Shown here piece by piece: positions 1 to 64,000 of a stretch of 64,000 bases of DNA. The stretch spans positions 434,001 to 498,000 of the forward strand of contig NZ_JAUSZL010000002.1 of the NCBI RefSeq assembly GCF_030817535.1, in the 5' to 3' direction. Made by a program: the position numbers and the translations under genes. The notes under the pieces were generated by a model. That model was not told the origin of the DNA, did not search any database, and saw only the letters and a list, made by a program, of their open reading frames with translations. The stretch is from Streptomyces sp. V3I8. Lineage in GTDB: Bacteria; Actinomycetota; Actinomycetes; Streptomycetales; Streptomycetaceae. Positions within the stretch are counted from its first letter, which is position 1, and every line of letters begins with the position of its first letter.

Positions 1-692
1 CGGTCAACCCGCGCACGATCGTCGTCCTCAACACCTCGGGCCCCGTGCTCATGCCGTGGCTCGGCAAGGTGAAGGGCGTGCTGCAGGCCTGGTACCAGGG
101 CGCGGCGACCGGCACGAGTATCGCCAACGTGCTCTACGGCGACGCGGAGCCCGGCGGCCGTCTCCCGGTCACCTTCCCCGCCGACGAGCACCAGGGACCC
201 ACCACCTACACCGGCGCCAAGAACGACGACGACGCCAACGGCATCACGTACGACGAAGGCATCCACGTCGGCTACAAGTGGTACGTCAAGCACCGCGCCG
301 AGCCCCTCTTCCCCTTCGGCCACGGCCTGTCGTACACCTCCTTCCGGTACGAGGGGGCACGCGTGCGCGGCCTGGGCCGCGGGGACGCGGCCGCCGAGGT
401 CACGGTCGGGGTCCGCAACACCGGCCGCCGCAGCGGGTCCGACGTCGTCCAGGTCTACATCGGCCACCTGCCGACCAGGACGGACACCCCGGCCAGGACG
501 CTCGTCGGCTTCGCCCGCGTCGACCTGGGGCCGGGCGAGCGCGGGACCGCCGGTGTCACCGTGAGCCGGCGGGCGCTCTCCTACTGGAACGAGGACAGGG
601 CCCGCTGGGTGACTCCCGCGGGCCGGGTCCCGGTCTACGCGGGGCGTTCGGTCGCCGACCTCGACCTCGTGGGCAGCATCACCGTGAGGTAG
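1..692 (+). CDS. Glycoside hydrolase family 3 beta-glucosidase, C-terminal part
   Basis: Partial gene whose 5' end lies before the window; the reading frame is open from base 3 and stops at 690-692. The visible part begins in the GH3 C-terminal domain (NPRTIVVLNTSGP, then VLYGDAEPGGRLPVTFP and the conserved FPFGHGLSYTSF) and ends with a fibronectin type III-like domain of about 100 residues (SDVVQVYIG to SYWNEDRARWV). The catalytic (alpha/beta)8 domain and any signal peptide are outside the window. The family hydrolyses terminal beta-linked sugars from oligosaccharides; the exact substrate (glucose, xylose, other) cannot be told from this part. It converges on the SDR gene that follows. Confidence 0.9.
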   Translation, partial: VNPRTIVVLNTSGPVLMPWLGKVKGVLQAWYQGAATGTSIANVLYGDAEPGGRLPVTFPADEHQGPTTYTGAKNDDDANGITYDEGIHVGYKWYVKHRAEPLFPFGHGLSYTSFRYEGARVRGLGRGDAAAEVTVGVRNTGRRSGSDVVQVYIGHLPTRTDTPARTLVGFARVDLGPGERGTAGVTVSRRALSYWNEDRARWVTPAGRVPVYAGRSVADLDLVGSITVR

Positions 693-776
693 CCCGCCGC
701 GTCGCCGTCGCCGCCTTCCGCCCTCACCGCCGCCGGGCGGGGGCGGCGGGGGCGGACCCGTACGGCCGGGCGCGTG

Positions 777-1571
777 TCACGGCAGGATGGAGTCGACGTA
801 TCCGCCGTCGACGCGCAGCGCGCCCCCGGTGGTGGCGGACGCCTGGTCGGAGCTGAGGTAGACGACCATGTTGGCGATCTCCTCCGGTTCGATCAGCCGC
901 TGCAGCAGTGACTGCGGCCGGTGCTCCCGCATGAACACGCGCTGGGCCTCGTCCCACGGCAGGTCCCGGTCGACGAGCCCGTACACGAAGTCCTCGACGC
1001 CGCCGGTGTGGGTGGGGCCCGCGATCACCGAGTTCACCGTGACGCCCGTGCCCGCCGCCTGCTTCGCGAATCCCCGGCCGACCGCGAGCAGGGCGGTCTT
1101 CGACATGCCGTAGTGGATCATCTCCGCGGGAATGACGACGGCCGAGTCACTGGCGATGTTCTGGACCCGCCCCCAGCCTCGTTCCGTCATCCCCGGCAGG
1201 TACGAACGGATCAGCCGCACGGCGGCCAGGACGTTGACCTCGAAGTAGCGCCGCCATTCGTCGTCGGTGATCTCCAGCGGGTCCGCGGACCCGAAGATGC
1301 CGAAGTTGTTGACGAGGATGTCCACCCGCGGCAGGGCGTCCACGACCTGCGCGGCGCCCTCCTCCGTGGTCACGTCCGCCGCCACGGGCACCACGTCCGC
1401 GCCGGGCACCTGCTCGGCGAGCCCGGCCGCGCTCTCCTCGGTACGCCGGGCGTTCCGGCCGTTGACGGCGACACGGGCGCCGGCCCCGGCCAGACCGGCG
1501 GCGATCGCCGCCCCGATGCCCTGGGTGGAGCCGGTGACCAACGCCGTGCGGCCCGTCAGATCGATACGCAT
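777..1571 (-). CDS. SDR family NAD(P)-dependent oxidoreductase
   Basis: A 264-residue classical short-chain dehydrogenase. It has the cofactor motif TGSTQGIG near residue 12, the NNFG motif, and the YGMSK catalytic Tyr-x-x-x-Lys with an upstream Ser. It ends in the usual family C-terminus (GGALRVDGGYVDSILP). The ATG at 1571 is chosen because a GGAAAGG-type ribosome site lies just upstream; a longer open frame further up has no family similarity. It lies 91 bases downstream of crtU on the same strand, so it may be the last gene of the crtY-crtT-crtU transcript or have its own promoter: two tandem 20-base repeats fill the gap. Its substrate is unknown. A role in carotenoid tailoring is only a guess from position. 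Confidence 0.88.
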   Translation of the reverse strand: MRIDLTGRTALVTGSTQGIGAAIAAGLAGAGARVAVNGRNARRTEESAAGLAEQVPGADVVPVAADVTTEEGAAQVVDALPRVDILVNNFGIFGSADPLEITDDEWRRYFEVNVLAAVRLIRSYLPGMTERGWGRVQNIASDSAVVIPAEMIHYGMSKTALLAVGRGFAKQAAGTGVTVNSVIAGPTHTGGVEDFVYGLVDRDLPWDEAQRVFMREHRPQSLLQRLIEPEEIANMVVYLSSDQASATTGGALRVDGGYVDSILP

Positions 1572-1590
1572 CCCAGCGCCCTTTCCGTAT

Positions 1591-1630
1591 GCGTCCATCG
1601 GCAGTCGACTGCGTCCGTCGGCAGTCGGCA
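1591..1630. repeat. Two tandem 20-base repeats upstream of the SDR gene
   Basis: Bases 1591-1610 and 1611-1630 are adjacent copies of the unit gcgtccRtcggcagtcgRct-like sequence, matching at 17 of 20 positions. They end 20 bases before the SDR start codon and sit in the short gap after crtU. Tandem helical-phase repeats here could be a regulator-binding site; no protein is assigned. Confidence 0.5.
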
Positions 1631-1662
1631 TGGGCCGGTCGGGTACCCCTTCGGGCCCGGCG

Positions 1663-3258
1663 TCACCCGAACCGCGCGAGACGGCGCAGTACGGCGCTGC
1701 GTCCGCGGTCGGGGACGGTCCACAGGGTCTGGCCCGTGACCCCCCAGCGCTCCAGCAGTGCGTTGGCCGCGAGGAAACCGCTGGTGGCCGCGCGTTCCAT
1801 GAGCGCCACGGGCAGTTCGGTGCGGACCAGGTCGCCGGCCACCACCAGTCCGGGGTCGGGGGTGCGGACGGTGGGACGGTCGGCGTATCCGCCGACGGGG
1901 AACAGCGGGCAGTCGGCCCGCCACTCGTGGCGTTCGTCGACCACCTTCGCGGTACGCGTCTCCGGGTACACCTGGTGCAGCCGTTCCAGCAGGCGCTTCT
2001 GCTCCACGTCGCGGACCGCGTCGTCGGACAGGGCGTAGGCGTGCAGTTCCACGACGGAGCCGCCGGTGCGGGAGGCCCAGCGGGCCGCCTCCCCCTCCCA
2101 GCGCTCCAGCACACTGACGTTGTCGAGGGACCCGTACCCGCTGGTGCCGAGGAAGCCGGGCCGGTCGGCCGCGACGGGGCGGTCCAGCCACAGGCGGGAG
2201 ACGAGGAACGGCGGCGCGGTGCGCAGCCGGGCCGTCCGCCCGCGCCACGCGGCGTCGCCCAGGAGCGGGGAGCGTGCGACGAGGCCGCCGAGACCTCCCG
2301 CGTCCAGGGCCAGGACGACCGTGTCGTGGCGCCGTTCGTCCGTGCCCGTGGCGACGTGGAAGCCGCCGTCCGCAGTGGGGTCGACCGTCTCGACGGAGGT
2401 GCCGGTGCGCAGGTCGACGCCGTGGCCGTCCAGGTAGCCGGCGAGCGGTTCCCACAGGGCGGTGGGGAAGGGCTCGTCGGGTACGTCGAAGAGCAGGCCC
2501 TCGGAGGAGCCGAGGAAGTAGATGTGGAACATCAGCACCATCTCCGCCGCGGACAGCCGGCGGGGGTCGGCGAAGAAGCTCCGGGAGAACACCTCGAACG
2601 CGAGGTGGTGGGCGGCCTCGGGGAAGCGGATCGACTCGAGGAAGTCGTGGGCGCTGACGCCGTCGAGCCGCTCGTACACCTCGGGGACGCGGACGTCGAG
2701 GAGGGGCAGTGCGGCGACCGGGTTCATCCGTACGAGGTCCCGCAGCCCGAAGGTGGGGCTCAGGGCGACGAATCCGAGGGCGCTGAACGGCGGGGTGCGC
2801 GGCACGTGCCGGAAGCTGTCGTGCAGGCCGCTGCCGTGCCGCAACGGATAGTCGGGCAGTCCGCGCAGACGGTCGAGTCCCGGATCGGTACGCCGCAGCA
2901 GTCCGCGCAGGTTGTAGTACTGGCGGAAGAAGGCGTGGAAACCGCGGCTCATGGTCACGGTGCTGCCGTCGGAGAGACCGGTCCGCCAGCCGGCCAGACG
3001 TCCGCCGAGGGTGGGTTCCCGTTCGTACAGCGTGACCCGTACGCCTCGTTCGGCCAGGGCCGTGGCTGCCGCCAGCCCGGCGATGCCGCCGCCCACGACG
3101 GCGGTCGTCATGGGGCGGTCGCCGGTGAAGCGCGGCGCGCCCGGCGCGGGGAGGATCGTGCGGGCGCGCCGGTCCCTGCCGCGCCGGGCGGCGTCCGGCC
3201 GCCGGGGCTCGGCGACCGGACGCCGGGAGACGGTCATCGGCCCGCGCGGCACGCTCAT
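1663..3258 (-). CDS. crtU: Isorenieratene synthase (beta-carotene desaturase/methyltransferase)
   Basis: A 531-residue FAD-dependent CrtU-type enzyme that turns the beta rings of beta-carotene into the aromatic rings of isorenieratene by desaturation and methyl migration. An ADP-binding motif VGGGIAGLAAA begins near residue 52, followed by GGRLAGWRT and MSRGFHAFFRQYYNLR. The C-terminus has the flavin-site segment GLVVAGDLVRTELPVALMERAA. The ATG at 3258 overlaps the crtT stop by four bases (ATGA), giving tight translational coupling. The first 50 residues are Arg/Pro-rich and not conserved, so an internal ATG before TTAVVGGG (start near 3111) is an alternative. It belongs to the leftward crtY-crtT-crtU operon. 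CrtU in Streptomyces griseus is the established reference. Confidence 0.92.
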   Translation of the reverse strand: MSVPRGPMTVSRRPVAEPRRPDAARRGRDRRARTILPAPGAPRFTGDRPMTTAVVGGGIAGLAAATALAERGVRVTLYEREPTLGGRLAGWRTGLSDGSTVTMSRGFHAFFRQYYNLRGLLRRTDPGLDRLRGLPDYPLRHGSGLHDSFRHVPRTPPFSALGFVALSPTFGLRDLVRMNPVAALPLLDVRVPEVYERLDGVSAHDFLESIRFPEAAHHLAFEVFSRSFFADPRRLSAAEMVLMFHIYFLGSSEGLLFDVPDEPFPTALWEPLAGYLDGHGVDLRTGTSVETVDPTADGGFHVATGTDERRHDTVVLALDAGGLGGLVARSPLLGDAAWRGRTARLRTAPPFLVSRLWLDRPVAADRPGFLGTSGYGSLDNVSVLERWEGEAARWASRTGGSVVELHAYALSDDAVRDVEQKRLLERLHQVYPETRTAKVVDERHEWRADCPLFPVGGYADRPTVRTPDPGLVVAGDLVRTELPVALMERAATSGFLAANALLERWGVTGQTLWTVPDRGRSAVLRRLARFG

Positions 3259-3986
3259 CGGTCGGCCTCCGCCGCGGTGCCCGGGCGGCGGGCGACGAAC
3301 GTGTGGGTGATGCCGGTCTGCCAGCCGGGCAGGGGCAGCACCCGGACGTCCTGGAAGCCGGCCGCGCGGACCCGGGCGGCGAAGTCGCCCGCGGTGTCGA
3401 ACTCCACGACGCTGCGCCACAGATGGCGGTAGAGGGTGCCGTCGCCCAGCGCGGTGGCGACGGGCAGGACGAGGCCCCGGCACACGCCCGTCCACACCGC
3501 GCGGTGGGAGGACCGGCCGCTGAGGGTGTACTCGTGCACCGCCAGCCGGCCCGCCGGGGCCAGTGCCTCGCGCACGGAGGAGAGCACCGCGTCGGGGTCG
3601 GCGACGTTCCGGAAGAGGTAGGCGGCGAACACCGCGTCGAACGGTCCGCGTACGCCCGCTTCCGCCAGCCGTTCGGCGGGGGCCCGTACGAAGCTCACCC
3701 CGTCCCGCCACGGTTTGGCCGCCGCGCGCTCCAGCATGCCCGCGGAGGCGTCGACCGCGGTGATCTCGGCACCGGGCAGGACCGCGGCCAGCGCGGCCGT
3801 CGAGGCACCGGTGCCGCATCCCAGGTCCAGCACGCGCAGGCCGGTGCCGCCGTCGGCGAGGCCCAGCCGGCGCACCGAGCGGCGCAGGTGGGCGTGGTAG
3901 CCGGGGTTGGCGGCCACCAGCGTGTCGTAGCTGCGAGAGGCGTGGTCGAACGCGGCGGCCAGATCCTCGTCGCGCAGCAGGGTCAT
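3255..3986 (-). CDS. crtT: Carotenoid-cluster SAM-dependent methyltransferase
   Basis: A 243-residue class I methyltransferase of the UbiE/COQ5 type. SAM motif I is VLDLGCGTGASTAAL, followed by the acidic VDAS loop and the post-motif segment FDAVFAAYLFRNVADPD. Its place between crtY and crtU matches crtT of the S. griseus and S. coelicolor crt clusters, so the symbol is given by family and position; the methylated substrate is not established by sequence. The ATG at 3986 has a GAGGAG site five to eight bases upstream. The frame is open further upstream through an EPEPEPEP segment encoded by a hexamer repeat, which I treat as untranslated. Its stop overlaps the crtU start. Confidence 0.88.
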   Translation of the reverse strand: MTLLRDEDLAAAFDHASRSYDTLVAANPGYHAHLRRSVRRLGLADGGTGLRVLDLGCGTGASTAALAAVLPGAEITAVDASAGMLERAAAKPWRDGVSFVRAPAERLAEAGVRGPFDAVFAAYLFRNVADPDAVLSSVREALAPAGRLAVHEYTLSGRSSHRAVWTGVCRGLVLPVATALGDGTLYRHLWRSVVEFDTAGDFAARVRAAGFQDVRVLPLPGWQTGITHTFVARRPGTAAEADR

Positions 3987-4001
3987 ACGGTCTCCTCGGT
4001 C

Positions 4002-4037
4002 GGGTTCGGGTTCGGGTTCGGGTTCGAGGTCGGGGTC
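4002..4037. repeat. Hexanucleotide array in the crtY-crtT gap
   Basis: Four perfect copies of gggttc (4002-4025) are followed by two degenerate units, gaggtc and ggggtc (4026-4037). The array lies 16 bases before the crtT start codon in the 101-base gap after crtY. Read on the coding strand it would extend the crtT frame as alternating Glu-Pro, but the ribosome site between array and ATG argues that it is leader sequence. Confidence 0.8.
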
Positions 4038-4087
4038 GGGTGCACGGGTTTCCTTCGTGCCTGGGCGGGGCCGGGGCGGGCCGGTGG

Positions 4088-5281
4088 TCAGGGCCCGGGG
4101 AAGGGTCTGCGGGGGAGCCAGGACAGCTCCGCTGCGGAGCGGAGCATGGGCAGGACGGGCGTACGGAGGCCGAGGGAGAGGTCCTCGTGGAGGCGGGTGC
4201 CGCCGTCGAGGAAGCGCAGCAGCCGCTCCATCGGCACCCTGGTGAACAGGCGTGCGAAGAACGCGGCACCGTCGACCCGTCCGCTGTCCAGGGCCCGCAG
4301 CATCACCGCGTCCATGGCGCGCGAGCGGGCCGAGTGGGCGGGCGGGGGCATCGGGTGGCGGCCCGCCCTCAGGGCGTCCGCGACGGCTCGCGTCTGGCGC
4401 TGCACGGCGGAGAAGGTGTAGCCGGTGGACGGCCGGGTGGCGCCCCCCGCGGCGCCGATGCGGAAGACCGAGGGCGCCGACCGCCGGGCGAAGCGCGCGT
4501 CGGTCATGGGGATCACGCCGGTCTCGGTCGAGGTGATCTCGAAGTCGCCGAGCCGCAGCACGTCGTCGGCGTAACGGCGCAGGGCGAGGTCGTAGGCCGA
4601 CCGGGACAGCACGGCACCGGAGAACTCGGTGTACTCCACCAGGGCTTCCCGCGGGCCGGTGGGCAGGACGTACCCGAAGGCGAGTCCGCGCTCGGGCTGC
4701 GGGACCCGGAAGTCCATCAGTTCCACCGTGCCGGGGTCGAACACCGGCTCGCCGGTGCGGACGAACCAGCCCTGGAAGTGCTGCAGCAGGGTCGTACGGG
4801 CGGTCGGCAGGCTGCCCAGCGGCCGGGAGTCGAAGACCCAGCGGGCGCGCACCGTCACGGGGCGGCCCCGGTCGTCGCGGGCGCGGATCTCGGCCCCGTC
4901 GGTGATGCCGTCCACGGTCTCGACGGTCGCCTCGATCCGGCGGACGTCGCCGCCGCGCGCCAGATCGCGGGCCACGAGGCGCTCGAAGTCGTCGGAGCGG
5001 AGCATCTTGTAGGTGAGGGGCGCGATGTCGTCCTGCGCGGGCCGGCCCGCGGGGGTGTGGACCCGCAGCCGCCGCCAGGAGGCGGTCAGGGCGGCGTCGT
5101 ACGGTCCGGGGCCCTCCTCCCAGAAGCACCACGTCCGGCCGGGCGGGCGGAGCGGGCCGGGCGGGGCGTCCACCAGGACCGTCGGCACCCGTCGCGCCCC
5201 GGGGGCGGGGCGGGCGAGCCGGTGGGCCAGGGACAGACCCGCGGCTCCCGCGCCCACGATGGCCACCTCGGCGTCCAGCAC
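4088..5281 (-). CDS. crtY: Lycopene beta-cyclase
   Basis: A 397-residue CrtY/CrtL-type cyclase that closes beta rings on lycopene, giving beta-carotene, the substrate of CrtU. The N-terminus has the flavin/NAD-binding motif AEVAIVGAGAAGLSLAHRL, then the WCFWEE-type cyclase segment, YKMLRSDDFERL, VFDSRPLG, LLQHFQGWFV, MDFRVPQ and the C-terminal GGATRPSTGYTFSAVQRQT. The GTG at 5281 is chosen because a GGAGGGAG site precedes it; an ATG further upstream only adds non-conserved sequence. It is the first gene of the leftward crt operon. The 145-base gap upstream holds a motif (5368-5394) nearly identical to one ahead of crtE, suggesting common control by LitS and LitR. Confidence 0.92.
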   Translation of the reverse strand: MLDAEVAIVGAGAAGLSLAHRLARPAPGARRVPTVLVDAPPGPLRPPGRTWCFWEEGPGPYDAALTASWRRLRVHTPAGRPAQDDIAPLTYKMLRSDDFERLVARDLARGGDVRRIEATVETVDGITDGAEIRARDDRGRPVTVRARWVFDSRPLGSLPTARTTLLQHFQGWFVRTGEPVFDPGTVELMDFRVPQPERGLAFGYVLPTGPREALVEYTEFSGAVLSRSAYDLALRRYADDVLRLGDFEITSTETGVIPMTDARFARRSAPSVFRIGAAGGATRPSTGYTFSAVQRQTRAVADALRAGRHPMPPPAHSARSRAMDAVMLRALDSGRVDGAAFFARLFTRVPMERLLRFLDGGTRLHEDLSLGLRTPVLPMLRSAAELSWLPRRPFPGP

Positions 5282-5367
5282 GAACCGCTCCCTCCCTGCG
5301 CGTCCCACCGGCGGTGCGCGGCCGGCCGGTGACCTGTCGAAAGCCTTCCCTCCGCGGGGCCCGCGCG

Positions 5368-5394
5368 GATGCAGGTACGGCCAGGTTGTCGCAC
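5368..5394 (-). promoter_or_regulatory. Putative LitS promoter / LitR site upstream of crtY
   Basis: On the minus strand this 27-base block reads GTGCGACAACCTG, three bases, then GTACCTGCATC. It matches the 28-base block upstream of crtE (6885-6912) at about 20 positions with one gap. A TGCGAC box and a TGCATC box are separated by 14 bases, close to ECF sigma -35/-10 spacing. It ends 86 bases upstream of the crtY start. The sharing is seen in the sequence; assignment to LitS or LitR is inference. Confidence 0.55.
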
Positions 5395-5426
5395 GGGGTG
5401 GAGTGCGGGCGGCCTCGGTCCTCGGC

Positions 5427-5813
5427 TCAGGTCCGCGGACGGCGGGGGCGGACGAGCCGGCGGAAGAGGACCCGCAGCACGGCGGACGCGCCCCGCAGGA
5501 CCTGGCGCCCGGCACGCAGCAGCAGGTTCCGGACGGCCGGGCACGGACCCGGCGGGGTACGTGCGCGGTCGGCGGCCACATGCGCCCGCACCTGGTCCCA
5601 CACCCTCGGGGACGGCGCCTGCAGTACGTCGCCCGGGTAGGTCAGACGGCCGGCCTCCACGACGCGTTCGTAGGCGGTGAGCCGCTCGCGGCACAGAGGG
5701 CACACGCTCAGGTGACGGGCGGCGGGAGCGCTCCACGCGGTCCGGCCGCCGTCGAGGGCGTGGACGGCGAGTTCCGCGTTCGGAATGTGGCACGGCGCCC
5801 GTTGGTCGGCCAC
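5427..5813 (-). CDS. Zinc-finger anti-sigma factor-like protein of the lit system
   Basis: A 128-residue protein with the HxxxCxxC core of zinc-binding anti-sigma domains (HLSVCPLC, residues about 34-41) and an upstream Cys/His (APCHIPN). The C-terminus is Arg-rich with a weak hydrophobic stretch (VLRGASAVLRVLFRRLV) that could associate with membrane but is not a clear transmembrane helix. The GTG at 5813 has an ideal AGGAGG site. It lies downstream of litS on the same strand, as anti-sigma genes usually do, and probably corresponds to the anti-sigma-like gene of the S. coelicolor lit locus. Binding of LitS is inferred from motif and context. Confidence 0.75.
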   Translation of the reverse strand: MADQRAPCHIPNAELAVHALDGGRTAWSAPAARHLSVCPLCRERLTAYERVVEAGRLTYPGDVLQAPSPRVWDQVRAHVAADRARTPPGPCPAVRNLLLRAGRQVLRGASAVLRVLFRRLVRPRRPRT

Positions 5814-6126
5814 ACCGTCACCTCCTCACGGCCTGACGCGCAGGCCTAGGGACCCTGTCACCGTGCCCGCGTTCGAGGGAGCTGAGGGCCGGTCGGTGTC
5901 AGCCCCTTTACGGGCCGGGCCCCGCCCCCGGATGCAGGAGCCGGCGGCCGATGCGCGGACCGGGAGGGGTGGCAGGGGTCGTGCGGGGCGACAGGGCCGG
6001 GCGGTGGGTGTGTCCGGCGGTGGGTGCGTGTCCGGCCGGTGCCGCCGGACCGGTCGGCGGGAAATCGGCCCGCTGTTTCGCCGCATCGTTTCTGCAGCGG
6101 ATCGGCTCGGCACCCCGGTGCGGCGG
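5814..6126. other. Gap between litS and the anti-sigma gene
   Basis: This 313-base stretch holds no convincing gene. A 95-residue leftward frame (5826-6113) is Pro/Arg-rich with no recognisable motif or ribosome site. In S. coelicolor a lipoprotein gene (litA) is described in the lit locus; I find no lipobox or signal peptide here, so it appears to be absent. Confidence 0.5.
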
Positions 6127-6750
6127 TCACTCCACGTGACCTCGTACGCCGTCGTCCTGGAGGCAGTTGCCGAGCCGGTGGAGGCCGCGTCTGGCGTGGC
6201 TCTTGACGGTGCCCAGCGGCCAGCCCGTGAGTTCGGCGATCTGCGTGTGCGTCAGGTCGTCGTAGAAGGCGAGGGTGAGCACGCGGCGCTGGGCGTCCGG
6301 CAGCTTGGCGAGTTCGTGGCCAAGGAGGACCCGGTCGAGCACGGCGGCCTGGGCGTCGTGGTCCGTGGGCGCGACGGACATCCTGGCCCCGGCCGCCGCG
6401 ACGAGGTGCGCCCGCCGGGTGCGCGCCGACAGCGCGTCGGCGACCTTCCGGCGGGTGATGCCGACGAGCCAGGCACCCAGGGCGCCCCGGTCCGGGGCGA
6501 ATCCCGCACGTCCGCGCCACGCGGCCAGGAACACCGTCTGCGTGACGTCCTCCGCCTCCCGGACGTCCCCGAGGGAGCGCTGCGCCAGGGTGTACACCAG
6601 GGCGCCCCACCGGCGGTAGAGGGCGGCCAGGCACTCCTCGTCACCCTCCGCGAACCGCGTGGCGAGCTCCTCGTCGGCCAGGTGCTCCTCCGCCGGAGCC
6701 CACAGCGGGATGTCGTCCAGGGCCTGCTCCGTGACCTGCTGTGCGGACAT
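6127..6750 (-). CDS. litS: ECF RNA polymerase sigma factor LitS
   Basis: A 207-residue ECF sigma factor. Region 2 covers about residues 25-95 (LATRFAEGDEECLAALYRRWG, then GDVREAEDVTQTVFLAAWRG), and region 4 about 135-195 (LPDAQRRVLTLAFYDDLTH, GTVKSHARRGLHRLG helix-turn-helix). It lies divergently beside crtE and near litR, the arrangement of the light-induced carotenoid locus of S. coelicolor, where LitS drives crt transcription. The ATG at 6750 has GAGGAG eight bases upstream; a longer in-frame start at 6813 lacks support. It shares a 280-base divergent control region with crtE, containing the TGCAACAACTTGCA palindrome. Confidence 0.88.
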   Translation of the reverse strand: MSAQQVTEQALDDIPLWAPAEEHLADEELATRFAEGDEECLAALYRRWGALVYTLAQRSLGDVREAEDVTQTVFLAAWRGRAGFAPDRGALGAWLVGITRRKVADALSARTRRAHLVAAAGARMSVAPTDHDAQAAVLDRVLLGHELAKLPDAQRRVLTLAFYDDLTHTQIAELTGWPLGTVKSHARRGLHRLGNCLQDDGVRGHVE

Positions 6751-6884
6751 GATGTCTGCTCCTCGTGTGGGCTGAGCTCGGTGCATTCCGCGGGGGTACC
6801 CCTCTTCGCCCACCCCACGGGTGTCGGTCGGTCGTCGGCCGCCGGGGCGGCTCCTGCCCCCTCACCCTGCGAGAACCGAAAGCG

Positions 6885-6912
6885 GTGCAACAACTTGCAT
6901 CGTCTCTGCATC
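6885..6912 (+). promoter_or_regulatory. crtE/litS divergent control site (LitS promoter and/or LitR operator)
   Basis: The block GTGCAACAACTTG-CATC-GTCTCTGCATC lies 118 bases ahead of crtE. It contains the perfect palindrome TGCAA-caac-TTGCA (6886-6899) and three TGCAWC units starting at 6886, 6896 and 6907, spaced 10 and 11 bases, about one helical turn. Direct repeats of this phasing are the known architecture of CarH/LitR-type operators. The first and last boxes are 15 bases apart, which also fits an ECF promoter. The same block recurs upstream of crtY. Confidence 0.55.
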
Positions 6913-7030
6913 ACTTCCCGCCGGCCGAGAACTGATCGCACGTTGTCGCCCGTCCGGCGCATCCATGAGTGCCTCTGCCGAGGAAAGCGTTCAGTCAGAC
7001 ACATATGCGATCGCGACGAGAGGACCCGGG

Positions 7031-8458
7031 ATGCGCTCCAGCGAGGCGAAGGACCACTCGGTGGCCGGGGCAGCCTCCGGCCCTCATCCGGAGCCCCCGC
7101 CCCCGCATTCCGAGCACACGCGCGGCTCCGCGGGCGGCGTACGCGGCTGCGCGGGCGGCACCGCGCGCCCCGGGGGCGGCCGCCCCGGTCCGGGCAGGCT
7201 CATGGAGGATCCCCGCTTCCCGCAGTCCCCGCCGGACATGGACGATCTGCACGTCATCGACAGTGATGTGTCCGCGGCCGTGGGGCGTGTCCTGGAGGAC
7301 CATCTGGCCGAACGGGTGGAGCGGGCCTGTGCCCTCGACCCGGTGTTCGGCCGCGATCTGGCCGAACGCGTCGCGCGGTTCACCCTGGACGGCGGCAAGC
7401 GCATGCGTTCCCGGTTCGTGTGGTGGGCCCTGCGCGCCTGCGGTGGCGGCCCGCGCGAGGCGGAGGCCGCCCTGCGCGTCGGCGCGGCCCTCGAACTGAT
7501 CCAGACCGGCGCCCTGGTCCACGACGACGTGATGGACGACGCGCGGCTGCGCCGGGGACGGCCCGCCCTGCACGTGGACGTCGCCGCCCAGTACGCCGAC
7601 ACCGTGCCGCAGGCGCTCGGTCCGCGGTTCGGCGAGGCCGCGGCGATCCTCGCCGGTGACCTGTCCCTGGCCTGGGCGGACGACCTCGTGGCGACCGTCG
7701 GCACGGCGCAGGTGGCCGTACGCGACCTGTGGAGCGCCATGCGCACCGAGATGGTGGCCGGGCAGTACCTGGACCTGCACGGCCAGGCCACCGCCTCCCG
7801 CTCCCTGGCCCGCGCGATCCGTGCCGCCTGCCTCAAGAGCGCCCTGTACTCCGTGGAGCGTCCGCTGGCGCTCGGCGCCGCGCTCGCCGGAGCGGACCCC
7901 GCGCGCGGCGAGGCGCTGTGCGCGGCGGGCCGGCGCGTCGGCATCGCCTTCCAGCTGCGCGACGACCTGGCCGACGTCTTCGGCGACCCCCGGCGCACCG
8001 GCAAACCCGTGGGCGGCGACATCCGCGCGGGCAAGCCCACCTATCTGGTCGCCCTGGCGCAGGCCCGGGCCGAGGCGACCGGGGACCGGCACGGCCTGGC
8101 CGTGCTGCGGCGGTCGCTCGGCCGCGCCGACCTGTCCGACAGCCGTCTGGAGGAGGTCCGTGACGTGCTGGTCACGACCGGCGCCCGCGCCGTCGTCGAA
8201 GCAAGGATCGAACGGCTGGTCACCCAGGGCATGCGCCACCTGCAGTCCGTCCCGCTGGAGCCGGAGGGCCGGCAGCGGCTGCGCGACCTGCTGCACGCCA
8301 CGGCCGGCACGACCCCCGCCACCCCGTCGTCCGCGGCGGCCGCACCGGTGGCACCCGCCGGGGCCCCACCGGGCGAGGCCCCACCGCCCGGGACGCAGGA
8401 CGACGGCACGCACACCTCGTTCCTGCTCGCCGCGGGTGCCGAGGGGGCTGTCCGATGA
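7031..8458 (+). CDS. crtE: Geranylgeranyl diphosphate synthase (polyprenyl synthetase)
   Basis: A 475-residue trans-prenyltransferase that supplies C20 diphosphate for phytoene. The first aspartate-rich motif is DDVMDD (from residue 165) and the second is DDLAD (from 311); GGKRMRSR and [11 protein letters not shown] are typical of the family. It is longer than usual: about 60 residues of Pro/Gly-rich sequence precede the conserved part and a 50-residue Ala/Pro-rich tail follows it. The ATG at 7031 has a GAGAGGA site; an internal ATG at 7201 would remove the N-terminal extension. First gene of the rightward crtE-crtI-crtB operon; its stop overlaps the crtI start (ATGA). Confidence 0.92.
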
Positions 8459-10068
8459 CCAGGAACATCCCCGGACGTACGGACCATGTCGTGGTGGTCG
8501 GCGCCGGGCTCTCCGGTCTCGCCGCCGCCCTGCACCTGCTCGGCGCGGGCCGCCGGGTCACCGTCGTGGAACGCGACGACCTGCCCGGGGGCCGCGCCGG
8601 ACGCCTGGAGCGCGGCGGCTACCGCATGGACACCGGCCCCACCGTGCTGACCATGCCCGACCTGGCCGACGAGGCCTTCGCCGCGGTGGGCGGGAACCTG
8701 CGCGACCGCGTCGACCTGATCCCCCTGCACCCGGCCTACCGGGCGCTCTTCGCCGACGGCAGCGGCATCGACGTACACACCGGAGCGGAGGCGATGGAGG
8801 CCGAGGTCGAGCGGTTCGCGGGGGCCTCGGAGGCCGCGGGCTACCGGCGGCTGCGCCGGTGGCTGGAACAGCTGTACCGGGCGCAGATGCGGCACTTCAT
8901 CGACACGAACTTCGACTCGCCCTTCCAGCTGCTGACTCCCGACCTGGCGCGGCTGGCGGCGCTCGGCGGTTTCGGGCGGCTGGACGCGCGGATCGGGCGG
9001 TACCTGCGCGACGAGCGACTGCGCCGGGTCTTCTCCTTCCAGTCGCTGTACGCCGGGGTCCCGCCGAAGCAGGCCCTCGCCGCGTACGCCATGATCGCCT
9101 ACATGGACACCGTCGCCGGCGTGTACTTCCCGCGCGGCGGCATGCACGCCCTGCCGCAGGCCATGGCGGACGCCGCCGCTCAGGCGGGCGCCGACCTGCG
9201 CTTCGGGCAGGACGTCACCCGGCTGGAGCGCTCGGGCGACCGCGTCACCGCCGTCGTCACCGACCAGGGACGCATCGCGTGCGACGCCGTGGTCCTCACC
9301 CCGGACCTGCCGGTCGCCTACCGCCTCCTCGGCCACACACCGCGCCGGCCCCTGCGGATCAGGCACGCGCCGTCGGCCGTCGTCCTGCACGCCGGCACCG
9401 ACCGGACCTGGCCCGGACTCGCCCACCACACGCTGTCCTTCGGCGCCGCCTGGCACGGCACCTTCGACGAACTCACCCGCACCGGCGACCTGATGAGCGA
9501 CCCCTCGCTGCTCATCACCCGTCCGACCGCCACCGACCCCGCCCTCGCCCCGCCCGGCCGCCACCTCCACTACGTCCTGGCCCCCTGCCCCAACACCGAC
9601 ATCGGACCGGACGCCGCCGCCTGGGGCGACCTCGCCCCGCGCTACCGCGACAGCGTCCTGCGGGAGCTGGAGCAGCGCGGGTTCGACGGCTTCGCCGACG
9701 CGATCGAGGAGGAAACCCTGGTCACACCGGCCGACTGGCACGCCCAGGGACACGCGGCGGGCACGCCCTTCTCCGCCGCCCACACCTTCGCGCAGACCGG
9801 TCCGTTCCGGCCGCGCAACCTCGTCCGCGGCACCGAGAACGCCGTACTCGCCGGCTGCGGCACCACGCCGGGCGTCGGCGTCCCGACCGTACTGCTGTCC
9901 GGCAAGCTCGCCGCGGCCCGGATCACCGGGCGGCACACGGCTCCCGCCCCGAGGCGCGGACGCGCCGCACCGGCGGCACCGGCCGCGCTCACCGTGCCGA
10001 CCACACCGACAGCGCCGACATCCACAGCACCCACAGCACCCACAGCACCGGAAGGAAACCGCCGATGA
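8455..10068 (+). CDS. crtI: Phytoene desaturase
   Basis: A 537-residue bacterial CrtI, an FAD enzyme that introduces four double bonds into phytoene to give lycopene. It has the N-terminal dinucleotide motif [17 protein letters not shown], the [24 protein letters not shown] substrate segment and the C-terminal bacterial phytoene dehydrogenase signature around [20 protein letters not shown] 45-residue Ala/Pro/Thr tail ([17 protein letters not shown]) follows, encoded by short tandem repeats, and is not part of the catalytic fold. Start and stop both overlap neighbours by four bases, so crtE, crtI and crtB are translationally coupled. Confidence 0.94.
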
Positions 10069-11114
10069 CCGTCCGCGAACTCGACGCGGCAGGCATCACC
10101 GAGCCCGTCCTGCGCGACGCCTACACCCGGTGCCGCCGGCTCAACGCCCGGCACGGCAGGACCTACTTCCTCGCCACCCGGCTGCTGCCCGTGGAGCGGC
10201 GTCCCGCCGTCCACGCCCTCTACGGCTTCGCCCGCTGGGCGGACGACATCGTCGACGACCTGGACCAGGACATCCCGGCCCGGCGCCGCGCGGCGGACCT
10301 CGCCCGTCTGCACGAGGACCTGGAGCGGGGCCTCAGGGACGGGGACAGCACCGAACCCGTGGTCCTCGCACTCGCCGACACGGCCCGGCGGTACGACATC
10401 GACCACCGGCACTTCAGTGATTTCATGGCGTCGATGCGCAGCGACCTGGAGGTCACCGACTACCCGACGTACGACGACCTGCGCGCGTACATGCACGGTT
10501 CCGCGGCGGTCATCGGGCTGCAGATGCTGCCGATCCTCGGCACCGTGGTCCCGCGCGAGGAGGCCGCCCCGCACGCGGCCGCCCTGGGCGTCGCCTTCCA
10601 GCTGACCAACTTCCTGCGCGACGTCGGCGAGGACCTCGACCGCGGACGCGTCTACCTGCCCGCCGACCTGCTCGGCGCGCACGGCGTCGACCGGGAACTG
10701 CTGACGTGGAGCCGCTCCACCGGCCGCCGCGACCCGCGCATCACCGGGGCGCTGAAGGCCGCCGAGGACCTCACCCGCGGTGTCTACCGCGAGGCGGCAC
10801 CCGGGCTCGCGATGCTCGACCCGGTGGCACGTCCCTGCATCCGCACGGCCTTCGTGCTGTACGGCGGCATCCTGGACGCCGTCGCCGACGACGGCCACTC
10901 GGTACTGCACCGCCGGGCCGTGGTCCCCCGGCGCCGGCGCGCCGCGGTGGCCGTCGACGGGCTCGTCCGCCTGCTGGCCGCCCGGGCCGGGACGCGCGAG
11001 CGGCACACCGTGCGGCCCGTGCCCCCTCAACTGCCGCCCCCGGCGACCCTGGGGAGGCCCGCTGCCGCCGGGGCCTCCCCCGCTCCCACGTCGCTGCAGG
11101 AGGAGATCGCGTGA
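10065..11114 (+). CDS. crtB: 15-cis-phytoene synthase
   Basis: A 349-residue squalene/phytoene synthase that joins two geranylgeranyl diphosphates. Both aspartate-rich sites are present: ADDIVDD (from about residue 59) and [15 protein letters not shown], with [12 protein letters not shown] between them. The ATG at 10065 overlaps the crtI stop and follows a GGAAGGAAA site. The last 60 residues are Pro/Ala-rich and unconserved. Its stop overlaps a GTG start of the Rieske gene (GTGA), placing that gene in the same operon. Confidence 0.94.
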
Positions 11115-12181
11115 GCCCCGACCGTGATCGCGGGCGTCCCGGCCGTGCCGACCGCGCCGTCCGTCGCGGGCGGTTCCCCCTGTCGCTGCGCAAGAACCCG
11201 GTGGCCTGGGAACGGCAGCGCCCGACCTGGCGCGAGGCCCGCCCGGCGGTGATCTCCGAGGCCCTGAAACGGGCGCAGGCGCGGCCCTCGGGCAACTGGT
11301 TCGTCGTCGGCTCCAGCCGGAGCGTCCGCGACGACCGGCCGCTGGCCCGGACCGTCGGCGGACGGGAGGTCGTCGTCTGGCGCGACGACAGCGGCCGACT
11401 GGTCGCCGGCCCCGGCGTCTGCCCGCACCTGGGCGCCCCGCTCCGGGACAGCCCGGTGCGCTGCGGCACCCTGGTCTGCCACTGGCACGGACTCGCCCTG
11501 CGCGGCACGGCGTTCGCGGGCTGGGAGCCCCTGCCCGTGCACGACGACGGCATCCTGGTCTGGGTGCGCCTGGACGACATCGGCGGCGAACCGCCCCTGG
11601 ACGCACCGGTGGTGCCGGCGCGGCCCGCCCCGGCGGACGCGGTGTCGGCCGTGTACGTGGGCTTCGGCACGTGCGAGCCGCAGGACATCGTGGCCAACCG
11701 GCTGGACCCCTGGCACGGGGCCTGGTTCCATCCGTACTCCTTCGTCGACCTGACCGTCGTCGACACTCCCCCGGCGACGGAGGGCACCGGGGGCACGGAG
11801 GCGGGGGCAGCACCGGCGGACGGCTTCGCCGTCGATGTCTCCTTCAAGCTCGCCGGGCGTCTCGTCGTACCGGTACGGGCGGTGTTCACCGCACCCGAGC
11901 CCCGCACCGTCGTCATGCACATCACGGAGGGCGAGGGGCAGGGCTCGGTCGTCGAGACGCATGCGACCCCGCTCGGCTCCGACGACCGCGGCAGGCCGCG
12001 GACCGCGGTGGTGGAGGCCGTCGTGGCGGCGTCGGACCGCACCGGATTCGCCGTCGCCCGCAGGATGGCACCGGTACTGCGACCACTCGTACGGGCCGCC
12101 GCCGGACGGCTGTGGCGCGACGACCTGGCCTACGCGGAACGCCGCTGGCAGTTGCGCTCGACGGGACGCTTCCCTGGCTGA
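11111..12181 (+). CDS. Rieske [2Fe-2S] protein of the carotenoid operon (DUF5914-type C-terminus)
   Basis: A 356-residue protein with a Rieske iron-sulfur domain: CPHLGAP and CHWHG supply the two Cys and two His cluster ligands (about residues 102-125). The rest matches what I recall as the DUF5914 region found beside phytoene synthases in Streptomyces. The segment [20 protein letters not shown] resembles the mononuclear-iron helix of ring-hydroxylating oxygenases, so an oxygenase is possible. It occupies the place of the gene called crtV in S. griseus, which has been described as a methylesterase; the sequence here does not look like one. GTG start overlaps crtB, with AGGAGATC as ribosome site. 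Substrate presumably a carotenoid, unproven. Confidence 0.85.
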
Positions 12182-12211
12182 GCCGCCCGGCCCCGCTCCG
12201 TCCCGGCCTGC

Positions 12212-12229
12212 CCCGGCCGGCCGGCCGGG
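12212..12229. terminator. GC palindrome after the crtEIB operon
   Basis: Perfect 18-base palindrome CCCGGCCGGCCGGCCGGG, 30 bases after the stop of the Rieske gene. It can fold as a hairpin and may end the crt operon before litR; there is no T-run, as is common in Streptomyces. Confidence 0.35.
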
Positions 12230-12308
12230 TGACAGCCGCACGTGCCACAGCCCGATGTTTTCTGAGCGCATCCGTTCGTCCCTGTGCGACAGAAGATCAT
12301 GCGAGCCA

Positions 12309-12330
12309 TGCGGACTGCCGAGAGTCCGCA
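12309..12330. promoter_or_regulatory. Inverted repeat upstream of litR
   Basis: Eight-base perfect arms TGCGGACT and AGTCCGCA are separated by six bases, 42 bases before the litR start. A GTGCGACA box like the one in the crtY motif lies just upstream (12284-12291). Possible autoregulatory site for LitR or LitS; no direct evidence. Confidence 0.45.
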
Positions 12331-12372
12331 CAGCGTGCGAAACGAGGCAGAGCTGATGCCGGACGGCGCCCG

Positions 12373-13434
12373 ATGGACATGAGGGACCGCGAGCCGGCGG
12401 AACCGGCGGAACCGGCCGACATGGGGGTCACGACGGGCTTCCTGGCGCGCACGCTCGGCGTGTCCCCGACGACCCTGCGTTCCTGGGACCGCCGGTACGG
12501 ACTGGGGCCGGCCGTGCGGGCGGACGGCCGGCAGCGCCGGTGGTCGCCGCAGGACGTGGCCATGCTGCGCGAGATGTGCAGGCTGACCGCCACGGGAGTA
12601 CCTCCGGCCGAGGCCGCGCGGGCCGTCCTCGAACGGGCGCGGGGCGAGAGCGCCGACGCTCCGGGGCCACCTGGCGGCACGGCGGCGCACGGACGCGACG
12701 CGCCGGCGCCGCGGGCCCCGTCCGTGCCGTCGGCCGTCGGCGGCCACTCCCCCGGCGCGTCCGGCACGCTGCCCGCGGGAATCGCTCGTCAGGAGTGCCG
12801 CGGGCTGGCCCGGGCGGCCGTACGGCTCGACGCGTCGGCCGTCCAGGAACAGCTCACCGCCTCGGTGCGGGCCCATGGTCTCGTGGCGGCGTGGGAGGAG
12901 GTCATGGCACCCACGCTGCGGGCGGCCGGCCGCAAGTGGGAGTCCTCCGGCGACCGCTATGTGGAGGTCGAGCACCTGCTGTCCTGGCACGTCTCCACCG
13001 TCCTGCGGCACGTGTACGTCTCCTCGGTCGCGTCGCGGCACGGGCAGGACGCCTCCCCCGTCCTGCTGACGTGCCTGCCCGACGAGCAGCACACGCTGCC
13101 GCTCGAGGCGCTCAACGCCGCGCTGGCGGAGGCGGGCGTGCCGACGCTGATGCTCGGCGGGGCGGTTCCGGTCGAGGCCGTGGACAGCGCCGTGCGGCGC
13201 GTCGGCCCCGCGGCGGTCGCCCTGTGGAGCCAGTCGCGCTCGACCGCCAACCTTCCGCTCGCCCAGCACATCGCCGCGACCCGGTGGGGCATCCGCGGAG
13301 CCCGCAGACAGAGCCCGGTGCTGCTGTGCGGGCCCGGCTGGGGCCGCGGCGCGCCGGACGGACTGCTGCGCCCGACGGGTCTGCGGGACGCGGTACGCAT
13401 GCTGGTCTCGCTCGACGCGTCGTCCCGGCCGTGA
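12373..13434 (+). CDS. litR: LitR/CarH-type MerR regulator with cobalamin-binding domain
   Basis: A 353-residue regulator. An N-terminal MerR helix-turn-helix (GFLARTLGVSPTTLRSWDRRYG, residues about 22-80) is joined by a Pro/Gly linker to a B12-binding helical bundle with W189 and E200-H201, and a Rossmann-type B12 domain with E238-x-H240. The family holds adenosylcobalamin in the dark, represses crt genes, and releases DNA in light. Relative to my memory of Thermus CarH, the Trp is followed by Glu rather than His, the Trp-to-Glu spacing is one residue longer, and Pro replaces Gly after ExHxx. ATG 12373 is used; the ribosome site is poor and 12379 or 12421 are alternatives. Confidence 0.9.
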   Translation: MDMRDREPAEPAEPADMGVTTGFLARTLGVSPTTLRSWDRRYGLGPAVRADGRQRRWSPQDVAMLREMCRLTATGVPPAEAARAVLERARGESADAPGPPGGTAAHGRDAPAPRAPSVPSAVGGHSPGASGTLPAGIARQECRGLARAAVRLDASAVQEQLTASVRAHGLVAAWEEVMAPTLRAAGRKWESSGDRYVEVEHLLSWHVSTVLRHVYVSSVASRHGQDASPVLLTCLPDEQHTLPLEALNAALAEAGVPTLMLGGAVPVEAVDSAVRRVGPAAVALWSQSRSTANLPLAQHIAATRWGIRGARRQSPVLLCGPGWGRGAPDGLLRPTGLRDAVRMLVSLDASSRP

Positions 13435-13656
13435 CGTCCGCCCCCGGGCCGCGGGTCCCACTCGGGCAGCTTCCCGGTCCGGCCGCCCGGGGGTGCCGGC
13501 GGGTTCCGCCGCGTGCGCGGGCCGGTGTGCCGGGCGCGAGGACGGCGCGTCGCCGGCGCGGATCGTGGACGGTCCCGGAGGGTGCGGTCGTCGGCGGTTC
13601 ACGGGCGGCCCGTGGTGCGATCACGCCAGGCACGCTTTGCGCACAAGGCATATGAT

Positions 13657-13673
13657 CTTGCGTATGACGCAAG
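13657..13673. promoter_or_regulatory. Palindrome over the start codon of the XRE-cupin gene
   Basis: CTTGCGT and ACGCAAG flank the ATG at 13664 as perfect seven-base arms. A -10-like TATGAT (13651-13656) ends seven bases before the ATG, implying a leaderless transcript whose first bases lie inside the operator. A related TTGCGCACAA box sits at 13637-13646. This fits autorepression by the gene product. Confidence 0.6.
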
Positions 13674-14257
13674 GCAATGCCGAGCTGGACGGCCTGGTAC
13701 GTAAACGGATCCGTGCACTGCGCTTGGCACAGGGCTGGTCCCTGGACGAGCTGGCCACCCGCGCCCGGCTCAGTCCCTCCACGCTCAGCCGCATCGAAAA
13801 CGGGCAGCGGCGTCTCGCGCTGGACCAGCTCGTCACCCTGGCCCGGGCGCTGGACACCTCGCTCGACCAGCTGGTGGAGACGGCGACGGACGATGTCGTC
13901 TCCAGCCCGATGATCGACTCGGTCCACCGGTCGATGCGCTGGCCGATCCGCGCGGATCCCGGCATGACGGTCGTACGCCAGCGCATGACGGATCCGCCGC
14001 CCGACAACCCCGCGCGCCTGCGCGCCCATCCGGGCCGCGAATGGCTCGTCGTCCTCTCGGGCACCGCGGTCCTGCTGCTGGGCAACCGGCGCTTTCGCGT
14101 GGAGACCAACCAGGCCGCCGAGTTCCCCACGATGCTCCCCCACGCCCTCGGCGCCGAGGGCGGACCCTGCGAGATCCTGGGCATCTTCGACCGAGACGCC
14201 CGCCGCGGCCACCAGGGCAACGAGGACGGCGGGAACGCGCAGCGCGCACCGCGCTGA
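13664..14257 (+). CDS. XRE-family regulator with C-terminal cupin domain
   Basis: A 197-residue protein. Residues 8-65 form a Cro/C1-type helix-turn-helix (RKRIRALRLAQGWSLDELA, LSPSTLSRIENGQRRL). Residues about 100-180 form a cupin (HPGREWLVVLSGTAVLLLGN, AEFPTMLPHALG), probably the effector-binding sensor. The ATG at 13664 is preferred over 13652 because it lies seven bases after a TATGAT -10 box and no ribosome site exists, which suggests leaderless translation. The gene's own start is covered by a palindrome. Downstream is a remnant methyltransferase, the usual partner of this regulator in related genomes. Confidence 0.85.
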   Translation: MTQGNAELDGLVRKRIRALRLAQGWSLDELATRARLSPSTLSRIENGQRRLALDQLVTLARALDTSLDQLVETATDDVVSSPMIDSVHRSMRWPIRADPGMTVVRQRMTDPPPDNPARLRAHPGREWLVVLSGTAVLLLGNRRFRVETNQAAEFPTMLPHALGAEGGPCEILGIFDRDARRGHQGNEDGGNAQRAPR

Positions 14258-14289
14258 GGAAGCACCGGAGAGGCACGGGGGAGGCGCCC

Positions 14290-14619
14290 GTGCCGGCTGC
14301 TCCAGCCCCTGCTCCCGCTCACGCGGGCGGGGCTCGGCCGGCGCCGCAGAAAACGGAGGTGCTCGCCGAGCGCCTCGCCTCCGTCACGGTGTGGCTGCCC
14401 GTCGAAGCCGGCGGTCCCTGCCACATCGTGGACCTCGGCTGCGGGACCGGGGCCGGAACCCTCGCGCTGCTCCAGCGTCTCCCCGGCGCGCAGGTGACCG
14501 CCGTCGACACCTCCGCCGCACACCTGCGCCGTATACGCGGCGGTGTCGCCGGAATCCTGCCGACCGAGGACCTGACCGTACGCACGGAGCGCATGGTGTG
14601 GGCCGCACGCCGTCGATGA
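14290..14619 (+). pseudogene. SAM-dependent methyltransferase with internal deletion
   Basis: A 109-codon open frame starting at GTG 14290 after a GGGGGAGG site. It contains SAM motif I (HIVDLGCGTGAGTLALLQ) and the acidic-loop motif VTAVDTS, but about 12 residues later passes straight to DLTVRTERMVWAARRR, which looks like the end of a normal-length family member. The middle of the fold, including motifs II-IV, is missing, so the product is unlikely to be active. It sits 32 bases after the XRE-cupin gene, a common regulator-methyltransferase pair. The deletion is inferred from length and motif order; an intact relative would be needed to place the breakpoints. Confidence 0.6.
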
Positions 14620-14671
14620 GCGACGCGCCCGTTCCCGCGCGGAAAGGCCGCCGTTGCCGACGAGCCGGGGC

Positions 14672-15691
14672 CTACGGCGTCAGCACGATCCGGCCGAAGA
14701 CCTCGCCCGCGTCCATCTTCCGGTGGGCCAGGACGGCCTCTTCCAGGGGCAGGAGTTCGTGCACCACCGTCGCCAGTTCACCGCGGCCCGCGGCGGCGAA
14801 CTGCTCGATGCGTACGGCACGGAGGTCGGCCGCGGCGACGGTGTCCGCGCTGAAGGTGGCGAAGGACAGCGACCTCTGGAACGCGGTGATCAGTTTCGTG
14901 CCGAAGTCGGCCGGCGGCTGTCCGGCGACCACGCCGACGGCGACCAGGCGGCCGTTCGGGTTGAGCAGGTCGAAGAACGACGGCATGTCATGGCCAGCCA
15001 CGATGTCGATGATCACGTCGTAGCCCGCGGGAGCATCTTCCGTGCCGCCGTCACTGCCACTGCCACTGCCGTCGCCACCGCCACCGCCAGGGACACCGTC
15101 GTCTCTGCCGGACCGGTCCAGTACACGGGTCGCGCCCAGCTTCCGCAGACGGTCGCCGCGTTCGGCCGACGACGTGGTGACCGCCACCGCCGCGGCGCCC
15201 GCGCGAACCGCGAGCTGGACCGTCATGATGCCGATGCTGCCGGCCGCTCCGCGTACGAGGACCGTCTCGCCGGGGGCGAAGTGCGCGTGCGCCAGCGCGA
15301 AGTGGGCGACGGCCCCGGAGGTGCCGAGCGTCACGGCGTCGGCGGCGGACAGGTCCGCGGGCAGCGGGACGGCCTCCCGGACCGGGACGGCGACCTGTTC
15401 GACGTAGCCGCCACCCGTGCCGGTGAACGCCCACACCCGCCGGCCGATCCACGACGCATCGACGCCGTCACCGACGGCGGTGACGGTGCCCGCGATCTCG
15501 CTGCCGGGAACGAACCCCTCCTTGAAGCCGTACGCGGCCAGCGCACCGCTGCGGATCACCGTGTCGACTCCGCCCACCCCCGCCGCCTCCGTTGCGATCA
15601 GCACCTGTCCGGCAGCGGGTGCGGGGACCGGCAGGTCGATGACGGCCAGCCCTTCAGGGGCTCCGTACCTCTGGATCGCGATCGCCTTCAC
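14672..15691 (-). CDS. Zinc-type alcohol dehydrogenase / quinone oxidoreductase (MDR family)
   Basis: A 339-residue medium-chain dehydrogenase/reductase of the NADPH:quinone oxidoreductase type. MKAIAIQRYG, PGSEIAGTVTAVG and the nucleotide-binding segment VLVRGAAGSIGIMTVQLA are typical, and zinc-binding cysteines are absent. A Gly/Ser/Asp-rich insertion (PGGGGGDGSGSGSDGG) interrupts the Rossmann domain after VLDRSG and is probably a surface loop. It is divergent from a TetR regulator across a 106-base gap, so the regulator probably controls it. The substrate is unknown. Confidence 0.88.
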   Translation of the reverse strand: MKAIAIQRYGAPEGLAVIDLPVPAPAAGQVLIATEAAGVGGVDTVIRSGALAAYGFKEGFVPGSEIAGTVTAVGDGVDASWIGRRVWAFTGTGGGYVEQVAVPVREAVPLPADLSAADAVTLGTSGAVAHFALAHAHFAPGETVLVRGAAGSIGIMTVQLAVRAGAAAVAVTTSSAERGDRLRKLGATRVLDRSGRDDGVPGGGGGDGSGSGSDGGTEDAPAGYDVIIDIVAGHDMPSFFDLLNPNGRLVAVGVVAGQPPADFGTKLITAFQRSLSFATFSADTVAAADLRAVRIEQFAAAGRGELATVVHELLPLEEAVLAHRKMDAGEVFGRIVLTP

Positions 15692-15797
15692 CGGCGTCTC
15701 CTCGTGCTCGTACCTTCGCGGACCCGTCTCGTGCGGAGCCGCTCCCAGGCCTCGGACCGTAACGGACGCCCCCGTCCACTTGGCTAAAGTGAGAGAG

Positions 15798-16475
15798 GTG
15801 ACCGACCCTTTGCCTCACCCCCCTCCGACGCGGCCCTCCCGGTCCCCGGACCTGCGTTCCGACGCGCGGGACAACCGCGAGCGCGTCCTCGACGCGGCCC
15901 GCACGCTGTTCTCCGCCCGTGGCCTCGACGTACCGATGCGGGAGATCGCCCGGCGCGCCGGGGTCGGGCCCGCCACCTTGTACCGGCGTTTCCCGACCAA
16001 GCAGATCCTGGTCACCGCGGTCTTCGCGGACCAGGTGCGCGCGTGCCGGGCCATCGTCGACGAGGGGTGCGCCGATCCGGATCCGTGGCGGGGCTTCTGC
16101 CTGGTCATCGAGCGGATCTGCGAACTGCACGCGCACGACCGCGGCTTCACCGAGGTCTTCATGTCGATGTTCCCGGGGACGGAGGATGCCGCCGAGAGTC
16201 GTGAGTACACGGTGCGGGCCGTCGCCGGACTGGCCCGGCGGGCCCAGGAGGCGGGGCACCTGCGCCCCGACTTCGTCATGGACGACCTCGTCCTCGTACT
16301 GATGGCCCACAAGGGGATCCGCACCGCGTCGAGCGCCGGCCAGATTGCGGCCTCCCGGCGGTTCGCGGGGTTCGTGATCCAGGCGTTCGCCGCCCGTCCC
16401 GGGCACACGCCGCTGCCGCCGCTCCCGCCACCGGCACGGCCGGCATCCGCGGTACCGGACGGCGCCGGGCCCTGA
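15798..16475 (+). CDS. TetR family transcriptional regulator
   Basis: A 225-residue regulator. The helix-turn-helix is NRERVLDAARTLFSARGLDVPMREIARRAGVGPATLYRRFP split over residues about 22-65; the C-terminal ligand domain carries FVMDDLVLVLMAHKG. GTG 15798 is chosen: TAAAGT (15785-15790) looks like a -10 box seven bases upstream, consistent with leaderless translation; GTG 15789 is an alternative. An inverted repeat GGACG-4-CGTCC (15764-15777) in the divergent gap is a candidate operator shared with the MDR oxidoreductase gene. Confidence 0.87.
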   Translation: MTDPLPHPPPTRPSRSPDLRSDARDNRERVLDAARTLFSARGLDVPMREIARRAGVGPATLYRRFPTKQILVTAVFADQVRACRAIVDEGCADPDPWRGFCLVIERICELHAHDRGFTEVFMSMFPGTEDAAESREYTVRAVAGLARRAQEAGHLRPDFVMDDLVLVLMAHKGIRTASSAGQIAASRRFAGFVIQAFAARPGHTPLPPLPPPARPASAVPDGAGP

Positions 16476-16537
16476 AACCGCCGGTCCCGTCGACGGCTTC
16501 GGCGATGCCGACGGGTGGCGGCGGATGGCGACGGGCT

Positions 16538-17017
16538 TCAGGGCGTGGTGGCGGGGGCGGGGTCCGCCAGGGCGATGCGGGCCGTGATCCGCTTGCCGAC
16601 CGGCTCCCTCCGGATCTCCAGGTCCCGGGCGACGGCCTTGACGATCTCCAGGCCGTGCTGGCCGATCCTGCCGGGATCGGCGACCCGGGCTTCGGGGACC
16701 GTGGGGTCGCTGTCCCACACGGTGACCTCCACCGTCTCGCGGGTGAGGCGCAGCTGGAGCAGGACGGGGCCGGGTGCGTACTTGCCGGCGTTGGTCACCA
16801 GCTCGCTGACCACCAGCTGGGTCAGGTCCATCGCGCGGGCGGTGATCGTCGGGCCGCGACCGGTGCGGGCCCGCTCCAGGAAGGCGGTGGCGTGGTGGCG
16901 GGCGTCGGCGATGCTCCCGCCGTCCCCCTGTGTGGCGTAGCTGGTCTGCATCAAGTCTTCATCTGTCCCCGCACCGGCCTCGCCGTCGCCCTGGGATTCC
17001 ACCGGCATCGCCCTCAT
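16538..17017 (-). CDS. ATP-binding anti-sigma serine kinase-like protein (RsbW/SpoIIAB type)
   Basis: A 159-residue HATPase_c_2 protein. The N-box is LVVSELVTNAGKYAPG and the G1 segment is VEVTVWDSDP followed by GQHGLEIVKAVA. The family phosphorylates STAS-domain antagonists and can bind sigma factors. It is divergent from a STAS-domain gene (17187-17552), an obvious potential partner. The start at 17017 is uncertain: ATGs at 17008 and at MQTSYATQ (about 16951) are alternatives, and none has a strong ribosome site. Confidence 0.8.
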   Translation of the reverse strand: MRAMPVESQGDGEAGAGTDEDLMQTSYATQGDGGSIADARHHATAFLERARTGRGPTITARAMDLTQLVVSELVTNAGKYAPGPVLLQLRLTRETVEVTVWDSDPTVPEARVADPGRIGQHGLEIVKAVARDLEIRREPVGKRITARIALADPAPATTP

Positions 17018-17186
17018 TCCCCGTTCACGAGCGCTCCGATACCCCCGGTTCCCTCATTCATGCATCGTACAAGTGTGCTCTGCGGCACAGTCGTCCGGGT
17101 GCATCGGGTGCTGCGTTCGGGCACAATGACCGGGCAAACCAGGCGACCGGGGCGAGCCCGGACACACGACCGCAGTCGAGGAGACG

Positions 17187-17552
17187 GTGACCCTTTCCCA
17201 AAGCGTGGACCAGCCCGGCCGGCTCTCCGTCGAGCATTCCGCGATCGACGGCGTCCGTGTCGTGACCGTGCGCGGCGAGATCGACCACACGGTCAAGGAC
17301 GTGCTCAGCGACGCCCTGCTCGTCCCGGACGGTGCGGCGGCGGCGCGGACGGTGGTCGACCTCAGCGGTGTGACCTTCATGGACTCCAGCGGGATCAGCG
17401 TCTTCATCGGCGCTTACCAGGCCACGGCCGGTGGTGCGGGGTGGCTGCGCATCGCCGGTGCGCAGGAGTCCGTGCTGCGGATCCTGCAGATCGTCGGGAT
17501 GGACACGCTGATCGACTGCCATCCCAGCGTCGAGCAGGCGCTGGCCGCCTGA
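17187..17552 (+). CDS. STAS-domain anti-anti-sigma factor
   Basis: A 121-residue single STAS domain protein like BldG or SpoIIAA. The core is VVTVRGEIDHTVKD and VVDLSGVTFMDSSGISVFIG; the second Ser of the DSSG motif is the usual phosphorylation site. The GTG at 17187 follows GAGGAGA. It probably acts with the ATP-binding protein encoded divergently at 16538-17017 in a partner-switch that frees a sigma factor, but no sigma gene lies beside the pair. Confidence 0.88.
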   Translation: MTLSQSVDQPGRLSVEHSAIDGVRVVTVRGEIDHTVKDVLSDALLVPDGAAAARTVVDLSGVTFMDSSGISVFIGAYQATAGGAGWLRIAGAQESVLRILQIVGMDTLIDCHPSVEQALAA

Positions 17553-17570
17553 GCGCCGCCGGCCCGGCGG

Positions 17571-17862
17571 CGCTCGATGAGCTGCGCGCGGCTGCGTGCG
17601 GCTGCGTGCGACCCGGTGGCCGGACGCGCCCGAGGACGCCGGGCGGGGGCTCGGGACCGACGTCGCCCACCGCCGTGAACTCGTCGCGTACTGGGCCGGC
17701 ACGTTCGACCGGCCGACGCGGGAGACGACGCTCACCGGTCCGCCCGGATCGTCGGGAAGCTCCGGGCGTGGAGCGACTGCGGCGGCCCTTCGCGCCCTTC
17801 GAGGAGCCTGAGCTCTACGCGGAGGAGCTGCGCGTGTTCTTCCGGCCGTACCGTCACGCCTC
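17571..17862 (+). pseudogene. Epoxide hydrolase remnant
   Basis: Fragments of one alpha/beta-hydrolase gene in two frames. LDELRA (from 17571) and then RLRATRWPDAPEDAG...HRRELVAYW (17599-17695) match the epoxide hydrolase N-terminal domain. A directly repeated ggctgcgtgc (17590-17609) lies exactly where the frame changes. The piece RPFAPFEEPELYAEELRVFF (about 17778-17850) matches the C-terminus of the same family. The catalytic centre of about 250 residues is missing. The remnant overlaps the 3' end of the response-regulator gene on the other strand. No product is expected. Confidence 0.6.
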
Positions 17863-18600
17863 GATGAGGCCGACCCGGATCGCGTAGCGGGTGAGTTCGA
17901 GCCGGTCGCGCAGACCGAGCTTGTGCAGCATGTTCGCCCGGTGCCGGTGGACGGTCTTGATGCTGATGAACAGGATCTCCGCGATCTCCTTGGAGGAGTG
18001 GCCCTCGGCCACCAGCTTCAGGACCTCTTCCTCGCGGGCGCTCAGCACCTGGTCGGGCGGTTCCTCGCCGTGCCGGACCCGGTCGAGGTAGTTGCGGATC
18101 AGCGCGGTGACCGCGCCCGGGTAGAGAAAGGGTTCGTCGCGCATGGCGGCCCGGCAGGCGGCGACCAGGTCGCGGTCGGCCACGGACTTGAGCACGTATC
18201 CGCTGGCGCCCGCCTTGAGCGCCTGGAAGAAGTACTGCTCGTTGTCGTGCATGGTCAGCATCAGCACCCGTACGCCCGGCTTCAGCGCGGCGAGTTCGCG
18301 GGCCGCCTGCAGCCCGGTCATCCGGGGCATGGCGATGTCGAGGACCACCAGGTCGACCTCGTGGGTGCGGGCCAGGTCGACGGCTTCGGCGCCGTCCCCG
18401 GCCTCGGCGACGACCGTGAGGTCCGGCTCCCCGTCGAGGATGAGGCGGACTCCACGGCGTACCAGCGCGTGGTCGTCGGCGAGGAGGATACGGATCACGG
18501 GCTCGGCGGACGTGGTGGGCTCGGCGGACGTGGTGGGCTCGGCGGACCTGGAGGGTTCGGCGCGTGTGCCGGGTGTGTCGGGTGTGTCGGGCGTCGTCAT
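17854..18600 (-). CDS. NarL/LuxR-type response regulator
   Basis: A 248-residue regulator. The receiver covers about residues 36-150 (ILLADDHALVRRG, phospho-acceptor Asp in LVVLDIAMPRMTG, Lys in GYVLKSV), followed by a C-terminal LuxR helix-turn-helix (LSAREEEVLKLVAEGHSSKEI, KTVHRHRANMLHKLGL). The first 35 residues are a Ser-Ala-Glu-Pro-Thr-Thr repeat encoded by an 18-base tandem array (18499-18548), so the conserved domain starts late. Its ATG overlaps the stop of the sensor kinase gene by four bases (ATGA), making the cognate pair clear. Confidence 0.92.
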   Translation of the reverse strand: MTTPDTPDTPGTRAEPSRSAEPTTSAEPTTSAEPVIRILLADDHALVRRGVRLILDGEPDLTVVAEAGDGAEAVDLARTHEVDLVVLDIAMPRMTGLQAARELAALKPGVRVLMLTMHDNEQYFFQALKAGASGYVLKSVADRDLVAACRAAMRDEPFLYPGAVTALIRNYLDRVRHGEEPPDQVLSAREEEVLKLVAEGHSSKEIAEILFISIKTVHRHRANMLHKLGLRDRLELTRYAIRVGLIEA

Positions 18601-19604
18601 GGCTGCTTCCTGAGGACGGGCACGGTCAGCCGGACCTGCGTTCCGGCGCGGGGCTGCGAGGTCACGTCCAGCGTGGCCCCGATCAGCAGGGCCCGCTCGC
18701 GCATGCCGCGGATGCCCGCCCCTTCAGCGGCGCCGCCGGTGCCGCGGCCGTCGTCGACGACGGTCAGCGCGACCTCCCGGCCGGTGTGGCGCAGGTTCAC
18801 CTCGACCCGGTCGGCCTCGGCGTGGCGGGCCGCGTTGGTCAGGGCCTCCTGGGCGACGCGGTACAGCACCAGCTCCGTCCGCTGGTCCAGCGCGGGCAGG
18901 CCGGGGTCCAGGCGGCGCACCACGCGCAGGGTGGAATGGGTGGCGAACTCGGTGGTCAGCGAGGTCAGCGCGCTGATCAGGCCGAGATCCTCCAGCACGC
19001 CCGGGCGCAGGCGCCGCACCAGGCGGCGTACCTCGTCCAGGCTCCCCCGGGTGATCTCCTGCGCCTGCTGGAGCTCCCCGCGCAGGGGCTCGTCGGCCGC
19101 GTCCGCCGCGCGTTTCAGCGCCAGCAGGACCGCGGTCATGCTCTGGCCCACCTCGTCGTGCAGTTCCTGGGCGATGCGCCGTCGCTCCGCCTCCTGCCCC
19201 GTCAGCACGCGGGCACTGCTGGTGGCCCGTTCGTGTTCGAGGCGTTCGAGCATCGCGTTGAAGGTACGGATCAGTTCGGCGGTCTCACCGCGGCCGTGCT
19301 CCGGCAGCCGTTGCCCGGGGCGCAGCAGGTCGACAGTGGTCATCAGCCGGGTGAGCCGGCCCAGCGGGGCCAGGCCGATCCGCAGCAGCGCCGCGTTCGC
19401 GACCAGCATCACGGCCAGGCCGACCACGAGGACGACCGCCTCGGTCAGCACCACGGGCACGGAGACCGTCACCGGGGCCCACAGCAGCAACGCGGTGGCG
19501 CTGCCCAGCACGACCGCGTTGAGCGCGAAGATCCGCCAGAACAGGGACAACGGGGTGACGCCTTTCTCTGTGTGCCACGGTCCGGTCCCCCTGCCGTCGG
19601 TCAC
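18597..19604 (-). CDS. NarL-partner sensor histidine kinase
   Basis: A 335-residue membrane kinase. Two hydrophobic helices (about residues 22-45 and 50-75) are followed by a HAMP-like segment (APLGRLTRLMTTVDLLRPGQ), the HisKA_3 dimerisation/phosphoacceptor motif ERRRIAQELHDEVGQSMTAV, and a HATPase domain (AQEALTNAARHA, VVDDGRGTGG). There is almost no extracytoplasmic loop, so it probably senses a membrane or intracellular signal. It is co-transcribed with the response regulator, and a triplet of ATGGG...CCC repeats upstream (19684-19770) could be the operator of this system. Confidence 0.9.
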   Translation of the reverse strand: MTDGRGTGPWHTEKGVTPLSLFWRIFALNAVVLGSATALLLWAPVTVSVPVVLTEAVVLVVGLAVMLVANAALLRIGLAPLGRLTRLMTTVDLLRPGQRLPEHGRGETAELIRTFNAMLERLEHERATSSARVLTGQEAERRRIAQELHDEVGQSMTAVLLALKRAADAADEPLRGELQQAQEITRGSLDEVRRLVRRLRPGVLEDLGLISALTSLTTEFATHSTLRVVRRLDPGLPALDQRTELVLYRVAQEALTNAARHAEADRVEVNLRHTGREVALTVVDDGRGTGGAAEGAGIRGMRERALLIGATLDVTSQPRAGTQVRLTVPVLRKQP

Positions 19605-19683
19605 CGCGCACCCCGGGTGTGAACTGCGGCCGGTGTGTCGCCGGGCCTTGCGTCCAGCCTGCCCGCCGCGCGCCCCGCCGTCG

Positions 19684-19770
19684 ATGGGTACCGGTGCCCA
19701 TTCTCCGGGTCTGCCCTGCCCACGCCGCGATGGGGCCCGGACCGTGCCCAGGATGGGTACCGCGCCCGAT
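19684..19770. promoter_or_regulatory. Three ATGGG-N-CCC inverted repeats between kinase and DksA-like genes
   Basis: ATGGGTACCGGTGCCCAT (19684-19701) is an 18-base palindrome with one mismatched pair. ATGGGTACCGCGCCCGAT (19753-19770) is a same-length near copy, and ATGGGgcccggaccgtGCCCAG (19730-19751) is a longer-spaced third. They lie in the 292-base divergent gap and are likely binding sites for a dimeric regulator, plausibly the adjacent NarL-type protein. Confidence 0.55.
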
Positions 19771-19896
19771 GGGTTTCACGCGGCGGATCGGCCACGGTGG
19801 GGACGTACCCGGAAGGTCCTCACGGCACAGCGGAACACCGCACGGCACGGTACGACGCCGCCCGGCGCCGTGGGGAGTGGAGAAAGAGGTCCCGTC

Positions 19897-20223
19897 ATGT
19901 CCCTCGACACGCCCCGGCCCGAGGTCCGCCCTGAGCGGATGGCGGCGCACGAGGCCCTGCAGCGCCTCGCACACGAACGCAACGCACGTCTCACCCAGCT
20001 ACGGGCCATCGGCGAGGCCGGACCGGACGCGGACGAGCAGGTGATGTCCGCGCAGGAAGACACCGTCCGGTCGGTCCTCGGGCAGGTCGAGGAGGCTGTC
20101 GCCCGCGTGCAGGAGGGCGGTTACGGCCTGTGCCAGGGGTGTTCCCGGCCCATCCCCGTCGAACGTCTGGAGATCCTGCCCTATACGCGGTTCTGTGTCT
20201 CCTGCCGACGCGCCGGCGCCTGA
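19897..20223 (+). CDS. TraR/DksA family zinc-finger protein
   Basis: A 108-residue protein with an N-terminal helical region and a C-terminal C4 zinc finger: GLCQGCSRPIPVERL and RFCVSCRRAG supply four Cys. DksA-type proteins act on RNA polymerase through the secondary channel, and small actinobacterial members are often stress-linked. ATG 19897 is preceded by GAGAAAGAGG. It is followed by a second, related gene 81 bases downstream; the pair may be an old duplication. The upstream gap holds the ATGGG repeat triplet. Confidence 0.85.
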   Translation: MSLDTPRPEVRPERMAAHEALQRLAHERNARLTQLRAIGEAGPDADEQVMSAQEDTVRSVLGQVEEAVARVQEGGYGLCQGCSRPIPVERLEILPYTRFCVSCRRAGA

Positions 20224-20304
20224 CGCCCGCCCGACCGTCCCCCGACCGCACCCGGCCACCACCCGCCCTGTCCCCGTGTCCCGCGCCGAACGAGGGGTGA
20301 AACG

Positions 20305-20709
20305 GTGAACGACCAGATCATCGACGACCACGGCACCCGTACGCCGGCCGAGGACCGCGGCCTGCCGCTGTCGGCCGTGGAGCTGGCCGCACTGCGTGCG
20401 GACCTGCACGAGCAACGGCTGTTCCGGCAGGAGCAGTTGCGACAACTGTCGGCCGCAGCCGCGGCCACGACACGCGCCGACGCGCTGCCCGACCGCCGGG
20501 CCACCGCACAGATCGAGGTCCGCGTCCAGCTCGCCGCCTCCGCCCGCATGGTCCTCGCAGACGTCGAGGACGCCCTCACCCGTATGGATCGGGGCAGGTA
20601 CGGCACCTGCCACCTGTGCCACGAGCCCCTCACCCGCGAACGTCTGCTGATCGTGCCGCAGGCCCGCCACTGCACACGCTGCCAGCAGGACAGGGAGGCC
20701 GGCCGGTGA
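20305..20709 (+). CDS. Second TraR/DksA family zinc-finger protein
   Basis: A 134-residue relative of the preceding protein. The N-terminal coiled-coil-prone region is longer (about residues 25-95), and the finger is GTCHLCHEPLTRERLL with HCTRCQQDRE. GTG 20305 has a GAGGGG site. Same strand as the gene before it, 81 bases apart, so co-transcription is likely. Role inferred from family only. Confidence 0.85.
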   Translation: MNDQIIDDHGTRTPAEDRGLPLSAVELAALRADLHEQRLFRQEQLRQLSAAAAATTRADALPDRRATAQIEVRVQLAASARMVLADVEDALTRMDRGRYGTCHLCHEPLTRERLLIVPQARHCTRCQQDREAGR

Positions 20710-20856
20710 CCACCTCACGCATGTCCCGCGCCTCACGGACCCTGCCCGGCCGCCACAGCTCCTGGCCCGGGTGCCGGCGGCGCTCCGGCAGCGCCTGTAC
20801 CACGCCCGTACTCACGAAGCCGGCGCTCCGATGATCCACGGGTAAGGTCGGCCGGT

Positions 20857-21192
20857 ATGACCGTCGCTCGTTCCGTCGCCCTGTTCGCCGTCGCCGCTCT
20901 CTTCGAGATCGGCGGTGCCTGGCTGGTGTGGCAGGGCGTGCGCGAACACAAGGGCTGGATCTGGGTCGGCGCCGGCGTCATCGCGCTCGGCCTCTACGGG
21001 GTGGTGGCCACTTTCCAGTCCGACGACGACTTCGGGCGCATTCTCGCCGCCTACGGCGGGATCTTCGTCGCGGGATCGATCGCCTGGGGCATGGTCGCCG
21101 ACGGCTACCGCCCCGACCGCTACGACGTCGTCGGCGCCCTGGTCTGCCTGGCCGGCATGGCCGTGATCATGTACGCCCCCCGCTCCGGCTGA
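20857..21192 (+). CDS. YnfA/UPF0060 family membrane protein
   Basis: A 111-residue four-helix membrane protein of the YnfA family (helices about 5-23, 33-50, 62-80, 90-107), with the family segments [26 protein letters not shown] and [14 protein letters not shown]. Distant relative of small multidrug resistance transporters; the physiological substrate is not settled. TAAGGT (20843-20848) eight bases before the ATG suggests a leaderless start, since no ribosome site is seen. Confidence 0.9.
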
Positions 21193-21317
21193 CCCCCTGC
21201 CCCCTGCGGCAGCCGTCCCACTACCAGGAACCCGGGCAGGCCGATACCGAATCCGGGGAATCCGGTCAGGCCGATGCCGAACCCGCCGGACGCCGGCGCG
21301 ACGGGTCCGGCCGGGGT

Positions 21318-22472
21318 TCAGGACCGGGTCGAGGCGCCGGTCCTCTCCTGGTCCGGGCCGGCCGGCTCTCCCGGACCCTCCTTGGCGAGTGCCCGGTTGC
21401 GGCGTACGGAGGACAGGAAGGAGGCGCCGATCAGGACCACCCCGATGAGGCCGGTGATCACCTCGTTGATCTCGTACTGGATGGTGACCAGAAGGATGAC
21501 GGAGAGGGCGCCGATGGCGTAGTGGGCGCCGTGCTCCAGGTAGACGTAGTCGTCGAGGGTGCCCTGGCGGACCAGGTAGACGGTCAGCGAACGGACGTAC
21601 ATCGCGCCGGTGCCGAGGCCCAGCGCCATCACGACGATGTCGTTGGTGATGGCGAAGGCGCCGATCACGCCGTCGAAGGAGAAGGACGCGTCCAGGACTT
21701 CCAGGTAGAGGAACATGAAGAACGCGGCCTTGCCGGCCAGGGCGACCGCGGAGCGGGGTTTGCCGGTGCGTTCGGCCTTGCCCTGTTCCTCCTGCTCGCG
21801 TTCCTCGTCCTCTTCGAGCTTGTTCTCGAAGTGCCCGGAGAGACCGCCGACGAGCATGTACGTGACGAGACCCGCGATGCCGGAGAGGAGCACCGTCTCC
21901 GTCTTGTCGGCGTGCACCCCGCCGTGCTGGTGGGCGTGGGCGGCGAAGGTCAGCGAGGAGAGCAGCAGCACGATCAGGGCGATGCAGACCGACAGCATGT
22001 CGACCTTGCCGAGCTTGGCGAGCGGGCGCTCCAGCCAGCCCAGCCACTTGATGTCGCGGTCCTCGAAAATGAAGTCGAGGAAGATCATCAGCAGGAAGAT
22101 GCCGCCGAAGGCGGCGATCGACGGGTGGGCGTCGGTGACCAGCTGCTGGTAGCGGTCCTTGTCGGTGAGGGCCAGGTCGACGGCCTTGATCGGCCCCATG
22201 GAGGCACTGACCGCCACGATGACGACCGGGAAGACGAGCCGCATCCCGAACACGGCGATGAGCACGCCGACGGTGAGGAAGATCTTCTGCCAGAAGGCGT
22301 TCATCTTCTTCAGGATCCCGGCGTTGACCACCGCGTTGTCGAACGACAGGGAGATTTCGAGGACGGCGAGGATCGCCACGAGACCGAAGGCCTTCCACCC
22401 CCCGTAGAAGACCGCTGCGACCAGGGCGAGCGCGGTGACCGCGAACGACCAGCCGAAGGTTTTGAGAAGCAC
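21318..22472 (-). CDS. DUF475 family TerC-like integral membrane protein
   Basis: A 384-residue polytopic membrane protein with about nine hydrophobic helices. It contains the TerC-superfamily metal-site motif in two halves: ISLSFDNAVVNAG near residue 42 and DASFSFDGVIGAFAI in the second half. A charged cytoplasmic loop (KLEEDEEREQEEQGK) separates them. The family is implicated in metal ion handling or tellurite-type stress; no substrate can be assigned. Start is GTG 22472 with only a weak GATGGGG site. The C-terminal 30 residues are unconserved. It stands alone between convergent and tandem neighbours. Confidence 0.85.
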   Translation of the reverse strand: MLLKTFGWSFAVTALALVAAVFYGGWKAFGLVAILAVLEISLSFDNAVVNAGILKKMNAFWQKIFLTVGVLIAVFGMRLVFPVVIVAVSASMGPIKAVDLALTDKDRYQQLVTDAHPSIAAFGGIFLLMIFLDFIFEDRDIKWLGWLERPLAKLGKVDMLSVCIALIVLLLSSLTFAAHAHQHGGVHADKTETVLLSGIAGLVTYMLVGGLSGHFENKLEEDEEREQEEQGKAERTGKPRSAVALAGKAAFFMFLYLEVLDASFSFDGVIGAFAITNDIVVMALGLGTGAMYVRSLTVYLVRQGTLDDYVYLEHGAHYAIGALSVILLVTIQYEINEVITGLIGVVLIGASFLSSVRRNRALAKEGPGEPAGPDQERTGASTRS

Positions 22473-22676
22473 TGGTTACCCCATCGTGTGGTGGGGGCGG
22501 CGGGCCCCCGTTGTGCAGTCGTATTGGTGGGCGGTTTTCCTGTGGTGTGCGGCAGGACGGCGATGCCGTCGTCGTCCGCCGCGGCAGGTCACCGGAGTGA
22601 AAGGTGATGCCGGATGATGACAGGCACGTCGATGGTACCCACGGACCTCCCACCTCTCCCGCGGGGAATCGTGCCC

Positions 22677-22694
22677 GGGAACCCACCGGTTCCC
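22677..22694 (-). terminator. Hairpin after the GH13 gene
   Basis: GGGAACC and GGTTCCC form a seven-base stem with a four-base loop, 26 bases beyond the stop codon at 22720. No T-run. Likely terminator for the leftward GH13 transcript. Confidence 0.45.
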
Positions 22695-22719
22695 CGGCCG
22701 CGCCGACGGACCGCCGGCG

Positions 22720-24435
22720 TCAGTGCGCGACCACCCGGTCGGGGTCGTCGGCCGGGGTGCCGACGCGCAGCCAGCGGTATCCGTAGGCGGGCAGTTCGAG
22801 GGGGACGCTGCCGTCGTCCGACACGGTGAGCCCCGCGTGTCCCTCGTCGAGCAGGTCCGTCAGCCGTGCGCCGGGCCCCGCCCCGGACAGCCGCAGCCGT
22901 ACGGTGGCCGGCTCGCCCGCGAAGTTGTGCACCGCCAGGACCGCTCCGCCGGCGCCGCCGATCCCGGTGGTGCGGCCGACATGGGCGAGGACCGCCCGCT
23001 CCCCCGTCTCCACCAGCCGGTAGTCGCCCCAGGCCAGTTCGGGGGCCTCCCGGTAGCGCTCGGCGAACAGCCGTATGCGGCTCAGCAGCGAGCCCGGATC
23101 GCGGCTCTGCTCGTACACGTTGACCTTCTCGCAGCCGAACGCGCCGTCCACCAGCGGGTTGGGGAACGTGTCCGGCTCCGCGGTGGAGAACCCGGCACCG
23201 CTCTCCGGGGTCCACTGCATGGGCGTACGTACGGCCTGGCGTCCCTCGGCGGCCAGGTTCTCCCCCATGCCGATCTCCTCGCCGTAGAAGAGCACGGGCG
23301 TGCCGGGCAGTGTGAACAGCAGGCTGTAGGCCAGTTCGACGCGGCGCCGGTCGCCGTCGACCATCGGCGGCAGCCTGCGGCGCAGCCCCCGGTCGTAGAG
23401 CTGCATGTCCTCCTTCGGGCCGAAGGCCGCGAACACCTCGGCGCGTTCGTCGTCGCTCAGCTTGTCGAGGGTCAGCTCGTCGTGGTTGCGGACGAACGTG
23501 GCCCAGTGGGCGTCGCGCGGGGCGGGCGGGCGCTCGCGCAGCGCGGCGGCCAGCGGCCCGGCGTCCTCGCGGGCCATCGACAGGTACATCTGCTGCATCC
23601 CGACGAAGTCGAAGCACAGGGTGAGTTCGTCGCCGCGGTCCGAGGCGGGGTCGCCGAAGAACCGGGCGAGGCCGTCGTAGGGCAGGTTGACCTCGCCGAG
23701 CAGCACCGACTCGCCGTTGCGGCGGCCGAGGAAGGCGCGCAGGTCGGCGAGGTACTCGTGCGGGTCGGGCAGTGCGCCGGCGTCGTCCTGGCCGTCGGTC
23801 TCCAGCAGGAAGGGCACGGCGTCGACGCGGAAGCCGGACAGTCCGAGCTGCGTCCAGAACCCCATGACGCGGGCTATCTCGTCGCGGACCTCGGGGTTGG
23901 CGACGTTCAGGTCGGGCTGCTGCTTGTAGAACCGGTGCAGGTAGTACTGGCCGCTGCCCTCGTCGTACTCCCAGAGACTGTCCTCCGCGTCGGGGAAGAC
24001 CACTCCTTGCGGGCCGTCCTCGGGAGGCTCGTCCGCCCAGACGTACCAGTCGCGGTGGGCGGAGTCCCGGCCGGAACAGGCGTCCTTGAACCACGGGTGG
24101 TCCTCGGAGGTGTGGTTGACGACGAGGTCGGCGATCACCCGGATGCCGCGGTCCCGGGCGGTGCGGACGAACTCGGTGAAGTCACCGAGGGTGCCCAGGC
24201 GCGGGTCGACGCCGTAGAAGTCCGTGATGTCGTACCCGTCGTCGCGCTCGCGCGTCGGGTAGAACGGCATCAGCCACACGCAGGTCACACCGAGACGCAC
24301 CAGGTGGTCGATGCGCTGGGTGAGGCCCGCGAAGTCGCCGGTCCCGTCGCCGTCGCCGTCCTGGTACGTCTCGACGTCCAGGCAGTACACCACCGCGTTC
24401 TTCCACCACAGGTCGGACGTACGGGTCAGACGCAC
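22720..24435 (-). CDS. GH13 alpha-amylase family enzyme (trehalose synthase-like)
   Basis: A 571-residue GH13 protein. The four conserved regions are visible: DLVVNHTSEDHPWF, GFRVDAVPF (Asp nucleophile), LLGEVNLP (Glu acid/base) and FVRNHDELTLDK. A C-terminal beta domain ends the protein. The N-terminal layout (WWKNAVVYCLDVETYQDGDGDG) resembles trehalose synthase and related transglycosylases, so the enzyme may convert maltose-type sugars, but activity is not determined. GTG 24435 has GGAG just upstream and overlaps the preceding LLM gene by 10 bases. Genes of this subfamily are regularly coupled to that LLM oxidoreductase type. Confidence 0.88.
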   Translation of the reverse strand: MRLTRTSDLWWKNAVVYCLDVETYQDGDGDGTGDFAGLTQRIDHLVRLGVTCVWLMPFYPTRERDDGYDITDFYGVDPRLGTLGDFTEFVRTARDRGIRVIADLVVNHTSEDHPWFKDACSGRDSAHRDWYVWADEPPEDGPQGVVFPDAEDSLWEYDEGSGQYYLHRFYKQQPDLNVANPEVRDEIARVMGFWTQLGLSGFRVDAVPFLLETDGQDDAGALPDPHEYLADLRAFLGRRNGESVLLGEVNLPYDGLARFFGDPASDRGDELTLCFDFVGMQQMYLSMAREDAGPLAAALRERPPAPRDAHWATFVRNHDELTLDKLSDDERAEVFAAFGPKEDMQLYDRGLRRRLPPMVDGDRRRVELAYSLLFTLPGTPVLFYGEEIGMGENLAAEGRQAVRTPMQWTPESGAGFSTAEPDTFPNPLVDGAFGCEKVNVYEQSRDPGSLLSRIRLFAERYREAPELAWGDYRLVETGERAVLAHVGRTTGIGGAGGAVLAVHNFAGEPATVRLRLSGAGPGARLTDLLDEGHAGLTVSDDGSVPLELPAYGYRWLRVGTPADDPDRVVAH

Positions 24436-25430
24436 CGGAACTCCTTCGCCGTGGCGGGCACGGGACGGGTGACGTCGAGGCGCGGCAGCACCTTGTCCCC
24501 GAACACGTCGATGAACGGACCCAGTTCGCGGCCCACGTGGTGGAGCATCACCGCGTCGAACCCCAGGTCGGCGTACTCCTGCAGCCAGGCGGTGTGCCGG
24601 CCCAGGTCGGAGGAGATGTTCACCGTCCGCGCCACCTGCTCCGGGCCGACGTGCTCGCTGACGATGTCGAACAGTTCCGGGGAGTCCAGGTCCCAACTGA
24701 CGGGCGGCGCGTGCACGTTGGTGCGCCACTGGTCGTGCGCCAGCGCGGTGGCATCCGCCTCGTCCGGCGCCCAGCTCAGGTGCACCTGGAGGTGGAGCGG
24801 GCCGCGGCCGCCCGCGTCGCGGTACGCGCCGATGATCTCGCGCAGCCGCTCCCGCGGCGCGTTGACGGTGATCAGGCCGTCCGCCCACTCGGCGCACCAG
24901 GCCGCGGTCGCGGCGCTGCAGGCGGCCCCGATCAGCGGTGGCACCTCGGCCGGCAGCGTCCACAGCCGGGCCCGGTCCACCGTCACCAGGCCGTCGTGGC
25001 TGACCTCCTCCCCCGCCAGCAGCGCGCGGATGACGTCGACGCACTCGCGCAGCCGTGCGTTGCGGACGTCCTTGCGGGGCCAGCGGGCTCCGGTGATGTG
25101 CTCGTTGGAGGCCTCACCGCTGCCGAGCGCCGCCCAGAACCGGCCGGGGTACATGGCGGCGAGACTGGCGACGGCCTGGGCGACGATCGCGGGGTGGTAG
25201 CGCTGTCCCGGTGCGTTCACGACGCCGAACGGCACCCGGTCGGTGGCCTGCAGGGCGGCGCCGAGCCACGACCAGGCGAACCCGGACTCCCCCTGGCGGA
25301 CGCTCCACGGGGAGAAGTGGTCCGAGCACATGGCGGCGGTGAACCCGGCGCGTTCCGCGTGCGTGACGGCGTCGAGCAGATCCGCGGGCGGGATCTGTTC
25401 GTGCGAGGCGTGCAATCCATAGGCGGTCAT
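24426..25430 (-). CDS. LLM-class flavin oxidoreductase paired with GH13 enzyme
   Basis: A 334-residue luciferase-like (beta/alpha)8 protein: GLHASHEQIPP, MCSDHFSPWSV, FWAALGSGEASNEHITG. It resembles the TIGR03885 type, described as a probable non-F420 flavin enzyme encoded beside a GH13 glycosidase, exactly the context here. ATG 25430 is chosen because the family begins at about this point. The stop overlaps the GH13 start by 10 bases, so the two proteins are translationally coupled. The reaction is unknown. Confidence 0.87.
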   Translation of the reverse strand: MTAYGLHASHEQIPPADLLDAVTHAERAGFTAAMCSDHFSPWSVRQGESGFAWSWLGAALQATDRVPFGVVNAPGQRYHPAIVAQAVASLAAMYPGRFWAALGSGEASNEHITGARWPRKDVRNARLRECVDVIRALLAGEEVSHDGLVTVDRARLWTLPAEVPPLIGAACSAATAAWCAEWADGLITVNAPRERLREIIGAYRDAGGRGPLHLQVHLSWAPDEADATALAHDQWRTNVHAPPVSWDLDSPELFDIVSEHVGPEQVARTVNISSDLGRHTAWLQEYADLGFDAVMLHHVGRELGPFIDVFGDKVLPRLDVTRPVPATAKEFRCV

Positions 25431-25624
25431 GCCACGCCGGGTACCCCGCGGATGCCTTCCGAGGCGAAGTAATGGGCGCACGCCGTGAATTGACGTGCGC
25501 CGCACCGCGGGACGCCGCAGGAGCGTCCGGGTCCCGCCTCACCTCTTCCTCGTCGCCTCTTCCTCGTCACCTGTGCCTTGTCACCGGTCCGCGGTCGCGC
25601 CCGCCGCCGGCCTCGGCGCGACCG

Positions 25625-26986
25625 TCACACGGCCCCGGTCCGTTCCCGGATCTGCTCCGGCGTCAGGTAGGCGTTCGTGTACTCGAAGTCCCGCAGCGTC
25701 GCCGGCGTGCGGGACTGGAATCCGGTCCGTACGAAATCGTCGCCGGCCAGGCTGTTCAGCACCCAGTTCGTCGCGACCCGGGCCTTCGCCACGTTGGTGC
25801 GCAGCGCCGACCAGTGGTACCCGCGGGCCGCGACCAGGGCGGGCACGCCGCGCAGCTCGACACCGAGCGGCTTGGACACGGCGTCGAGGCCGCCGAGGTC
25901 CACGACGAGTCCCAGGTCCTTGTGGACGTACGGCGTCATCCGCTGTCCGCGCAGCGAGGCGATGACGTTGTCGGCGACGTGCTTGCCCTGGCGCATCGCG
26001 TGCTGCGCGGTCGGCGGGCAGATCGCGCCCTCCACGTCCTTGGCCTCGTCCGGCACGGCGGCGGCGTCGCCGAGCGCGAAGACCCCGTCGTGGCCGGGCA
26101 GGCACATCTCCGAGCTGACCGCGAGCCGTCCCTTGACGGTCTCGGCGCCCAGGGTGGCGATGAGCGGGCTCGCCGCGACGCCGGCGGTCCAGATCAGGGT
26201 GTGGGTCGGGATCACCCGGCCGTCGGTGAAGGTCACCTCCTCGGGGCCCGCCTTCTCGATGGACACGCCGAGCGAGACCTCGATGCCCCGCCTGCGCAGG
26301 ATCTCCTGGGCGCTCCTGCCGAGCTTGTCCCCCAGTTCGGGCATCAGCTTCGGGGCGATGTCGATCAGGTGCCACTTGATCAGCCGCGGGTCGAGCCGCG
26401 GATAGCGCTTGACGGCGTTGTGCGTCAGGCGCTGCAGGCACGCGGCGGTCTCGGTGCCCGCGTAGCCCCCGCCGACCACCACGAACTGCAGGCGCGCCGC
26501 CCGCTCGGCCTCGTCGTGGCTGGCGTCGGCGATGTCGAGCTGCGAGATCACGTGGTCCCGGACGTACGCGGCCTCGGCGAGCGTCTTCATGCCGCGGGCG
26601 TTGTCGGCCAGGCCCGGGATGTCGAACGTACGTGTGACACTGCCCGGGGCCAGCACGATCTGGTCGTAGCGCTCGTTCACGAGCTCGCCCGTGATCTTGC
26701 GGACGACACAGACCTTCGCCTTCATGTCCACACCGATGGCACCGCCGGGAATGATGCGGGTGCGGTACCTGCGGCTGCGGCGGAGCGACACGGCGATCGA
26801 CTGCGGGGTCAGCACCCCGGAGGCGACCTGTGGCAGCAGCGGCAGGTAGAGCTGGTAGGAGAACGGGGTCACCAGGGCCAGCTCGGCCTCGTCGGGTCCC
26901 AGTTTGCGCTCCAGGCGGCGGACGCACTCCACTCCCGCGAAGCCCGCTCCCACCACCAGAATCTTCGGTCGTACCACGATGTCCAT
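25625..26986 (-). CDS. Type II NADH dehydrogenase (NAD(P)/FAD-dependent oxidoreductase)
   Basis: A 453-residue pyridine nucleotide-disulfide oxidoreductase-like protein. The FAD motif is ILVVGAGFAGVECVRRL near residue 9, the NADH motif is FVVVGGGYAGTETAACL near 165, and VFALGDAAAVP is the second FAD contact. Overall similarity is to single-subunit NDH-2, which passes electrons from NADH to quinone at the membrane surface without pumping protons. ATG 26986 has a GAAGGG site. It is a single gene; a CT-rich tandem stretch with no gene fills 25431-25624 downstream. Confidence 0.9.
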   Translation of the reverse strand: MDIVVRPKILVVGAGFAGVECVRRLERKLGPDEAELALVTPFSYQLYLPLLPQVASGVLTPQSIAVSLRRSRRYRTRIIPGGAIGVDMKAKVCVVRKITGELVNERYDQIVLAPGSVTRTFDIPGLADNARGMKTLAEAAYVRDHVISQLDIADASHDEAERAARLQFVVVGGGYAGTETAACLQRLTHNAVKRYPRLDPRLIKWHLIDIAPKLMPELGDKLGRSAQEILRRRGIEVSLGVSIEKAGPEEVTFTDGRVIPTHTLIWTAGVAASPLIATLGAETVKGRLAVSSEMCLPGHDGVFALGDAAAVPDEAKDVEGAICPPTAQHAMRQGKHVADNVIASLRGQRMTPYVHKDLGLVVDLGGLDAVSKPLGVELRGVPALVAARGYHWSALRTNVAKARVATNWVLNSLAGDDFVRTGFQSRTPATLRDFEYTNAYLTPEQIRERTGAV

Positions 26987-27106
26987 CCCTTCACCGGCGC
27001 GCTCTGTCGGGCGTCCCTCAATCCCCTGTGCCCCTGAGTTCCCCCATCGCACATGGTGATCCCTCAACGAGACGAGCGGCCGTACCTCCTCCGACCGGCG
27101 AGTCGG

Positions 27107-27137
27107 CCCACGCGGCCCGCGTTCCGGGCCGCGTGGG
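27107..27137 (-). terminator. Strong hairpin after the SGNH hydrolase gene
   Basis: CCCACGCGGCCCG and CGGGCCGCGTGGG form a perfect 13-base stem with a five-base loop, 18 bases beyond the stop of the leftward hydrolase gene. Confidence 0.75.
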
Positions 27138-27155
27138 GTGGGGCGGGAGCGTCCG

Positions 27156-28118
27156 TCAGTGGCCGTGACCCTTGCGCAGGTGCTTCAGCACGGCCTCGGC
27201 CATGACCTCCTCGCCCTTGGCGTTGGGGTGGGCCGGGGCCGCGGGCGAGGCCGGCTGCAGCGGTTCGATCCAGCGCACGGCCGGGGCCTTGCACATGTCG
27301 TGCCCGACGGTCGGCCCGTACGTGTCGACGTATTCGGCGCCGTTCAGCCGGGCGACCACGCGCATCATCAGGTTGAGGCGCTTGCCGGTGTCCCGCAGGT
27401 AGGGGAAGTCCTTGGTCGCGAACGGTACCGAGGGGTAGCAGCCGCTGCCGTCCTCCGGCAGGAGGTCCGGGTAGCCGACGACGAGCACGCGGGCGTGCGG
27501 GGCCCTGGCGTGCACGGCCCGCAGCACCCGGGTGATCTCGGGCGCGGTCTCGAGGATCTTCAGCGCCAGCCGGTCGGCGCCGGACGGGGAGGTGTAGTGG
27601 CGCTGGCACGGGTTGCCCGTGAGGTCCTGCGAACTCAGCTGGGCGCAGGTGCCGATGATGGAGCCGAACCCGATGTCGTTGCCGCCTATCTGGACCGTCA
27701 CCAGGTCGGTGCCCCGCTGCAGGGCGTTGAGCTGCGGCGGGTTGGTGCCCTGGGCCTTCCACATGTGCTCGGTCGTGGCGCCGCCGCAGCTCACGTCCTT
27801 GAACGTGGCCACTGCGCGCCGCGCGGCGAGCAGGGAGGGGTAGTTGTGGTCGGAGCGGGCACAGTTCGCGTCCACCTGTTTCGGGATCAGCGGTCCCGAG
27901 GTGTAGGAGTCGCCGAGCGCGACGTAGTCCGTGCGCTTGGCGTGGCTGTTCCCCTGGCTGTTTCCGTGGTTGTTCCCCTGGCCGGTGCCGTGGGCCGCGA
28001 CGGGTGCGCCGGAGGCGACGACGAGGACGCAGCCGCTGACGGCCGCCGCCAGGGCGGTGGCCCGGCGGTGGCCCGAGGCGGTTCTGCCGTACTGGCCGTT
28101 CTGGGTGCGACGGTTCAT
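27156..28118 (-). CDS. Secreted SGNH/GDSL hydrolase
   Basis: A 320-residue extracellular esterase/lipase-type protein. A signal peptide covers about residues 1-42 (Arg-rich start, then ALAAAVSGCVLVVASG, AAH cleavage region), followed by a low-complexity GQGNNHGNSQGNSH linker. Block I is GDSYTSGP with the nucleophilic Ser, block III is GGNDIGF, and the C-terminal catalytic His is in AHPNAKG. Six cysteines are spaced as in the S. coelicolor/S. rimosus-type secreted lipases. ATG 28118 follows GGGGGAACC. Natural substrate unknown; acyl esters are expected. Confidence 0.92.
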   Translation of the reverse strand: MNRRTQNGQYGRTASGHRRATALAAAVSGCVLVVASGAPVAAHGTGQGNNHGNSQGNSHAKRTDYVALGDSYTSGPLIPKQVDANCARSDHNYPSLLAARRAVATFKDVSCGGATTEHMWKAQGTNPPQLNALQRGTDLVTVQIGGNDIGFGSIIGTCAQLSSQDLTGNPCQRHYTSPSGADRLALKILETAPEITRVLRAVHARAPHARVLVVGYPDLLPEDGSGCYPSVPFATKDFPYLRDTGKRLNLMMRVVARLNGAEYVDTYGPTVGHDMCKAPAVRWIEPLQPASPAAPAHPNAKGEEVMAEAVLKHLRKGHGH

Positions 28119-28257
28119 CGTGGTTCCCCCTGGGTCCGGGACGGCGCATGACTGCCCTTGTATACCGGCCGGTTCGCTCCGGGGACCAGAGGTGGGAGTG
28201 TTGTTGTCCGCGGCGCCGCGGGGAACGGGGCGACCGGGCCCCACGGCGCCGTACGCG

Positions 28258-28872
28258 TCAGATGCCGAACTCCGCGGGCGACAGGCCGAGCGTGGTGCAG
28301 GCGTCGCGGATGACGTACTGCTCGGACGCCTCGAAGTGTCCGTCGGCGCCCGCCACCACCATGCCCGTCTGGATGACCGCGCGGGCCTCCGCCGGCTTCT
28401 TGGCCGCCTTGGCGATGTCCCGCAGCGCCTCGGCCTTGCCCTGCTCGAAGTTGCCGGTGAGCCGGTCCACGTGCTGGTTGAAGCGCTGGCGGAGCTGGTC
28501 CGCCGGGAAGTTCTGCAGGACTTCGTTGCTGACGATCAGCTCCTCCACGCGCTGCCTCTCCGCCGGCTCGACCCGTCCGTCGGCCGCCGCCACCAGCGCG
28601 CACATGGCCATGCTGGCGTCCCGGTAGGCCCCGCTCTTGAGCTCGGTCTTGACCGACGCGAGCTGGGACTTGAACAGCCCGATCAGCTGGGCCTTGGAGC
28701 CGCCGCCGGAGGACGAGCCGGACGCGTGGCCGCCGTGCTGCGCCTGCCCGGCGGGGCCGTGTCCCTGTCCGGCGCCGTATCCCTGCCCGGAGGCATGTCC
28801 CTGCCCTGACCCTCCCCTGGCGCCCTGGGACTGCTGGAGGTTCTTGGCCTGGTCCTTGAGCTTGTCCCACAT
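28258..28872 (-). CDS. TerB-type tellurite resistance protein
   Basis: A 204-residue cytosolic protein. Residues 1-60 are a Gly/His/Gln-rich disordered stretch (SGQGHASGQGYGAGQG); residues 75-204 form a helical TerB domain (MAMCALVAAADGRVEPAERQ and MVVAGADGHFEASEQ, two acidic loops likely to bind metal). TerB is part of general stress/tellurite systems in Streptomyces. ATG 28872 follows GAGGTGG. No other ter genes are adjacent, although a TerC-like DUF475 protein lies 6 kb away. Confidence 0.87.
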   Translation of the reverse strand: MWDKLKDQAKNLQQSQGARGGSGQGHASGQGYGAGQGHGPAGQAQHGGHASGSSSGGGSKAQLIGLFKSQLASVKTELKSGAYRDASMAMCALVAAADGRVEPAERQRVEELIVSNEVLQNFPADQLRQRFNQHVDRLTGNFEQGKAEALRDIAKAAKKPAEARAVIQTGMVVAGADGHFEASEQYVIRDACTTLGLSPAEFGI

Positions 28873-29023
28873 CGCCACTACTGCCACCTCGGCTTCTGCT
28901 GATACCTGTGCGCGGTCCGTCCGTTGAACGGTTGCCGCGTCCGGAGAGGTTCCCGAATGGCAAAGGTAACGTAAAAAGATCATGCGCAAGGCGGATCGGC
29001 CAGGTCTCGGCGGAGCCGCCCGC

Positions 29024-29581
29024 TCACCCGACGGGCGCCAGGACCGACGGGCGGCCGCCCAGCGCCTCGGAGAACCGGTCGGTGACCTGCGCCAGGGCCT
29101 CGGCGGCGCCCGGTGCGACGGTCAGCGTGCCGTCCGGCCCGGCGGTGATGTCCTTGTCGAGGGTGAACCAGCCCTGGACGATGTGCGCGGCCCCCATGGA
29201 GCTGAGGACCGGGCGCAGCGCGTAGTCGATGGCCAGCACGTGGGCCGTGCTGCCGCCGGTGGCGAGCGGCAGCACCGTCTTGCCGGTCAGCGCGTACTGC
29301 GGGAGCAGGTCGAGCAACGACTTGAGCAGCCCCGAGTAGGCGGCCTTGTAGACGGGGGTGCCGATCACCACTCCGTCCACCCGGTCGAACAGCGCGGTGG
29401 CCTCGACGACGGCCGGGTGCCGGAAGTCGGCGCCGAGCAGGGCCTCCGGGGGCAGGGTGCGTGCCTCCAGGGAGATGACGTCGTGGCCCTGGTCCCGGAG
29501 CCGGTCGTCCAGGTGGCGCAGAAGTCGTGCGGTGCGGGAGGTGGCCGAAGGGCTTCCGGAGACGGACAGGATGGCGGCCAT
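29024..29581 (-). CDS. NADPH-dependent FMN reductase (SsuE/MsuE type)
   Basis: A 185-residue flavodoxin-fold reductase. The phosphate-binding segment is SVSGSPSATSRTARLL at the N-terminus, with GTPVYKAAYSGLLKSLLDLLP and PLATGGSTAHVLAIDYALRP, the last typical of SsuE-family enzymes. It supplies reduced FMN to two-component monooxygenases; the two LLM oxygenases upstream in the same operon are the natural partners. Last gene of the ten-gene leftward operon that begins at 40090, 115 bases after the hydrolase gene. Confidence 0.9.
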   Translation of the reverse strand: MAAILSVSGSPSATSRTARLLRHLDDRLRDQGHDVISLEARTLPPEALLGADFRHPAVVEATALFDRVDGVVIGTPVYKAAYSGLLKSLLDLLPQYALTGKTVLPLATGGSTAHVLAIDYALRPVLSSMGAAHIVQGWFTLDKDITAGPDGTLTVAPGAAEALAQVTDRFSEALGGRPSVLAPVG

Positions 29582-29696
29582 GAGGGGACCTTTCGGAGTC
29601 AGGGGTTACGGACGTGACAGAGGGGCCGGGCCGTTCCGCCCGGTGGGACCGCCGGGCCTGGCCGGCGCCCCGCGGCGGGCGGGCCGCGGGCCGCGC

Positions 29697-30479
29697 TCAC
29701 CAGGTGCTGCTCTCCACGGTGATCAGGGGCACCAGGTCGTTGCGCAGGGTCTCCAGGAAGGTGACGATCTCGGCCGCCACCGAACGGTGCTGCAGGTCGT
29801 TCAGCACGTCGTGGTGACCGCCGCGGACCACCGAGAGGCGGGCGCGCGGCAGGGACTTGGCGGTGCGGACGAGTGCGTCGTGGTCGGCGAGGGGGTCGGC
29901 GTCGCCGGTGAGGATCAGCACCGGGACGCCGGTCTCGCTGTCGTGGGCCGCCGCGAGCAGGGCGTCCGGCACCGCTTCGCCGAGTGAACCGCGGCGCACC
30001 CGGGCGTCGCCGGTGAGCGCGCCCCGGTGGGCGGGGCAGGACGTGCGGACGTCCAGCTCCTCCTCCCACGTGCCGCCGGCGGCCGCGCTGCGACCGGGGA
30101 GCCCGGCGAGGACGACGGCGTCCGGCGTCGTGGCGGCGGAGGCGTCGTCGCGGCCGAGGAGCGCGGCGACGGCGAGGGCACCGGTGTCCGCGCCCAGCAG
30201 CACCAGGGGGCGTACGACACCGTCCTCGCCCGCGGCCCCGTCGGCCGCTGCGGCCAACCGGGCGTCGAACGTGCGCAGCCGTGCCGCCAGGTCCCCGGCG
30301 TCGAGGTCCGGGGCGCCGAGGTCCGGGGCGTCGATGACGCGGACGCGGTAGGCGTCGGCGGCCAGGCGCCTGCCCAGCCGGTCGTAGGTGTCCCGGGTCT
30401 CCCCCCTGCCGGGCACCACGACGACGGTGGCGCGCGTGCGGAGGCCCCGGGGGGCGTGGTGGTCGGTGTACTCGGTCAT
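29697..30479 (-). CDS. Alpha/beta hydrolase of the organosulfur-type operon
   Basis: A 260-residue alpha/beta hydrolase. The nucleophile-elbow position is unusual: VLLGADTGALAVAALLG carries Asp-Thr where most esterases have Ser, as in haloalkane dehalogenase-like or thioesterase-like branches. A C-terminal LILTGDADPLADHDAL (acid) and GGHHDVLND (His) complete a triad. It sits one base downstream of the LLM gene stop, within the operon. It may release a product of the monooxygenases, for example from an ester or thioester. Function not established. Confidence 0.8.
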   Translation of the reverse strand: MTEYTDHHAPRGLRTRATVVVVPGRGETRDTYDRLGRRLAADAYRVRVIDAPDLGAPDLDAGDLAARLRTFDARLAAAADGAAGEDGVVRPLVLLGADTGALAVAALLGRDDASAATTPDAVVLAGLPGRSAAAGGTWEEELDVRTSCPAHRGALTGDARVRRGSLGEAVPDALLAAAHDSETGVPVLILTGDADPLADHDALVRTAKSLPRARLSVVRGGHHDVLNDLQHRSVAAEIVTFLETLRNDLVPLITVESSTW

Positions 30480-30480
30480 C

Positions 30481-31509
30481 TCAGACTCCTGCGGGTGCCG
30501 GTTCGGTCGCGGGCTTCCAGCCCAGGGCGGGTGCCACCTCGGTCGCGATGAGTTCGAGGGCCCGGATGGCGGTGTCGTGGTCGGGGACCGCGGGGTTGAA
30601 CTGGGCGATCAGGTCGGTCGCCAGGGGCAGCACCTTCTCCTGCCGCAGCTGCGCGACGATCTCCTCCGCCGAGCCGTGGAAGCAGTGGAACCGGCGCAAC
30701 GCCTCGTCCAGGCCCAGGCCCTTGGGGAAGGCGCCGCCCTCGGCCATCCGCAGTGCCGCCCGGTGGACGTCGTCACCGATGTGCCGCAGTGCCGTGCGCC
30801 GGTCCCGCGCCGGGAACAGGAACCGGGACAGCCCGATCCGCGGGCGGCGGGGCCGGTCCCAGGCGTCCAGGTACGCGTCGGCCCACGGTCGTTGCACCTC
30901 GTCGGTCGGTGCGTCGAAGCCGTACGCGGCGCGGTTGAGCAGCAGGTTCGAGCCGCCCGCCGCCGCGTGCCGGGCGCCGGGTCCGCTGAAGACGCCCTGC
31001 CAGATCCGGTCGGAGAAGTCCCCCGGCGCGGGCTGGACGCGGAAGCCGGGCGTACGCACCTCCTGGCCGGCCAGCGCCTCGCGGAGCACGGTGAGGTTCT
31101 CGGTGGTCGACTCGCGCCTGCGGGCCGGGTCCTGGCCGAAGGCGGCGTACTCCACCTCGCTGTAGCCGCTGCCGACACCGACCTCCACGCGGCCGCCGCT
31201 GAGGGTGTCGACGACGGCGACGTCCTCGGCGAGGCGGACCGGGTCCTCCAGCGGCAGGACCGTGATGGCCGTACCGAGACGGATGCGGGTGGTCCGCGCG
31301 GCGGCGTGGGCGAGGAACGTCCAGGGTGAGGACAGGCCTCCGCCGCTCGCGGGGACGTGGTGCTGGGCCACCCAGCCGACGTCGAAGCCGAGTTCGTCGG
31401 CGACGACGAAGAGTTCGGCCGCGTCGCGGTAGGTCCGGGCGGGGTCGTCGCCCCGGCCCTGCACATGGGTGAGGAAGCCGAGTCTGAAACGCGGCGTCTG
31501 GGTGGTCAT
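30481..31509 (-). CDS. FMN-dependent luciferase-like monooxygenase (CE1758-like)
   Basis: A 342-residue LLM flavoprotein: RLGFLTHVQGRGDDPARTYR, GFDVGWVAQHHVPASGG, RLGTAITVLPLEDPVRLAEDV and VGVGSGYSEVEY. The pattern resembles the CE1758 family, which normally pairs with an FMN reductase like the one encoded at 29024-29581. It probably oxidises a small organic substrate with reduced FMN and oxygen. Position between an FAD monooxygenase gene and the hydrolase gene fits a catabolic operon. Substrate unknown. Confidence 0.87.
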   Translation of the reverse strand: MTTQTPRFRLGFLTHVQGRGDDPARTYRDAAELFVVADELGFDVGWVAQHHVPASGGGLSSPWTFLAHAAARTTRIRLGTAITVLPLEDPVRLAEDVAVVDTLSGGRVEVGVGSGYSEVEYAAFGQDPARRRESTTENLTVLREALAGQEVRTPGFRVQPAPGDFSDRIWQGVFSGPGARHAAAGGSNLLLNRAAYGFDAPTDEVQRPWADAYLDAWDRPRRPRIGLSRFLFPARDRRTALRHIGDDVHRAALRMAEGGAFPKGLGLDEALRRFHCFHGSAEEIVAQLRQEKVLPLATDLIAQFNPAVPDHDTAIRALELIATEVAPALGWKPATEPAPAGV

Positions 31510-31561
31510 GGGGTGCGTGCCTTTCGAAGTCGCCTGTCACGCCGATGGGTTGCCGGCCGGC

Positions 31562-33325
31562 TCACGGTCCGGCGCTGCCCACCGCGACGAGCCCCGGCAG
31601 ACCGGTGTCGTGGTGACCGCCGCCGCCCAGCACCCGGTCGAGGACGGCGCCGGCGCCCGCGTCGGGAAGTGCGGTGCCGCGCCAGGCGACGTGCTGGTCG
31701 GGGCGTACGAGGACGTTGCCGGTGCCGTAGACCGCGCGGGCCTGCGGGTGGGTGAGGTGGATCACGGTGAACGGGAGTGCCCTGGCCGTGGCCTGTGCGA
31801 CGAAGGCCTCCTCGACGGCACGGTCCTCGGTGAGGACGAGCAGGGCGAGCGAGGTGCCGAGGCGGTCGTGGAGTGTGCCGCCGTACGGGTCGACGTGGCC
31901 GTCGGGGGCGCGGTGGCCCGGTCGCGGGTCGTCCTCGTAGACGTCCGCGCGCCAGCGGGGTTCGGAGTCGAGCTGGCCGGGTTCGTACCAGATGGCGCTC
32001 GACGCGTCGTAGCGCTCGTCGAAGGTGACACCCGTCGCCGGGACGCGGTCGCGGCCCAGCCGTGCGCCGATCTCCGCGCGGCGCCGCACGGCCTCGGGGC
32101 CGAGATCCGCGTCGTCGGGGATGCCGCCGCGGCGGATCCCGTCGAGCGTCGACTGGGTGCGCCGCGCCCGCTGCAGGGAGTGGTCGGCGACCCGCCAGTT
32201 GTGCCTGCGGCGCTCCTCGTCGTAGGAGGTGAGAAGGGACCGGGGGGCGTGGCCGCGGATCACCGCGGCCAGTTTCCAGCCGAGGTTGACCACGTCGCCG
32301 AAGCCCTCCCCCAGGTTGCCGCCGGGGGTACGCACATGGGCGGCGTCGCCGGCGAGCAGCACCCGGCCGCGGTGGAAGGTCTCGGCGATACGGGTGGCGT
32401 GGTAGAAGGTCGTCGCCGAGACCAGTTCGAGGTCGAGGTCGAATCCGAACGCGGCCCGGCCGATCTCCAGCAGTTCGTCCTCGGCGGGCTCGTACGCGAG
32501 CGGGTACGGCCCGGCGTAGATCCGCCATTCACGGGTGCTCACGGCGGCGAGGAAGCCGGAGGCCTTGTGGTTGACGACGATGTTGCTGCCGCTCGGCGCG
32601 GCGCCGACCCGGTCGCTGATGTCGCCGGTGCGGACGATGAGCCGCAGCCGCTTCTCGGTGGCGTGCTCGCCCTCGCGGGTGATGCCGGCCAGCCGCCGGG
32701 TGGTGCTGCGCCCGCCGTCGGTGCCGAGTACGTAGGCGGCCCGGACAGTGCGCCGTTCGCCGCCGGCCACCTCGACGACCTCGGCGTCGACGCCGTCCTC
32801 GTGCTCGCGCAGGGCCCGCAGTTCCCAGCCGCCCGCGACGCCGACGCCCTGTTCCGCCAGGCGGTCGAGGAAGACCTGCTGGAGTACCGTCTGCGGTCGG
32901 CGCAGGGCCTCCTCGGACGCGTACGGCGTCGTGCCGTCCCGCGGACCCGCGCCGCCCCGCGAGGTGAACGGCGGGCGCGGCACCGGGACCAGTTCGTGCC
33001 CGGTCAGGGAGGTCACCAGCCTGGTGCCCCGGTTCCACTCCGGGGGGTAGGTCCAGGCGTCCCGGATGCGCTGGAGCAGTCCCCAGCGGCGGAAGTGCTC
33101 CACCACGCGCGGGGTGTGTCCCATCGCGCCGGCCCGCACCAGTGTCGCGGTGCGGGCGCGGTCGACGACGGCGACCCGGACGCCGCGGGCGGTCAGTTCG
33201 ACCGCCGCGGAGAGGCCTACGGGGCCCGCGCCGACGATCAGCACGTCCACCTCGGCCGGCGGGGTGGCGACGGGGAACCGGACCGTGTGGACGTCGCGCC
33301 CGCCCGTCACCGACAGTTCGCTCAT
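31562..33325 (-). CDS. FAD-dependent aromatic hydroxylase-type monooxygenase
   Basis: A 587-residue class A flavoprotein monooxygenase of the PheA/TfdB/MhpA type. The FAD-binding motif is VDVLIVGAGPVGLSAAVEL, the DG motif is VLGTDGGRSTTRRLAG, and the GD motif is GRVLLAGDAAHVRTPGGNLGEG; a thioredoxin-like C-terminal domain follows. ATG 33325 has a GAGGG site and lies 10 bases after the stop of the upstream LLM gene. The family hydroxylates phenolic rings, suggesting that the imported substrate contains an aromatic group, or that the enzyme acts on another activated compound. Confidence 0.9.
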   Translation of the reverse strand: MSELSVTGGRDVHTVRFPVATPPAEVDVLIVGAGPVGLSAAVELTARGVRVAVVDRARTATLVRAGAMGHTPRVVEHFRRWGLLQRIRDAWTYPPEWNRGTRLVTSLTGHELVPVPRPPFTSRGGAGPRDGTTPYASEEALRRPQTVLQQVFLDRLAEQGVGVAGGWELRALREHEDGVDAEVVEVAGGERRTVRAAYVLGTDGGRSTTRRLAGITREGEHATEKRLRLIVRTGDISDRVGAAPSGSNIVVNHKASGFLAAVSTREWRIYAGPYPLAYEPAEDELLEIGRAAFGFDLDLELVSATTFYHATRIAETFHRGRVLLAGDAAHVRTPGGNLGEGFGDVVNLGWKLAAVIRGHAPRSLLTSYDEERRRHNWRVADHSLQRARRTQSTLDGIRRGGIPDDADLGPEAVRRRAEIGARLGRDRVPATGVTFDERYDASSAIWYEPGQLDSEPRWRADVYEDDPRPGHRAPDGHVDPYGGTLHDRLGTSLALLVLTEDRAVEEAFVAQATARALPFTVIHLTHPQARAVYGTGNVLVRPDQHVAWRGTALPDAGAGAVLDRVLGGGGHHDTGLPGLVAVGSAGP

Positions 33326-33335
33326 GTCGCGGCCC

Positions 33336-34676
33336 TCAGTGGTCCGCGAGGCTGGGCTCGCGGGTGTTGCGGTTGGCGGGGACCGGCAGGCCGAGGTTGC
33401 CGCGCAGGGTGTCGGCCTCGTACTCGGTGCGGAACAGTCCGCGCTTCTGGAGGATCGGCACGACACCGTCGACGAAGAGTTCGAGGTCGTCGTTGTTGCG
33501 GAAGGCGAGGTTGATGCCGTCGAAGGTGCCGGCGTCGAACCACTTCTCGATGGTGTCGGCGACGGTCCCGGGCGCCCCGACGAACGGTGAGCGGCGGAAC
33601 TCACTTACAGACTCCGCCACTTGACGCAGTGTCAGCTTTTCTGCCTTGGCCCGCTCGATCAGCTTGGCCGCGCCGGTCCTGCCACCCTTCTCGGCGAGGT
33701 GCGCCACGTCCGGGAACGGTGCGTCGAGGTCGTGCCCGCTGAAGTCGTACGCGCCGAAGGAACGGCCGAGGAGCGCGAGGTTGCGGCCGAAGTCGTTGTC
33801 CTCGTCGAAGATCTCCCGCTCGCGGCGCCGGGCCGCCTCGTCGGTGGCCGCGACGATCGGACCGCCATGGATGAAGATCTTGATGTGCTCGGGGTCGCGG
33901 CCGTACGAGGCGGTGCGCTTCTTGATGTCGGCGTAGTACTCCTGCGCCTGCTCCAGTGAGCCGCCCGGCGCGTAGATGCCCTCGGCGACCTGCGCGGCGA
34001 GGTCGCGGCCCTCCTCGGAGACGCCGGCCTGGAAGATCACCGGCTGGCCCTGCGGCGAGCGGGAGAGGTTGAGCGGTCCGGCGACCTTGAAGTGCTCGCC
34101 CTCGTGGTTGAGTTCGTGCAGTTTGCTGGGGTCGAGGAAGACGCCGCGCTCCACGTCGGCCGGGAACGCGTCGTCCTCGTAGGAGTCCCACAGGCCGCGG
34201 GCGACCTGGACGAACTCCAGCGCCCTGCCGTAGCGGGTGGCGTAGTCGAGGTGCTCGTCGAGCCCGAAGTTCCGTGAGGTCCCGGTGTCGAAGCTGGTCA
34301 CCACGTTCCAGCCGGCCCGGCCGCCGCTGATGTGGTCGAGGGAGGCGAACCGGCGGGCGAGGTTGAAGGGTGAGTTGTACGTCGAACTCGCCGTGCCGAC
34401 CAGGCCGATGTGCCGGGTGTGGGTGGCGACCGCCGACAGCAGCGTCAGCGGTTCGAGGCGGTTGAGGTAGTGCGACGGGTAGGTGGAGTTGATGAACTGG
34501 CTGTCGACGACGAACAGGGCGTCGAACAGGGCGTGTTCGGCCGCCTGGGCCTGCTTGATGTAGTAGCCGATGTCGATGCTGGCGTTCTTCGCGACGCGCG
34601 GGTCCTTCCAGAGCCCGTGCTGGCCGGGGCCGCCGACGCCGTAGGGGTGCAGCGCGAGGTGGATCGTGCGGGACAT
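33336..34676 (-). CDS. LLM-class monooxygenase of the NtaA/SnaA/DszA family
   Basis: A 446-residue flavin-dependent monooxygenase: LNRLEPLTLLSAVATHTRHI, ARRFASLDHISGGRAGWNVV, GHDLDAPFPDV and VGAPGTVADTIEKWFD. The family includes nitrilotriacetate, dibenzothiophene sulfone and alkylated-sulfur oxygenases that need a separate FMN reductase. It is the first enzyme gene after the ABC importer, which suggests it attacks the imported compound first. A hexamer array (34693-34716) lies 17 bases upstream of the ATG. Two conserved upstream neighbours are the ATP-binding subunits. Confidence 0.9.
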   Translation of the reverse strand: MSRTIHLALHPYGVGGPGQHGLWKDPRVAKNASIDIGYYIKQAQAAEHALFDALFVVDSQFINSTYPSHYLNRLEPLTLLSAVATHTRHIGLVGTASSTYNSPFNLARRFASLDHISGGRAGWNVVTSFDTGTSRNFGLDEHLDYATRYGRALEFVQVARGLWDSYEDDAFPADVERGVFLDPSKLHELNHEGEHFKVAGPLNLSRSPQGQPVIFQAGVSEEGRDLAAQVAEGIYAPGGSLEQAQEYYADIKKRTASYGRDPEHIKIFIHGGPIVAATDEAARRREREIFDEDNDFGRNLALLGRSFGAYDFSGHDLDAPFPDVAHLAEKGGRTGAAKLIERAKAEKLTLRQVAESVSEFRRSPFVGAPGTVADTIEKWFDAGTFDGINLAFRNNDDLELFVDGVVPILQKRGLFRTEYEADTLRGNLGLPVPANRNTREPSLADH

Positions 34677-34692
34677 GCGGGTTCCTCTCGGT

Positions 34693-34716
34693 GGTGCTGG
34701 TACTGGTACTGGTGCT
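34693..34716. repeat. Hexanucleotide array upstream of the NtaA-like gene
   Basis: Four units ggtgct-ggtact-ggtact-ggtgct in the 87-base gap between an ABC ATPase gene and the monooxygenase gene, ending 17 bases before the latter's start. Similar hexamer arrays occur at 4002, 35591 and 63098. Confidence 0.75.
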
Positions 34717-34763
34717 GGCGGGGTGAAGCGCCGTGATGTGTCGCCGAGGTGCCGGTCAGGCCC

Positions 34764-35645
34764 TCAGGCGTGCAGCAGCGCGCGCAGACGGTCGCGTTCG
34801 GACCGGTCGGCCGGTCCCGTCCGCAGGGTGGGGGCGGAGCCGACGAGCAGGCGGGTGTACACGTGCCGGGGACCGGTGATGACGTCGCGGGCGGTACCGA
34901 CCTCGACGAGTTCGCCCTGGTAGAGCACCGCGATGCGGTCGGCGATCCCGGCGACGGACCCCAGGTCGTGCGAGATGAAGACGAGGGCCGTGCCCGCGGC
35001 GCGCAGGTCCTTGAGGATCTGCAGGATCTGGACGCGGTTGGCGGAGTCGAGGGCGCTGACCGGCTCGTCGAGGATGATCAGCTTCGGCTCGGTGACCAGG
35101 GCGCGGGCCACCGCCACACGCTGGCGCTGGCCGCCGGAGAGTTCGCCCGGCAGACGGTCGAGCAGGTCCTCGGAGAGCTGGACGCGGGCGAGGAACGTAC
35201 GGGCCCGGCCGGCCGCCTCCTGACGCGGGACGCCCTGGACGAGCAGCGGCTCGATCAGGGAGTCCTCGACGGTGAGGTCCGGGTCGAGGCTGCGCAGCGG
35301 GTCCTGGAAGACGTACTGGACGACGCCGCGGCGGCGCAGACGGCGCCACTGGCGGCTGTTGTACGCGCCCACGTCCTCGCCGCCGATGACGATCCGGCCG
35401 GCCGAGGGGCGCACGAGGCCGAGGACGGTGCGGGCGAAGGTGGACTTGCCGGATCCCGTCTCGCCGATGATGCCGACGGTCTCACCGGGAGTGACGCTCA
35501 GCGAGACGCCGTGCAGGGCGCGGCGGCGCTGCCGGCGCGGTCCGTAGTGCACCTCCAGGCCGGTGACCTCAAGGACCGCGTCCTCACCTGTGTCGGTGTC
35601 GGTGTCGGTGTCGGTGGGACTCTGTGGCGTGTGTCCGGTGGTCAC
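34764..35645 (-). CDS. Oligopeptide-type ABC transporter ATP-binding protein (DppF-like)
   Basis: A 293-residue ABC ATPase. Walker A is GETGSGKS, the signature is LSGGQRQRVAVARAL, Walker B is KLIILDEPVSALD, and the switch His is FISHDLGSV. The C-terminal segment RHVYTRLLVGSAP is the oligopeptide-transporter tail. An Asp-Thr repeat at residues 11-19 is encoded by a tgtcgg array (35591-35614). GTG 35645 overlaps the stop of the DppD-like gene (GTGA). It pairs with that protein to drive the permease. Confidence 0.9.
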   Translation of the reverse strand: MTTGHTPQSPTDTDTDTDTGEDAVLEVTGLEVHYGPRRQRRRALHGVSLSVTPGETVGIIGETGSGKSTFARTVLGLVRPSAGRIVIGGEDVGAYNSRQWRRLRRRGVVQYVFQDPLRSLDPDLTVEDSLIEPLLVQGVPRQEAAGRARTFLARVQLSEDLLDRLPGELSGGQRQRVAVARALVTEPKLIILDEPVSALDSANRVQILQILKDLRAAGTALVFISHDLGSVAGIADRIAVLYQGELVEVGTARDVITGPRHVYTRLLVGSAPTLRTGPADRSERDRLRALLHA

Positions 35646-36559
35646 GATGTCTCCTGCGGCGTGAGGAACTTCTCCAGGCCGTAGCTCTCGTGCTCGGCGA
35701 TGAGCAACTTGGTGTACGCGTGGCGCGGGCGGTGGAGCACCTCGTGCGTCGTGCCCTGTTCCACCACCTCGCCCTCGCGCATGACGAGGACCTCGTCGCA
35801 CAGCTGGGCGACGACGGCCAGGTCGTGGGAGACGACCACCAGGGCGAGGCCGGTCTGTTCGCGCAGTTCGACGAGCAGGTCGAGGATCTCGGCCTGGACC
35901 GTGACGTCGAGCGCGGTCGTGGCCTCGTCGGCGATGAGGATCCGCGGATCGGCGGCGATCGCGGCGGCGATCAGGACGCGCTGGAGCATGCCTCCGGACA
36001 GCTCGTGGGTGTACTGGCCGTAGACGAGTTCCGGGTCGCGCAGCTGGACCGCCCGGAGCAGTTCGACGGCACGGTGGCGTGCCGCGCGCCTCTTGAGCCC
36101 CGTCTTGACCCGGACGACCTCGGCGATCTGCGCGCCCACCCGGATGGAGGGGTTGAGGTAGGACGACGGGTCCTGGAAGACCGCGCTGATCGTGGCCCCG
36201 CGGAGCGCCGTCCACCGCTGGGGGGTGAGGGTCGCGATGTCGGTGCCGGTGATCTCGATCGAGCCGGCCGAGACCTCGAAGTGCGGGGGCAGGATGCCCA
36301 GCGTGGCCCGGCAGGTGAGGGTCTTGCCGCTGCCCGACTCGCCGACGATGCCGACCGTTTTGCCGGGGGTGAGTTCGAAGCTCACCCCGTGGACGATCTC
36401 GCGGTCGGTGACGCGGTCGCTGATGCGCACGTCACGCACGGTGAGGACCGGTGCGGCCGGCGCGGCCGACGAGGCCGACGAGGCCGGCGCGGGGGGCTTC
36501 TCGGCACTCAGGGTGGTGCCGGGAACCGCGTTGTCCGACAGTTGGGACAGTGTCGCCAT
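35642..36559 (-). CDS. Oligopeptide-type ABC transporter ATP-binding protein (DppD-like)
   Basis: A 305-residue ABC ATPase: Walker A GESGSGKT, signature [15 protein letters not shown], Walker [14 protein letters not shown], and the oligopeptide-family C-terminal [15 protein letters not shown] 36559 is chosen because GGAGGT lies five bases ahead; a GTG at 36562 would overlap the permease stop by four bases and is equally compatible with coupling. About 35 Ala/Ser-rich residues precede the ATPase domain. Confidence 0.9.
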
Positions 36560-37452
36560 CACGCACCTCCGGTGGCTACGGGCTCGGGTTTGTCCAGGCG
36601 GTTGGCGCGTACCTTGCGGCGGTTGGCGAAGGCGCGTCCCGCTTCGCCGGAGACGTCACGGATCGCGTCGGCGAGCAGGTTGCTGGCCCAGACGGTGACC
36701 ATGATCAGCAGGGCGGGGGCCAGCGGCGCCCACGGCTGGTAGCTGAGGTAGCCGAGGTCGGAGGCGAGCAGGCCGCCCCAGGTGGGCGCGGGCGGCTGCA
36801 CGCCGATGCCCAGGAAGGTGAGGCTGGAGACGATGATGAAGCCGACGCCGATGGTCTGGGCGAGGGCGACGGCGATGGGCGGGAGCACCTTGACCCATAC
36901 GTGGCGTCGCACGATCCAGCCGACCGAGGCGCCGGAGACGATCGCCGCCTCCACGTACGGGGAGCGGGCGACGGCCAGGGTGGCGGCGCGGGCCACCCGG
37001 TAGAAGAGCGGCGAGACCAGGGCGCCCGTGACGAGCATGGCCTGGGTGATGCCGTTGCCCAGGAGGGCGATGACGGCGACCGCGAAGAGCAGGAACGGCA
37101 GGGCGACCAGGGTGTCGGCCAGGCGCAGGGTGATCCATTCGAAGGTCCGGCCGAGGTAGACCGACAGGATGCCCGGGATCGCGCCGACCACCAGGGCCAT
37201 CAGGGCCACTTCGAGGGAGCCGAGCACGCTGACGCGTGAGCCGTCCAGGAGTCGGCTGAAGGTGTCACGGCCGAGGTGGTCGGTGCCCAGCCAGTGGGCC
37301 CCGGAGGCCGCGGCGAGCGTGTTGTCGCTGGTGGCCAGCGGGTTCTGCGGTGCGAGCAGCGGTCCGAGGACGGCCAGCAGCGCGACGACGGCGAGGATGG
37401 CCACGGCGATCCGGCCGGATGTCAGGGTGAGGACGCGGCGCACCATGGTCAT
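36559..37452 (-). CDS. Oligopeptide-type ABC transporter permease (DppC-like)
   Basis: A 297-residue inner-membrane permease with about six helices. The N-terminal OppC-type segment GAHWLGTDHLGRDTFSRLLDG and the EAA loop (EAAIVSGASVGWIVRRHV) are diagnostic. ATG 37452 overlaps the stop of the DppB-like gene (ATGA) and follows a GGGGGG-type site. It forms the channel with the 342-residue permease encoded immediately upstream. Confidence 0.92.
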   Translation of the reverse strand: MTMVRRVLTLTSGRIAVAILAVVALLAVLGPLLAPQNPLATSDNTLAAASGAHWLGTDHLGRDTFSRLLDGSRVSVLGSLEVALMALVVGAIPGILSVYLGRTFEWITLRLADTLVALPFLLFAVAVIALLGNGITQAMLVTGALVSPLFYRVARAATLAVARSPYVEAAIVSGASVGWIVRRHVWVKVLPPIAVALAQTIGVGFIIVSSLTFLGIGVQPPAPTWGGLLASDLGYLSYQPWAPLAPALLIMVTVWASNLLADAIRDVSGEAGRAFANRRKVRANRLDKPEPVATGGA

Positions 37453-38477
37453 ACCCCCCGCTGGGATGCCGGCGTGACACGGGCCAGCACCAGGTTGACG
37501 ATCAGGTTGAAGAGGACGACCAGCACGATCGACACGACCAGGACGCCCTGCACGGCCGGTACGTCGCCGGCCTGGGCCGAGTCGTTGGCGAACCGTCCGA
37601 AGCCCTGCAGGCCGAAAATCCATTCCGTGACGACGGAGGCGCCGACCAGTGCGGGGAACTTGAGCCCCAGGGTGGCAAGGGCCGGCCCGATGCCGTTGCG
37701 CAGCACATGGCCGAGGAAGATCCGGCGGGGACCCAGCCCTCGCACGACCGCGCCCGTCACGTAGTTCTCCCGGTAGGCCGCGACGAGGCTGCCGCGGAGC
37801 TGCCGGGCGACGTCCGCGACCACGTCGAAGCTGAGCGCGAGCGCCGGGAGCGTGATGTGGGCGAGCCACGGGCCGAAGCCCTGCTCCACCGGGATGTACC
37901 CGGCGGAGGGGAACACGTTCAGTCCCACGGCGAAGACCGCGACCAGCACGATGCCGACGACGAACGCGGGCATCACCGAGATCACGGTGACGAAGCCCGT
38001 GACGGACCGGTCGATCCAGGTCGTGCGCTTCAGGGCGGCGACCGTACCGAGGACGAAGCCGAGCACGACGCCGATGATCAGCGCGAACGTCGCGACGGAC
38101 AGGCTCACCCCCAGGCCCAGGCCGATGAGCGTGGAGATGTCGGCGCCGTTGGTCCAGCTGGTGCCGAGCTGTACGTGCAGGACGCCGGTGAACCAGTCCC
38201 AGTACTGGGTCAGGAAGGGCCGGTCCAGACCCCACTGGGCCTCGACCCGCTGGACCGCCTCGGGTGTCGCCTCCTCGCCCAGCTGGATCCGCGCCGGGCT
38301 GAGGCCGCTCATCGACCGCAGCGCGAACGTCACGAACGTCGCGAGCAGGAAGACCGGCACGAAGATCGCGACCGACCGGGCCACGGTCACCAGGAGACGG
38401 CCGAGCGTGTGCCGCACCCTGGTCACAGCGACCCCGCGACGGCGGGCAGGCGGGGCCTGTTCCGCGGTCGTCGTCAT
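37449..38477 (-). CDS. Oligopeptide-type ABC transporter permease (DppB-like)
   Basis: A 342-residue permease: an N-terminal helix (about residues 35-55), the periplasmic loop with LDRPFLTQYWDWFTGVLHVQ, and the EAA-type loop YVTGAVVRGLGPRRIFLGHVL. ATG 38477 has a GAGAGGGG site. It is 41 bases downstream of the binding-protein gene. The upstream frame remains open for several hundred codons only because of GC bias; that part is antisense noise over the binding-protein gene. Confidence 0.92.
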   Translation of the reverse strand: MTTTAEQAPPARRRGVAVTRVRHTLGRLLVTVARSVAIFVPVFLLATFVTFALRSMSGLSPARIQLGEEATPEAVQRVEAQWGLDRPFLTQYWDWFTGVLHVQLGTSWTNGADISTLIGLGLGVSLSVATFALIIGVVLGFVLGTVAALKRTTWIDRSVTGFVTVISVMPAFVVGIVLVAVFAVGLNVFPSAGYIPVEQGFGPWLAHITLPALALSFDVVADVARQLRGSLVAAYRENYVTGAVVRGLGPRRIFLGHVLRNGIGPALATLGLKFPALVGASVVTEWIFGLQGFGRFANDSAQAGDVPAVQGVLVVSIVLVVLFNLIVNLVLARVTPASQRGV

Positions 38478-38518
38478 GGGGTTGCCCCTCTCTTTGATGG
38501 ACTGTGCGGGAACGGGGG

Positions 38519-40090
38519 TCAGCTGCCGGAGATGGTCACGCCGGTCCAGTCGATGTGGGCCGGGTTCTTCGGCAGGTCGGAGATCGACTTGCTCTTGGCG
38601 ATGAGGTTCGGCTGGGAGTAGGTGAAGACGAGGGCCTTGCTCTCGAGTCCCGCCCGGGTCGCGGCCTGCAGGGTCCGCGCGTAGTGCGGCGACTCCAGCG
38701 GCGTCTTGCGCACCTTGGCGATGGCGGCCTCGAAGCCGTCCGGCTCGTACGGCGTGCTGAGGTTCAGCGGGCCGTTCGGACCGAAGTGGGCGGTGAGGGT
38801 CTGCGCGGCGGAGTCGCGGCCGGTGGTCCCGTACAGCGAGAACGTCAGGTCCTTCGCGAAGAAGGGGGTGGCCCAGTTCTTGTCGATCTTGATCGTGACC
38901 TTGATGCCGACCTTCGCGAGCTGCGACTGGACGATCTCCGCCTGGGGGTCCTCCGCCGGGATGACCAGGTTCAGCTTGATGTCGCCGGACTTGTAGCCCG
39001 CGTCGGCGAGGAGCTTCTTCGACTTCGCCGGGTCGTAGGGGTAGGCGTCCTCGGACTTCGGGTCGTAGGCCACGTACCCCTTCGGGAACGGCTGGTCGGT
39101 CACCTCGCCGTAGCCGAAGGTCAGTTTGTCGACGAACTCCTCGCGGTTCACCGCGTGCCGTACGGCGTCGACGACCTTGTCGTCGTCGAAGGGCGCCTTG
39201 TTGACGTTGAGGCTGAGGTTGGAGGCGTTGAAGCCCGGCTGCACGAAGACGTCGAGGCCGGCCTTCTTGGCGGCGGAGGCCTGGCTCGGGTCCAGGTCGG
39301 CGAAGTTGTAGACGCCGGTCTGCAGGCCGGAGACGACGGTGGAGGCGTCGGGGGCGGAGGTCAGCTCGACGTTGTCGATGTGGATGTTCTTCGCGTCCCA
39401 GTAGTCCGGATTCTTCTTCAGCACCGCCTTGGTGCCCGGCACCAGCTGGGTGACGGTGAACGGGCCCGCGCCGACCGGGTTCTGGTCCAGCTTCCCGGGG
39501 TTCTTCGCCGCCTTGGGGCTGGCTACCTGCAGCACGCGCTGGCCGAGGAGCTGGGGTATCTGGTAGTCGACCTGACTGAGGTGCAGGACGGCGTCCAGGC
39601 CGTCGGCGTCCACCGACTCGATGGAGCTCAGGTCGCCGAAGAGTGCGGAGTTCTTCTGCTTCTGCGCCCGCTCGATGGCCGCCTTGACCGCGGCGCCGTC
39701 GACCGGCTCGCCGTCGCTGAACTTCAGGCCGGAGCGCAGGTGGAAGGTGATCTCGTCGCCCTTGTCGTTGTACTCCCAGCTCTTCGCCAGGTCGGGGACG
39801 GCCTTGCCGGTCTCGTCGGTACGGGTCAACGAGGCGTAGGTGAGCGCGAGTTCGCGGAACTGCGCGCCGCTGCCGCCGACGACCGGGTCCCAGTGGGTCG
39901 GGAAGTACGAGGAGGTCCACTTCAGCGTGGAGCCGCCGCCCGCGGCGGCGGTGTCCCCGCCGCAGGCGCTCAGGACGGGGGTGAGCACGGCCGCGAGCAC
40001 GGTCCCGAGGGCTGCGGCCCGCAGGCGGCCCGCCCGTCGGGACGAACGGGGGTCCGGTCCGGGGCGGCGGGTGATGAGGTGAGCGGGCAT
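38519..40090 (-). CDS. Oligopeptide/opine-type ABC transporter substrate-binding lipoprotein
   Basis: A 523-residue family 5 extracellular solute-binding protein. The signal peptide ends in the lipobox LSAC with the lipidated Cys at residue 43. SBP_bac_5 signatures are DLAKSWEYNDKGDEITFHLR and SDGEPVDGAAVKAAIERA. First gene of the ten-gene operon. The leader region upstream (40091-40583) contains a promoter, a cysteine-containing leader peptide and a hairpin, but no other gene. The family binds peptides, opines, nickel complexes or other small organics; with the oxygenases downstream I infer an organosulfur compound. Confidence 0.9.
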   Translation of the reverse strand: MPAHLITRRPGPDPRSSRRAGRLRAAALGTVLAAVLTPVLSACGGDTAAAGGGSTLKWTSSYFPTHWDPVVGGSGAQFRELALTYASLTRTDETGKAVPDLAKSWEYNDKGDEITFHLRSGLKFSDGEPVDGAAVKAAIERAQKQKNSALFGDLSSIESVDADGLDAVLHLSQVDYQIPQLLGQRVLQVASPKAAKNPGKLDQNPVGAGPFTVTQLVPGTKAVLKKNPDYWDAKNIHIDNVELTSAPDASTVVSGLQTGVYNFADLDPSQASAAKKAGLDVFVQPGFNASNLSLNVNKAPFDDDKVVDAVRHAVNREEFVDKLTFGYGEVTDQPFPKGYVAYDPKSEDAYPYDPAKSKKLLADAGYKSGDIKLNLVIPAEDPQAEIVQSQLAKVGIKVTIKIDKNWATPFFAKDLTFSLYGTTGRDSAAQTLTAHFGPNGPLNLSTPYEPDGFEAAIAKVRKTPLESPHYARTLQAATRAGLESKALVFTYSQPNLIAKSKSISDLPKNPAHIDWTGVTISGS

Positions 40091-40393
40091 CTCGTTCTTC
40101 CTGAGGCGGGCCCCGGCCGTTGCCGGGGCGGAAGGAGCGGAGGGTCCGGCCCCTCCCGTACGGGAACGTCGACTCGGCCCCTGTACGGGCAGCGCGGACA
40201 CACCGGCGAAAGCACCGGCGCGCACTCGGGGCGCGCGGCACTCGGGGCAGGGGTGCGCGGAGCTGCGGGACTACAGGGATGCGGAACCGTGGGAGTCGAC
40301 GGGCTCGCGGGGACGGGCCGGGAGGCGAAGAGGGCGTGCGACGGAGCGCCGGGCACGGAAAGGGAGGGCGCAGGGGCCGGCGCGGCACGGTCG

Positions 40394-40412
40394 GGCACTG
40401 GGAGCCAGTGCC
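40394..40412 (-). terminator. Attenuator-like hairpin in the ABC operon leader
   Basis: GGCACTGG and CCAGTGCC form a perfect eight-base stem with a three-base loop, 42 bases after the leader-peptide stop and about 300 bases before the substrate-binding protein gene. It is the clearest hairpin in the leader and is a candidate attenuator element. Alternative pairings were not computed. Confidence 0.45.
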
Positions 40413-40454
40413 GGGGCAGTGGTCAGGCGTCTGCGGGCCGGGAACGGCGGAGGG

Positions 40455-40529
40455 TCAGCGACAGAGTGCGCTGCTGGTGCGCCGCAGGTCCACGTAGCGG
40501 CACACCACACCGGGGTGCGTCGTGAGCAT
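40455..40529 (-). CDS. Cysteine-containing leader peptide of the ABC/monooxygenase operon
   Basis: A 24-codon frame beginning MLTTHPGVVCRY and ending VDLRRTSSALCR. This ending matches the small 'putative leader peptide' class seen upstream of sulfur-metabolism operons in actinomycetes (HVDLxRxSSALC pattern, from memory). Two Cys codons, one two codons before the stop, could make ribosomes pause when cysteinyl-tRNA is short. A -10-like CAGGAT ends six bases before the ATG, so the transcript is probably leaderless. It lies 364 bases upstream of the operon's first gene, with a hairpin between. Confidence 0.7.
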   Translation of the reverse strand: MLTTHPGVVCRYVDLRRTSSALCR

Positions 40530-40535
40530 GGTGTC

Positions 40536-40583
40536 ATCCTGGAGGCTGCCGCAACCGACTGTCAATGGACACCAATTGGTGTC
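40536..40583 (-). promoter_or_regulatory. Promoter and palindromic operator of the ABC/monooxygenase operon
   Basis: On the minus strand TTGACA (40565-40560) and CAGGAT (40541-40536) are 18 bases apart. Directly upstream, GACACCAATTGGTGTC (40568-40583) is a perfect 16-base palindrome two bases from the -35 box. That placement suits an activator or a repressor; the Rrf2 or another sulfur regulator could be the ligand-binding protein, which is inference. Confidence 0.65.
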
Positions 40584-40683
40584 TCATTGGTCGGACGGGA
40601 CGGGACCGCAGATCACAGGCATGCCGCGCGGCGGCGATCGCCCGGCGGTGGTCCAGCGGGGCGGGCGGTTGCCCGGCGAGGGC

Positions 40684-41646
40684 TCAGCGGGTGGCCGGGT
40701 GTGTCGCCGCCTCGTCCGGGTGCAGCCACACCGGTCCGCTGGCCGTGTCCAGCCGTACCGCGCACGGGGGTGGCCACGGACCCCGTGCGAGCAACCGCCG
40801 CTCCGGGTCGGTCAGGCTGCGGTAGTGCTCCAGCGCGTCCGCCGGGGAGAGCGGGGCGGGGACCGGCAACGGCCCGGGACCCAGGGCCTCGACGGCGGCG
40901 GCGTACTCCGCGAAGGGCCGCCACCCGGGGACGACGCGGTACTTCCCCGGGGTCCGGACGAGCAGCGTCGGCAGCGCGTACCGGTACCCGCCCTCGGCGG
41001 TCTCCTTGGCCGCACCGGGATGCGGGGAACGGCCGGGACGCGGGGAGCCGTCCCGCGCGGCCAGCACCTCGGCCACCGGGCGGCGTGCCTCCAGCCGGTC
41101 GGCGCGCACCTGCTCCAGCACCGCACCGGACGCGGCATCGGCCGCGAGGCGCCACGGATCGAGTCCCGGCACACCCCGTACCGCGGACAGCGCCCACTCG
41201 GTGGTGTCGGCGGGCTCGCCGAGCACGAAGACGGTCTCCCGCAGCCGCCGCAGCACCCGCTCGGCCACCGTCTCGCCCTGCAGGGCGGCGGCCTTGGCGA
41301 CGAGCGAGGCGGGCCAGGAGCCGGCCGGCATCCGGCTGAGCCGCACGGCCCGGGGGGCCAGGGTGTGCGAGCCGACCTCCTCGACGTAGCGTGCGTACCA
41401 GGCGGTCTCCGCCGCCGGGTCGGGCGGCGCGTCGTCACCGTCGTCGAAGAGGATCGCGTACGCCCGCCGCCAGTGGACCCGGCCGGCCAGCGCCGCCCGC
41501 AACGCGCGGAAGACAGGCTCGGATCCCCAGGCCCAGGGGCACAACGGATCGGTGTACTCCACCACTTCGACCATTTCGGCCGCCCGGGCCGCTTCGACCA
41601 CCCCGGCCGCTTCGGTCAGGGGCGTCGGCTCCGGCGTTCCCGTCAC
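40684..41646 (-). CDS. DsbA-family thioredoxin-fold protein (FrnE-like)
   Basis: A 320-residue thioredoxin-like protein. The active-site position reads EYTDPLCPWAWGSEP, where the second Cys of the usual CxxC is replaced (CPWA), as in 2-hydroxychromene isomerase/FrnE relatives, so it is probably not a dithiol oxidase. There is no signal peptide, so it acts in the cytosol. The GTG at 41646 overlaps the stop of the Rrf2 gene (GTGA); an internal ATG before VEVVEYTD (near 41574) would remove the unconserved N-terminus. Co-transcribed with, and perhaps regulated by, Rrf2. Confidence 0.82.
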   Translation of the reverse strand: MTGTPEPTPLTEAAGVVEAARAAEMVEVVEYTDPLCPWAWGSEPVFRALRAALAGRVHWRRAYAILFDDGDDAPPDPAAETAWYARYVEEVGSHTLAPRAVRLSRMPAGSWPASLVAKAAALQGETVAERVLRRLRETVFVLGEPADTTEWALSAVRGVPGLDPWRLAADAASGAVLEQVRADRLEARRPVAEVLAARDGSPRPGRSPHPGAAKETAEGGYRYALPTLLVRTPGKYRVVPGWRPFAEYAAAVEALGPGPLPVPAPLSPADALEHYRSLTDPERRLLARGPWPPPCAVRLDTASGPVWLHPDEAATHPATR

Positions 41647-42077
41647 GCGGCGCCCCTGTGGACCGACCCTTCCACAACTCCCCTGCCCAGCAACGAGGTC
41701 AGGGTCACCCCGCCCAGGACCGCCGCCGCACCGGCCTCGACCTCCCGCCACACATCGGGCAGCCCTGTCGCGGGCCCCGGGTAGTCGAGACCGTCCAGGG
41801 GTTCCCCACGCAGGGTGATGAGTTCGCCGTCGACGGCGCGCGTCACATCCAGCAGGGTGATCTCCCCGGCGGGTCTGCCGAGCCAGTAACCGCCCTCGCA
41901 GCCGCGCTGGCTGCGCACCAGGCCCGCTCTGCGCAACTCCCCCACCACGGACTTCAGGAAGCGGAACGGAATCTCCTGCGAGGAGGCCATGGCTTCACAG
42001 GTGAGCGGACGGGAAGGTTCGCGGGCGAGTTCCAGCAGCGCCCTCATGGCGTAGTCCGCCTTCGCGGAAATATGCAT
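41643..42077 (-). CDS. Rrf2 family transcriptional regulator
   Basis: A 144-residue Rrf2 winged-helix regulator: MHISAKADYAMRALLELA, IPFRFLKSVVGELRRAGLV and RSQRGCEGGYWLGRPAGEI. Only one Cys lies in the wing, so the three-Cys iron-sulfur set of IscR/NsrR is missing and the protein resembles CymR-like sulfur regulators more. Start 42077 is by homology; no clear ribosome site. It faces a cupin gene across a 138-base divergent gap with inverted repeats, and lies 1.5 kb from the sulfur-type operon it might control. Confidence 0.87.
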   Translation of the reverse strand: MHISAKADYAMRALLELAREPSRPLTCEAMASSQEIPFRFLKSVVGELRRAGLVRSQRGCEGGYWLGRPAGEITLLDVTRAVDGELITLRGEPLDGLDYPGPATGLPDVWREVEAGAAAVLGGVTLTSLLGRGVVEGSVHRGAA

Positions 42078-42166
42078 GCGCACATCATGCCGCAGGAGCG
42101 GGTCCACGCGCGGATCTTCGGGCACTTGTTTCCTACGTTGCGGGAACATTGCCGCAGGTGAAAGCT

Positions 42167-42208
42167 AAAGGACACCTCTTGACATCCTTTTTGGACCGGC
42201 TCTAGCGT
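42167..42208 (+). promoter_or_regulatory. Promoter and inverted repeat ahead of the cupin gene
   Basis: TTGACA (42179-42184), 18 bases, TAGCGT (42203-42208), then seven bases to the ATG at 42216: a good promoter for a leaderless transcript. AAAGGA (42167-42172) and TCCTTT (42185-42190) flank the -35 box as inverted arms, a likely repressor site. Confidence 0.6.
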
Positions 42209-42215
42209 CGCCGCC

Positions 42216-42734
42216 ATGAGCGAGCCGTTGACGACTCCCGGTGAGGGCTTCCACCCCCACCTCCACGACACCCCGGTCCACCCGACCGCCCCGCTGCGCA
42301 GCCGCCTGCACCACATCCGCGCCGGCTCCCTGGACGGGGACACCGCGCAGAGCGGCGGCATGCGCAGGTTCGCGGCCGTCAGCGGGAAGACCGTCGGCTC
42401 CGAGAAGCTGTGGATGGGCCAGACCCACGTGGCGCCCTCGACCGCCTCCTCCGACCACCACCACGGTGAGTCCGAGACCGCCATCTACGTGGTGAGCGGG
42501 CACCCCGAGTTCGTCTTCGTCGACGACTCGGGCGCGGGCGAAGGCAGAGGTCCGCAGGAGGTGCGGCTGCGGACCTCTCCCGGCGACTACGTCTTCGTCC
42601 CGCCGTTCGTGCCGCACCGTGAGGAGAACCCGGACCCGGACGACGAGGCCGTCGTCGTCATCGCCCGCAGCACGCAGGAGGCGATCGTGGTCAACCTCCC
42701 CCGGTTGTACGCACTTTCACCGGACGAGGCCTGA
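42216..42734 (+). CDS. Cupin-domain protein
   Basis: A 172-residue single-domain cupin. Motif 1 is HHHGESETAIYVVSGHPEF (His, His, Glu metal ligands) and motif 2 is GDYVFVPPFVPHREEN. Probably a metal-dependent enzyme or sensor in the cytosol. Its promoter sits so close to the ATG that it should be translated leaderless, and the promoter is overlapped by inverted arms. It is divergent from the Rrf2 gene, so control by that regulator is plausible. Substrate unknown; a thiol dioxygenase or sugar isomerase role is possible but unsupported. Confidence 0.83.
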   Translation: MSEPLTTPGEGFHPHLHDTPVHPTAPLRSRLHHIRAGSLDGDTAQSGGMRRFAAVSGKTVGSEKLWMGQTHVAPSTASSDHHHGESETAIYVVSGHPEFVFVDDSGAGEGRGPQEVRLRTSPGDYVFVPPFVPHREENPDPDDEAVVVIARSTQEAIVVNLPRLYALSPDEA

Positions 42735-42781
42735 CACCCGGAGCGGTGTCGCGGCCGTGGCCGGTCGCGTTCCGCGCCGGG

Positions 42782-43213
42782 TCAGTTGGCCGGGTCCCGG
42801 TGCCGGGCGCCCGCGGCGACCAGCAGCGCGACCGTCTCGGGGTGGGGCCCGGCCATCGCCCACTCGAGCGGGGAACGGCCCGTTCCGTGGTCCTCGCGGA
42901 GATCCGGATCGGCGCCGTGCGCGAGCAGCGCGCCCACCGTGTCGGCATGGCCCCAGCAGGCGGCCGCGCACAGGGGCGTGCCTTCCGCGCCGCGCCCGCT
43001 CTCGGTGTCGGGCGGAGCCCCGGCCGCCAGCAGACACAGGACGTTGCCGGTTTCCCCTTGCACCGACGCGGCGTACAGGGGCGTGGTGCCCTCGGAGTCG
43101 GCCGCCTCGGGGCGGGCGCCCGCCCGCAGCAGAGCCCTGATCCGAGCGCCGTCCCCGAATGTCGCCGCGTCGACCAGTCTCTTCGAGAGCTTCTTCCGCC
43201 GCCGCCGGTTCAC
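42782..43213 (-). CDS. Ankyrin-repeat protein
   Basis: A 143-residue protein of about four ankyrin repeats (RIRALLRAGARPEAADSEGT, TPLYAASVQGETGNVLCLLA, TPLCAAACWGHADTVGALLA, SPLEWAMAGPHPETVALLVA) preceded by a basic NRRRRKKLSKRL segment. GTG 43213 follows GGGGCACT. Small cytosolic ankyrin proteins serve as binding modules; the partner is unknown. Confidence 0.85.
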   Translation of the reverse strand: MNRRRRKKLSKRLVDAATFGDGARIRALLRAGARPEAADSEGTTPLYAASVQGETGNVLCLLAAGAPPDTESGRGAEGTPLCAAACWGHADTVGALLAHGADPDLREDHGTGRSPLEWAMAGPHPETVALLVAAGARHRDPAN

Positions 43214-43503
43214 AGTGCCCCGGTCCGGCCGATGAGTGAACCGGGCGGCGCGAGGCGGGAGTCCATGGTCAAGGGACGGCTCTCCTGGAGGTGCCGACCG
43301 CTGACACGGTCGGCCTGGGGGGCCCGACGGTACCGGTGGGCCCGGGACGGCTGCCACCTGGTTTCGGTCCCCGAGGTGTCGGCCCCTCAGCCCGCCGGCT
43401 CGTTGCGGCGCCCTGCTCACCCCGGAGGTCCACTGCGAGGCGGGCGACGCGCGGTAGGGCGGTAGGACGGTAGGACGGATGGGGATACCGGGTACGGAAC
43501 GCC

Positions 43504-43537
43504 AGAGGGCCCGGATCAATGAAGATCCGGGCCCTCT
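43504..43537 (-). terminator. Terminator downstream of the initiator tRNA gene
   Basis: AGAGGGCCCGGATC and GATCCGGGCCCTCT form a perfect 14-base stem with a six-base loop, seven bases beyond the 3' end of the tRNA on the minus strand. Confidence 0.85.
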
Positions 43538-43543
43538 TCGCAG

Positions 43544-43617
43544 TAGCGGGGACAGGATTTGAACCTGCGACCTCTGGGTTATGAGCCCAGCGAGCTACCG
43601 AGCTGCTCCACCCCGCG
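43544..43617 (-). tRNA. tRNA-Met (initiator type, anticodon CAT)
   Basis: A 74-base cloverleaf: acceptor CGCGGGG/CCCCGCT, D arm GAGCAGCTCGGTAGCTC, anticodon stem-loop CTGGG-CTCATAA-CCCAG, T arm GCAGG-TTCAAAT-CCTGT, discriminator A. The unpaired first acceptor position (C1 with T72) and the three G-C pairs next to the anticodon loop mark it as initiator tRNA. CCA is not encoded. A strong terminator follows. The 234 bases upstream to the isochorismatase gene hold no other gene. Confidence 0.95.
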
Positions 43618-43851
43618 GCGATGTCTCTACCGTACGCCATCACGGAGGTCACCGATGACCACACGTGCACCCGCGCACGGAGAGCCGCGGCCGGAAGCGG
43701 ACCCGCCGCAACGGGCCGACCGGCCGGCCGGGTCGTGCGGAGCCGGTGTGCGCGTCCCCACGCGGGTACCGAACCCCGCTGACCGGATCGGTCCGGTGCG
43801 GGACCCGATACGGCATGTCGCCACCCCGTTCGCGTGGCGCAGACTCGGGGC

Positions 43852-44451
43852 ATGACCCGAGCACTGATCGTCATCGATGTCCAGGAGTCCTTCCGCGCCC
43901 GCCCCCTGTGGGCGACGATCTCCGACCCGAAGATCGCCGACCGGGTGAACCGGCTGGTGCGGATCGCCCGCCAGGCAGGGGACCTCGTGGTGTGGGTGCT
44001 GCACTGCGAACCCGGCAGCGGCGATGTCTTCGACCCGGCCCTGGGCCATGTCCGCCTCATGGAGGAGCTGGAGCGGGCGGAGGACGAGCCGCTGATCCAC
44101 AAGACCTCGCACAACGCCTTCACCACGACCAACCTGCAGCAACTGCTCACCGAACGCGGTATCCGCGAGCTCACCGTCTGCGGTATCCGCACCGAGCAGT
44201 GCGTGGAGACCACGACCCGCGTCGCGAGCGACCTCGGCCACCAGGTCACGTTCGTCACCGACGCGACCGCGACCAACCCCATCCCGCACCGCGACGCCCC
44301 CGCCGACCAGAGCGTCGCCGACCTGCTGGCCGATTCCCGTACGCTGCCCGCCGAGGAGGTCATCAGGCGCACCGAGTACGCCCTGGCCGGACGCTTCGCC
44401 ACCATCGCGACGGTCGACGAGCTGGAGGCCGCGGCCGGACATCGGGCATGA
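43852..44451 (+). CDS. Isochorismatase-family cysteine hydrolase
   Basis: A 199-residue hydrolase: ALIVIDVQESF (catalytic Asp), HKTSHNAFTTTNL (Lys region) and VCGIRTEQCVETTTRVASDLG with the nucleophilic Cys. The family hydrolyses amides such as nicotinamide, N-carbamoyl compounds or isochorismate; substrate not assignable. ATG 43852 has a CGGGG site. Ten bases separate it from the next gene, a GlxA-type regulator, a pairing often seen in small catabolic units. Confidence 0.88.
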   Translation: MTRALIVIDVQESFRARPLWATISDPKIADRVNRLVRIARQAGDLVVWVLHCEPGSGDVFDPALGHVRLMEELERAEDEPLIHKTSHNAFTTTNLQQLLTERGIRELTVCGIRTEQCVETTTRVASDLGHQVTFVTDATATNPIPHRDAPADQSVADLLADSRTLPAEEVIRRTEYALAGRFATIATVDELEAAAGHRA

Positions 44452-44461
44452 TGACCGGATC

Positions 44462-45388
44462 GTGAGCCACATCGTCTTCTTCCTGGTACCCGGAGTCCAT
44501 CTGCTGGACCTGGCCGGCCCCGCGCAGGTCTTCTCCACGGCGGCCGACTTCGGGTATCCCTACACGCTCTCCTACGTCGCCGAGCAGGCGCAGGTCACCA
44601 CCGCGCAGGGCGTGCCGCTGGTGGCCGGGCTCGACTGGCCCGAGCTCGGCCCCGAGGACCTGATCGTGGTCCCCGGCTGGCGGGCGGGCACTCCGGCCGG
44701 CGGCCCCGCCATCGGCGCGGGGCCGCTGCGCACCCTCCGGGATCATCACGCGGCCGGCGGGACGGTGGCCAGCGTCTGCGCCGGGGCCGAGGCGCTGGGC
44801 GCGGCGGGCCTGCTCGACGGGCGCCGCTGCACCACCCACCACGACGTGCAGGACGAGCTGGCCCTGCGCCACCCGCGGGCGGTGGTCGTGCGGGACGTCC
44901 TGTTCACGACCGACGACCGGGTGATCACCTCGGCCGGCATCGCCAGCGGCATCGACCTGGCCCTGCACCTGGTCGCGGTGCGGCACGGCCCGGCCGTCGC
45001 CGCACAGGTGGCCAGGGAGATGGTCGTCTACGCCCGCCGCAACGGCCATGAACCGCAGTCCAGCGCGATGCTCCGGCACCGCTCCCACCTCGACGACACG
45101 GTGCACCGGGCCCAGGACCTCATCGACGCCCGCTTCGACCGGCCGCTCCCCCTCCCCGCCCTGGCGTCGGCGGTCGGTGTCAGCGAACGCACCCTCACGC
45201 GGCTCTTCAGCCGGGCCACCGGCCTCACCCCCCTGCGCTATCAGCAGACCCTCCGTCTGGAGCGCGCCCAGCACCTCATGAGCCACGGCGCGACGATGGA
45301 CGCCGCAGCCCGCTCCGTGGGCTTCGAGGACCCCCGTATGCTCCGCCGCCTGCGGGCCCGCCGGCCTGAGGGCGCGTCGGCGCAGTGA
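44462..45388 (+). CDS. GlxA-type AraC family regulator with DJ-1/PfpI domain
   Basis: A 308-residue protein. Residues 1-180 form a class I glutamine amidotransferase-like domain (PGVHLLDLAGPAQVF, VASVCAGAEALGAAGLL with the nucleophile-elbow Cys), and residues 215-305 the AraC DNA-binding domain (LASAVGVSERTLTRLFSRAT, LERAQHLMSHGATMDAAARS). The start is GTG 44462. It probably controls the isochorismatase gene just before it. The C-terminus ends soon after the second helix-turn-helix and is slightly short for the family. Confidence 0.88.
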   Translation: MSHIVFFLVPGVHLLDLAGPAQVFSTAADFGYPYTLSYVAEQAQVTTAQGVPLVAGLDWPELGPEDLIVVPGWRAGTPAGGPAIGAGPLRTLRDHHAAGGTVASVCAGAEALGAAGLLDGRRCTTHHDVQDELALRHPRAVVVRDVLFTTDDRVITSAGIASGIDLALHLVAVRHGPAVAAQVAREMVVYARRNGHEPQSSAMLRHRSHLDDTVHRAQDLIDARFDRPLPLPALASAVGVSERTLTRLFSRATGLTPLRYQQTLRLERAQHLMSHGATMDAAARSVGFEDPRMLRRLRARRPEGASAQ

Positions 45389-45426
45389 CCGGCACGGGGC
45401 CCTGCGAGGACGGGTGCCGCGGACGA

Positions 45427-45451
45427 ACGACCCGCCGAGGGGCGGGGTCGT
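45427..45451 (+). terminator. Hairpin after the GlxA-type gene
   Basis: ACGACCCGCC, four bases, then GGCGGGGTCGT: a ten-pair stem with one bulged G, 38 bases beyond the stop at 45388. Confidence 0.55.
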
Positions 45452-45565
45452 GCCTGTGGAGGGACATCGGAGCCTGTCACGGATTCCGCACGCCGATACG
45501 CACACCGGGCATGAGACCGGCGCCTTCCGGCACGCGGGCGACGCGCAGAGGACTTCCGGGGAGGG

Positions 45566-46129
45566 TCAGTGCGAGGCCGTCGCGGGCGCCGTCCTCTTGC
45601 GTGCGCGGTACGCGGCGGCCTTGATCCTGTTGCCGCAGGACTCCATGCCGCACCACTGGCGGCGCAGGCCCCGGGAGTGGTCGATGTAGACCCGGGTGCA
45701 CTCGGGGTTGCCGCACTCCTTCATCAAGGGGACCTCGGGGCCGCCGAGCAGCTCGACGGCCTGCCGGGCGACGGTGGCCAGCGCCTGCTCGGGCGTCGCC
45801 TCGGTGTACCGCCCGCCCAGGGTGAGCTGCGGCGTCACCGGCGTTCCGCGCGCGGCGCCGTTGACCACCGCGAGCGCCTCGCGGTCGAATTCCTCACCCA
45901 GACGGCGGTCGGTCACGAGCCGGTAGAGAGCCTCACGCACCGTGATCGCCGTTCGGACGTCGTCCTCCCGGCCGGGTGTGATCGCATCCACGAGTCCGGA
46001 CTCCAGGTACCAGGCGTTGAGCCGGTCCGGCGTGGCGAGCATCTCGAACCGGGCCGAGCGCCGGGCGCGGAGGGTGGCCGCGAAGTCGAGGGCCGGGTTC
46101 CCGCACACGAAGGCATGGTCGAGGTTCAC
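45566..46129 (-). CDS. ABATE/CGNR zinc-finger transcriptional regulator
   Basis: A 187-residue protein. The N-terminal ABATE domain starts FVCGNPALDFAATLRAR. The C-terminal CGNR zinc finger has CGNPECTRVYIDHSRGLRR and WCGMESCGNRIKAAAYRAR. This family is thought to be a stress-responsive regulator in actinomycetes. GTG 46129 has an AGGATGG site and fits the family start; TTG 46165 is a less likely alternative. It stands alone. Confidence 0.87.
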   Translation of the reverse strand: MNLDHAFVCGNPALDFAATLRARRSARFEMLATPDRLNAWYLESGLVDAITPGREDDVRTAITVREALYRLVTDRRLGEEFDREALAVVNGAARGTPVTPQLTLGGRYTEATPEQALATVARQAVELLGGPEVPLMKECGNPECTRVYIDHSRGLRRQWCGMESCGNRIKAAAYRARKRTAPATASH

Positions 46130-46256
46130 ATCACCATCCTGACAGGTGACTTCCGCCCTGTGCAAGGAACGTCACCGCCCCGGGCGGCGCACGTCCGGTC
46201 GGTTCCAGGTCGGCTCCGGGCCGGTGCCGGCCCGGAGCCGTGCCCTCGCGCCGCCC

Positions 46257-47894
46257 CTACCCGGTCGCGACCGGGGCCGCCTCCAGGCGGACTTCACGAC
46301 CCTGCCACCTCCGGCGCAGCCAGCGGTCGTGGGTGGCGACGACGATCGCGCCGGGGCCGGTGCCCAGCGCCTCCTCCAGTTCGTCGCACAGCCGGGGAGA
46401 GAGGTGGTTGGTGGGCTCGTCGAGGAGCAGGAGATGGGGCGGGCGGGCCACCAGCAGGGCCAGCGCCAGCCGTCGGCGCTGGCCCACGGACAGGTGCCCG
46501 ACCGGCTTGTCCAGCTCCCCTTCGTGCAGGAGACCGAGGGAGCCCAGCGGTACCTTCTCCGCCCGCGCCGGGCCGAGCGACAGCTCGTAGGTCTCCCGGA
46601 CCGTGCGGTCGGACCGCTCGAACACGGTGTCCTGGGTGAGCAGCCCCACCGTCAGTCCACGCAGCCGGTGCACCTCGCCCGCGGCCCGCAGCTGTCCGGC
46701 GAGCACGGCGAGCAGCGTCGACTTGCCCGTACCGTTGTCGCCCGTGACCAGGAGCCGGTCCGTCGCCGAGACCTCCAGGCCGTCCAGTGCGAGCCGGCCC
46801 GGCACCCGTACGTCCCGCAGGGACACCAGGGGCCGGGTGCCCTCCTCGATGCGTGCGGCCAGATCGAAGGCCGCGAACCGCATCGGACGGGGCGGTTCCG
46901 CGACCTGGGTCCGCGTCAGTTCCTCCAGCCGCCGGGTGGCGTTGCGGACCCGCCGGGAGATCTGGCTCTGCACCCGGCCGCCCCGGTGGCCGTAGCCCAT
47001 TTTCTCGTTGTCGGTACGGCCCCGGTCCGGGGCGACCCGGTGCGCGGTCACGCCCGCCGAGTGACGCAGTTCCACCAGCTCCTGCTGCTCCTCGGCGTAC
47101 CGTCGCTCCCAGCGCTCCCGTTCGGCGCGCTTCTCCGACAGGTAGGCGCTGTAGTTGCCGCCGTGACGGACCGGGCCGTCCACCGCCGGATCCAGGTCGA
47201 TCAGATCGGTGCACACGGCGTCGAGGAACGCCCGGTCGTGGCATGCGGCGACCACCGTGCCCGGCAGGCCGCGCAGTTGCTCCTCCAGGAAAGCGGCTGC
47301 GCTGTCGTCCAGGTGGTTGGTGGGCTCGTCGAGCAGCAGTGCCGGCGGACGCCGTACGAGCAGGGCGGCCAGGGCCAGCCGGCCACGCTGCCCGCCGGAC
47401 AGCGAACCGAGCGTGCGGTCGTGCGCGAACGCGCCGAGGCCCAGGCCCTCCAGCACCAGGGCCGCGCGGCGGTCGGCGTCCCAGGACTCCCGGTCCTGGG
47501 CCTGCTCCAGACGCCTGCCGTAGGCGTCGAGGAGTTCCAGGTGGTGAGGGGCGTCCTCCGGGACGCGGCCGAGTTCCTCGCCCAGCCGGTCCAGTTCGGC
47601 GAGGTCCTCACGGGCCTCGCGCAGCGCCTCGTTCAGCACCGTGGCGATGGTCACGTCGGCGTCGAACGGCATCTCCTGGTGCAGGAAGCCGAGACCGGGC
47701 GGACGGACGACGCTTCCCGAGTCGGGTTCGTCCGCGCCGGCGAGCACCCGCAGCAGGGTGGACTTGCCGACGCCGTTCTCCCCGATCAGGCCGATGCGGT
47801 GGCCGGGGGAGGCGGTCAGGGAGACACCGTCGAGGACGCGTCGGCCGCCCAGGTCGCGGACGAGGTCGTGGGCGAGCAGAGCGGGCTGGGGCAC
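46257..47894 (-). CDS. ABC-F family ATPase (ribosome-protection type)
   Basis: A 545-residue soluble protein with two ABC domains and no membrane segments. Walker A is GENGVGKST and GDNGTGKST, signatures are LSGGQRGRLALAALL and LSVGQRRRLALALLV, and the interdomain linker (about residues 240-330) is charged (RAERERWERRYAEEQQEL). Family members bind the ribosomal E site; several Streptomyces members protect ribosomes from macrolides, lincosamides or pleuromutilins, others are translation factors. The second signature has Val in place of the usual Gly (LSVGQ). GTG 47894 follows GGACGG; GTG 47909 is possible. A small gene lies upstream. Confidence 0.87.
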   Translation of the reverse strand: MPQPALLAHDLVRDLGGRRVLDGVSLTASPGHRIGLIGENGVGKSTLLRVLAGADEPDSGSVVRPPGLGFLHQEMPFDADVTIATVLNEALREAREDLAELDRLGEELGRVPEDAPHHLELLDAYGRRLEQAQDRESWDADRRAALVLEGLGLGAFAHDRTLGSLSGGQRGRLALAALLVRRPPALLLDEPTNHLDDSAAAFLEEQLRGLPGTVVAACHDRAFLDAVCTDLIDLDPAVDGPVRHGGNYSAYLSEKRAERERWERRYAEEQQELVELRHSAGVTAHRVAPDRGRTDNEKMGYGHRGGRVQSQISRRVRNATRRLEELTRTQVAEPPRPMRFAAFDLAARIEEGTRPLVSLRDVRVPGRLALDGLEVSATDRLLVTGDNGTGKSTLLAVLAGQLRAAGEVHRLRGLTVGLLTQDTVFERSDRTVRETYELSLGPARAEKVPLGSLGLLHEGELDKPVGHLSVGQRRRLALALLVARPPHLLLLDEPTNHLSPRLCDELEEALGTGPGAIVVATHDRWLRRRWQGREVRLEAAPVATG

Positions 47895-47973
47895 AGGAAA
47901 CCGTCCCACGTGATCGGTGGTCGGCCCGCCGGGCACGGGGCCTCGGACGCGGGTCACTGCACGGGCCGGCGGC

Positions 47974-48183
47974 TCACACCGCCGGGGCTCCCGTCTCCCG
48001 GAGCGTGCCGCCGGCGGTCGACGAGCCGGTGGCGGGCCCGATTTCACAGACGATCAGCTCGGGCGGAGTGCTCCCGCCCGAGCCGTTGGGAGTGACCGGA
48101 TCCGTGCGGTCCGCGGGCCGGGCGAAGGAGAGGCGCGAGCGGACGACGAACGCGTCGGACAGGGAGTCGTCGTCTCCCACCAT
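47974..48183 (-). CDS. Small 69-residue protein of unknown function upstream of ABC-F
   Basis: I do not recognise this protein. It starts at ATG 48183 with GAGGAG eight bases upstream, begins MVGDDDSLSDAFVVRSRL, and has a Gly/Ser/Thr/Pro-rich second half with one Cys (LIVCEIGPATGSSTAGG). No signal peptide or membrane helix. It reads in the same direction as the ABC-F gene 79 bases downstream, so it might be co-transcribed. A Ser/Thr-rich tail after an acidic N-terminus resembles peptide natural-product precursors in a general way, but no modification enzyme lies nearby. Confidence 0.5.
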   Translation of the reverse strand: MVGDDDSLSDAFVVRSRLSFARPADRTDPVTPNGSGGSTPPELIVCEIGPATGSSTAGGTLRETGAPAV

Positions 48184-48576
48184 GCCTGCGACTCCTCGGT
48201 ACACGGTCGATGTCAGCGACAGATTAACAGCCGCTTTTCGTGCGCCGCGGGTGGTGCGGACCGGCGGTCGGCGGGCCCGCGGCCTTCACGATCGGTCCGG
48301 GTGGGTTCGAAGTTCTTCATGACCGCATCGCCTGAGGCACCGACATCGACCGGATCAACTCTTTTCAGCCGCGATCTATCCATCTGGCCGGTTTGTAGTG
48401 CACGCTGTTCGTCCGGGCCCCACCAGATCCCCCAGGTGGGAGCCCTGCCGCAGGGTCCTGCCGTCCCGTCGGCGGCAGGACCCGCCACGCCTCCCAGCTC
48501 CCCATGGGAGGCCATGCGGCTGCCCGGACACCGGGACCGGCCACGACGGTCCCGGCGGACGGGGCGGACGGGACGG
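48184..48576. other. Intergenic stretch without a gene
   Basis: The 393 bases between the small gene and the FG-GAP gene contain no frame with a ribosome site or recognisable motif. The part near 48205-48240 (cgacagattaacagccg) is relatively AT-rich and is the likely promoter area of the small gene. Confidence 0.5.
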
Positions 48577-50049
48577 TCAAGGGATCGCCACGCCCGGGCC
48601 GTTGTCGCCGCTGAGGTCCCAGCCGTACTGGGCGTTCGCCGACGGCGCCCCGAGGTCCACGGGGTTGTGCGCGGACGACTTCGACGCCGTCAGGCCGGCT
48701 GCCGTGCCGTGCAGCAGCCACACCGCGCCGCCGTTCCTGACCGTGCCGAGGTCCTCACCCGGCGCGCCCGCGGTCAGGTCCGCCTTCCCGTCCTTCGTCA
48801 CGTCGAGCAGCCGCAGCGAGCCGCCGAAGACGTCGTTCTTCTCGGCCACCCCCGGCACGCTCGGGGTGTCCTGGTGGAACGCCTGCGCGCCCGTACCGGT
48901 GAGCCCGCCCGCGCCGCCCTTGAGGAGCACCACGGAGCCTGCCCTGGCCACCGAGCCGATCGCCTCGCCGGGGACGCCCACGGCCAGGTCGGGGTATCCG
49001 TCGCCGTTCACGTCCCCGGCGCTCAGGCGGGCGCCGAAGTGGTCGTTCTTCTCGCTCACGCCGGGCACGCCCGCGGTCTGCTGCGTGATGGTCCGCGTAC
49101 GGGTCCGGCCGGGGCCGGCCGGCGAGCCGTAGTAGATCTTGATGGTCCCCGGGTCGTCCACCATCTCGGTGTCGCCGCCCGGGAAGACGCGCGTCGCGAG
49201 GTCGGCGTACCCGTCCTTGTCGAAGTCGGCGACGGCGGTGGTGGACGCGGAGGACAGCCGCTGCGAAACGGTGGACAGGCCGTCCTTCGTTCCGAGCCAC
49301 AGCTTGCCGCCCTCGGCGTGGTTCTCGTAGACGTGGAAGGTCGCGAGGTCCTCGATGCCGTCACCGTCGAAGTCGCCGGCCGCGGTGGAGCAGATCGTGT
49401 TGTCGGTGCTGAACACCCTCACTTCCTGCTCGCGTGCGGGGGCACCGCCGCGGTCGAACGGGCCGTAGAGCACGTTGCGGTAGTCGTATTCGTCGTCGTT
49501 GCCCATGAACAGGTCGGTGTGACCGTCCCCGTCGAAGTCGCCCGCGGTGATGTCGGCGCCGACGTCGGCGTTCGCGGGTGCGCCGACCCGGACGGAGTCC
49601 TGGCCGGCGATGCCTGTCGTGCTGCCCCACAGGACGATCACCGATCCGCTGACGTTGTCCTCGGGGCGGTATTCACGGGTGGTCACGGCCAGGTCGGTGA
49701 GGCCGTCGCCGTCCAGGTCGCGGGGGACCATCGCGTAGCCGAACACCGCGTTGTCGCCGGAGGCGCCGGGGACACCCGGGGTGTCCTGGGTGATGACGGT
49801 GGTGCGCGCGGTGTCGAGGCCGTTCGCCGAACCGTAGGTGACCGTGATGTAGCCGGCCCAGGCATGACCGCCCACCGTGGCGGCCGGCGCGGTCACGGCG
49901 ACGTCCTGGTAGCCGTCGCCGTTGAAGTCCTCGCGCACGGTGGTGGCGCCACCCGCGGCGGATGCGGTGCCCGCGGCGATCGGCACGCTGAAGGTACCGA
50001 TCAGAGCGGTGACCACCGCGGTCGATACGGCCAGTCGACGGATGCCCAC
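48577..50049 (-). CDS. Secreted FG-GAP/VCBS repeat protein
   Basis: A 490-residue extracellular protein. The signal peptide covers about residues 1-32 (RRLAVSTAVVTALIGTFSV, ASA cleavage). At least six repeats with Asp-rich calcium-type loops follow: DFNGDGYQDVAV, DLDGDGLTDLAV, DFDGDGHTDLFM, DFDGDGIEDLAT, DFDKDGYADLAT, DVNGDGYPDLAV, predicting an integrin-alpha-like beta propeller. GTG 50049 has AGGAGGA upstream. No catalytic domain is seen; a binding or scaffold role is likely. It is divergent from the Hsp20 gene. Confidence 0.9.
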   Translation of the reverse strand: MGIRRLAVSTAVVTALIGTFSVPIAAGTASAAGGATTVREDFNGDGYQDVAVTAPAATVGGHAWAGYITVTYGSANGLDTARTTVITQDTPGVPGASGDNAVFGYAMVPRDLDGDGLTDLAVTTREYRPEDNVSGSVIVLWGSTTGIAGQDSVRVGAPANADVGADITAGDFDGDGHTDLFMGNDDEYDYRNVLYGPFDRGGAPAREQEVRVFSTDNTICSTAAGDFDGDGIEDLATFHVYENHAEGGKLWLGTKDGLSTVSQRLSSASTTAVADFDKDGYADLATRVFPGGDTEMVDDPGTIKIYYGSPAGPGRTRTRTITQQTAGVPGVSEKNDHFGARLSAGDVNGDGYPDLAVGVPGEAIGSVARAGSVVLLKGGAGGLTGTGAQAFHQDTPSVPGVAEKNDVFGGSLRLLDVTKDGKADLTAGAPGEDLGTVRNGGAVWLLHGTAAGLTASKSSAHNPVDLGAPSANAQYGWDLSGDNGPGVAIP

Positions 50050-50253
50050 AAGTCCTCCTACCAGAAGCACGCGGCCCGGGGCCGCGCACGGGCGACTTTC
50101 GCCTGTGAGACACACGGCGACGGCTGATGGTTGTGTGCGGTGGACAGGACATGAACCAAGAGCACGGCGCGTCGGCCGCGGACCACCTGTCGATCCTTCT
50201 GACTGACGCCCGCCCCCGCGGCGCTGACAGAGGCAGTAATCCTGAGCGTAGGC

Positions 50254-50283
50254 TTGTCAACTTTCCCGCTGCCGGGGTATATA
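50254..50283 (+). promoter_or_regulatory. Promoter of the Hsp20 gene
   Basis: TTGTCA (50254-50259), 18 bases, TATATA (50278-50283) followed by AAAAA: an unusually AT-rich, near-consensus promoter about 48 bases before the start codon. I saw no HAIR or CIRCE element beside it. Confidence 0.7.
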
Positions 50284-50333
50284 AAAAGGCGTAGGGCATC
50301 GCACCCAGTGACAGCAGAGAGGAGTGACCCGTG

Positions 50334-50753
50334 ATGCTCATGCGCACCGACCCGTTCCGTGAGCTCGACCGTCTCACCCAGCAGGTCTTCGGCCCCGATC
50401 GCCCCGCGGCGATGCAGATGGACGCCTACCGCTCCGGTGACGACTTCATCGTCCACTTCGACCTCCCCGGCATCGACCCGGAGACCATCGACCTGGACAT
50501 CGAGCGGAACGTGCTCACCGTACGTGCCGAGCGCCGTTCCCCCGCTCCCGAGGGCGCGGAGGTCATCGTCGCCGAGCGGCCCAGCGGCCCCTGCACCCGG
50601 CAGCTCTTCCTGGGCGAGACCCTCGACACCGAGCGCATCGACGCCTCGTACGCCGCCGGCGTCCTGACCCTGCGCATCCCCGTGGCCGAGCAGGCCAAGC
50701 CGCGCCGCATCCACATCACCGGCGGCGACGACCACAAGCAGCTCCAGACCTGA
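50334..50753 (+). CDS. Hsp20/alpha-crystallin small heat-shock protein
   Basis: A 139-residue small heat-shock protein: [19 protein letters not shown], the alpha-crystallin core with [20 protein letters not shown], a [11 protein letters not shown] segment and [11 protein letters not shown] (GVL motif). It is an ATP-independent holdase that keeps unfolded proteins soluble. ATG 50334 follows GAGGAG; GTG 50331 is an equally possible start. The promoter is near-consensus (50254-50283), fitting strong induction. Terminator at 50768. Confidence 0.93.
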
Positions 50754-50767
50754 CGTCCGCCGTACCG

Positions 50768-50790
50768 CCCCGCGGGCGCCGCCCGCGGGG
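50768..50790 (+). terminator. Terminator after the Hsp20 gene
   Basis: CCCCGCGGGC-gcc-GCCCGCGGGG: ten-base perfect stem 15 bases beyond the stop. The rest of the gap to 51060 holds no gene. Confidence 0.8.
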
Positions 50791-51060
50791 CCGCGTCATG
50801 TGCGGCGACAGGAGCCGGCACGCCGCGCCGTACGCGCCGCCACCGCCCCGGGGTCCGCACCAGCTCCGGAACCGGAATCCCCTCGGGCCGGAGCGGCGCC
50901 GCGGGCGACCGCGGGGAACGCGCGCATCCCGCCGAGCGCGGCGGCCTCGGCGCCCCGTCGCTCCCCGGTGCCGCGACAGGTTAACTTCGCGAAAACTGAC
51001 CGGACGGCGGGTGAAAATCTCGCACTTGTCATTGACATGTCAGCGTCTACGCGCGTCATC

Positions 51061-51465
51061 ATGGTGCGCATGAGATTCCCCCCACGGATCACTCGCATCG
51101 GCGCCGCAGCCGCCGTCCTGTCCGCCGTCCTCGTCGGCGGCACCGTCACCGCCAACGCCGCGGGCACGTCCGCCGCGGCCGTCGGCAGCATCTGCTACGG
51201 CAGCCTGCCGTCCCAGGCGCACGACACGCTGGACCTCATCGAGCAGGGCGGCCCCTACCCCTACGCGCAGGACGGCAGCGTCTTCCAGAACCGGGAAGGC
51301 GTCCTTCCCGGGCGGACCACCGGCTACTACCACGAGTACACGGTGATCACGCCCGGTTCCTCGACACGCGGCGCCCGCCGCATCGTCACCGGTACGCAGA
51401 ACCAGGAGGACTACTACACGTCCGACCACTACGTCTCGTTCAAACTGGTCAACTACAGCTGCTGA
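51061..51465 (+). CDS. Secreted guanyl-specific ribonuclease (RNase Sa family)
   Basis: A 134-residue precursor: signal peptide about 1-35 (GAAAAVLSAVLVGGTVTANA), then a mature RNase Sa/barnase-type enzyme. Active-site residues are all present: Glu in YYHEYTVITPG, Arg in RRIVTG, His in SDHYVSF. The two Cys (SICYGSLP and the final NYSC) form the expected disulfide. It cleaves RNA 3' of guanosine outside the cell. No barstar-like inhibitor gene is adjacent, as usual for secreted members. TTGACA (51032-51037) lies upstream; ATG 51070 is an alternative start. Confidence 0.92.
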   Translation: MVRMRFPPRITRIGAAAAVLSAVLVGGTVTANAAGTSAAAVGSICYGSLPSQAHDTLDLIEQGGPYPYAQDGSVFQNREGVLPGRTTGYYHEYTVITPGSSTRGARRIVTGTQNQEDYYTSDHYVSFKLVNYSC

Positions 51466-51475
51466 GCGGCCCGTA

Positions 51476-51517
51476 CCGCGCCCCGCGGCCCCCACCCCCA
51501 CCGGCCGCGGGGCGCGG
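51476..51517 (+). terminator. Terminator after the RNase gene
   Basis: CCGCGCCCCGCGGCC and GGCCGCGGGGCGCGG form a 15-base perfect stem with a 12-base C-rich loop, starting 11 bases after the stop. Confidence 0.8.
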
Positions 51518-51634
51518 CACATCCGCCGCCGGGAGTGTCCGTGCCCGGTGAGTCGGAGGTCACTCTGAGCAAGAGGGCAAGGTCACAGCCCCCGCCTCTG
51601 CTGCGGTCCGAGGAATCTGCCCTAGCATCCGAGC

Positions 51635-53443
51635 ATGACGGTCCTGCCCAACGACGGGCTCTCGCTGGCCGCCGAGTTTCCTTCCGCGACACATGAACAG
51701 TGGCGCCGCCTGGTGGCGGGCGTACTGAGCAGGTCGGGCAAGGATGTCTCGGACGAGACGGCGGAGGCAGCCCTGTCCACCGCGCTGGAGGACGGGCTCA
51801 CCACCCGCCCTCTCTACACGGCGCACGACGACGCCCCTGATCCCGGTCTCCCCGGCTTCGCGCCCTTCGTACGAGGCGGTCGGCCCGACGGGAACACCGT
51901 CGCCGGCTGGGGCGTACGTCAGCGGCACACCACGGCCGACAACGCCGCGGTGCTCGCGGACCTGGAGAACGGCGTCACCTCGCTCTGGCTGGTCGTCGGC
52001 GAGGGCGGCTTCCCCGTGTCGTCGCTCGCCGCGGCCCTCGACGGCGTCCACCTCGACCTGGCACCCGTCGTCCTCGACGCGGGACGCGACGCCGAGGCCG
52101 CCGCGCGGGAACTGCTGCGGCTGTACGGGGAGCGGGACCTAGCCAAGGACGCCGTACGCGGCGGTCTCGGCGCGGATCCGCTGGGCCAGGAGGCCCGTAC
52201 CGGCGAGGCAGCGGACTTCGCACCGGCCGCCGCGCTCGCGCGGCGGTGCGCCGAGGAGTACCCGGGGCTGCGCGCCCTGACCGTGGACGCGCTGCCGTAC
52301 CACGAGGCGGGCGGCTCGGCCGCCCAGGAGCTGGGCGCCTCCCTGGCGACGGGCGTCGCCTACCTGCGGGAACTGACCGCCGCCGGACTCTCCGTCCAAC
52401 TGGCCTGCGCACAGCTGGAGTTCAGGTACGCGGCCACTGCGGACCAGTTCCTGACCATCGCCAAGCTGCGCGCCGCGCGCCGGCTGTGGGCGCGGGTCGC
52501 CGAGGTGTGCGGGGCGCCGGGTTCGGGGGCGCAACCGCAGCACGCCGTGACCTCGCCGGTGATGATGTCGCGCCGCGATCCGTACGTGAACATGCTGCGT
52601 ACGACCATCGCCACGCTCGCCGCCGGGGTGGGCGGCGCGGACGCGGTGACCGTGCTCCCCTTCGACCACGCCCTCGGGCTGCCGGACGCCTTCGCCCGGC
52701 GGATCGCCCGCAACACCTCGACGATCCTGGTCGAGGAGTCGCACCTGGCGCGGGTGATCGACCCGGCCGGCGGTTCCTGGTACGTGGAACGGCTCACGGA
52801 CGAACTCGCCCACGCCGGCTGGGAGTTCTTCCAGCACATCGAGGGCCTCGGCGGTCAGGCCGCCGCCCTGCGCTCGGGCCGGCTGCGTCAGGACCTGGCG
52901 CAGACCTGGGCCGTGCGCAGCGCGAAGCTCGCGAAACGGCGTGAGCCGATCACCGGGGTCAGCGAGTTCCCGAACCTCGCCGAGCGTGCCGTGCAGCGCG
53001 AGCCCGCGCCCGGGCCGCCGTCCGGCGGGCTGCCGAGGGTGCGCCGCGACGAGGCGTACGAGGACCTGCGGGCCCGCTCCGACGCTCATCTCGCCGCCAC
53101 CGGAAGCCGGCCGCGCGTCTACCTGGCCACCATCGGCCCCGCCGCCGCGCACACCGCACGGACCGGCTTCGCCGCGAACCTCTTCCAGGCCGGCGGCATC
53201 GAGCCCGTCACGGAGGGTTCCTTCGAGGACAGCGGGGCCACCGAGGCCTGCCTGTGCTCCAGCGACGCGCTGTACGAGGAGCAGGCCGCGGACACGGCCC
53301 GGGAGCTGAAGGCGGCGGGCGCCCGCCATGTGTTCCTGGCCGGCCGGCCCGGGCAGTACCCGGATGTCGACGCGTACGTCTTCGCGGGCTGCGACGCCGT
53401 CGCCGTGCTCCGCGCCACCCTCGACCGTATGGGAGTGTCCTGA
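51635..53443 (+). CDS. mutA: Methylmalonyl-CoA mutase small subunit
   Basis: A 602-residue subunit paralogous to MutB. The TIM-barrel part is recognisable ([39 protein letters not shown]), but the C-terminal B12-fold lacks the DxHxxG cobalt-ligand motif, as normal for the non-catalytic subunit. With MutB it interconverts methylmalonyl-CoA and succinyl-CoA, feeding polyketide extender units or propionate breakdown. TAGCAT (51623-51628) six bases before the ATG suggests a leaderless start. Its stop overlaps the mutB ATG (TGATG). Confidence 0.95.
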
Positions 53444-55617
53444 TGGGAATCCCCGACTTCTCCGGGATCCGGCTGGGGACCCCGGCCGCCGCGGGCAGCC
53501 CCGACGAATGGCGCACGGCCGTCAAGCACGCGACCGGCGACGACGAGGCCTTCTGGGAGACCCCGGAGGGCATCGCGGTCAAGCCGCTGTACACCGGCCA
53601 TGACCTGGAGGGCCTCGACTTCCTCGGGACCTACCCGGGCGTCGCGCCGTACCTGCGCGGCCCCTACCCCACGATGTACGTCAACCAGCCCTGGACGATC
53701 CGCCAGTACGCGGGCTTCTCGACGGCCGAGGAGTCCAACGCCTTCTACCGCCGCAATCTGGCCGCCGGGCAGAAGGGCCTGTCGGTCGCCTTCGACCTGC
53801 CCACCCACCGCGGCTACGACAGCGACCACCCGCGGGTGACGGGTGACGTCGGCATGGCGGGCGTGGCCATCGACTCGATCCTCGACATGCGGCAGCTGTT
53901 CGACGGCATCCCGCTCGACCGGATGACCGTGTCGATGACGATGAACGGCGCCGTGCTGCCGGTCCTCGCGCTGTACATCGTGGCGGCGGAGGAGCAGGGC
54001 GTACCGCCGGAGAAGCTGGCCGGGACCATCCAGAACGACATCCTCAAGGAGTTCATGGTCCGCAACACCTACATCTATCCGCCGAAGCCGTCGATGCGGA
54101 TCATCTCCGACATTTTCGCGTACACCTCGCGGCGGATGCCCCGCTACAATTCCATCTCCATCTCCGGCTATCACATCCAGGAGGCCGGCGCGACGGCCGA
54201 CCTGGAGCTGGCGTACACCCTCGCGGACGGTGTCGAGTACATCCGCGCGGGCCGGGAAGCCGGCCTGGACGTCGACGCGTTCGCGCCGCGGCTGTCGTTC
54301 TTCTGGGCGATCGGCATGAACTTCTTCATGGAGATCGCCAAGCTGCGGGCGGCCCGCCTGCTGTGGGCGAAGCTGGTGCGGCAGTTCGATCCGCAGAACG
54401 CCAAGTCCCTGTCGCTGCGTACCCATTCGCAGACCTCGGGCTGGTCGCTGACCGCGCAGGACGTCTTCAACAACGTGACGCGGACCTGTGTGGAGGCGAT
54501 GGCCGCGACGCAGGGCCACACCCAGTCGCTGCACACCAACGCGCTCGACGAGGCGCTCGCCCTGCCCACCGACTTCTCGGCGCGCATCGCCCGCAACACC
54601 CAGCTGCTGATCCAGCAGGAGTCGGGCACGACCCGGGTCATCGACCCGTGGGGCGGCAGCGCATACGTCGAGAAGCTCACGTACGACCTCGCCCGCCGGG
54701 CCTGGCAGCACATCGAGGAGGTCGAGGCGGCGGGCGGCATGGCCAGGGCCATCGACGCGGGCATCCCCAAACTGCGCATCGAGGAGGCCGCGGCCCGTAC
54801 CCAGGCCCGGATCGACTCCGGCCGCCAGCCGGTGATCGGCGTCAACAAGTACCGCGTGGAGACCGACGAGAAGATCGACGTCCTCACGGTCGACAACTCC
54901 TCCGTACGCACCCGGCAGATCGAGAAGCTGCGGCGGCTGCGGGCCGGGCGTGACGAGGGCGCCTGCCAGGAGGCGCTGGACGCGCTGACCCGGGCGGCGG
55001 GCGGTGAGGGCAACCTGCTGGAGCTGGCGGTGCGCGCGGCCCGCGCCGAGGCCACCGTCGGGGAGATCTCCGACGCCCTGGAGAAGGTGTACGGGCGGCA
55101 CGCGGGCCAGATCCGTACGATCGCCGGTGTGTACCGCAACGAAGCAGGCGAGTCCCCGTCCGTGGACCGCACCCGCACACTCGTCGGCTCCTTCGAGGAG
55201 GCCGAGGGGCGCCGGCCGCGCATCCTGGTCGCCAAGATGGGCCAGGACGGCCACGACCGCGGCCAGAAGGTGATCGCCACCGCCTTCGCCGACCTCGGCT
55301 TCGACGTCGACGTCGGCCCGCTGTTCCAGACCCCCGCCGAGGTGGCGCGTCAGGCGGTGGAGGCAGACGTGCACATCGTGGGCGTCTCGTCGCTGGCCGC
55401 CGGGCACCTCACGCTCGTACCGGCGCTGCGGGAGGAACTGGCGGCGGAGGGCCGCGAGGACATCATGGTCGTCGTCGGCGGGGTGATCCCGCCGCAGGAC
55501 GTGCCGACCCTGCTGGAGATGGGCGCGGCGGCCGTGTTCCCGCCCGGGACGGTGATCCCGGACGCGGCGTACGACCTCGTCCAGCGCCTGTCGACCGGGC
55601 TCGGGCACGACCTGTGA
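53443..55617 (+). CDS. mutB: Methylmalonyl-CoA mutase large (catalytic) subunit
   Basis: A 724-residue catalytic subunit. The substrate-binding TIM barrel holds [38 protein letters not shown] and the conserved [19 protein letters not shown]. The C-terminal adenosylcobalamin domain has [11 protein letters not shown], with cobalt-ligand His604. The ATG touches the mutA stop, and the stop overlaps the GTG of meaB, so all three are coupled. Length and motifs are normal. Confidence 0.97.
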
Positions 55618-56618
55618 TCGAACTCGACACCTATGTGAAGGGTGTGCTCGACGGGAAGCGGGCGATCGTCGCGCGTGCGATCACTCTCGTCGAGTCCACC
55701 CGTCCGCAGCACCGTTCGCTGGCCCAGGAGTTGCTGACCGAGCTGCTCCCGCACAGCGGCCGGGCCCGGCGCATCGGTATCAGCGGTGTCCCCGGTGTCG
55801 GCAAGTCGACGTTCATCGACGCGTTCGGCACCATGCTGACCGGGCTCGGGCACCGGGTGGCGGTGCTGGCCGTGGACCCGTCCTCCAGCCGTACGGGCGG
55901 CTCCATCCTGGGCGACAAGACGCGGATGGAGCGCCTGGCGGTGGACCCGGCGGCGTTCATCCGCCCCTCCCCCACGGCCGGCACGCTCGGCGGGGTCGCC
56001 AAGGCGACCCGCGAGTCGATCGTCGTCATGGAGGCGGCGGGTCACGACGTGGTGCTGGTGGAGACGGTCGGCGTCGGCCAGTCGGAGACCGCGGTCGCCA
56101 ACATGGTCGACTCGTTCCTGCTGTTGACGCTGGCCCGCACCGGTGACCAGCTCCAGGGCATCAAGAAGGGCGTCCTGGAACTGGCGGACGTCATCGCCGT
56201 CAACAAGGCGGACGGGCCGCACGAGCGTGACGCCAGGGCCGCCGCCCGCGAGCTGGCCGGCGCCCTGCGGCTGATGCACGGCAAGGACGCGGCGTGGACC
56301 CCGCCCGTGCTGAGCTGCAGCGCCCGCGAAGCGACCGGGCTGGACACCGTGTGGGAACGCCTCGAACAGCACCGCACCCTGCTCGACTCCAGCGGCCGGC
56401 TCGCCGCCAAGCGCCGCGACCAGCAGGTCGACTGGACGTGGACGATGGTCCGCGAGGAGCTGCTGGGCCGCCTGCACGCGGATCCGGCCGTACGCGCCCT
56501 CGCACCCGAGCTCGAACAGCGGGTGCGGGGTGGCGAGTTGACGGCCACGCTGGCCGCCGAGCGGATCCTGCGGGCGTTCGGCGACGCGGGGACGGGGCGG
56601 GCCCCGGGCGAGCGGTGA
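55614..56618 (+). CDS. meaB: Methylmalonyl-CoA mutase-associated GTPase MeaB
   Basis: A 334-residue SIMIBI-class G protein: Walker [38 protein letters not shown] (switch I), [10 protein letters not shown] (switch II) and NKADGPHE (base specificity). It guards cofactor loading and rescue of the mutase. GTG 55614 overlaps the mutB stop by four bases. Normal length for the family. Confidence 0.96.
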
Positions 56619-56629
56619 CGCTCAGCGGG

Positions 56630-56959
56630 TCACTGGGTGCTGTCCCGCACGTCGAGGTGGGCCCACGGGTCGTCGACCTGCTGCGCCCCGGCCGCCTCTT
56701 CCTGGGCGGCCGCTTCGGCGGCGGCCTCCGCGGCCCGCTTCTTGAACGCCACGGCCCGGCGGGCCTTGGCGATGACCTCGTCGTGGTCCCAGCCGAACGT
56801 CGCGGCGTCGAGCCGGGCGTCGAAGGCGGTCAGCATCTCGGGGCTGATCACCGCGAGAGCGGTGCGCAGCTCGGCGAGCGTCTGCGGACCATCGGCGAAC
56901 TCGAACGCGTACGGGTCCGACAGTGTTTCTGAGCTCGGCTCGGGCGGTGGCGCGGACAT
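56630..56959 (-). CDS. Conserved actinobacterial hypothetical protein
   Basis: A 109-residue cytosolic protein starting at 56959. An acidic N-terminus (PEPSSETLSDPYAFEFADGP) precedes a compact helical part (TLAELRTALAVISPEMLTAFD, WDHDEVIAKARRAVAFKKR) and an Ala/Glu-rich tail. It resembles small actinomycete proteins of the DUF6247 sort, sometimes encoded beside toxin genes, but no toxin gene is adjacent here. It converges on meaB with an 11-base gap. Confidence 0.65.
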   Translation of the reverse strand: MSAPPPEPSSETLSDPYAFEFADGPQTLAELRTALAVISPEMLTAFDARLDAATFGWDHDEVIAKARRAVAFKKRAAEAAAEAAAQEEAAGAQQVDDPWAHLDVRDSTQ

Positions 56960-57188
56960 GTGTGTGACCTCCGGTCGTGAGGTGACCACGGTACGCGGTG
57001 GAGACGGCCTGCGTGCACGCAGGACCGGTCTTTCGCCCCGGCCCCGGGTCCCCTGCCGGACGCGGTTATGCCAGGACCGTTTGCCAACGCTACGTGCCCG
57101 CACTCGGCCCGGCCACGGTGCGGTGACGACCGGATCACGATGGCCGCCCCGGGCGTAGCCGCTCACGCGGCCCTTCGTTGGACGTGCC

Positions 57189-57467
57189 ATGACGACGCGT
57201 GACGGGGGCGAGACCCCCGTGGCCTTCGCGCGAGCACCGGGCGCGTACTGGTCCGACGACGAGAGCGACTGCCGTTGGTGCCGCATCCTTCTCGGTCCCG
57301 TCCCCCTCATGGGCATGGAGTCCGCGTCGCCGGACGATGCCCGCGGGCGGCACTCCGAGCGGCGCGTCGACGGCCCGCGCGGGTGGCTGGAGCGGGTCCG
57401 GCCCGTGATGCTCCCGCTGGCCGCGATCACCGTACTGGCCGCGCTGACCCTGGTGACCATCGGCTGA
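57189..57467 (+). CDS. Small predicted tail-anchored membrane protein
   Basis: A 92-residue frame. It has a CxxC pair (DCRWCRILLG, residues about 29-35) and a single C-terminal hydrophobic segment (VMLPLAAITVLAALTLVTIG) ending the protein, so a tail-anchored topology is predicted. No family recognised. The ATG at 57189 lacks a clear ribosome site, so the call rests on composition and the hydrophobic end. Isolated between convergent and decayed genes. Confidence 0.4.
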   Translation: MTTRDGGETPVAFARAPGAYWSDDESDCRWCRILLGPVPLMGMESASPDDARGRHSERRVDGPRGWLERVRPVMLPLAAITVLAALTLVTIG

Positions 57468-57763
57468 ACCGGAGCCCGCGTCCCGCGCCGCCGGACGTCG
57501 CCGTGCGACGTGAAGTGCCACGAAATGCCCGGCTCCGGCACGGGGACGGGATCCGGTCTCCCTGACAGGGTGGCAGGGCGGCCGCCGCCATGGTCGGCGA
57601 TGGCGGCGGCCCCCGGCACCCGACGTGACTCCGCCGGGGTGTGCGGGCAGCGGTTCGGGGCGCAAAGCCACGGTCTCGGCGCCGGGCCCGTCCGCCCGGC
57701 GGACCGCGCAGCCGTCCCGGACCCCGCGTCCGCCACCCGTGGCGCACGCGGGAGGGGGAACCG

Positions 57764-58251
57764 GTGGTGCGGCAGGCACGCGCGCTGCGGACGCGGCGTC
57801 AGATCCTGGACGCGGCGGAGCACGCCGAGGGGAAGCTGCCGGTACGGGAGCGGATCGGACTGCTGCTGGACAAGGGCTCGTTCAACGAGATGGACATGGC
57901 CATCGCGGCCGGGGCGCCGCTGGTGTCCCTCAACGACGGCGCGGGCGCCCGCATCCAGGAAGGCATCTGCGCGCTCGCCGGCTACGGCGGCATCTTCCGG
58001 CGCAACACCCGCGCCTCCGGCGTCATCCCGCAGATCTCGGCGATGCTCGGATCGAGGAGCTCGTCGACGACGGCGACTACCTGGAGATCCACGAACGCTG
58101 GGCCCGCAACATCAGCTGCGCCCTGGCACGGCTCGACGGCCAGGTCGTCGACCCCGCCGACACCCGCCGTACGCTCTTCGCCTCGCTCGCCGCTCCGCGC
58201 ACCAAGCACGCCGAGCTGCCGGCCCGCACACACGGCAACCCCCCTCGGTGA
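57764..58251 (+). pseudogene. Chimeric remnant: TetR-type N-terminus fused to fragments of acyl-CoA carboxylase beta subunit
   Basis: After a GGAGGGGGA site, GTG 57764 opens VVRQARALRTRRQILDAA, the start of a gamma-butyrolactone-receptor-like TetR protein. It runs directly into carboxyltransferase pieces: HAEGKLPVRERIGLLLDKGS, then AAGAPLVSLNDGAGARIQEG to NTRASGVIPQISAMLG. The frame shifts near 58050 and continues RIEELVDDGDYLEIHERW, GQVVDPADTRRTLFASLA and KHAELPARTHGNPP, the family's C-terminus. At least three internal segments are missing, so only about 160 of some 520 residues remain. Non-functional. Confidence 0.7.
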
Positions 58252-58297
58252 CGGACGCGTCCGCGTCCGCGTGGAACCGACGAAGGGCCGAACCGGC

Positions 58298-58490
58298 ATG
58301 ACGATGCTGCGCGTGGAAAAAGGGGACGCCGGGCCCGAGGAGGTCGCCGCGCTCACGGCGATCCCGCTGGCCCGCGCGGCCGTCGGAACACCGGCGGCGG
58401 CCCGGCGGCGGCCCGGCGGGGGCGCCGCCCGGAGCGGAGGTGGCGCGCCTGCGCCTTCCGTGTCCCGCACAGCCGGCAGACCTGACCGCG
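58298..58490 (+). pseudogene. Acyl-CoA carboxylase epsilon subunit remnant
   Basis: MTMLRVEKGDAGPEEVAALTAIPLARAAV is in one frame, split here as MTMLRVEKGDAGPEEV and AALTAIPLARAAV; this is a typical AccE/PccE start. After a Gly/Arg/Ala stretch the expected C-terminal part AEVARLRLPCP appears in another frame (about 58427-58460), so a small indel has broken the gene. It follows the beta-subunit remnant as in intact loci. Confidence 0.55.
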
Positions 58491-58500
58491 GGAAACGGCA

Positions 58501-58539
58501 GAAGGGCTCCCGCGAGTCATGTCCTCGCGGGAGCCCTTC
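58501..58539. terminator. Strong bidirectional terminator
   Basis: GAAGGGCTCCCGCGAG-tcatgtc-CTCGCGGGAGCCCTTC: a perfect 16-base stem. It lies 72 bases beyond the sodF stop and just after the decayed carboxylase genes, so it can serve both strands. Confidence 0.88.
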
Positions 58540-58611
58540 GTCGTACCGCCTGCCGGTGAAGGTTGAGAAGACGATCACGAGCAGGACGTCCGTGGAGACG
58601 CGGCTACGGCG

Positions 58612-59253
58612 TCAGGGAGCGAGCAGCAGGCTGTCGCCGCGCTCCTTGGCGGCGGCGTAACGGCGGGACACGTCCTGCCAGTTGACGACGGCCCACATGG
58701 CGTCGATGAAGTCGACCTTCTGGTTCTTGTACTGCAGGTAGAAGGCGTGCTCCCAGGCGTCGAAGACCAGGATGGGGGTCGAGCCCTGGCCGACGTTGCC
58801 CTGGTGGTCGTAGACCTGCTCGACGATCAGGCGCCCGCTCAGCGGCTCGTAGGCCAGAACACCCCAGCCCGACCCCTGCGTGGTCGCCGCCGCCTTGGTC
58901 AGCTGCGCCTTGAACCCGGCGAAGGAGCCGAACGACTCGGTGATCGCGTCCGCCAGGTCGCCCACACCGTCCGCGGCGAGGGGCTCGCCACCGCCGTCGC
59001 CGGTCATGTTGTGCCAGTAGATGGAGTGCAGGATGTGGCCCGACAGATGGAAGGCGAGACTCTTCTCCAGGCCGTTGACGGAGCCCCAGGACTCCTTGTC
59101 GCGCGCCTCCGCCAGCTGCTCCAGGGTGTCGTTCGCGCCCTTCACGTACGCCGCGTGGTGCTTGTCGTGGTGCAGCTCGACGATCTGCGGGTTGATGACG
59201 GGTTCGAGCGCCGCGTAGTCGTACGGAAGTTCCGGGAGCGTGTAAACCGCCAT
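58612..59253 (-). CDS. sodF: Iron superoxide dismutase
   Basis: A 213-residue Fe/Mn-type superoxide dismutase: [43 protein letters not shown] and [13 protein letters not shown] supply the three His and one Asp metal ligands. In Streptomyces the Fe-type gene sodF is repressed by Nur when nickel is plentiful, the NiSOD taking over. ATG 59253 has GAAGGG at good spacing; 59262 is a less likely start. A palindrome overlaps the -10 box of the promoter. Confidence 0.93.
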
Positions 59254-59277
59254 GCCCAACACCCTTCGGCCGTGTTA

Positions 59278-59311
59278 TTGCCAATCATATGCAAGTGCAC
59301 GCTAGCAGCAA
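59278..59311 (-). promoter_or_regulatory. sodF promoter with Nur-like palindrome
   Basis: On the minus strand TTGCTG (59311-59306), 16 bases, TATGAT (59289-59284). TTGC (59278-59281) and GCAA (59291-59294) bracket the -10 box as a 17-base inverted repeat, and further TTGC/TGCA elements lie in the spacer. This placement would block transcription when bound; Nur is the known repressor of sodF in S. coelicolor. Identity of the site is inferred. Confidence 0.55.
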
Positions 59312-59428
59312 TAGTGTCCGGCTGCCGGGATAGGCTCGCGGCGGCGACCAATCCCGTGAACCCGGGCCCGGACCGGGTCCGCCCCGCATGCCGGCCCCGC
59401 ATGCCGACCGAGAACAGCGAGAGAGACC

Positions 59429-60061
59429 GTGACCACGTACGAGTACGAGAAGGACGGCGCGGCCATCTACCGCCGGTCCTTCGCCACCATCCGCGCGGAA
59501 GCGGACCTCACGGCCCTGCCCGCCGACGTCGGCCAGGTCGCCGTGCGGATGATCCACGCCTGCGGAATGGTCGACCTCGTACGCGACCTCGCCCACACCC
59601 CGGACGTGGTGGTCCGCGCCCGCGAGGCCCTGCGCGCCGGCGCGCCCGTCCTCTGCGACGTGCAGATGGTGGCCTCCGGCGTGACCCGCAGGCGGCTGCC
59701 CGCCGGCAACGACGTGCTCTGCATGCTGTCCGACCCGTCCGTTCCCGAGCTGGCGGCGAAGCTGGGCACCACGCGCAGCGCCGCCGCCCTGGAGCTGTGG
59801 CGCGACCGGCTGGAGGGCGCCGTGGTCGCCATCGGCAACGCGCCCACCGCCCTCTTCCGCCTCCTGGAGATGGTCGGGGAGGGCGCGCCGCGCCCCGCCG
59901 CCGTCATCGGCGTCCCGGTCGGCTTCGTCGGCGCCGCCGAGTCCAAGGACGCGCTCGCCGAGAACCCTTACGGCCTGGAACACCTGGTGGTACGCGGCCG
60001 GCGGGGCGGCAGCGCCATCGCCGCCTCGGCGGTCAACGCGATCGCCAGCGAGGAGGAGTAG
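59429..60061 (+). CDS. cobH: Precorrin-8X methylmutase
   Basis: A 210-residue CobH/CbiC enzyme that migrates the C-11 methyl group to C-12, giving hydrogenobyrinic acid or its cobalt form. The catalytic His is in [13 protein letters not shown]; the family motifs [33 protein letters not shown] and [13 protein letters not shown] are intact. GTG 59429 has a GAGAGAG site. It converges on cobK with a 57-base gap. Other cob genes are not in the window. Confidence 0.94.
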
Positions 60062-60118
60062 GCCCCGCTGCTCAGCGGGAAGGAACCCTCGTCACCGTCA
60101 CCGTCGTCACCGCCGCCG

Positions 60119-60886
60119 TCATCTGCCGGCGGGCGGCGCGACGTCGTGGCCGAGGTGTTCCGCGACCCAGCGGGCCGCCGCCCCGGCATCGGCCGCCACC
60201 GGGACCCCCTCGGGAACCGGCGGCCGGCGGACCACGACCACCGGCAGCCCGGCCTCCCGCGCGGCGGTCAGCTTCGGCGCGGTGGCGGCGCCCCCGCTGT
60301 CCTTCGTCACCACGACGTCGACGCGGTGGCGGCGCAGCAGCCCGCGCTCCCCGTCGAGGTCGAAGGGACCGCGGTCGAGCAGGACCTCCATGCGGGCCGG
60401 TCCCGGCGGCTCCGGTGCGTCGACGGACCGTACGAGGAACCACAGGTCGTCCAGGCCCGCGAACGCGGCCAGGCCCGTGCGCCCGGTGGTGAGGAACACC
60501 CGCCGCCCGAGCCCCGGCAGCAGCTCCGCGGCCCGCGCCAGCGAACCGGCCTCGTGCCAGACGTCGCCCTCGACCGGGATCCAGCCGGGACGGCGCAGCG
60601 CCAGCAGGGGGATCCCGGCCGCGCCGGCCGCCTGCGCCGCGTGGAAGCTGATCGTCGCGGCGAACGGGTGGGTGGCATCGACGAGCACGTCCACCGCGTG
60701 CTCGCGCAGCCACGCCGCCATCGCCCCGGCCCCGCCGAAGCCGCCGACCCGGACCCCGCCCGGCGGGAGCCGGGGGCCGGCGACCCGCCCCGCCAGTGAA
60801 CTGGTCAGGTCGAGACCGGGGGTGCCGTGCAGCAGCCCGGCCAGGTGCCGGGCTTCCGTCGTGCCGCCGAGAATCAGTACGTGCAT
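60119..60886 (-). CDS. cobK: Precorrin-6A reductase
   Basis: A 255-residue CobK/CbiJ enzyme that reduces the corrin macrocycle with NADPH. MHVLILGGTTEARHLAGLL is the nucleotide-binding start, with DVLVDATHPFAATISFHAAQ, FLTTGRTGLAAFAGL and VVTKDSGGAATAPKLTAARE as family blocks. ATG 60886 begins exactly at the conserved N-terminus; no ribosome site is seen. It acts in the same pathway as cobH next door. Confidence 0.93.
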   Translation of the reverse strand: MHVLILGGTTEARHLAGLLHGTPGLDLTSSLAGRVAGPRLPPGGVRVGGFGGAGAMAAWLREHAVDVLVDATHPFAATISFHAAQAAGAAGIPLLALRRPGWIPVEGDVWHEAGSLARAAELLPGLGRRVFLTTGRTGLAAFAGLDDLWFLVRSVDAPEPPGPARMEVLLDRGPFDLDGERGLLRRHRVDVVVTKDSGGAATAPKLTAAREAGLPVVVVRRPPVPEGVPVAADAGAAARWVAEHLGHDVAPPAGR

Positions 60887-61012
60887 GGGAGGGGTCCGGA
60901 TCCGTTCGGGAACAGCGAGGTGCGGGGCGCCGGTGCGGCGGAGGACGCCCGTGGAGCCCCACTCAAGCACACCGGGCGAAGGCATCCGCCGGTACCGTCT
61001 AAGCTCCGGGCC

Positions 61013-61705
61013 ATGCGCGTATTGGTCTTGGAGGACGATCCCGAGCTCGGGCCCGTCGTCGCAGCTCAGCTGCGGGGTGCGGGGTTCGCCGTCGACCTCG
61101 CGCGGACGCTCGCCGAAGCGGATCTCAAGCTCTCGGTCAACCGCTACGACTGTGTCGTGGCCGACCGCTCGGTGCCGGACGGCGACTCGCTCACGCTGCT
61201 CGCCGCACACCGGCGGACCGGATCGGCCCTGCCCTTCCTGCTGCTGACGGCGCTGGACGCGGTGCGCGACCGGGTGGCCGGTTTCGAGCACGGGGCGGAC
61301 GACTACCTGGTCAAGCCCTTCGCCTTCGCCGAACTGGTCGTACGGGTGCGTGCGCTGTGCCGCAGGGAGCAGCCGGCGCGGTTGCCGGTCCTTCGGGCGG
61401 ACGACCTGGAGGTCGACCTTCCCAGGCGCCGTGTCTCCAGAGCCGGGGTGCTGCTCAGCCTGTCCGCGAAGGAGTTCGCGGTGCTGGAGGTGCTGATGCT
61501 GCGCGCCGGTGAGGTGGTGACGCGCACGGAGCTGATCGAGAGCTGCTGGGACGAGGCGAGCGAGCCGATGTCCAACGTGGTGGACGTGCTGATCGGGCAA
61601 CTGCGACGGCGGCTCGGGGCGCCCGACCCCATCGGGACGGTGCGCGGGGTCGGCTACCGGCTGGGCGGGACCGGTCGGGAGCCGGACACCGGGGCGCGTA
61701 CGTGA
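61013..61705 (+). CDS. OmpR/PhoB-type response regulator
   Basis: A 230-residue regulator. The receiver (residues 1-115) has the acidic pair in LVLEDDPELG, phospho-acceptor Asp in CVVADRSVPDG and Lys in YLVKPFAFAEL; the C-terminal winged helix holds LSAKEFAVLEVLMLRAGEVV and GTVRGVGYRLGG. TAAGCT (61000-61005) seven bases before the ATG suggests a leaderless start. Its stop overlaps the kinase GTG by four bases. Confidence 0.93.
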   Translation: MRVLVLEDDPELGPVVAAQLRGAGFAVDLARTLAEADLKLSVNRYDCVVADRSVPDGDSLTLLAAHRRTGSALPFLLLTALDAVRDRVAGFEHGADDYLVKPFAFAELVVRVRALCRREQPARLPVLRADDLEVDLPRRRVSRAGVLLSLSAKEFAVLEVLMLRAGEVVTRTELIESCWDEASEPMSNVVDVLIGQLRRRLGAPDPIGTVRGVGYRLGGTGREPDTGART

Positions 61706-63102
61706 AGATGATCCGTCCGGCCGCCCTGCGGCGCCGGGGCGGGCGGGACGAGCACGACGGGACGGGCCGCGGTCGCCCGGCGACTGGATCCGCCCCGTCC
61801 CCCGCCGTGGCCCGGCTGCGGCGCACCCGGCGCCTGATGACGCTCCTGTTCGCCTCGACGACCGCGGCCTGTCTCGTCGTGCTCGCCACGGTCGCCGTCC
61901 ACATCGACACCCGGTCCCGCGGGGCCGGCCTCGACCACGAGGTCGGCAGCCGCGCCGTCGGCCTGTCGCGGGCGGTCTGGTTCGACGCGGGGACACTGCA
62001 CCTGGAACCGCTGCGCGAGGACGAACTCGCGCGCGGCGCACAGGTGCTGGCGGTCCTGCGGGCGGCACCCGGACAGGCGCCGTCGGTGCGCCACGCCGTC
62101 CCCGCGCGTTCGGCGCTGCCCGCCCCGGGCCGGCTCGACGAGGTCTGGCGCGGTGTCCTCGAGGAGCAGGAGACCGTCGTCGTCAGCGCCCCCGCCGCGA
62201 ACGGTACGCGGCTGCGGTGGGCGGCGGCCCCGGTCTGGGACGGCGACCGGATCGGCGCGGCGGTGCTGGTCGGCACGGATCCGGCGCGCGGTGAACACGA
62301 TCACGACGTGCTGGTGCGCTGGCTGGCGCTCGGCTGCACGGCCCTGGTCTGCTGCGCGGCAGCCGTCGGTCATCTGCTGTCCGGCCGCGCCATGCGCCCC
62401 GCCCTGCGCGGCCTCGGCCAGCAGGAGCAGTTCCTGGCCGAGGCGGCGCACGAGCTGCGTACACCGCTGGCGGCGCTGCGGCTGGTGGCGGAGCGGGACG
62501 GCTCCTCCGACGAGGCCCTGCGGCTGGTGGACCGGCTGAGCCGGCTGGTCACCGGGCTGCTCGCGAGGGCCCGCGCGGAAGCCGGTGCGCAGCCGGTCGA
62601 GCGGGTGCCGTTGCGCCTCGACCAGCTGGTGGAGACCACGGTCGAGGAGCTGCCGGACCACGGGAGCGTCACCGTGGCCTGCGAACCCGTGGTGGTGCTC
62701 GGCGACCCCGACCTGCTGGCCCAGGCGGTGCGGAACCTGGTGGAGAACGCCCAGCGGCACGGCGGCCCGGCCGGATCGCCGGTGGAGGTCACCGTCGCAC
62801 CGGGCCTCGTCACGGTCCGCGACCATGGCGCGGGCGTGCCGCGCGCGGACCGCGAGAGGGTCTTCGCCCGAGGCGTCACCGGCCCCGCCACGGGAACGAC
62901 GGGAGCGGGGGCCGGCGCAGGAACGGCGGGAGCGGGCGCCGGGACGGGAGCAGGGCTCGCCATCGTCCGGTGGGTCGCCGAGCTGCACCACGGCACCGCC
63001 CGCCTGGTGGACGCGCCCGGCGGCGGCCTGACCGCCGAGCTGCGCCTGCCGGCGCACCCGGCCGGGACGGCCGCGCCCCCACTCCGCGCGCAGCCGTCCT
63101 AG
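61702..63102 (+). CDS. Sensor histidine kinase partner of the OmpR-type regulator
   Basis: A 466-residue membrane kinase. Helices at about residues 48-68 and 210-230 enclose an extracytoplasmic sensor of about 140 residues. HisKA is LAEAAHELRTPLAALRLVAE; HATPase has NLVENAQRHGG (N-box), VRDHGAGVP, and GAGLAIVRWVAELH. An Ala/Gly/Thr repeat (TTGAGAGAGTAGAGAGTGAG) sits in the ATP-lid region where other kinases have a short loop. The stop codon is the first tag of a hexamer array. Signal unknown. Confidence 0.92.
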   Translation: MKMIRPAALRRRGGRDEHDGTGRGRPATGSAPSPAVARLRRTRRLMTLLFASTTAACLVVLATVAVHIDTRSRGAGLDHEVGSRAVGLSRAVWFDAGTLHLEPLREDELARGAQVLAVLRAAPGQAPSVRHAVPARSALPAPGRLDEVWRGVLEEQETVVVSAPAANGTRLRWAAAPVWDGDRIGAAVLVGTDPARGEHDHDVLVRWLALGCTALVCCAAAVGHLLSGRAMRPALRGLGQQEQFLAEAAHELRTPLAALRLVAERDGSSDEALRLVDRLSRLVTGLLARARAEAGAQPVERVPLRLDQLVETTVEELPDHGSVTVACEPVVVLGDPDLLAQAVRNLVENAQRHGGPAGSPVEVTVAPGLVTVRDHGAGVPRADRERVFARGVTGPATGTTGAGAGAGTAGAGAGTGAGLAIVRWVAELHHGTARLVDAPGGGLTAELRLPAHPAGTAAPPLRAQPS

Positions 63103-63145
63103 TCCTAGTCCTAGTCCTCATCCTCATCCTCATCCTCATCCTCAT
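63098..63145. repeat. Hexanucleotide array between kinase and GH9 genes
   Basis: Three cctagt units (63098-63115) followed by five cctcat units (63116-63145). The first unit contains the kinase stop codon, and the array ends 28 bases before the GH9 start codon. It is the longest such array in the window (48 bases). Confidence 0.9.
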
Positions 63146-63173
63146 CTCATGAAGGCTCCGGCACCGTGGGCAC

Positions 63174-64000
63174 ATGAACCTTTCGCGCAGAACCGTGCTG
63201 CCGGCCACCGTGGCCGCGGGACTCGGCACCCTGCTCGTCGCCGGAAGCCTGTACGGCCTGCCCTTCGGTGACGAGCCCGCCCCGACTGAGGTCGCCGTCA
63301 GGGTCGACCAGGTCGGCTATGTGCGCGGCGAGTCGAAGCGTGCCTACGTCATGGGGCCCGCGGCGGCACTCGCGGGCGCGCGCTTCAAGGTCGTCGACGC
63401 CGGGGACGACGTGGTCACGGCCGGCAGGCTCGGGCCCTCCACCGGCCGCTGGAACGCCGAGTACTCCTCGGTACGCACCATCGACCTCTCCGCGCTGGAC
63501 ACCACCGGCACCTACCGCGTCGTGCTGACCGGGAGCGCGTCCGGCCGCTCGCCCGCCTTCCGGGTCGCCGGGGCCCGCGAGCTGATGACCCCGCTGGTCC
63601 GGGACAACGTCCGGTTCCTGCAGGCGCAGCGCGACGGAGCCGACGTGCACCCCGGTGCCGCGGGCGCCCGGGGGCGGACCCTGCGGCACGGGCCGTCCCA
63701 TCTCGCCGACCGGGACGCGGCCGTCCACGCCCCGCCGCGGTACGACGAGGAGGGCACCGAGCTGCTCGACGAGCGGCTGAGCCCGACCGGGGAGCGGGTC
63801 GACGTCTCGGGTGGCTGGTTCGACGCGGGCGACTTCCTGAAGTTCACCGGCACCACGTCCTACTCGGTCGCCGAACTGCTCCTCGCGCAGCGCGACCTGC
63901 CGGACCTGGAGGAGCTGTCCGCCGAGGCCTCGCACGGACTGGCCTGGCTGGACAGGATGTGGGACGGGGACAGCGGGACGCTCTACGCACAGGTCGGCAT
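63174..64000 (+). CDS. Glycoside hydrolase family 9 cellulase, N-terminal part
   Basis: Partial gene, open to the window end (275 codons seen). A signal peptide of about 28 residues (RRTVLPATVAAGLGTLLVAG) is followed by an N-terminal Ig-like CelD_N domain (VRVDQVGYVRGESKRAYVM to GRSPAFRVAG) and the beginning of the (alpha/alpha)6 catalytic domain with VSGGWFDAGDFLKFTGT, which carries the catalytic-base Asp pair of GH9. The family cuts beta-1,4-glucans. The acid Glu near the C-terminus lies outside. It follows a two-component system across a repeat array and may be its target. Confidence 0.9.
   Translation, partial: MNLSRRTVLPATVAAGLGTLLVAGSLYGLPFGDEPAPTEVAVRVDQVGYVRGESKRAYVMGPAAALAGARFKVVDAGDDVVTAGRLGPSTGRWNAEYSSVRTIDLSALDTTGTYRVVLTGSASGRSPAFRVAGARELMTPLVRDNVRFLQAQRDGADVHPGAAGARGRTLRHGPSHLADRDAAVHAPPRYDEEGTELLDERLSPTGERVDVSGGWFDAGDFLKFTGTTSYSVAELLLAQRDLPDLEELSAEASHGLAWLDRMWDGDSGTLYAQVG

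Follow-up and report, generated by a model that had tools for sequence, protein, structure and literature searches.

A 24-codon frame on the minus strand of a 64,000-nucleotide stretch of Streptomyces sp. V3I8 (the window, meaning the whole stretch analysed) is, as judged by comparison of related loci, a genuine leader peptide. It is probably a leaderless, cis-acting leader on which the ribosome reports the supply of cysteinyl-tRNA, with a stall at a UGU codon preventing premature termination in the spacer that precedes a ten-gene importer and monooxygenase operon. The cysteine or sulfur reading of the leader is well supported by association, and the near-universal ending of such frames in UGU, the rarer cysteine codon, suggests how the sensor works. 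This preference of the closing cysteine for UGU is new here, and so is a second layer at this operon, a conserved palindrome next to the -35 box with an Rrf2-type regulator gene close by. A literature search turned up no title dealing with Streptomyces leaders that carry this motif or with a UGU rule, most subscription papers being beyond reach and absence thus unproven. The table of eight leaders in the S. lividans reannotation holds none with the motif of the window leader (PMC8079986).

Conservation of the leader, its promoter and its operon

Relatives of the binding protein of the operon number 224, of which the best 80 were retained. Nineteen of these come from other genera and 61 are Streptomyces-type loci; four of the latter (L055, L058, L076 and L085), with fewer than 262 bases upstream, were left out, leaving 57 testable loci. 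The leader is present in 56 of the 57, which together with the window give the 57 rows used below. The peptide is near-identical (MLTTHPGVVCRYVDLRRT(S/C)SALCR) and stands directly behind the promoter and ahead of the orthologous operon, so that the conservation in relatives on which the sequence-only reading depended was indeed found. Cysteines occupy positions 10 and 23, and also position 19 in 31 of the 57 rows; the window leader has no run of cysteine codons, only two isolated cysteines. In L075 a deletion disrupts the leader frame some 330-390 bases before the binding-protein gene while the operon is intact, a natural loss-of-leader case. Two orthologous leaders lie on annotated plasmids, with no feature beneath them in the (incomplete) gene table; the operon beside the plasmid orthologue that was looked up is annotated, unlike its leader. 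The elements of the locus, all on the minus strand, are:

40560..40565, minus strand: -35 box TTGACA, from the sequence (TTGAC in 57/57 rows)
40536..40541, minus strand: -10 box CAGGAT, ending 6 bases 5' of the ATG, at 18-base spacing to the -35 box
40455..40529, minus strand: leader frame, 24 codons, MLTTHPGVVCRYVDLRRTSSALCR plus stop (ATG at 40529; UGA stop)
40091..40454, minus strand: spacer, C-rich and G-poor, by composition a possible Rho-loading (rut) region
38519..40090, minus strand: ABC substrate-binding protein (SBP_bac_5), first structural gene
37449..38477, minus strand: ABC permease 1
36559..37452, minus strand: ABC permease 2
35642..36562, minus strand: ABC ATPase 1
34764..35645, minus strand: ABC ATPase 2
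33336..34676, minus strand: NtaA/DmoA family flavin (LLM) monooxygenase, nearest solved structure YtnJ
31562..33259, minus strand: FAD monooxygenase, RebC-like, approximate start, in part of the relatives only
30481..31509, minus strand: second luciferase-like (LLM) monooxygenase, in part of the relatives only
29697..30479, minus strand: alpha/beta hydrolase
29024..29581, minus strand: NADPH-dependent FMN reductase SsuE (216.7 bits, above the cut-off of 164.05)

The minus-strand promoter of the sequence-only reading (TTGACA, 18 bases, CAGGAT) is as described there, and its 24-codon frame, hairpin and distances are all borne out by the sequence. The first structural gene starts at 40090, 364 bases past the leader stop. 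As tabulated by script for the window and the leader loci from the best 80 of 224 relatives, the spacing between -35 and -10 boxes is 18 in 52 of 57 rows, and in 56 of 57 the -10 box lies only 6-7 bases ahead of the aligned frame, so a leaderless transcript is predicted. A promoter scan reported nothing, CAGGAT matching three of the six bases of TATAAT where the scan demands four; Rfam at gathering thresholds gave no family at the leader region. The same geometry was examined in a family sample of the genus comprising 119 leaders. In 90 of these, one or more ATGs lie in frame within 120 bases, 118 in total. Of the 118, 45 have a -10-like hexamer whose end is 6 bases upstream, and the remaining 39 offsets gather 0 to 8 hexamers each, apart from a second peak, without explanation, of 28 of 118 at offset 35. 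Counted by leader, the hexamer lies 5-8 bases upstream in 59 of 119, versus 2 to 10 in five displaced ranges, and a -35-like box (4/6) accompanies it in 26.

The operon likely scavenges sulfur, as its gene content suggests. Its first monooxygenase is 45% identical to YtnJ, which we take to be CmoJ of the S-alkyl-cysteine salvage pathway. A pathway of this kind with CmoJ has been described (PMC10863075), in a text where the name YtnJ does not occur. In an annotated relative an O-acetylhomoserine sulfhydrylase adjoins the operon. The proposal of the sequence-only reading that the importer and oxygenases serve sulfur scavenging fits both this identity and the SsuE score. Just past the operon lies a gene for a TerB-domain protein (28258-28989, minus strand), probably outside it because a match occurs only in L037 and L038, although some loci end too early. 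Elsewhere the window carries the sodF sRNA (RF02790, 92.8 bits, 58501-58589, minus strand).

The NF042934 family and its closing UGU codon

The two cysteine codons of the window leader are:

40461..40463, minus strand: codon 23, UGU (Cys), proposed sensing codon, TGT in 57/57 orthologous and 116/119 family leaders
40500..40502, minus strand: codon 10, UGC (Cys), within hairpin P1 (see below), TGC in 57/57

A match to known small leader peptides, for which the sequence-only reading had proposed a search, was obtained in part: the window leader resembles NCBIfam NF042934 (cis_reg_atten, 'putative leader peptide') with 23.2 bits and E 3.9e-5, below the family cut-off of 27 (22.8 bits in the genome search). 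With NF042934 it shares the C-terminal motif D-L-x-R ... A-x-C and the sulfur-gene context, and near the frame end it presents the motif D-(L/Y/F)-x-R-x3-(A/C)-x-C as CRYVDLRRTSSALCR. It differs in having YVDLRR in place of the usual HVDL(C)R, in its in-frame hairpins and in a probable operator of its own. All of 41 genomes of the genus have an NF042934 match (E <= 0.01), as do 110 of 148 genomes of the class (E <= 0.001), with 0 of 14 controls in either case; at E <= 10 the search also matches 10 of 14 control genomes, none over the cut-off.

Eleven leaders were found in the genome of the window itself at E <= 0.01, including that of the window, and a twelfth at E 0.086. With first genes chosen by codon composition for all twelve, nine of the ten further leaders at E <= 0.01 precede sulfur-linked genes, or 10 of 12 over all places. 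These genes comprise a cysteine dioxygenase with a rhodanese, a MoaD-like gene with CysM, a nitrite/sulfite reductase, SsuE, a sulfonate-type ATPase (below its model cut-off), a sulfurtransferase, three LLM monooxygenases and the window operon; the two other places have a GST-like gene and, behind the weak twelfth leader, a ROK gene. The cysteine-type leader peptide ahead of sulfur genes postulated in the sequence-only reading is thus upheld by the conserved frame, the leaderless geometry and the sulfur-linked context. The weak twelfth match (L012, C2 5713261-5716305, SRRYVDLRRQGTATC, TGT) is the sole other YVDLRR core among the twelve places. The leader on the GST side (L007) and L003 are divergent and about 0.5 kb apart (C2 about 1336300-1339900), L007 ending SSAY-stop with no terminal cysteine. 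In L001 (own genome, C2 2505322-2508378) and L144, a leader of the kind found before assimilation genes precedes cysteine dioxygenase, which degrades cysteine; that a catabolic gene has such a leader argues against a single rule of expression when cysteine is scarce for every member. Among 30 more leaders from the genus, 28 were sorted by the genes that follow them into seven groups, with one member of each scanned: CysM-type PLP enzyme (7), sulfatase (7), LLM (6), cysteine dioxygenase (4), nitrite/sulfite reductase (2), and two more, one without a Pfam hit and one unscanned. The genes of the sulfatase group (L126 and six relatives, one member scanned) lie behind NF042934 leaders, several of the VTLVERRHVDLVRVASAIC type.

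The codon sample was drawn from the better-scoring matches listed (110 loci), and the UGU sample consists of 122 loci minus two cut by contig ends and minus L007, hence 119. The cysteine that closes the motif is encoded by TGT in 116 of these 119 family leaders (80 of 82 distinct peptides). Earlier cysteines in the same leaders use TGC in 68 of 73 cases and TGT in 5, later ones TGC in 36 of 42, and the background level of TGT, taken from long frames with high GC3 in the orthologue loci, is 202 of 1394 (14.5%). A Fisher test of closing versus earlier cysteine codons gives p 8e-42, a value that overstates independence because the rows are related. The excess does not come from search selection, since protein models are blind to codons. 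Across the class, TGT closes 31 of 31 leaders whose codon was located (25 from the NF042934 search, three of these from the genus of the window, and 6 from the A3 search described below); of 38 loci, six were unread and L239, at the same place as L004, was not located by script. UGU is decoded by tRNA-Cys via G-U wobble.

In other genera, a looser pattern revealed related leaders upstream in 13 of the 19 loci among the best 80 of 224 relatives, chance-like pattern matches in L105, L112 and L115 being excluded from the count, and found none in six of the 19. By eye from codon lists, TGT is also the closing codon of all 13. A home-made leader model gave no confident match in 20 loci (these 19 and L075; best E 0.53). 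Twelve of the leaders end 1.47-1.97 kb before the binding-protein match, and that of Janibacter L099, Cys-rich and ahead of an orthologous operon, ends 220 bases before the gene. In L107, L110 and L111 an extra LLM gene lies between leader and binding protein (one match kept per gene and locus). A subtype LTxxRW(L/V)DxAR...C was seen in Actinokineospora, Amycolatopsis, Jatrophihabitans, Pseudonocardiales and Frankia (L089, L092, L095, L097, L098, L100, L102, L105, L107, L108, L110 and L111). None of four other-genus leaders tested (three of the subtype and L099) hit NF042934. In A3, a set of 12 peptides, R-W, D, A-R and the final C are fixed throughout, and the A3 subtype appears rare in the class, since a class-wide search matched 8 of 148 genomes, some of the matches resembling NF042934 leaders.

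Further other-genus leaders with the motif precede sulfurtransferase orthologues and share LTKRRAVDLCR, two of them (L241 and L244) having poly-Cys ends. The genes behind these two are 70% identical to the gene behind own-genome leader L008, and the nine compared are 69-78% identical. From this context we infer that leaders of the L241/L244 type are the cysA2-type mycobacterial leaders (PMC4633059). A cysteine-dependent response in M. smegmatis has been reported (Canestrari 2020, as cited in PMC9031893 and PMC13236596). The mycobacterial poly-Cys short frames resemble the window leader in their leaderless start, which for the window leader is predicted from promoter geometry, and in cysteines near the end and sulfur genes downstream (PMC4633059), whereas in the window leader the two cysteines stand apart and a long C-rich spacer follows.

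RNA structure, the palindrome and the spacer

Predicted structures and the probable transcriptional control elements are:

40477..40505, minus strand: hairpin P1 in the frame, 9 pairs, 11-base loop (6/9 pairs never vary)
40456..40473, minus strand: hairpin P2 at the frame end, 5 pairs, UGU codon in the loop (4/5 pairs never vary)
40568..40583, minus strand: palindrome GACACC-AATT-GGTGTC, probable operator, just upstream of the -35 box
41643..42149, minus strand: Rrf2-family regulator, candidate owner of the palindrome (PF02082, 101.9 bits)
40684..41643, minus strand: DsbA/thioredoxin-like protein upstream of the leader (PF13743)
40394..40412, minus strand: 8-pair hairpin of the sequence-only reading, GGCACTGG-CTC-CCAGTGCC, present in the sequence and in the window fold
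40111..40128, minus strand: 7-pair hairpin ahead of the first gene's ribosome-binding site (window fold; positional signal)

The leader is constrained at the codon level. At 17 leader codons the amino acid is invariant, and at nine of these the codon too is identical across all 57 rows; the binding-protein genes from these loci have a fixed codon in 7 of 179 columns with an invariant amino acid. P1 and P2 cover several of the codon-invariant positions. In a structure alignment of 56 of the 57 rows (40 distinct; L053, with a 25-codon frame, was left out), pairing is kept in 98.8% of cells of the distinct rows and 10 of the 14 pairs of P1 and P2 are invariant. A single P1 pair changes in a compensatory way, from C-G to A-U, in two rows and is U-G in a third. 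P2 is not proven by covariation, because four of its five pairs are invariant and the remaining one varies between C-G and U-G. The covariation score is reached by 3 of 500 shuffles and the count of pairs changed on both sides by 47, and the structure slid by 3 columns likewise yields 2 such pairs. These covariation and shuffle tests thus weakly support P1. It also gives the clearest positional structure signal (mean z -1.59) in the 33 loci that entered this test and that of the ribosome-binding site, 24 of the 57 rows having been dropped. When the aligned leaders were folded together with 60 or 110 bases of downstream sequence, all pairs fell within the frame.

All 57 rows carry the palindrome, or a sequence close to it, just upstream of the -35 box, and 13 different cores occur. 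Its left arm is GACACC in 54 rows and GACATC in 3, and its right arm GGTGTC in 52, AGTGTC in 4 and AGTAGC in 1. In the genome of the window there are three exact sites, and 34 with at most one mismatch versus 24 for the reversed control, on which ground we rejected the palindrome as a regulon-wide operator. Among the best 80 of 224 relatives, the Rrf2 gene turned up in 54 of the 56 leader loci and in none of the 19 other-genus loci. The two leader loci lacking it are L060, with only 658 bases upstream, and L082, which has no Rrf2 or DsbA-like match. We infer that the Rrf2 protein binds the palindrome, a pairing somewhat opposed by L082, which keeps the palindrome without an Rrf2 match. An Rrf2-type gene near a sulfur operon recalls CymR, but at 60.1 bits against the CymR model NF047409 (cut-off 195) the gene does not encode CymR proper.

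The spacer ranges from 236 to 596 bases (median 316) and contains 47.9% C and 28.9% G. Over its first 200 bases the median C-G skew is 0.32, a value reached by 0.33% of 11400 random windows and by 0.46% of 2196 intergenic windows with strand ignored. The lowest spacer skew (0.184) is reached by 13.4% of the intergenic control windows, so C-richness is no proof of Rho action. In some family members spacers are far shorter, for instance 37-43 bases in two class-wide loci. No positional structure signal appeared directly past the leader stop in the 33 loci, and this, together with the excess of C over G, makes a terminator right behind the leader unlikely and a Rho-dependent end the preferred reading. 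For the mycobacterial cys leaders Rho was proposed, as a weak prediction, by Seliverstov and colleagues in 2005 (PMC1262725).

Mechanism, alternatives and significance

In the mechanism that we favour, a shortage of charged tRNA-Cys would stall the ribosome at the UGU read by wobble, two codons short of the stop, and the stalled ribosome together with the altered RNA fold would keep the transcript from ending in the C-rich, G-poor spacer, so that importer and oxygenases would be made. With cysteine plentiful, the ribosome would reach UGA and leave, and transcription would stop in the spacer. That this stop is made by Rho, the most likely agent, is the least certain step, about as apt to be wrong as right. 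Initiation would be under a second control, probably that of the Rrf2 regulator encoded nearby, acting on the palindrome beside the -35 box. Two counterpoints are L007, without a terminal cysteine, and L075, in which the frame is disrupted and the operon kept. The uORFC-8-2 motif before cysS of Rhodobacterales likewise has upstream-frame cysteine codons and a cysteine-related gene, but its cysteines are in tandem, UGC is dominant and an intrinsic terminator with a U-run follows (PMC8632094).

The peptide itself, and not only the cysteine codon, might stall the ribosome at UGU, with cysteine or a sulfur metabolite as the signal. We consider such a nascent-chain arrest rather doubtful, though it would account for residues that are not sensors: D and R occur in 119 of 119 family leaders and H in 116 of 119, even though few cysteine codons suffice for classical attenuation, and the A3 peptides keep their fixed residues as noted above. 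The invariance of D and R is partly built in, because most leaders were found by a model or pattern favouring those residues; the Cys-rich leaders of L099 and L105, found without requiring D or R, nonetheless have both. Against arrest, the poly-Cys versions suggest plain codon sensing. The likeness would be to TnaC of the E. coli tna operon, with its conserved non-sensor residues, stall near the stop and proposed Rho step (PMC10941005, PMC1262725); TnaC differs in responding to tryptophan and turning on tryptophan degradation (PMC10941005), and we claim no kinship of sequence. The frame could also be a small protein acting in trans, as its strongly conserved amino-acid sequence might imply, but this is the least credible of the alternatives, with many third codon positions frozen as well, a place before the operon that stays constant within Streptomyces, and many kinds of sulfur gene behind the family members.

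Other explanations place the decisive structure downstream. A stalled ribosome that frees the ribosome-binding site from pairing is the mechanism said to emerge from Canestrari's 2020 work on mycobacterial poly-Cys leaders (translational attenuation). Applied to the first gene here, it seems unlikely. A second structure signal does lie at -60 to -16 before that gene (mean z -1.05, 33 loci), the window fold lengthens the hairpin at 40111..40128 by pairing CUUCC with GGAAG in the ribosome-binding site, and spacers are short in part of the family. However, the site is not paired in excess of shuffled upstream sequence across the 33 loci (mean 0.328 versus 0.344; higher in 17 of 33), the spacer of these loci is long, at 236 bases or more, and alignment folds spanning the leader end short of the site. 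The sequence-only reading took the hairpin at 40394-40412 for the attenuator. The stem is present in the sequence and also forms in the predicted window fold, but a classical attenuator with this stem as intrinsic terminator is very improbable: by eye the hairpin is recognisable only in L036-L038 and the window, 40050-40750 holds no terminator-like site with a U-tract, and no positional structure signal follows the leader stop in the 33 loci. We therefore rejected it as a terminator. The cysteinyl-tRNA sensor with a stall at UGU remains our preferred reading.

At the scale of the family we put forward, tentatively, a class-wide actinobacterial cysteine regulon in which leader peptides would arrest the ribosome at one near-obligatory UGU, the stall being prepared by a conserved R-x-(H/Y/W)-(V/I/L)-D-x-x-R segment lying in the exit tunnel, with UGC passed and UGU sensing. 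If true, synonymous cysteine codons would differ in regulatory meaning and the leaders would be codon-specific arrest-peptide sensors, not ordinary starvation attenuators. With the UGU rule, the loose notion of 'cysteine attenuation' comes down to a test of one base: changing UGU to UGC should weaken the response with the peptide unchanged. The UGU and family data also tie the NF042934 leaders to the mycobacterial leaders already studied. The window leader, lying below the NCBIfam cut-off, is one that the curated threshold would miss, and through it the importer and oxygenases gain a suggested physiological role in sulfur scavenging.
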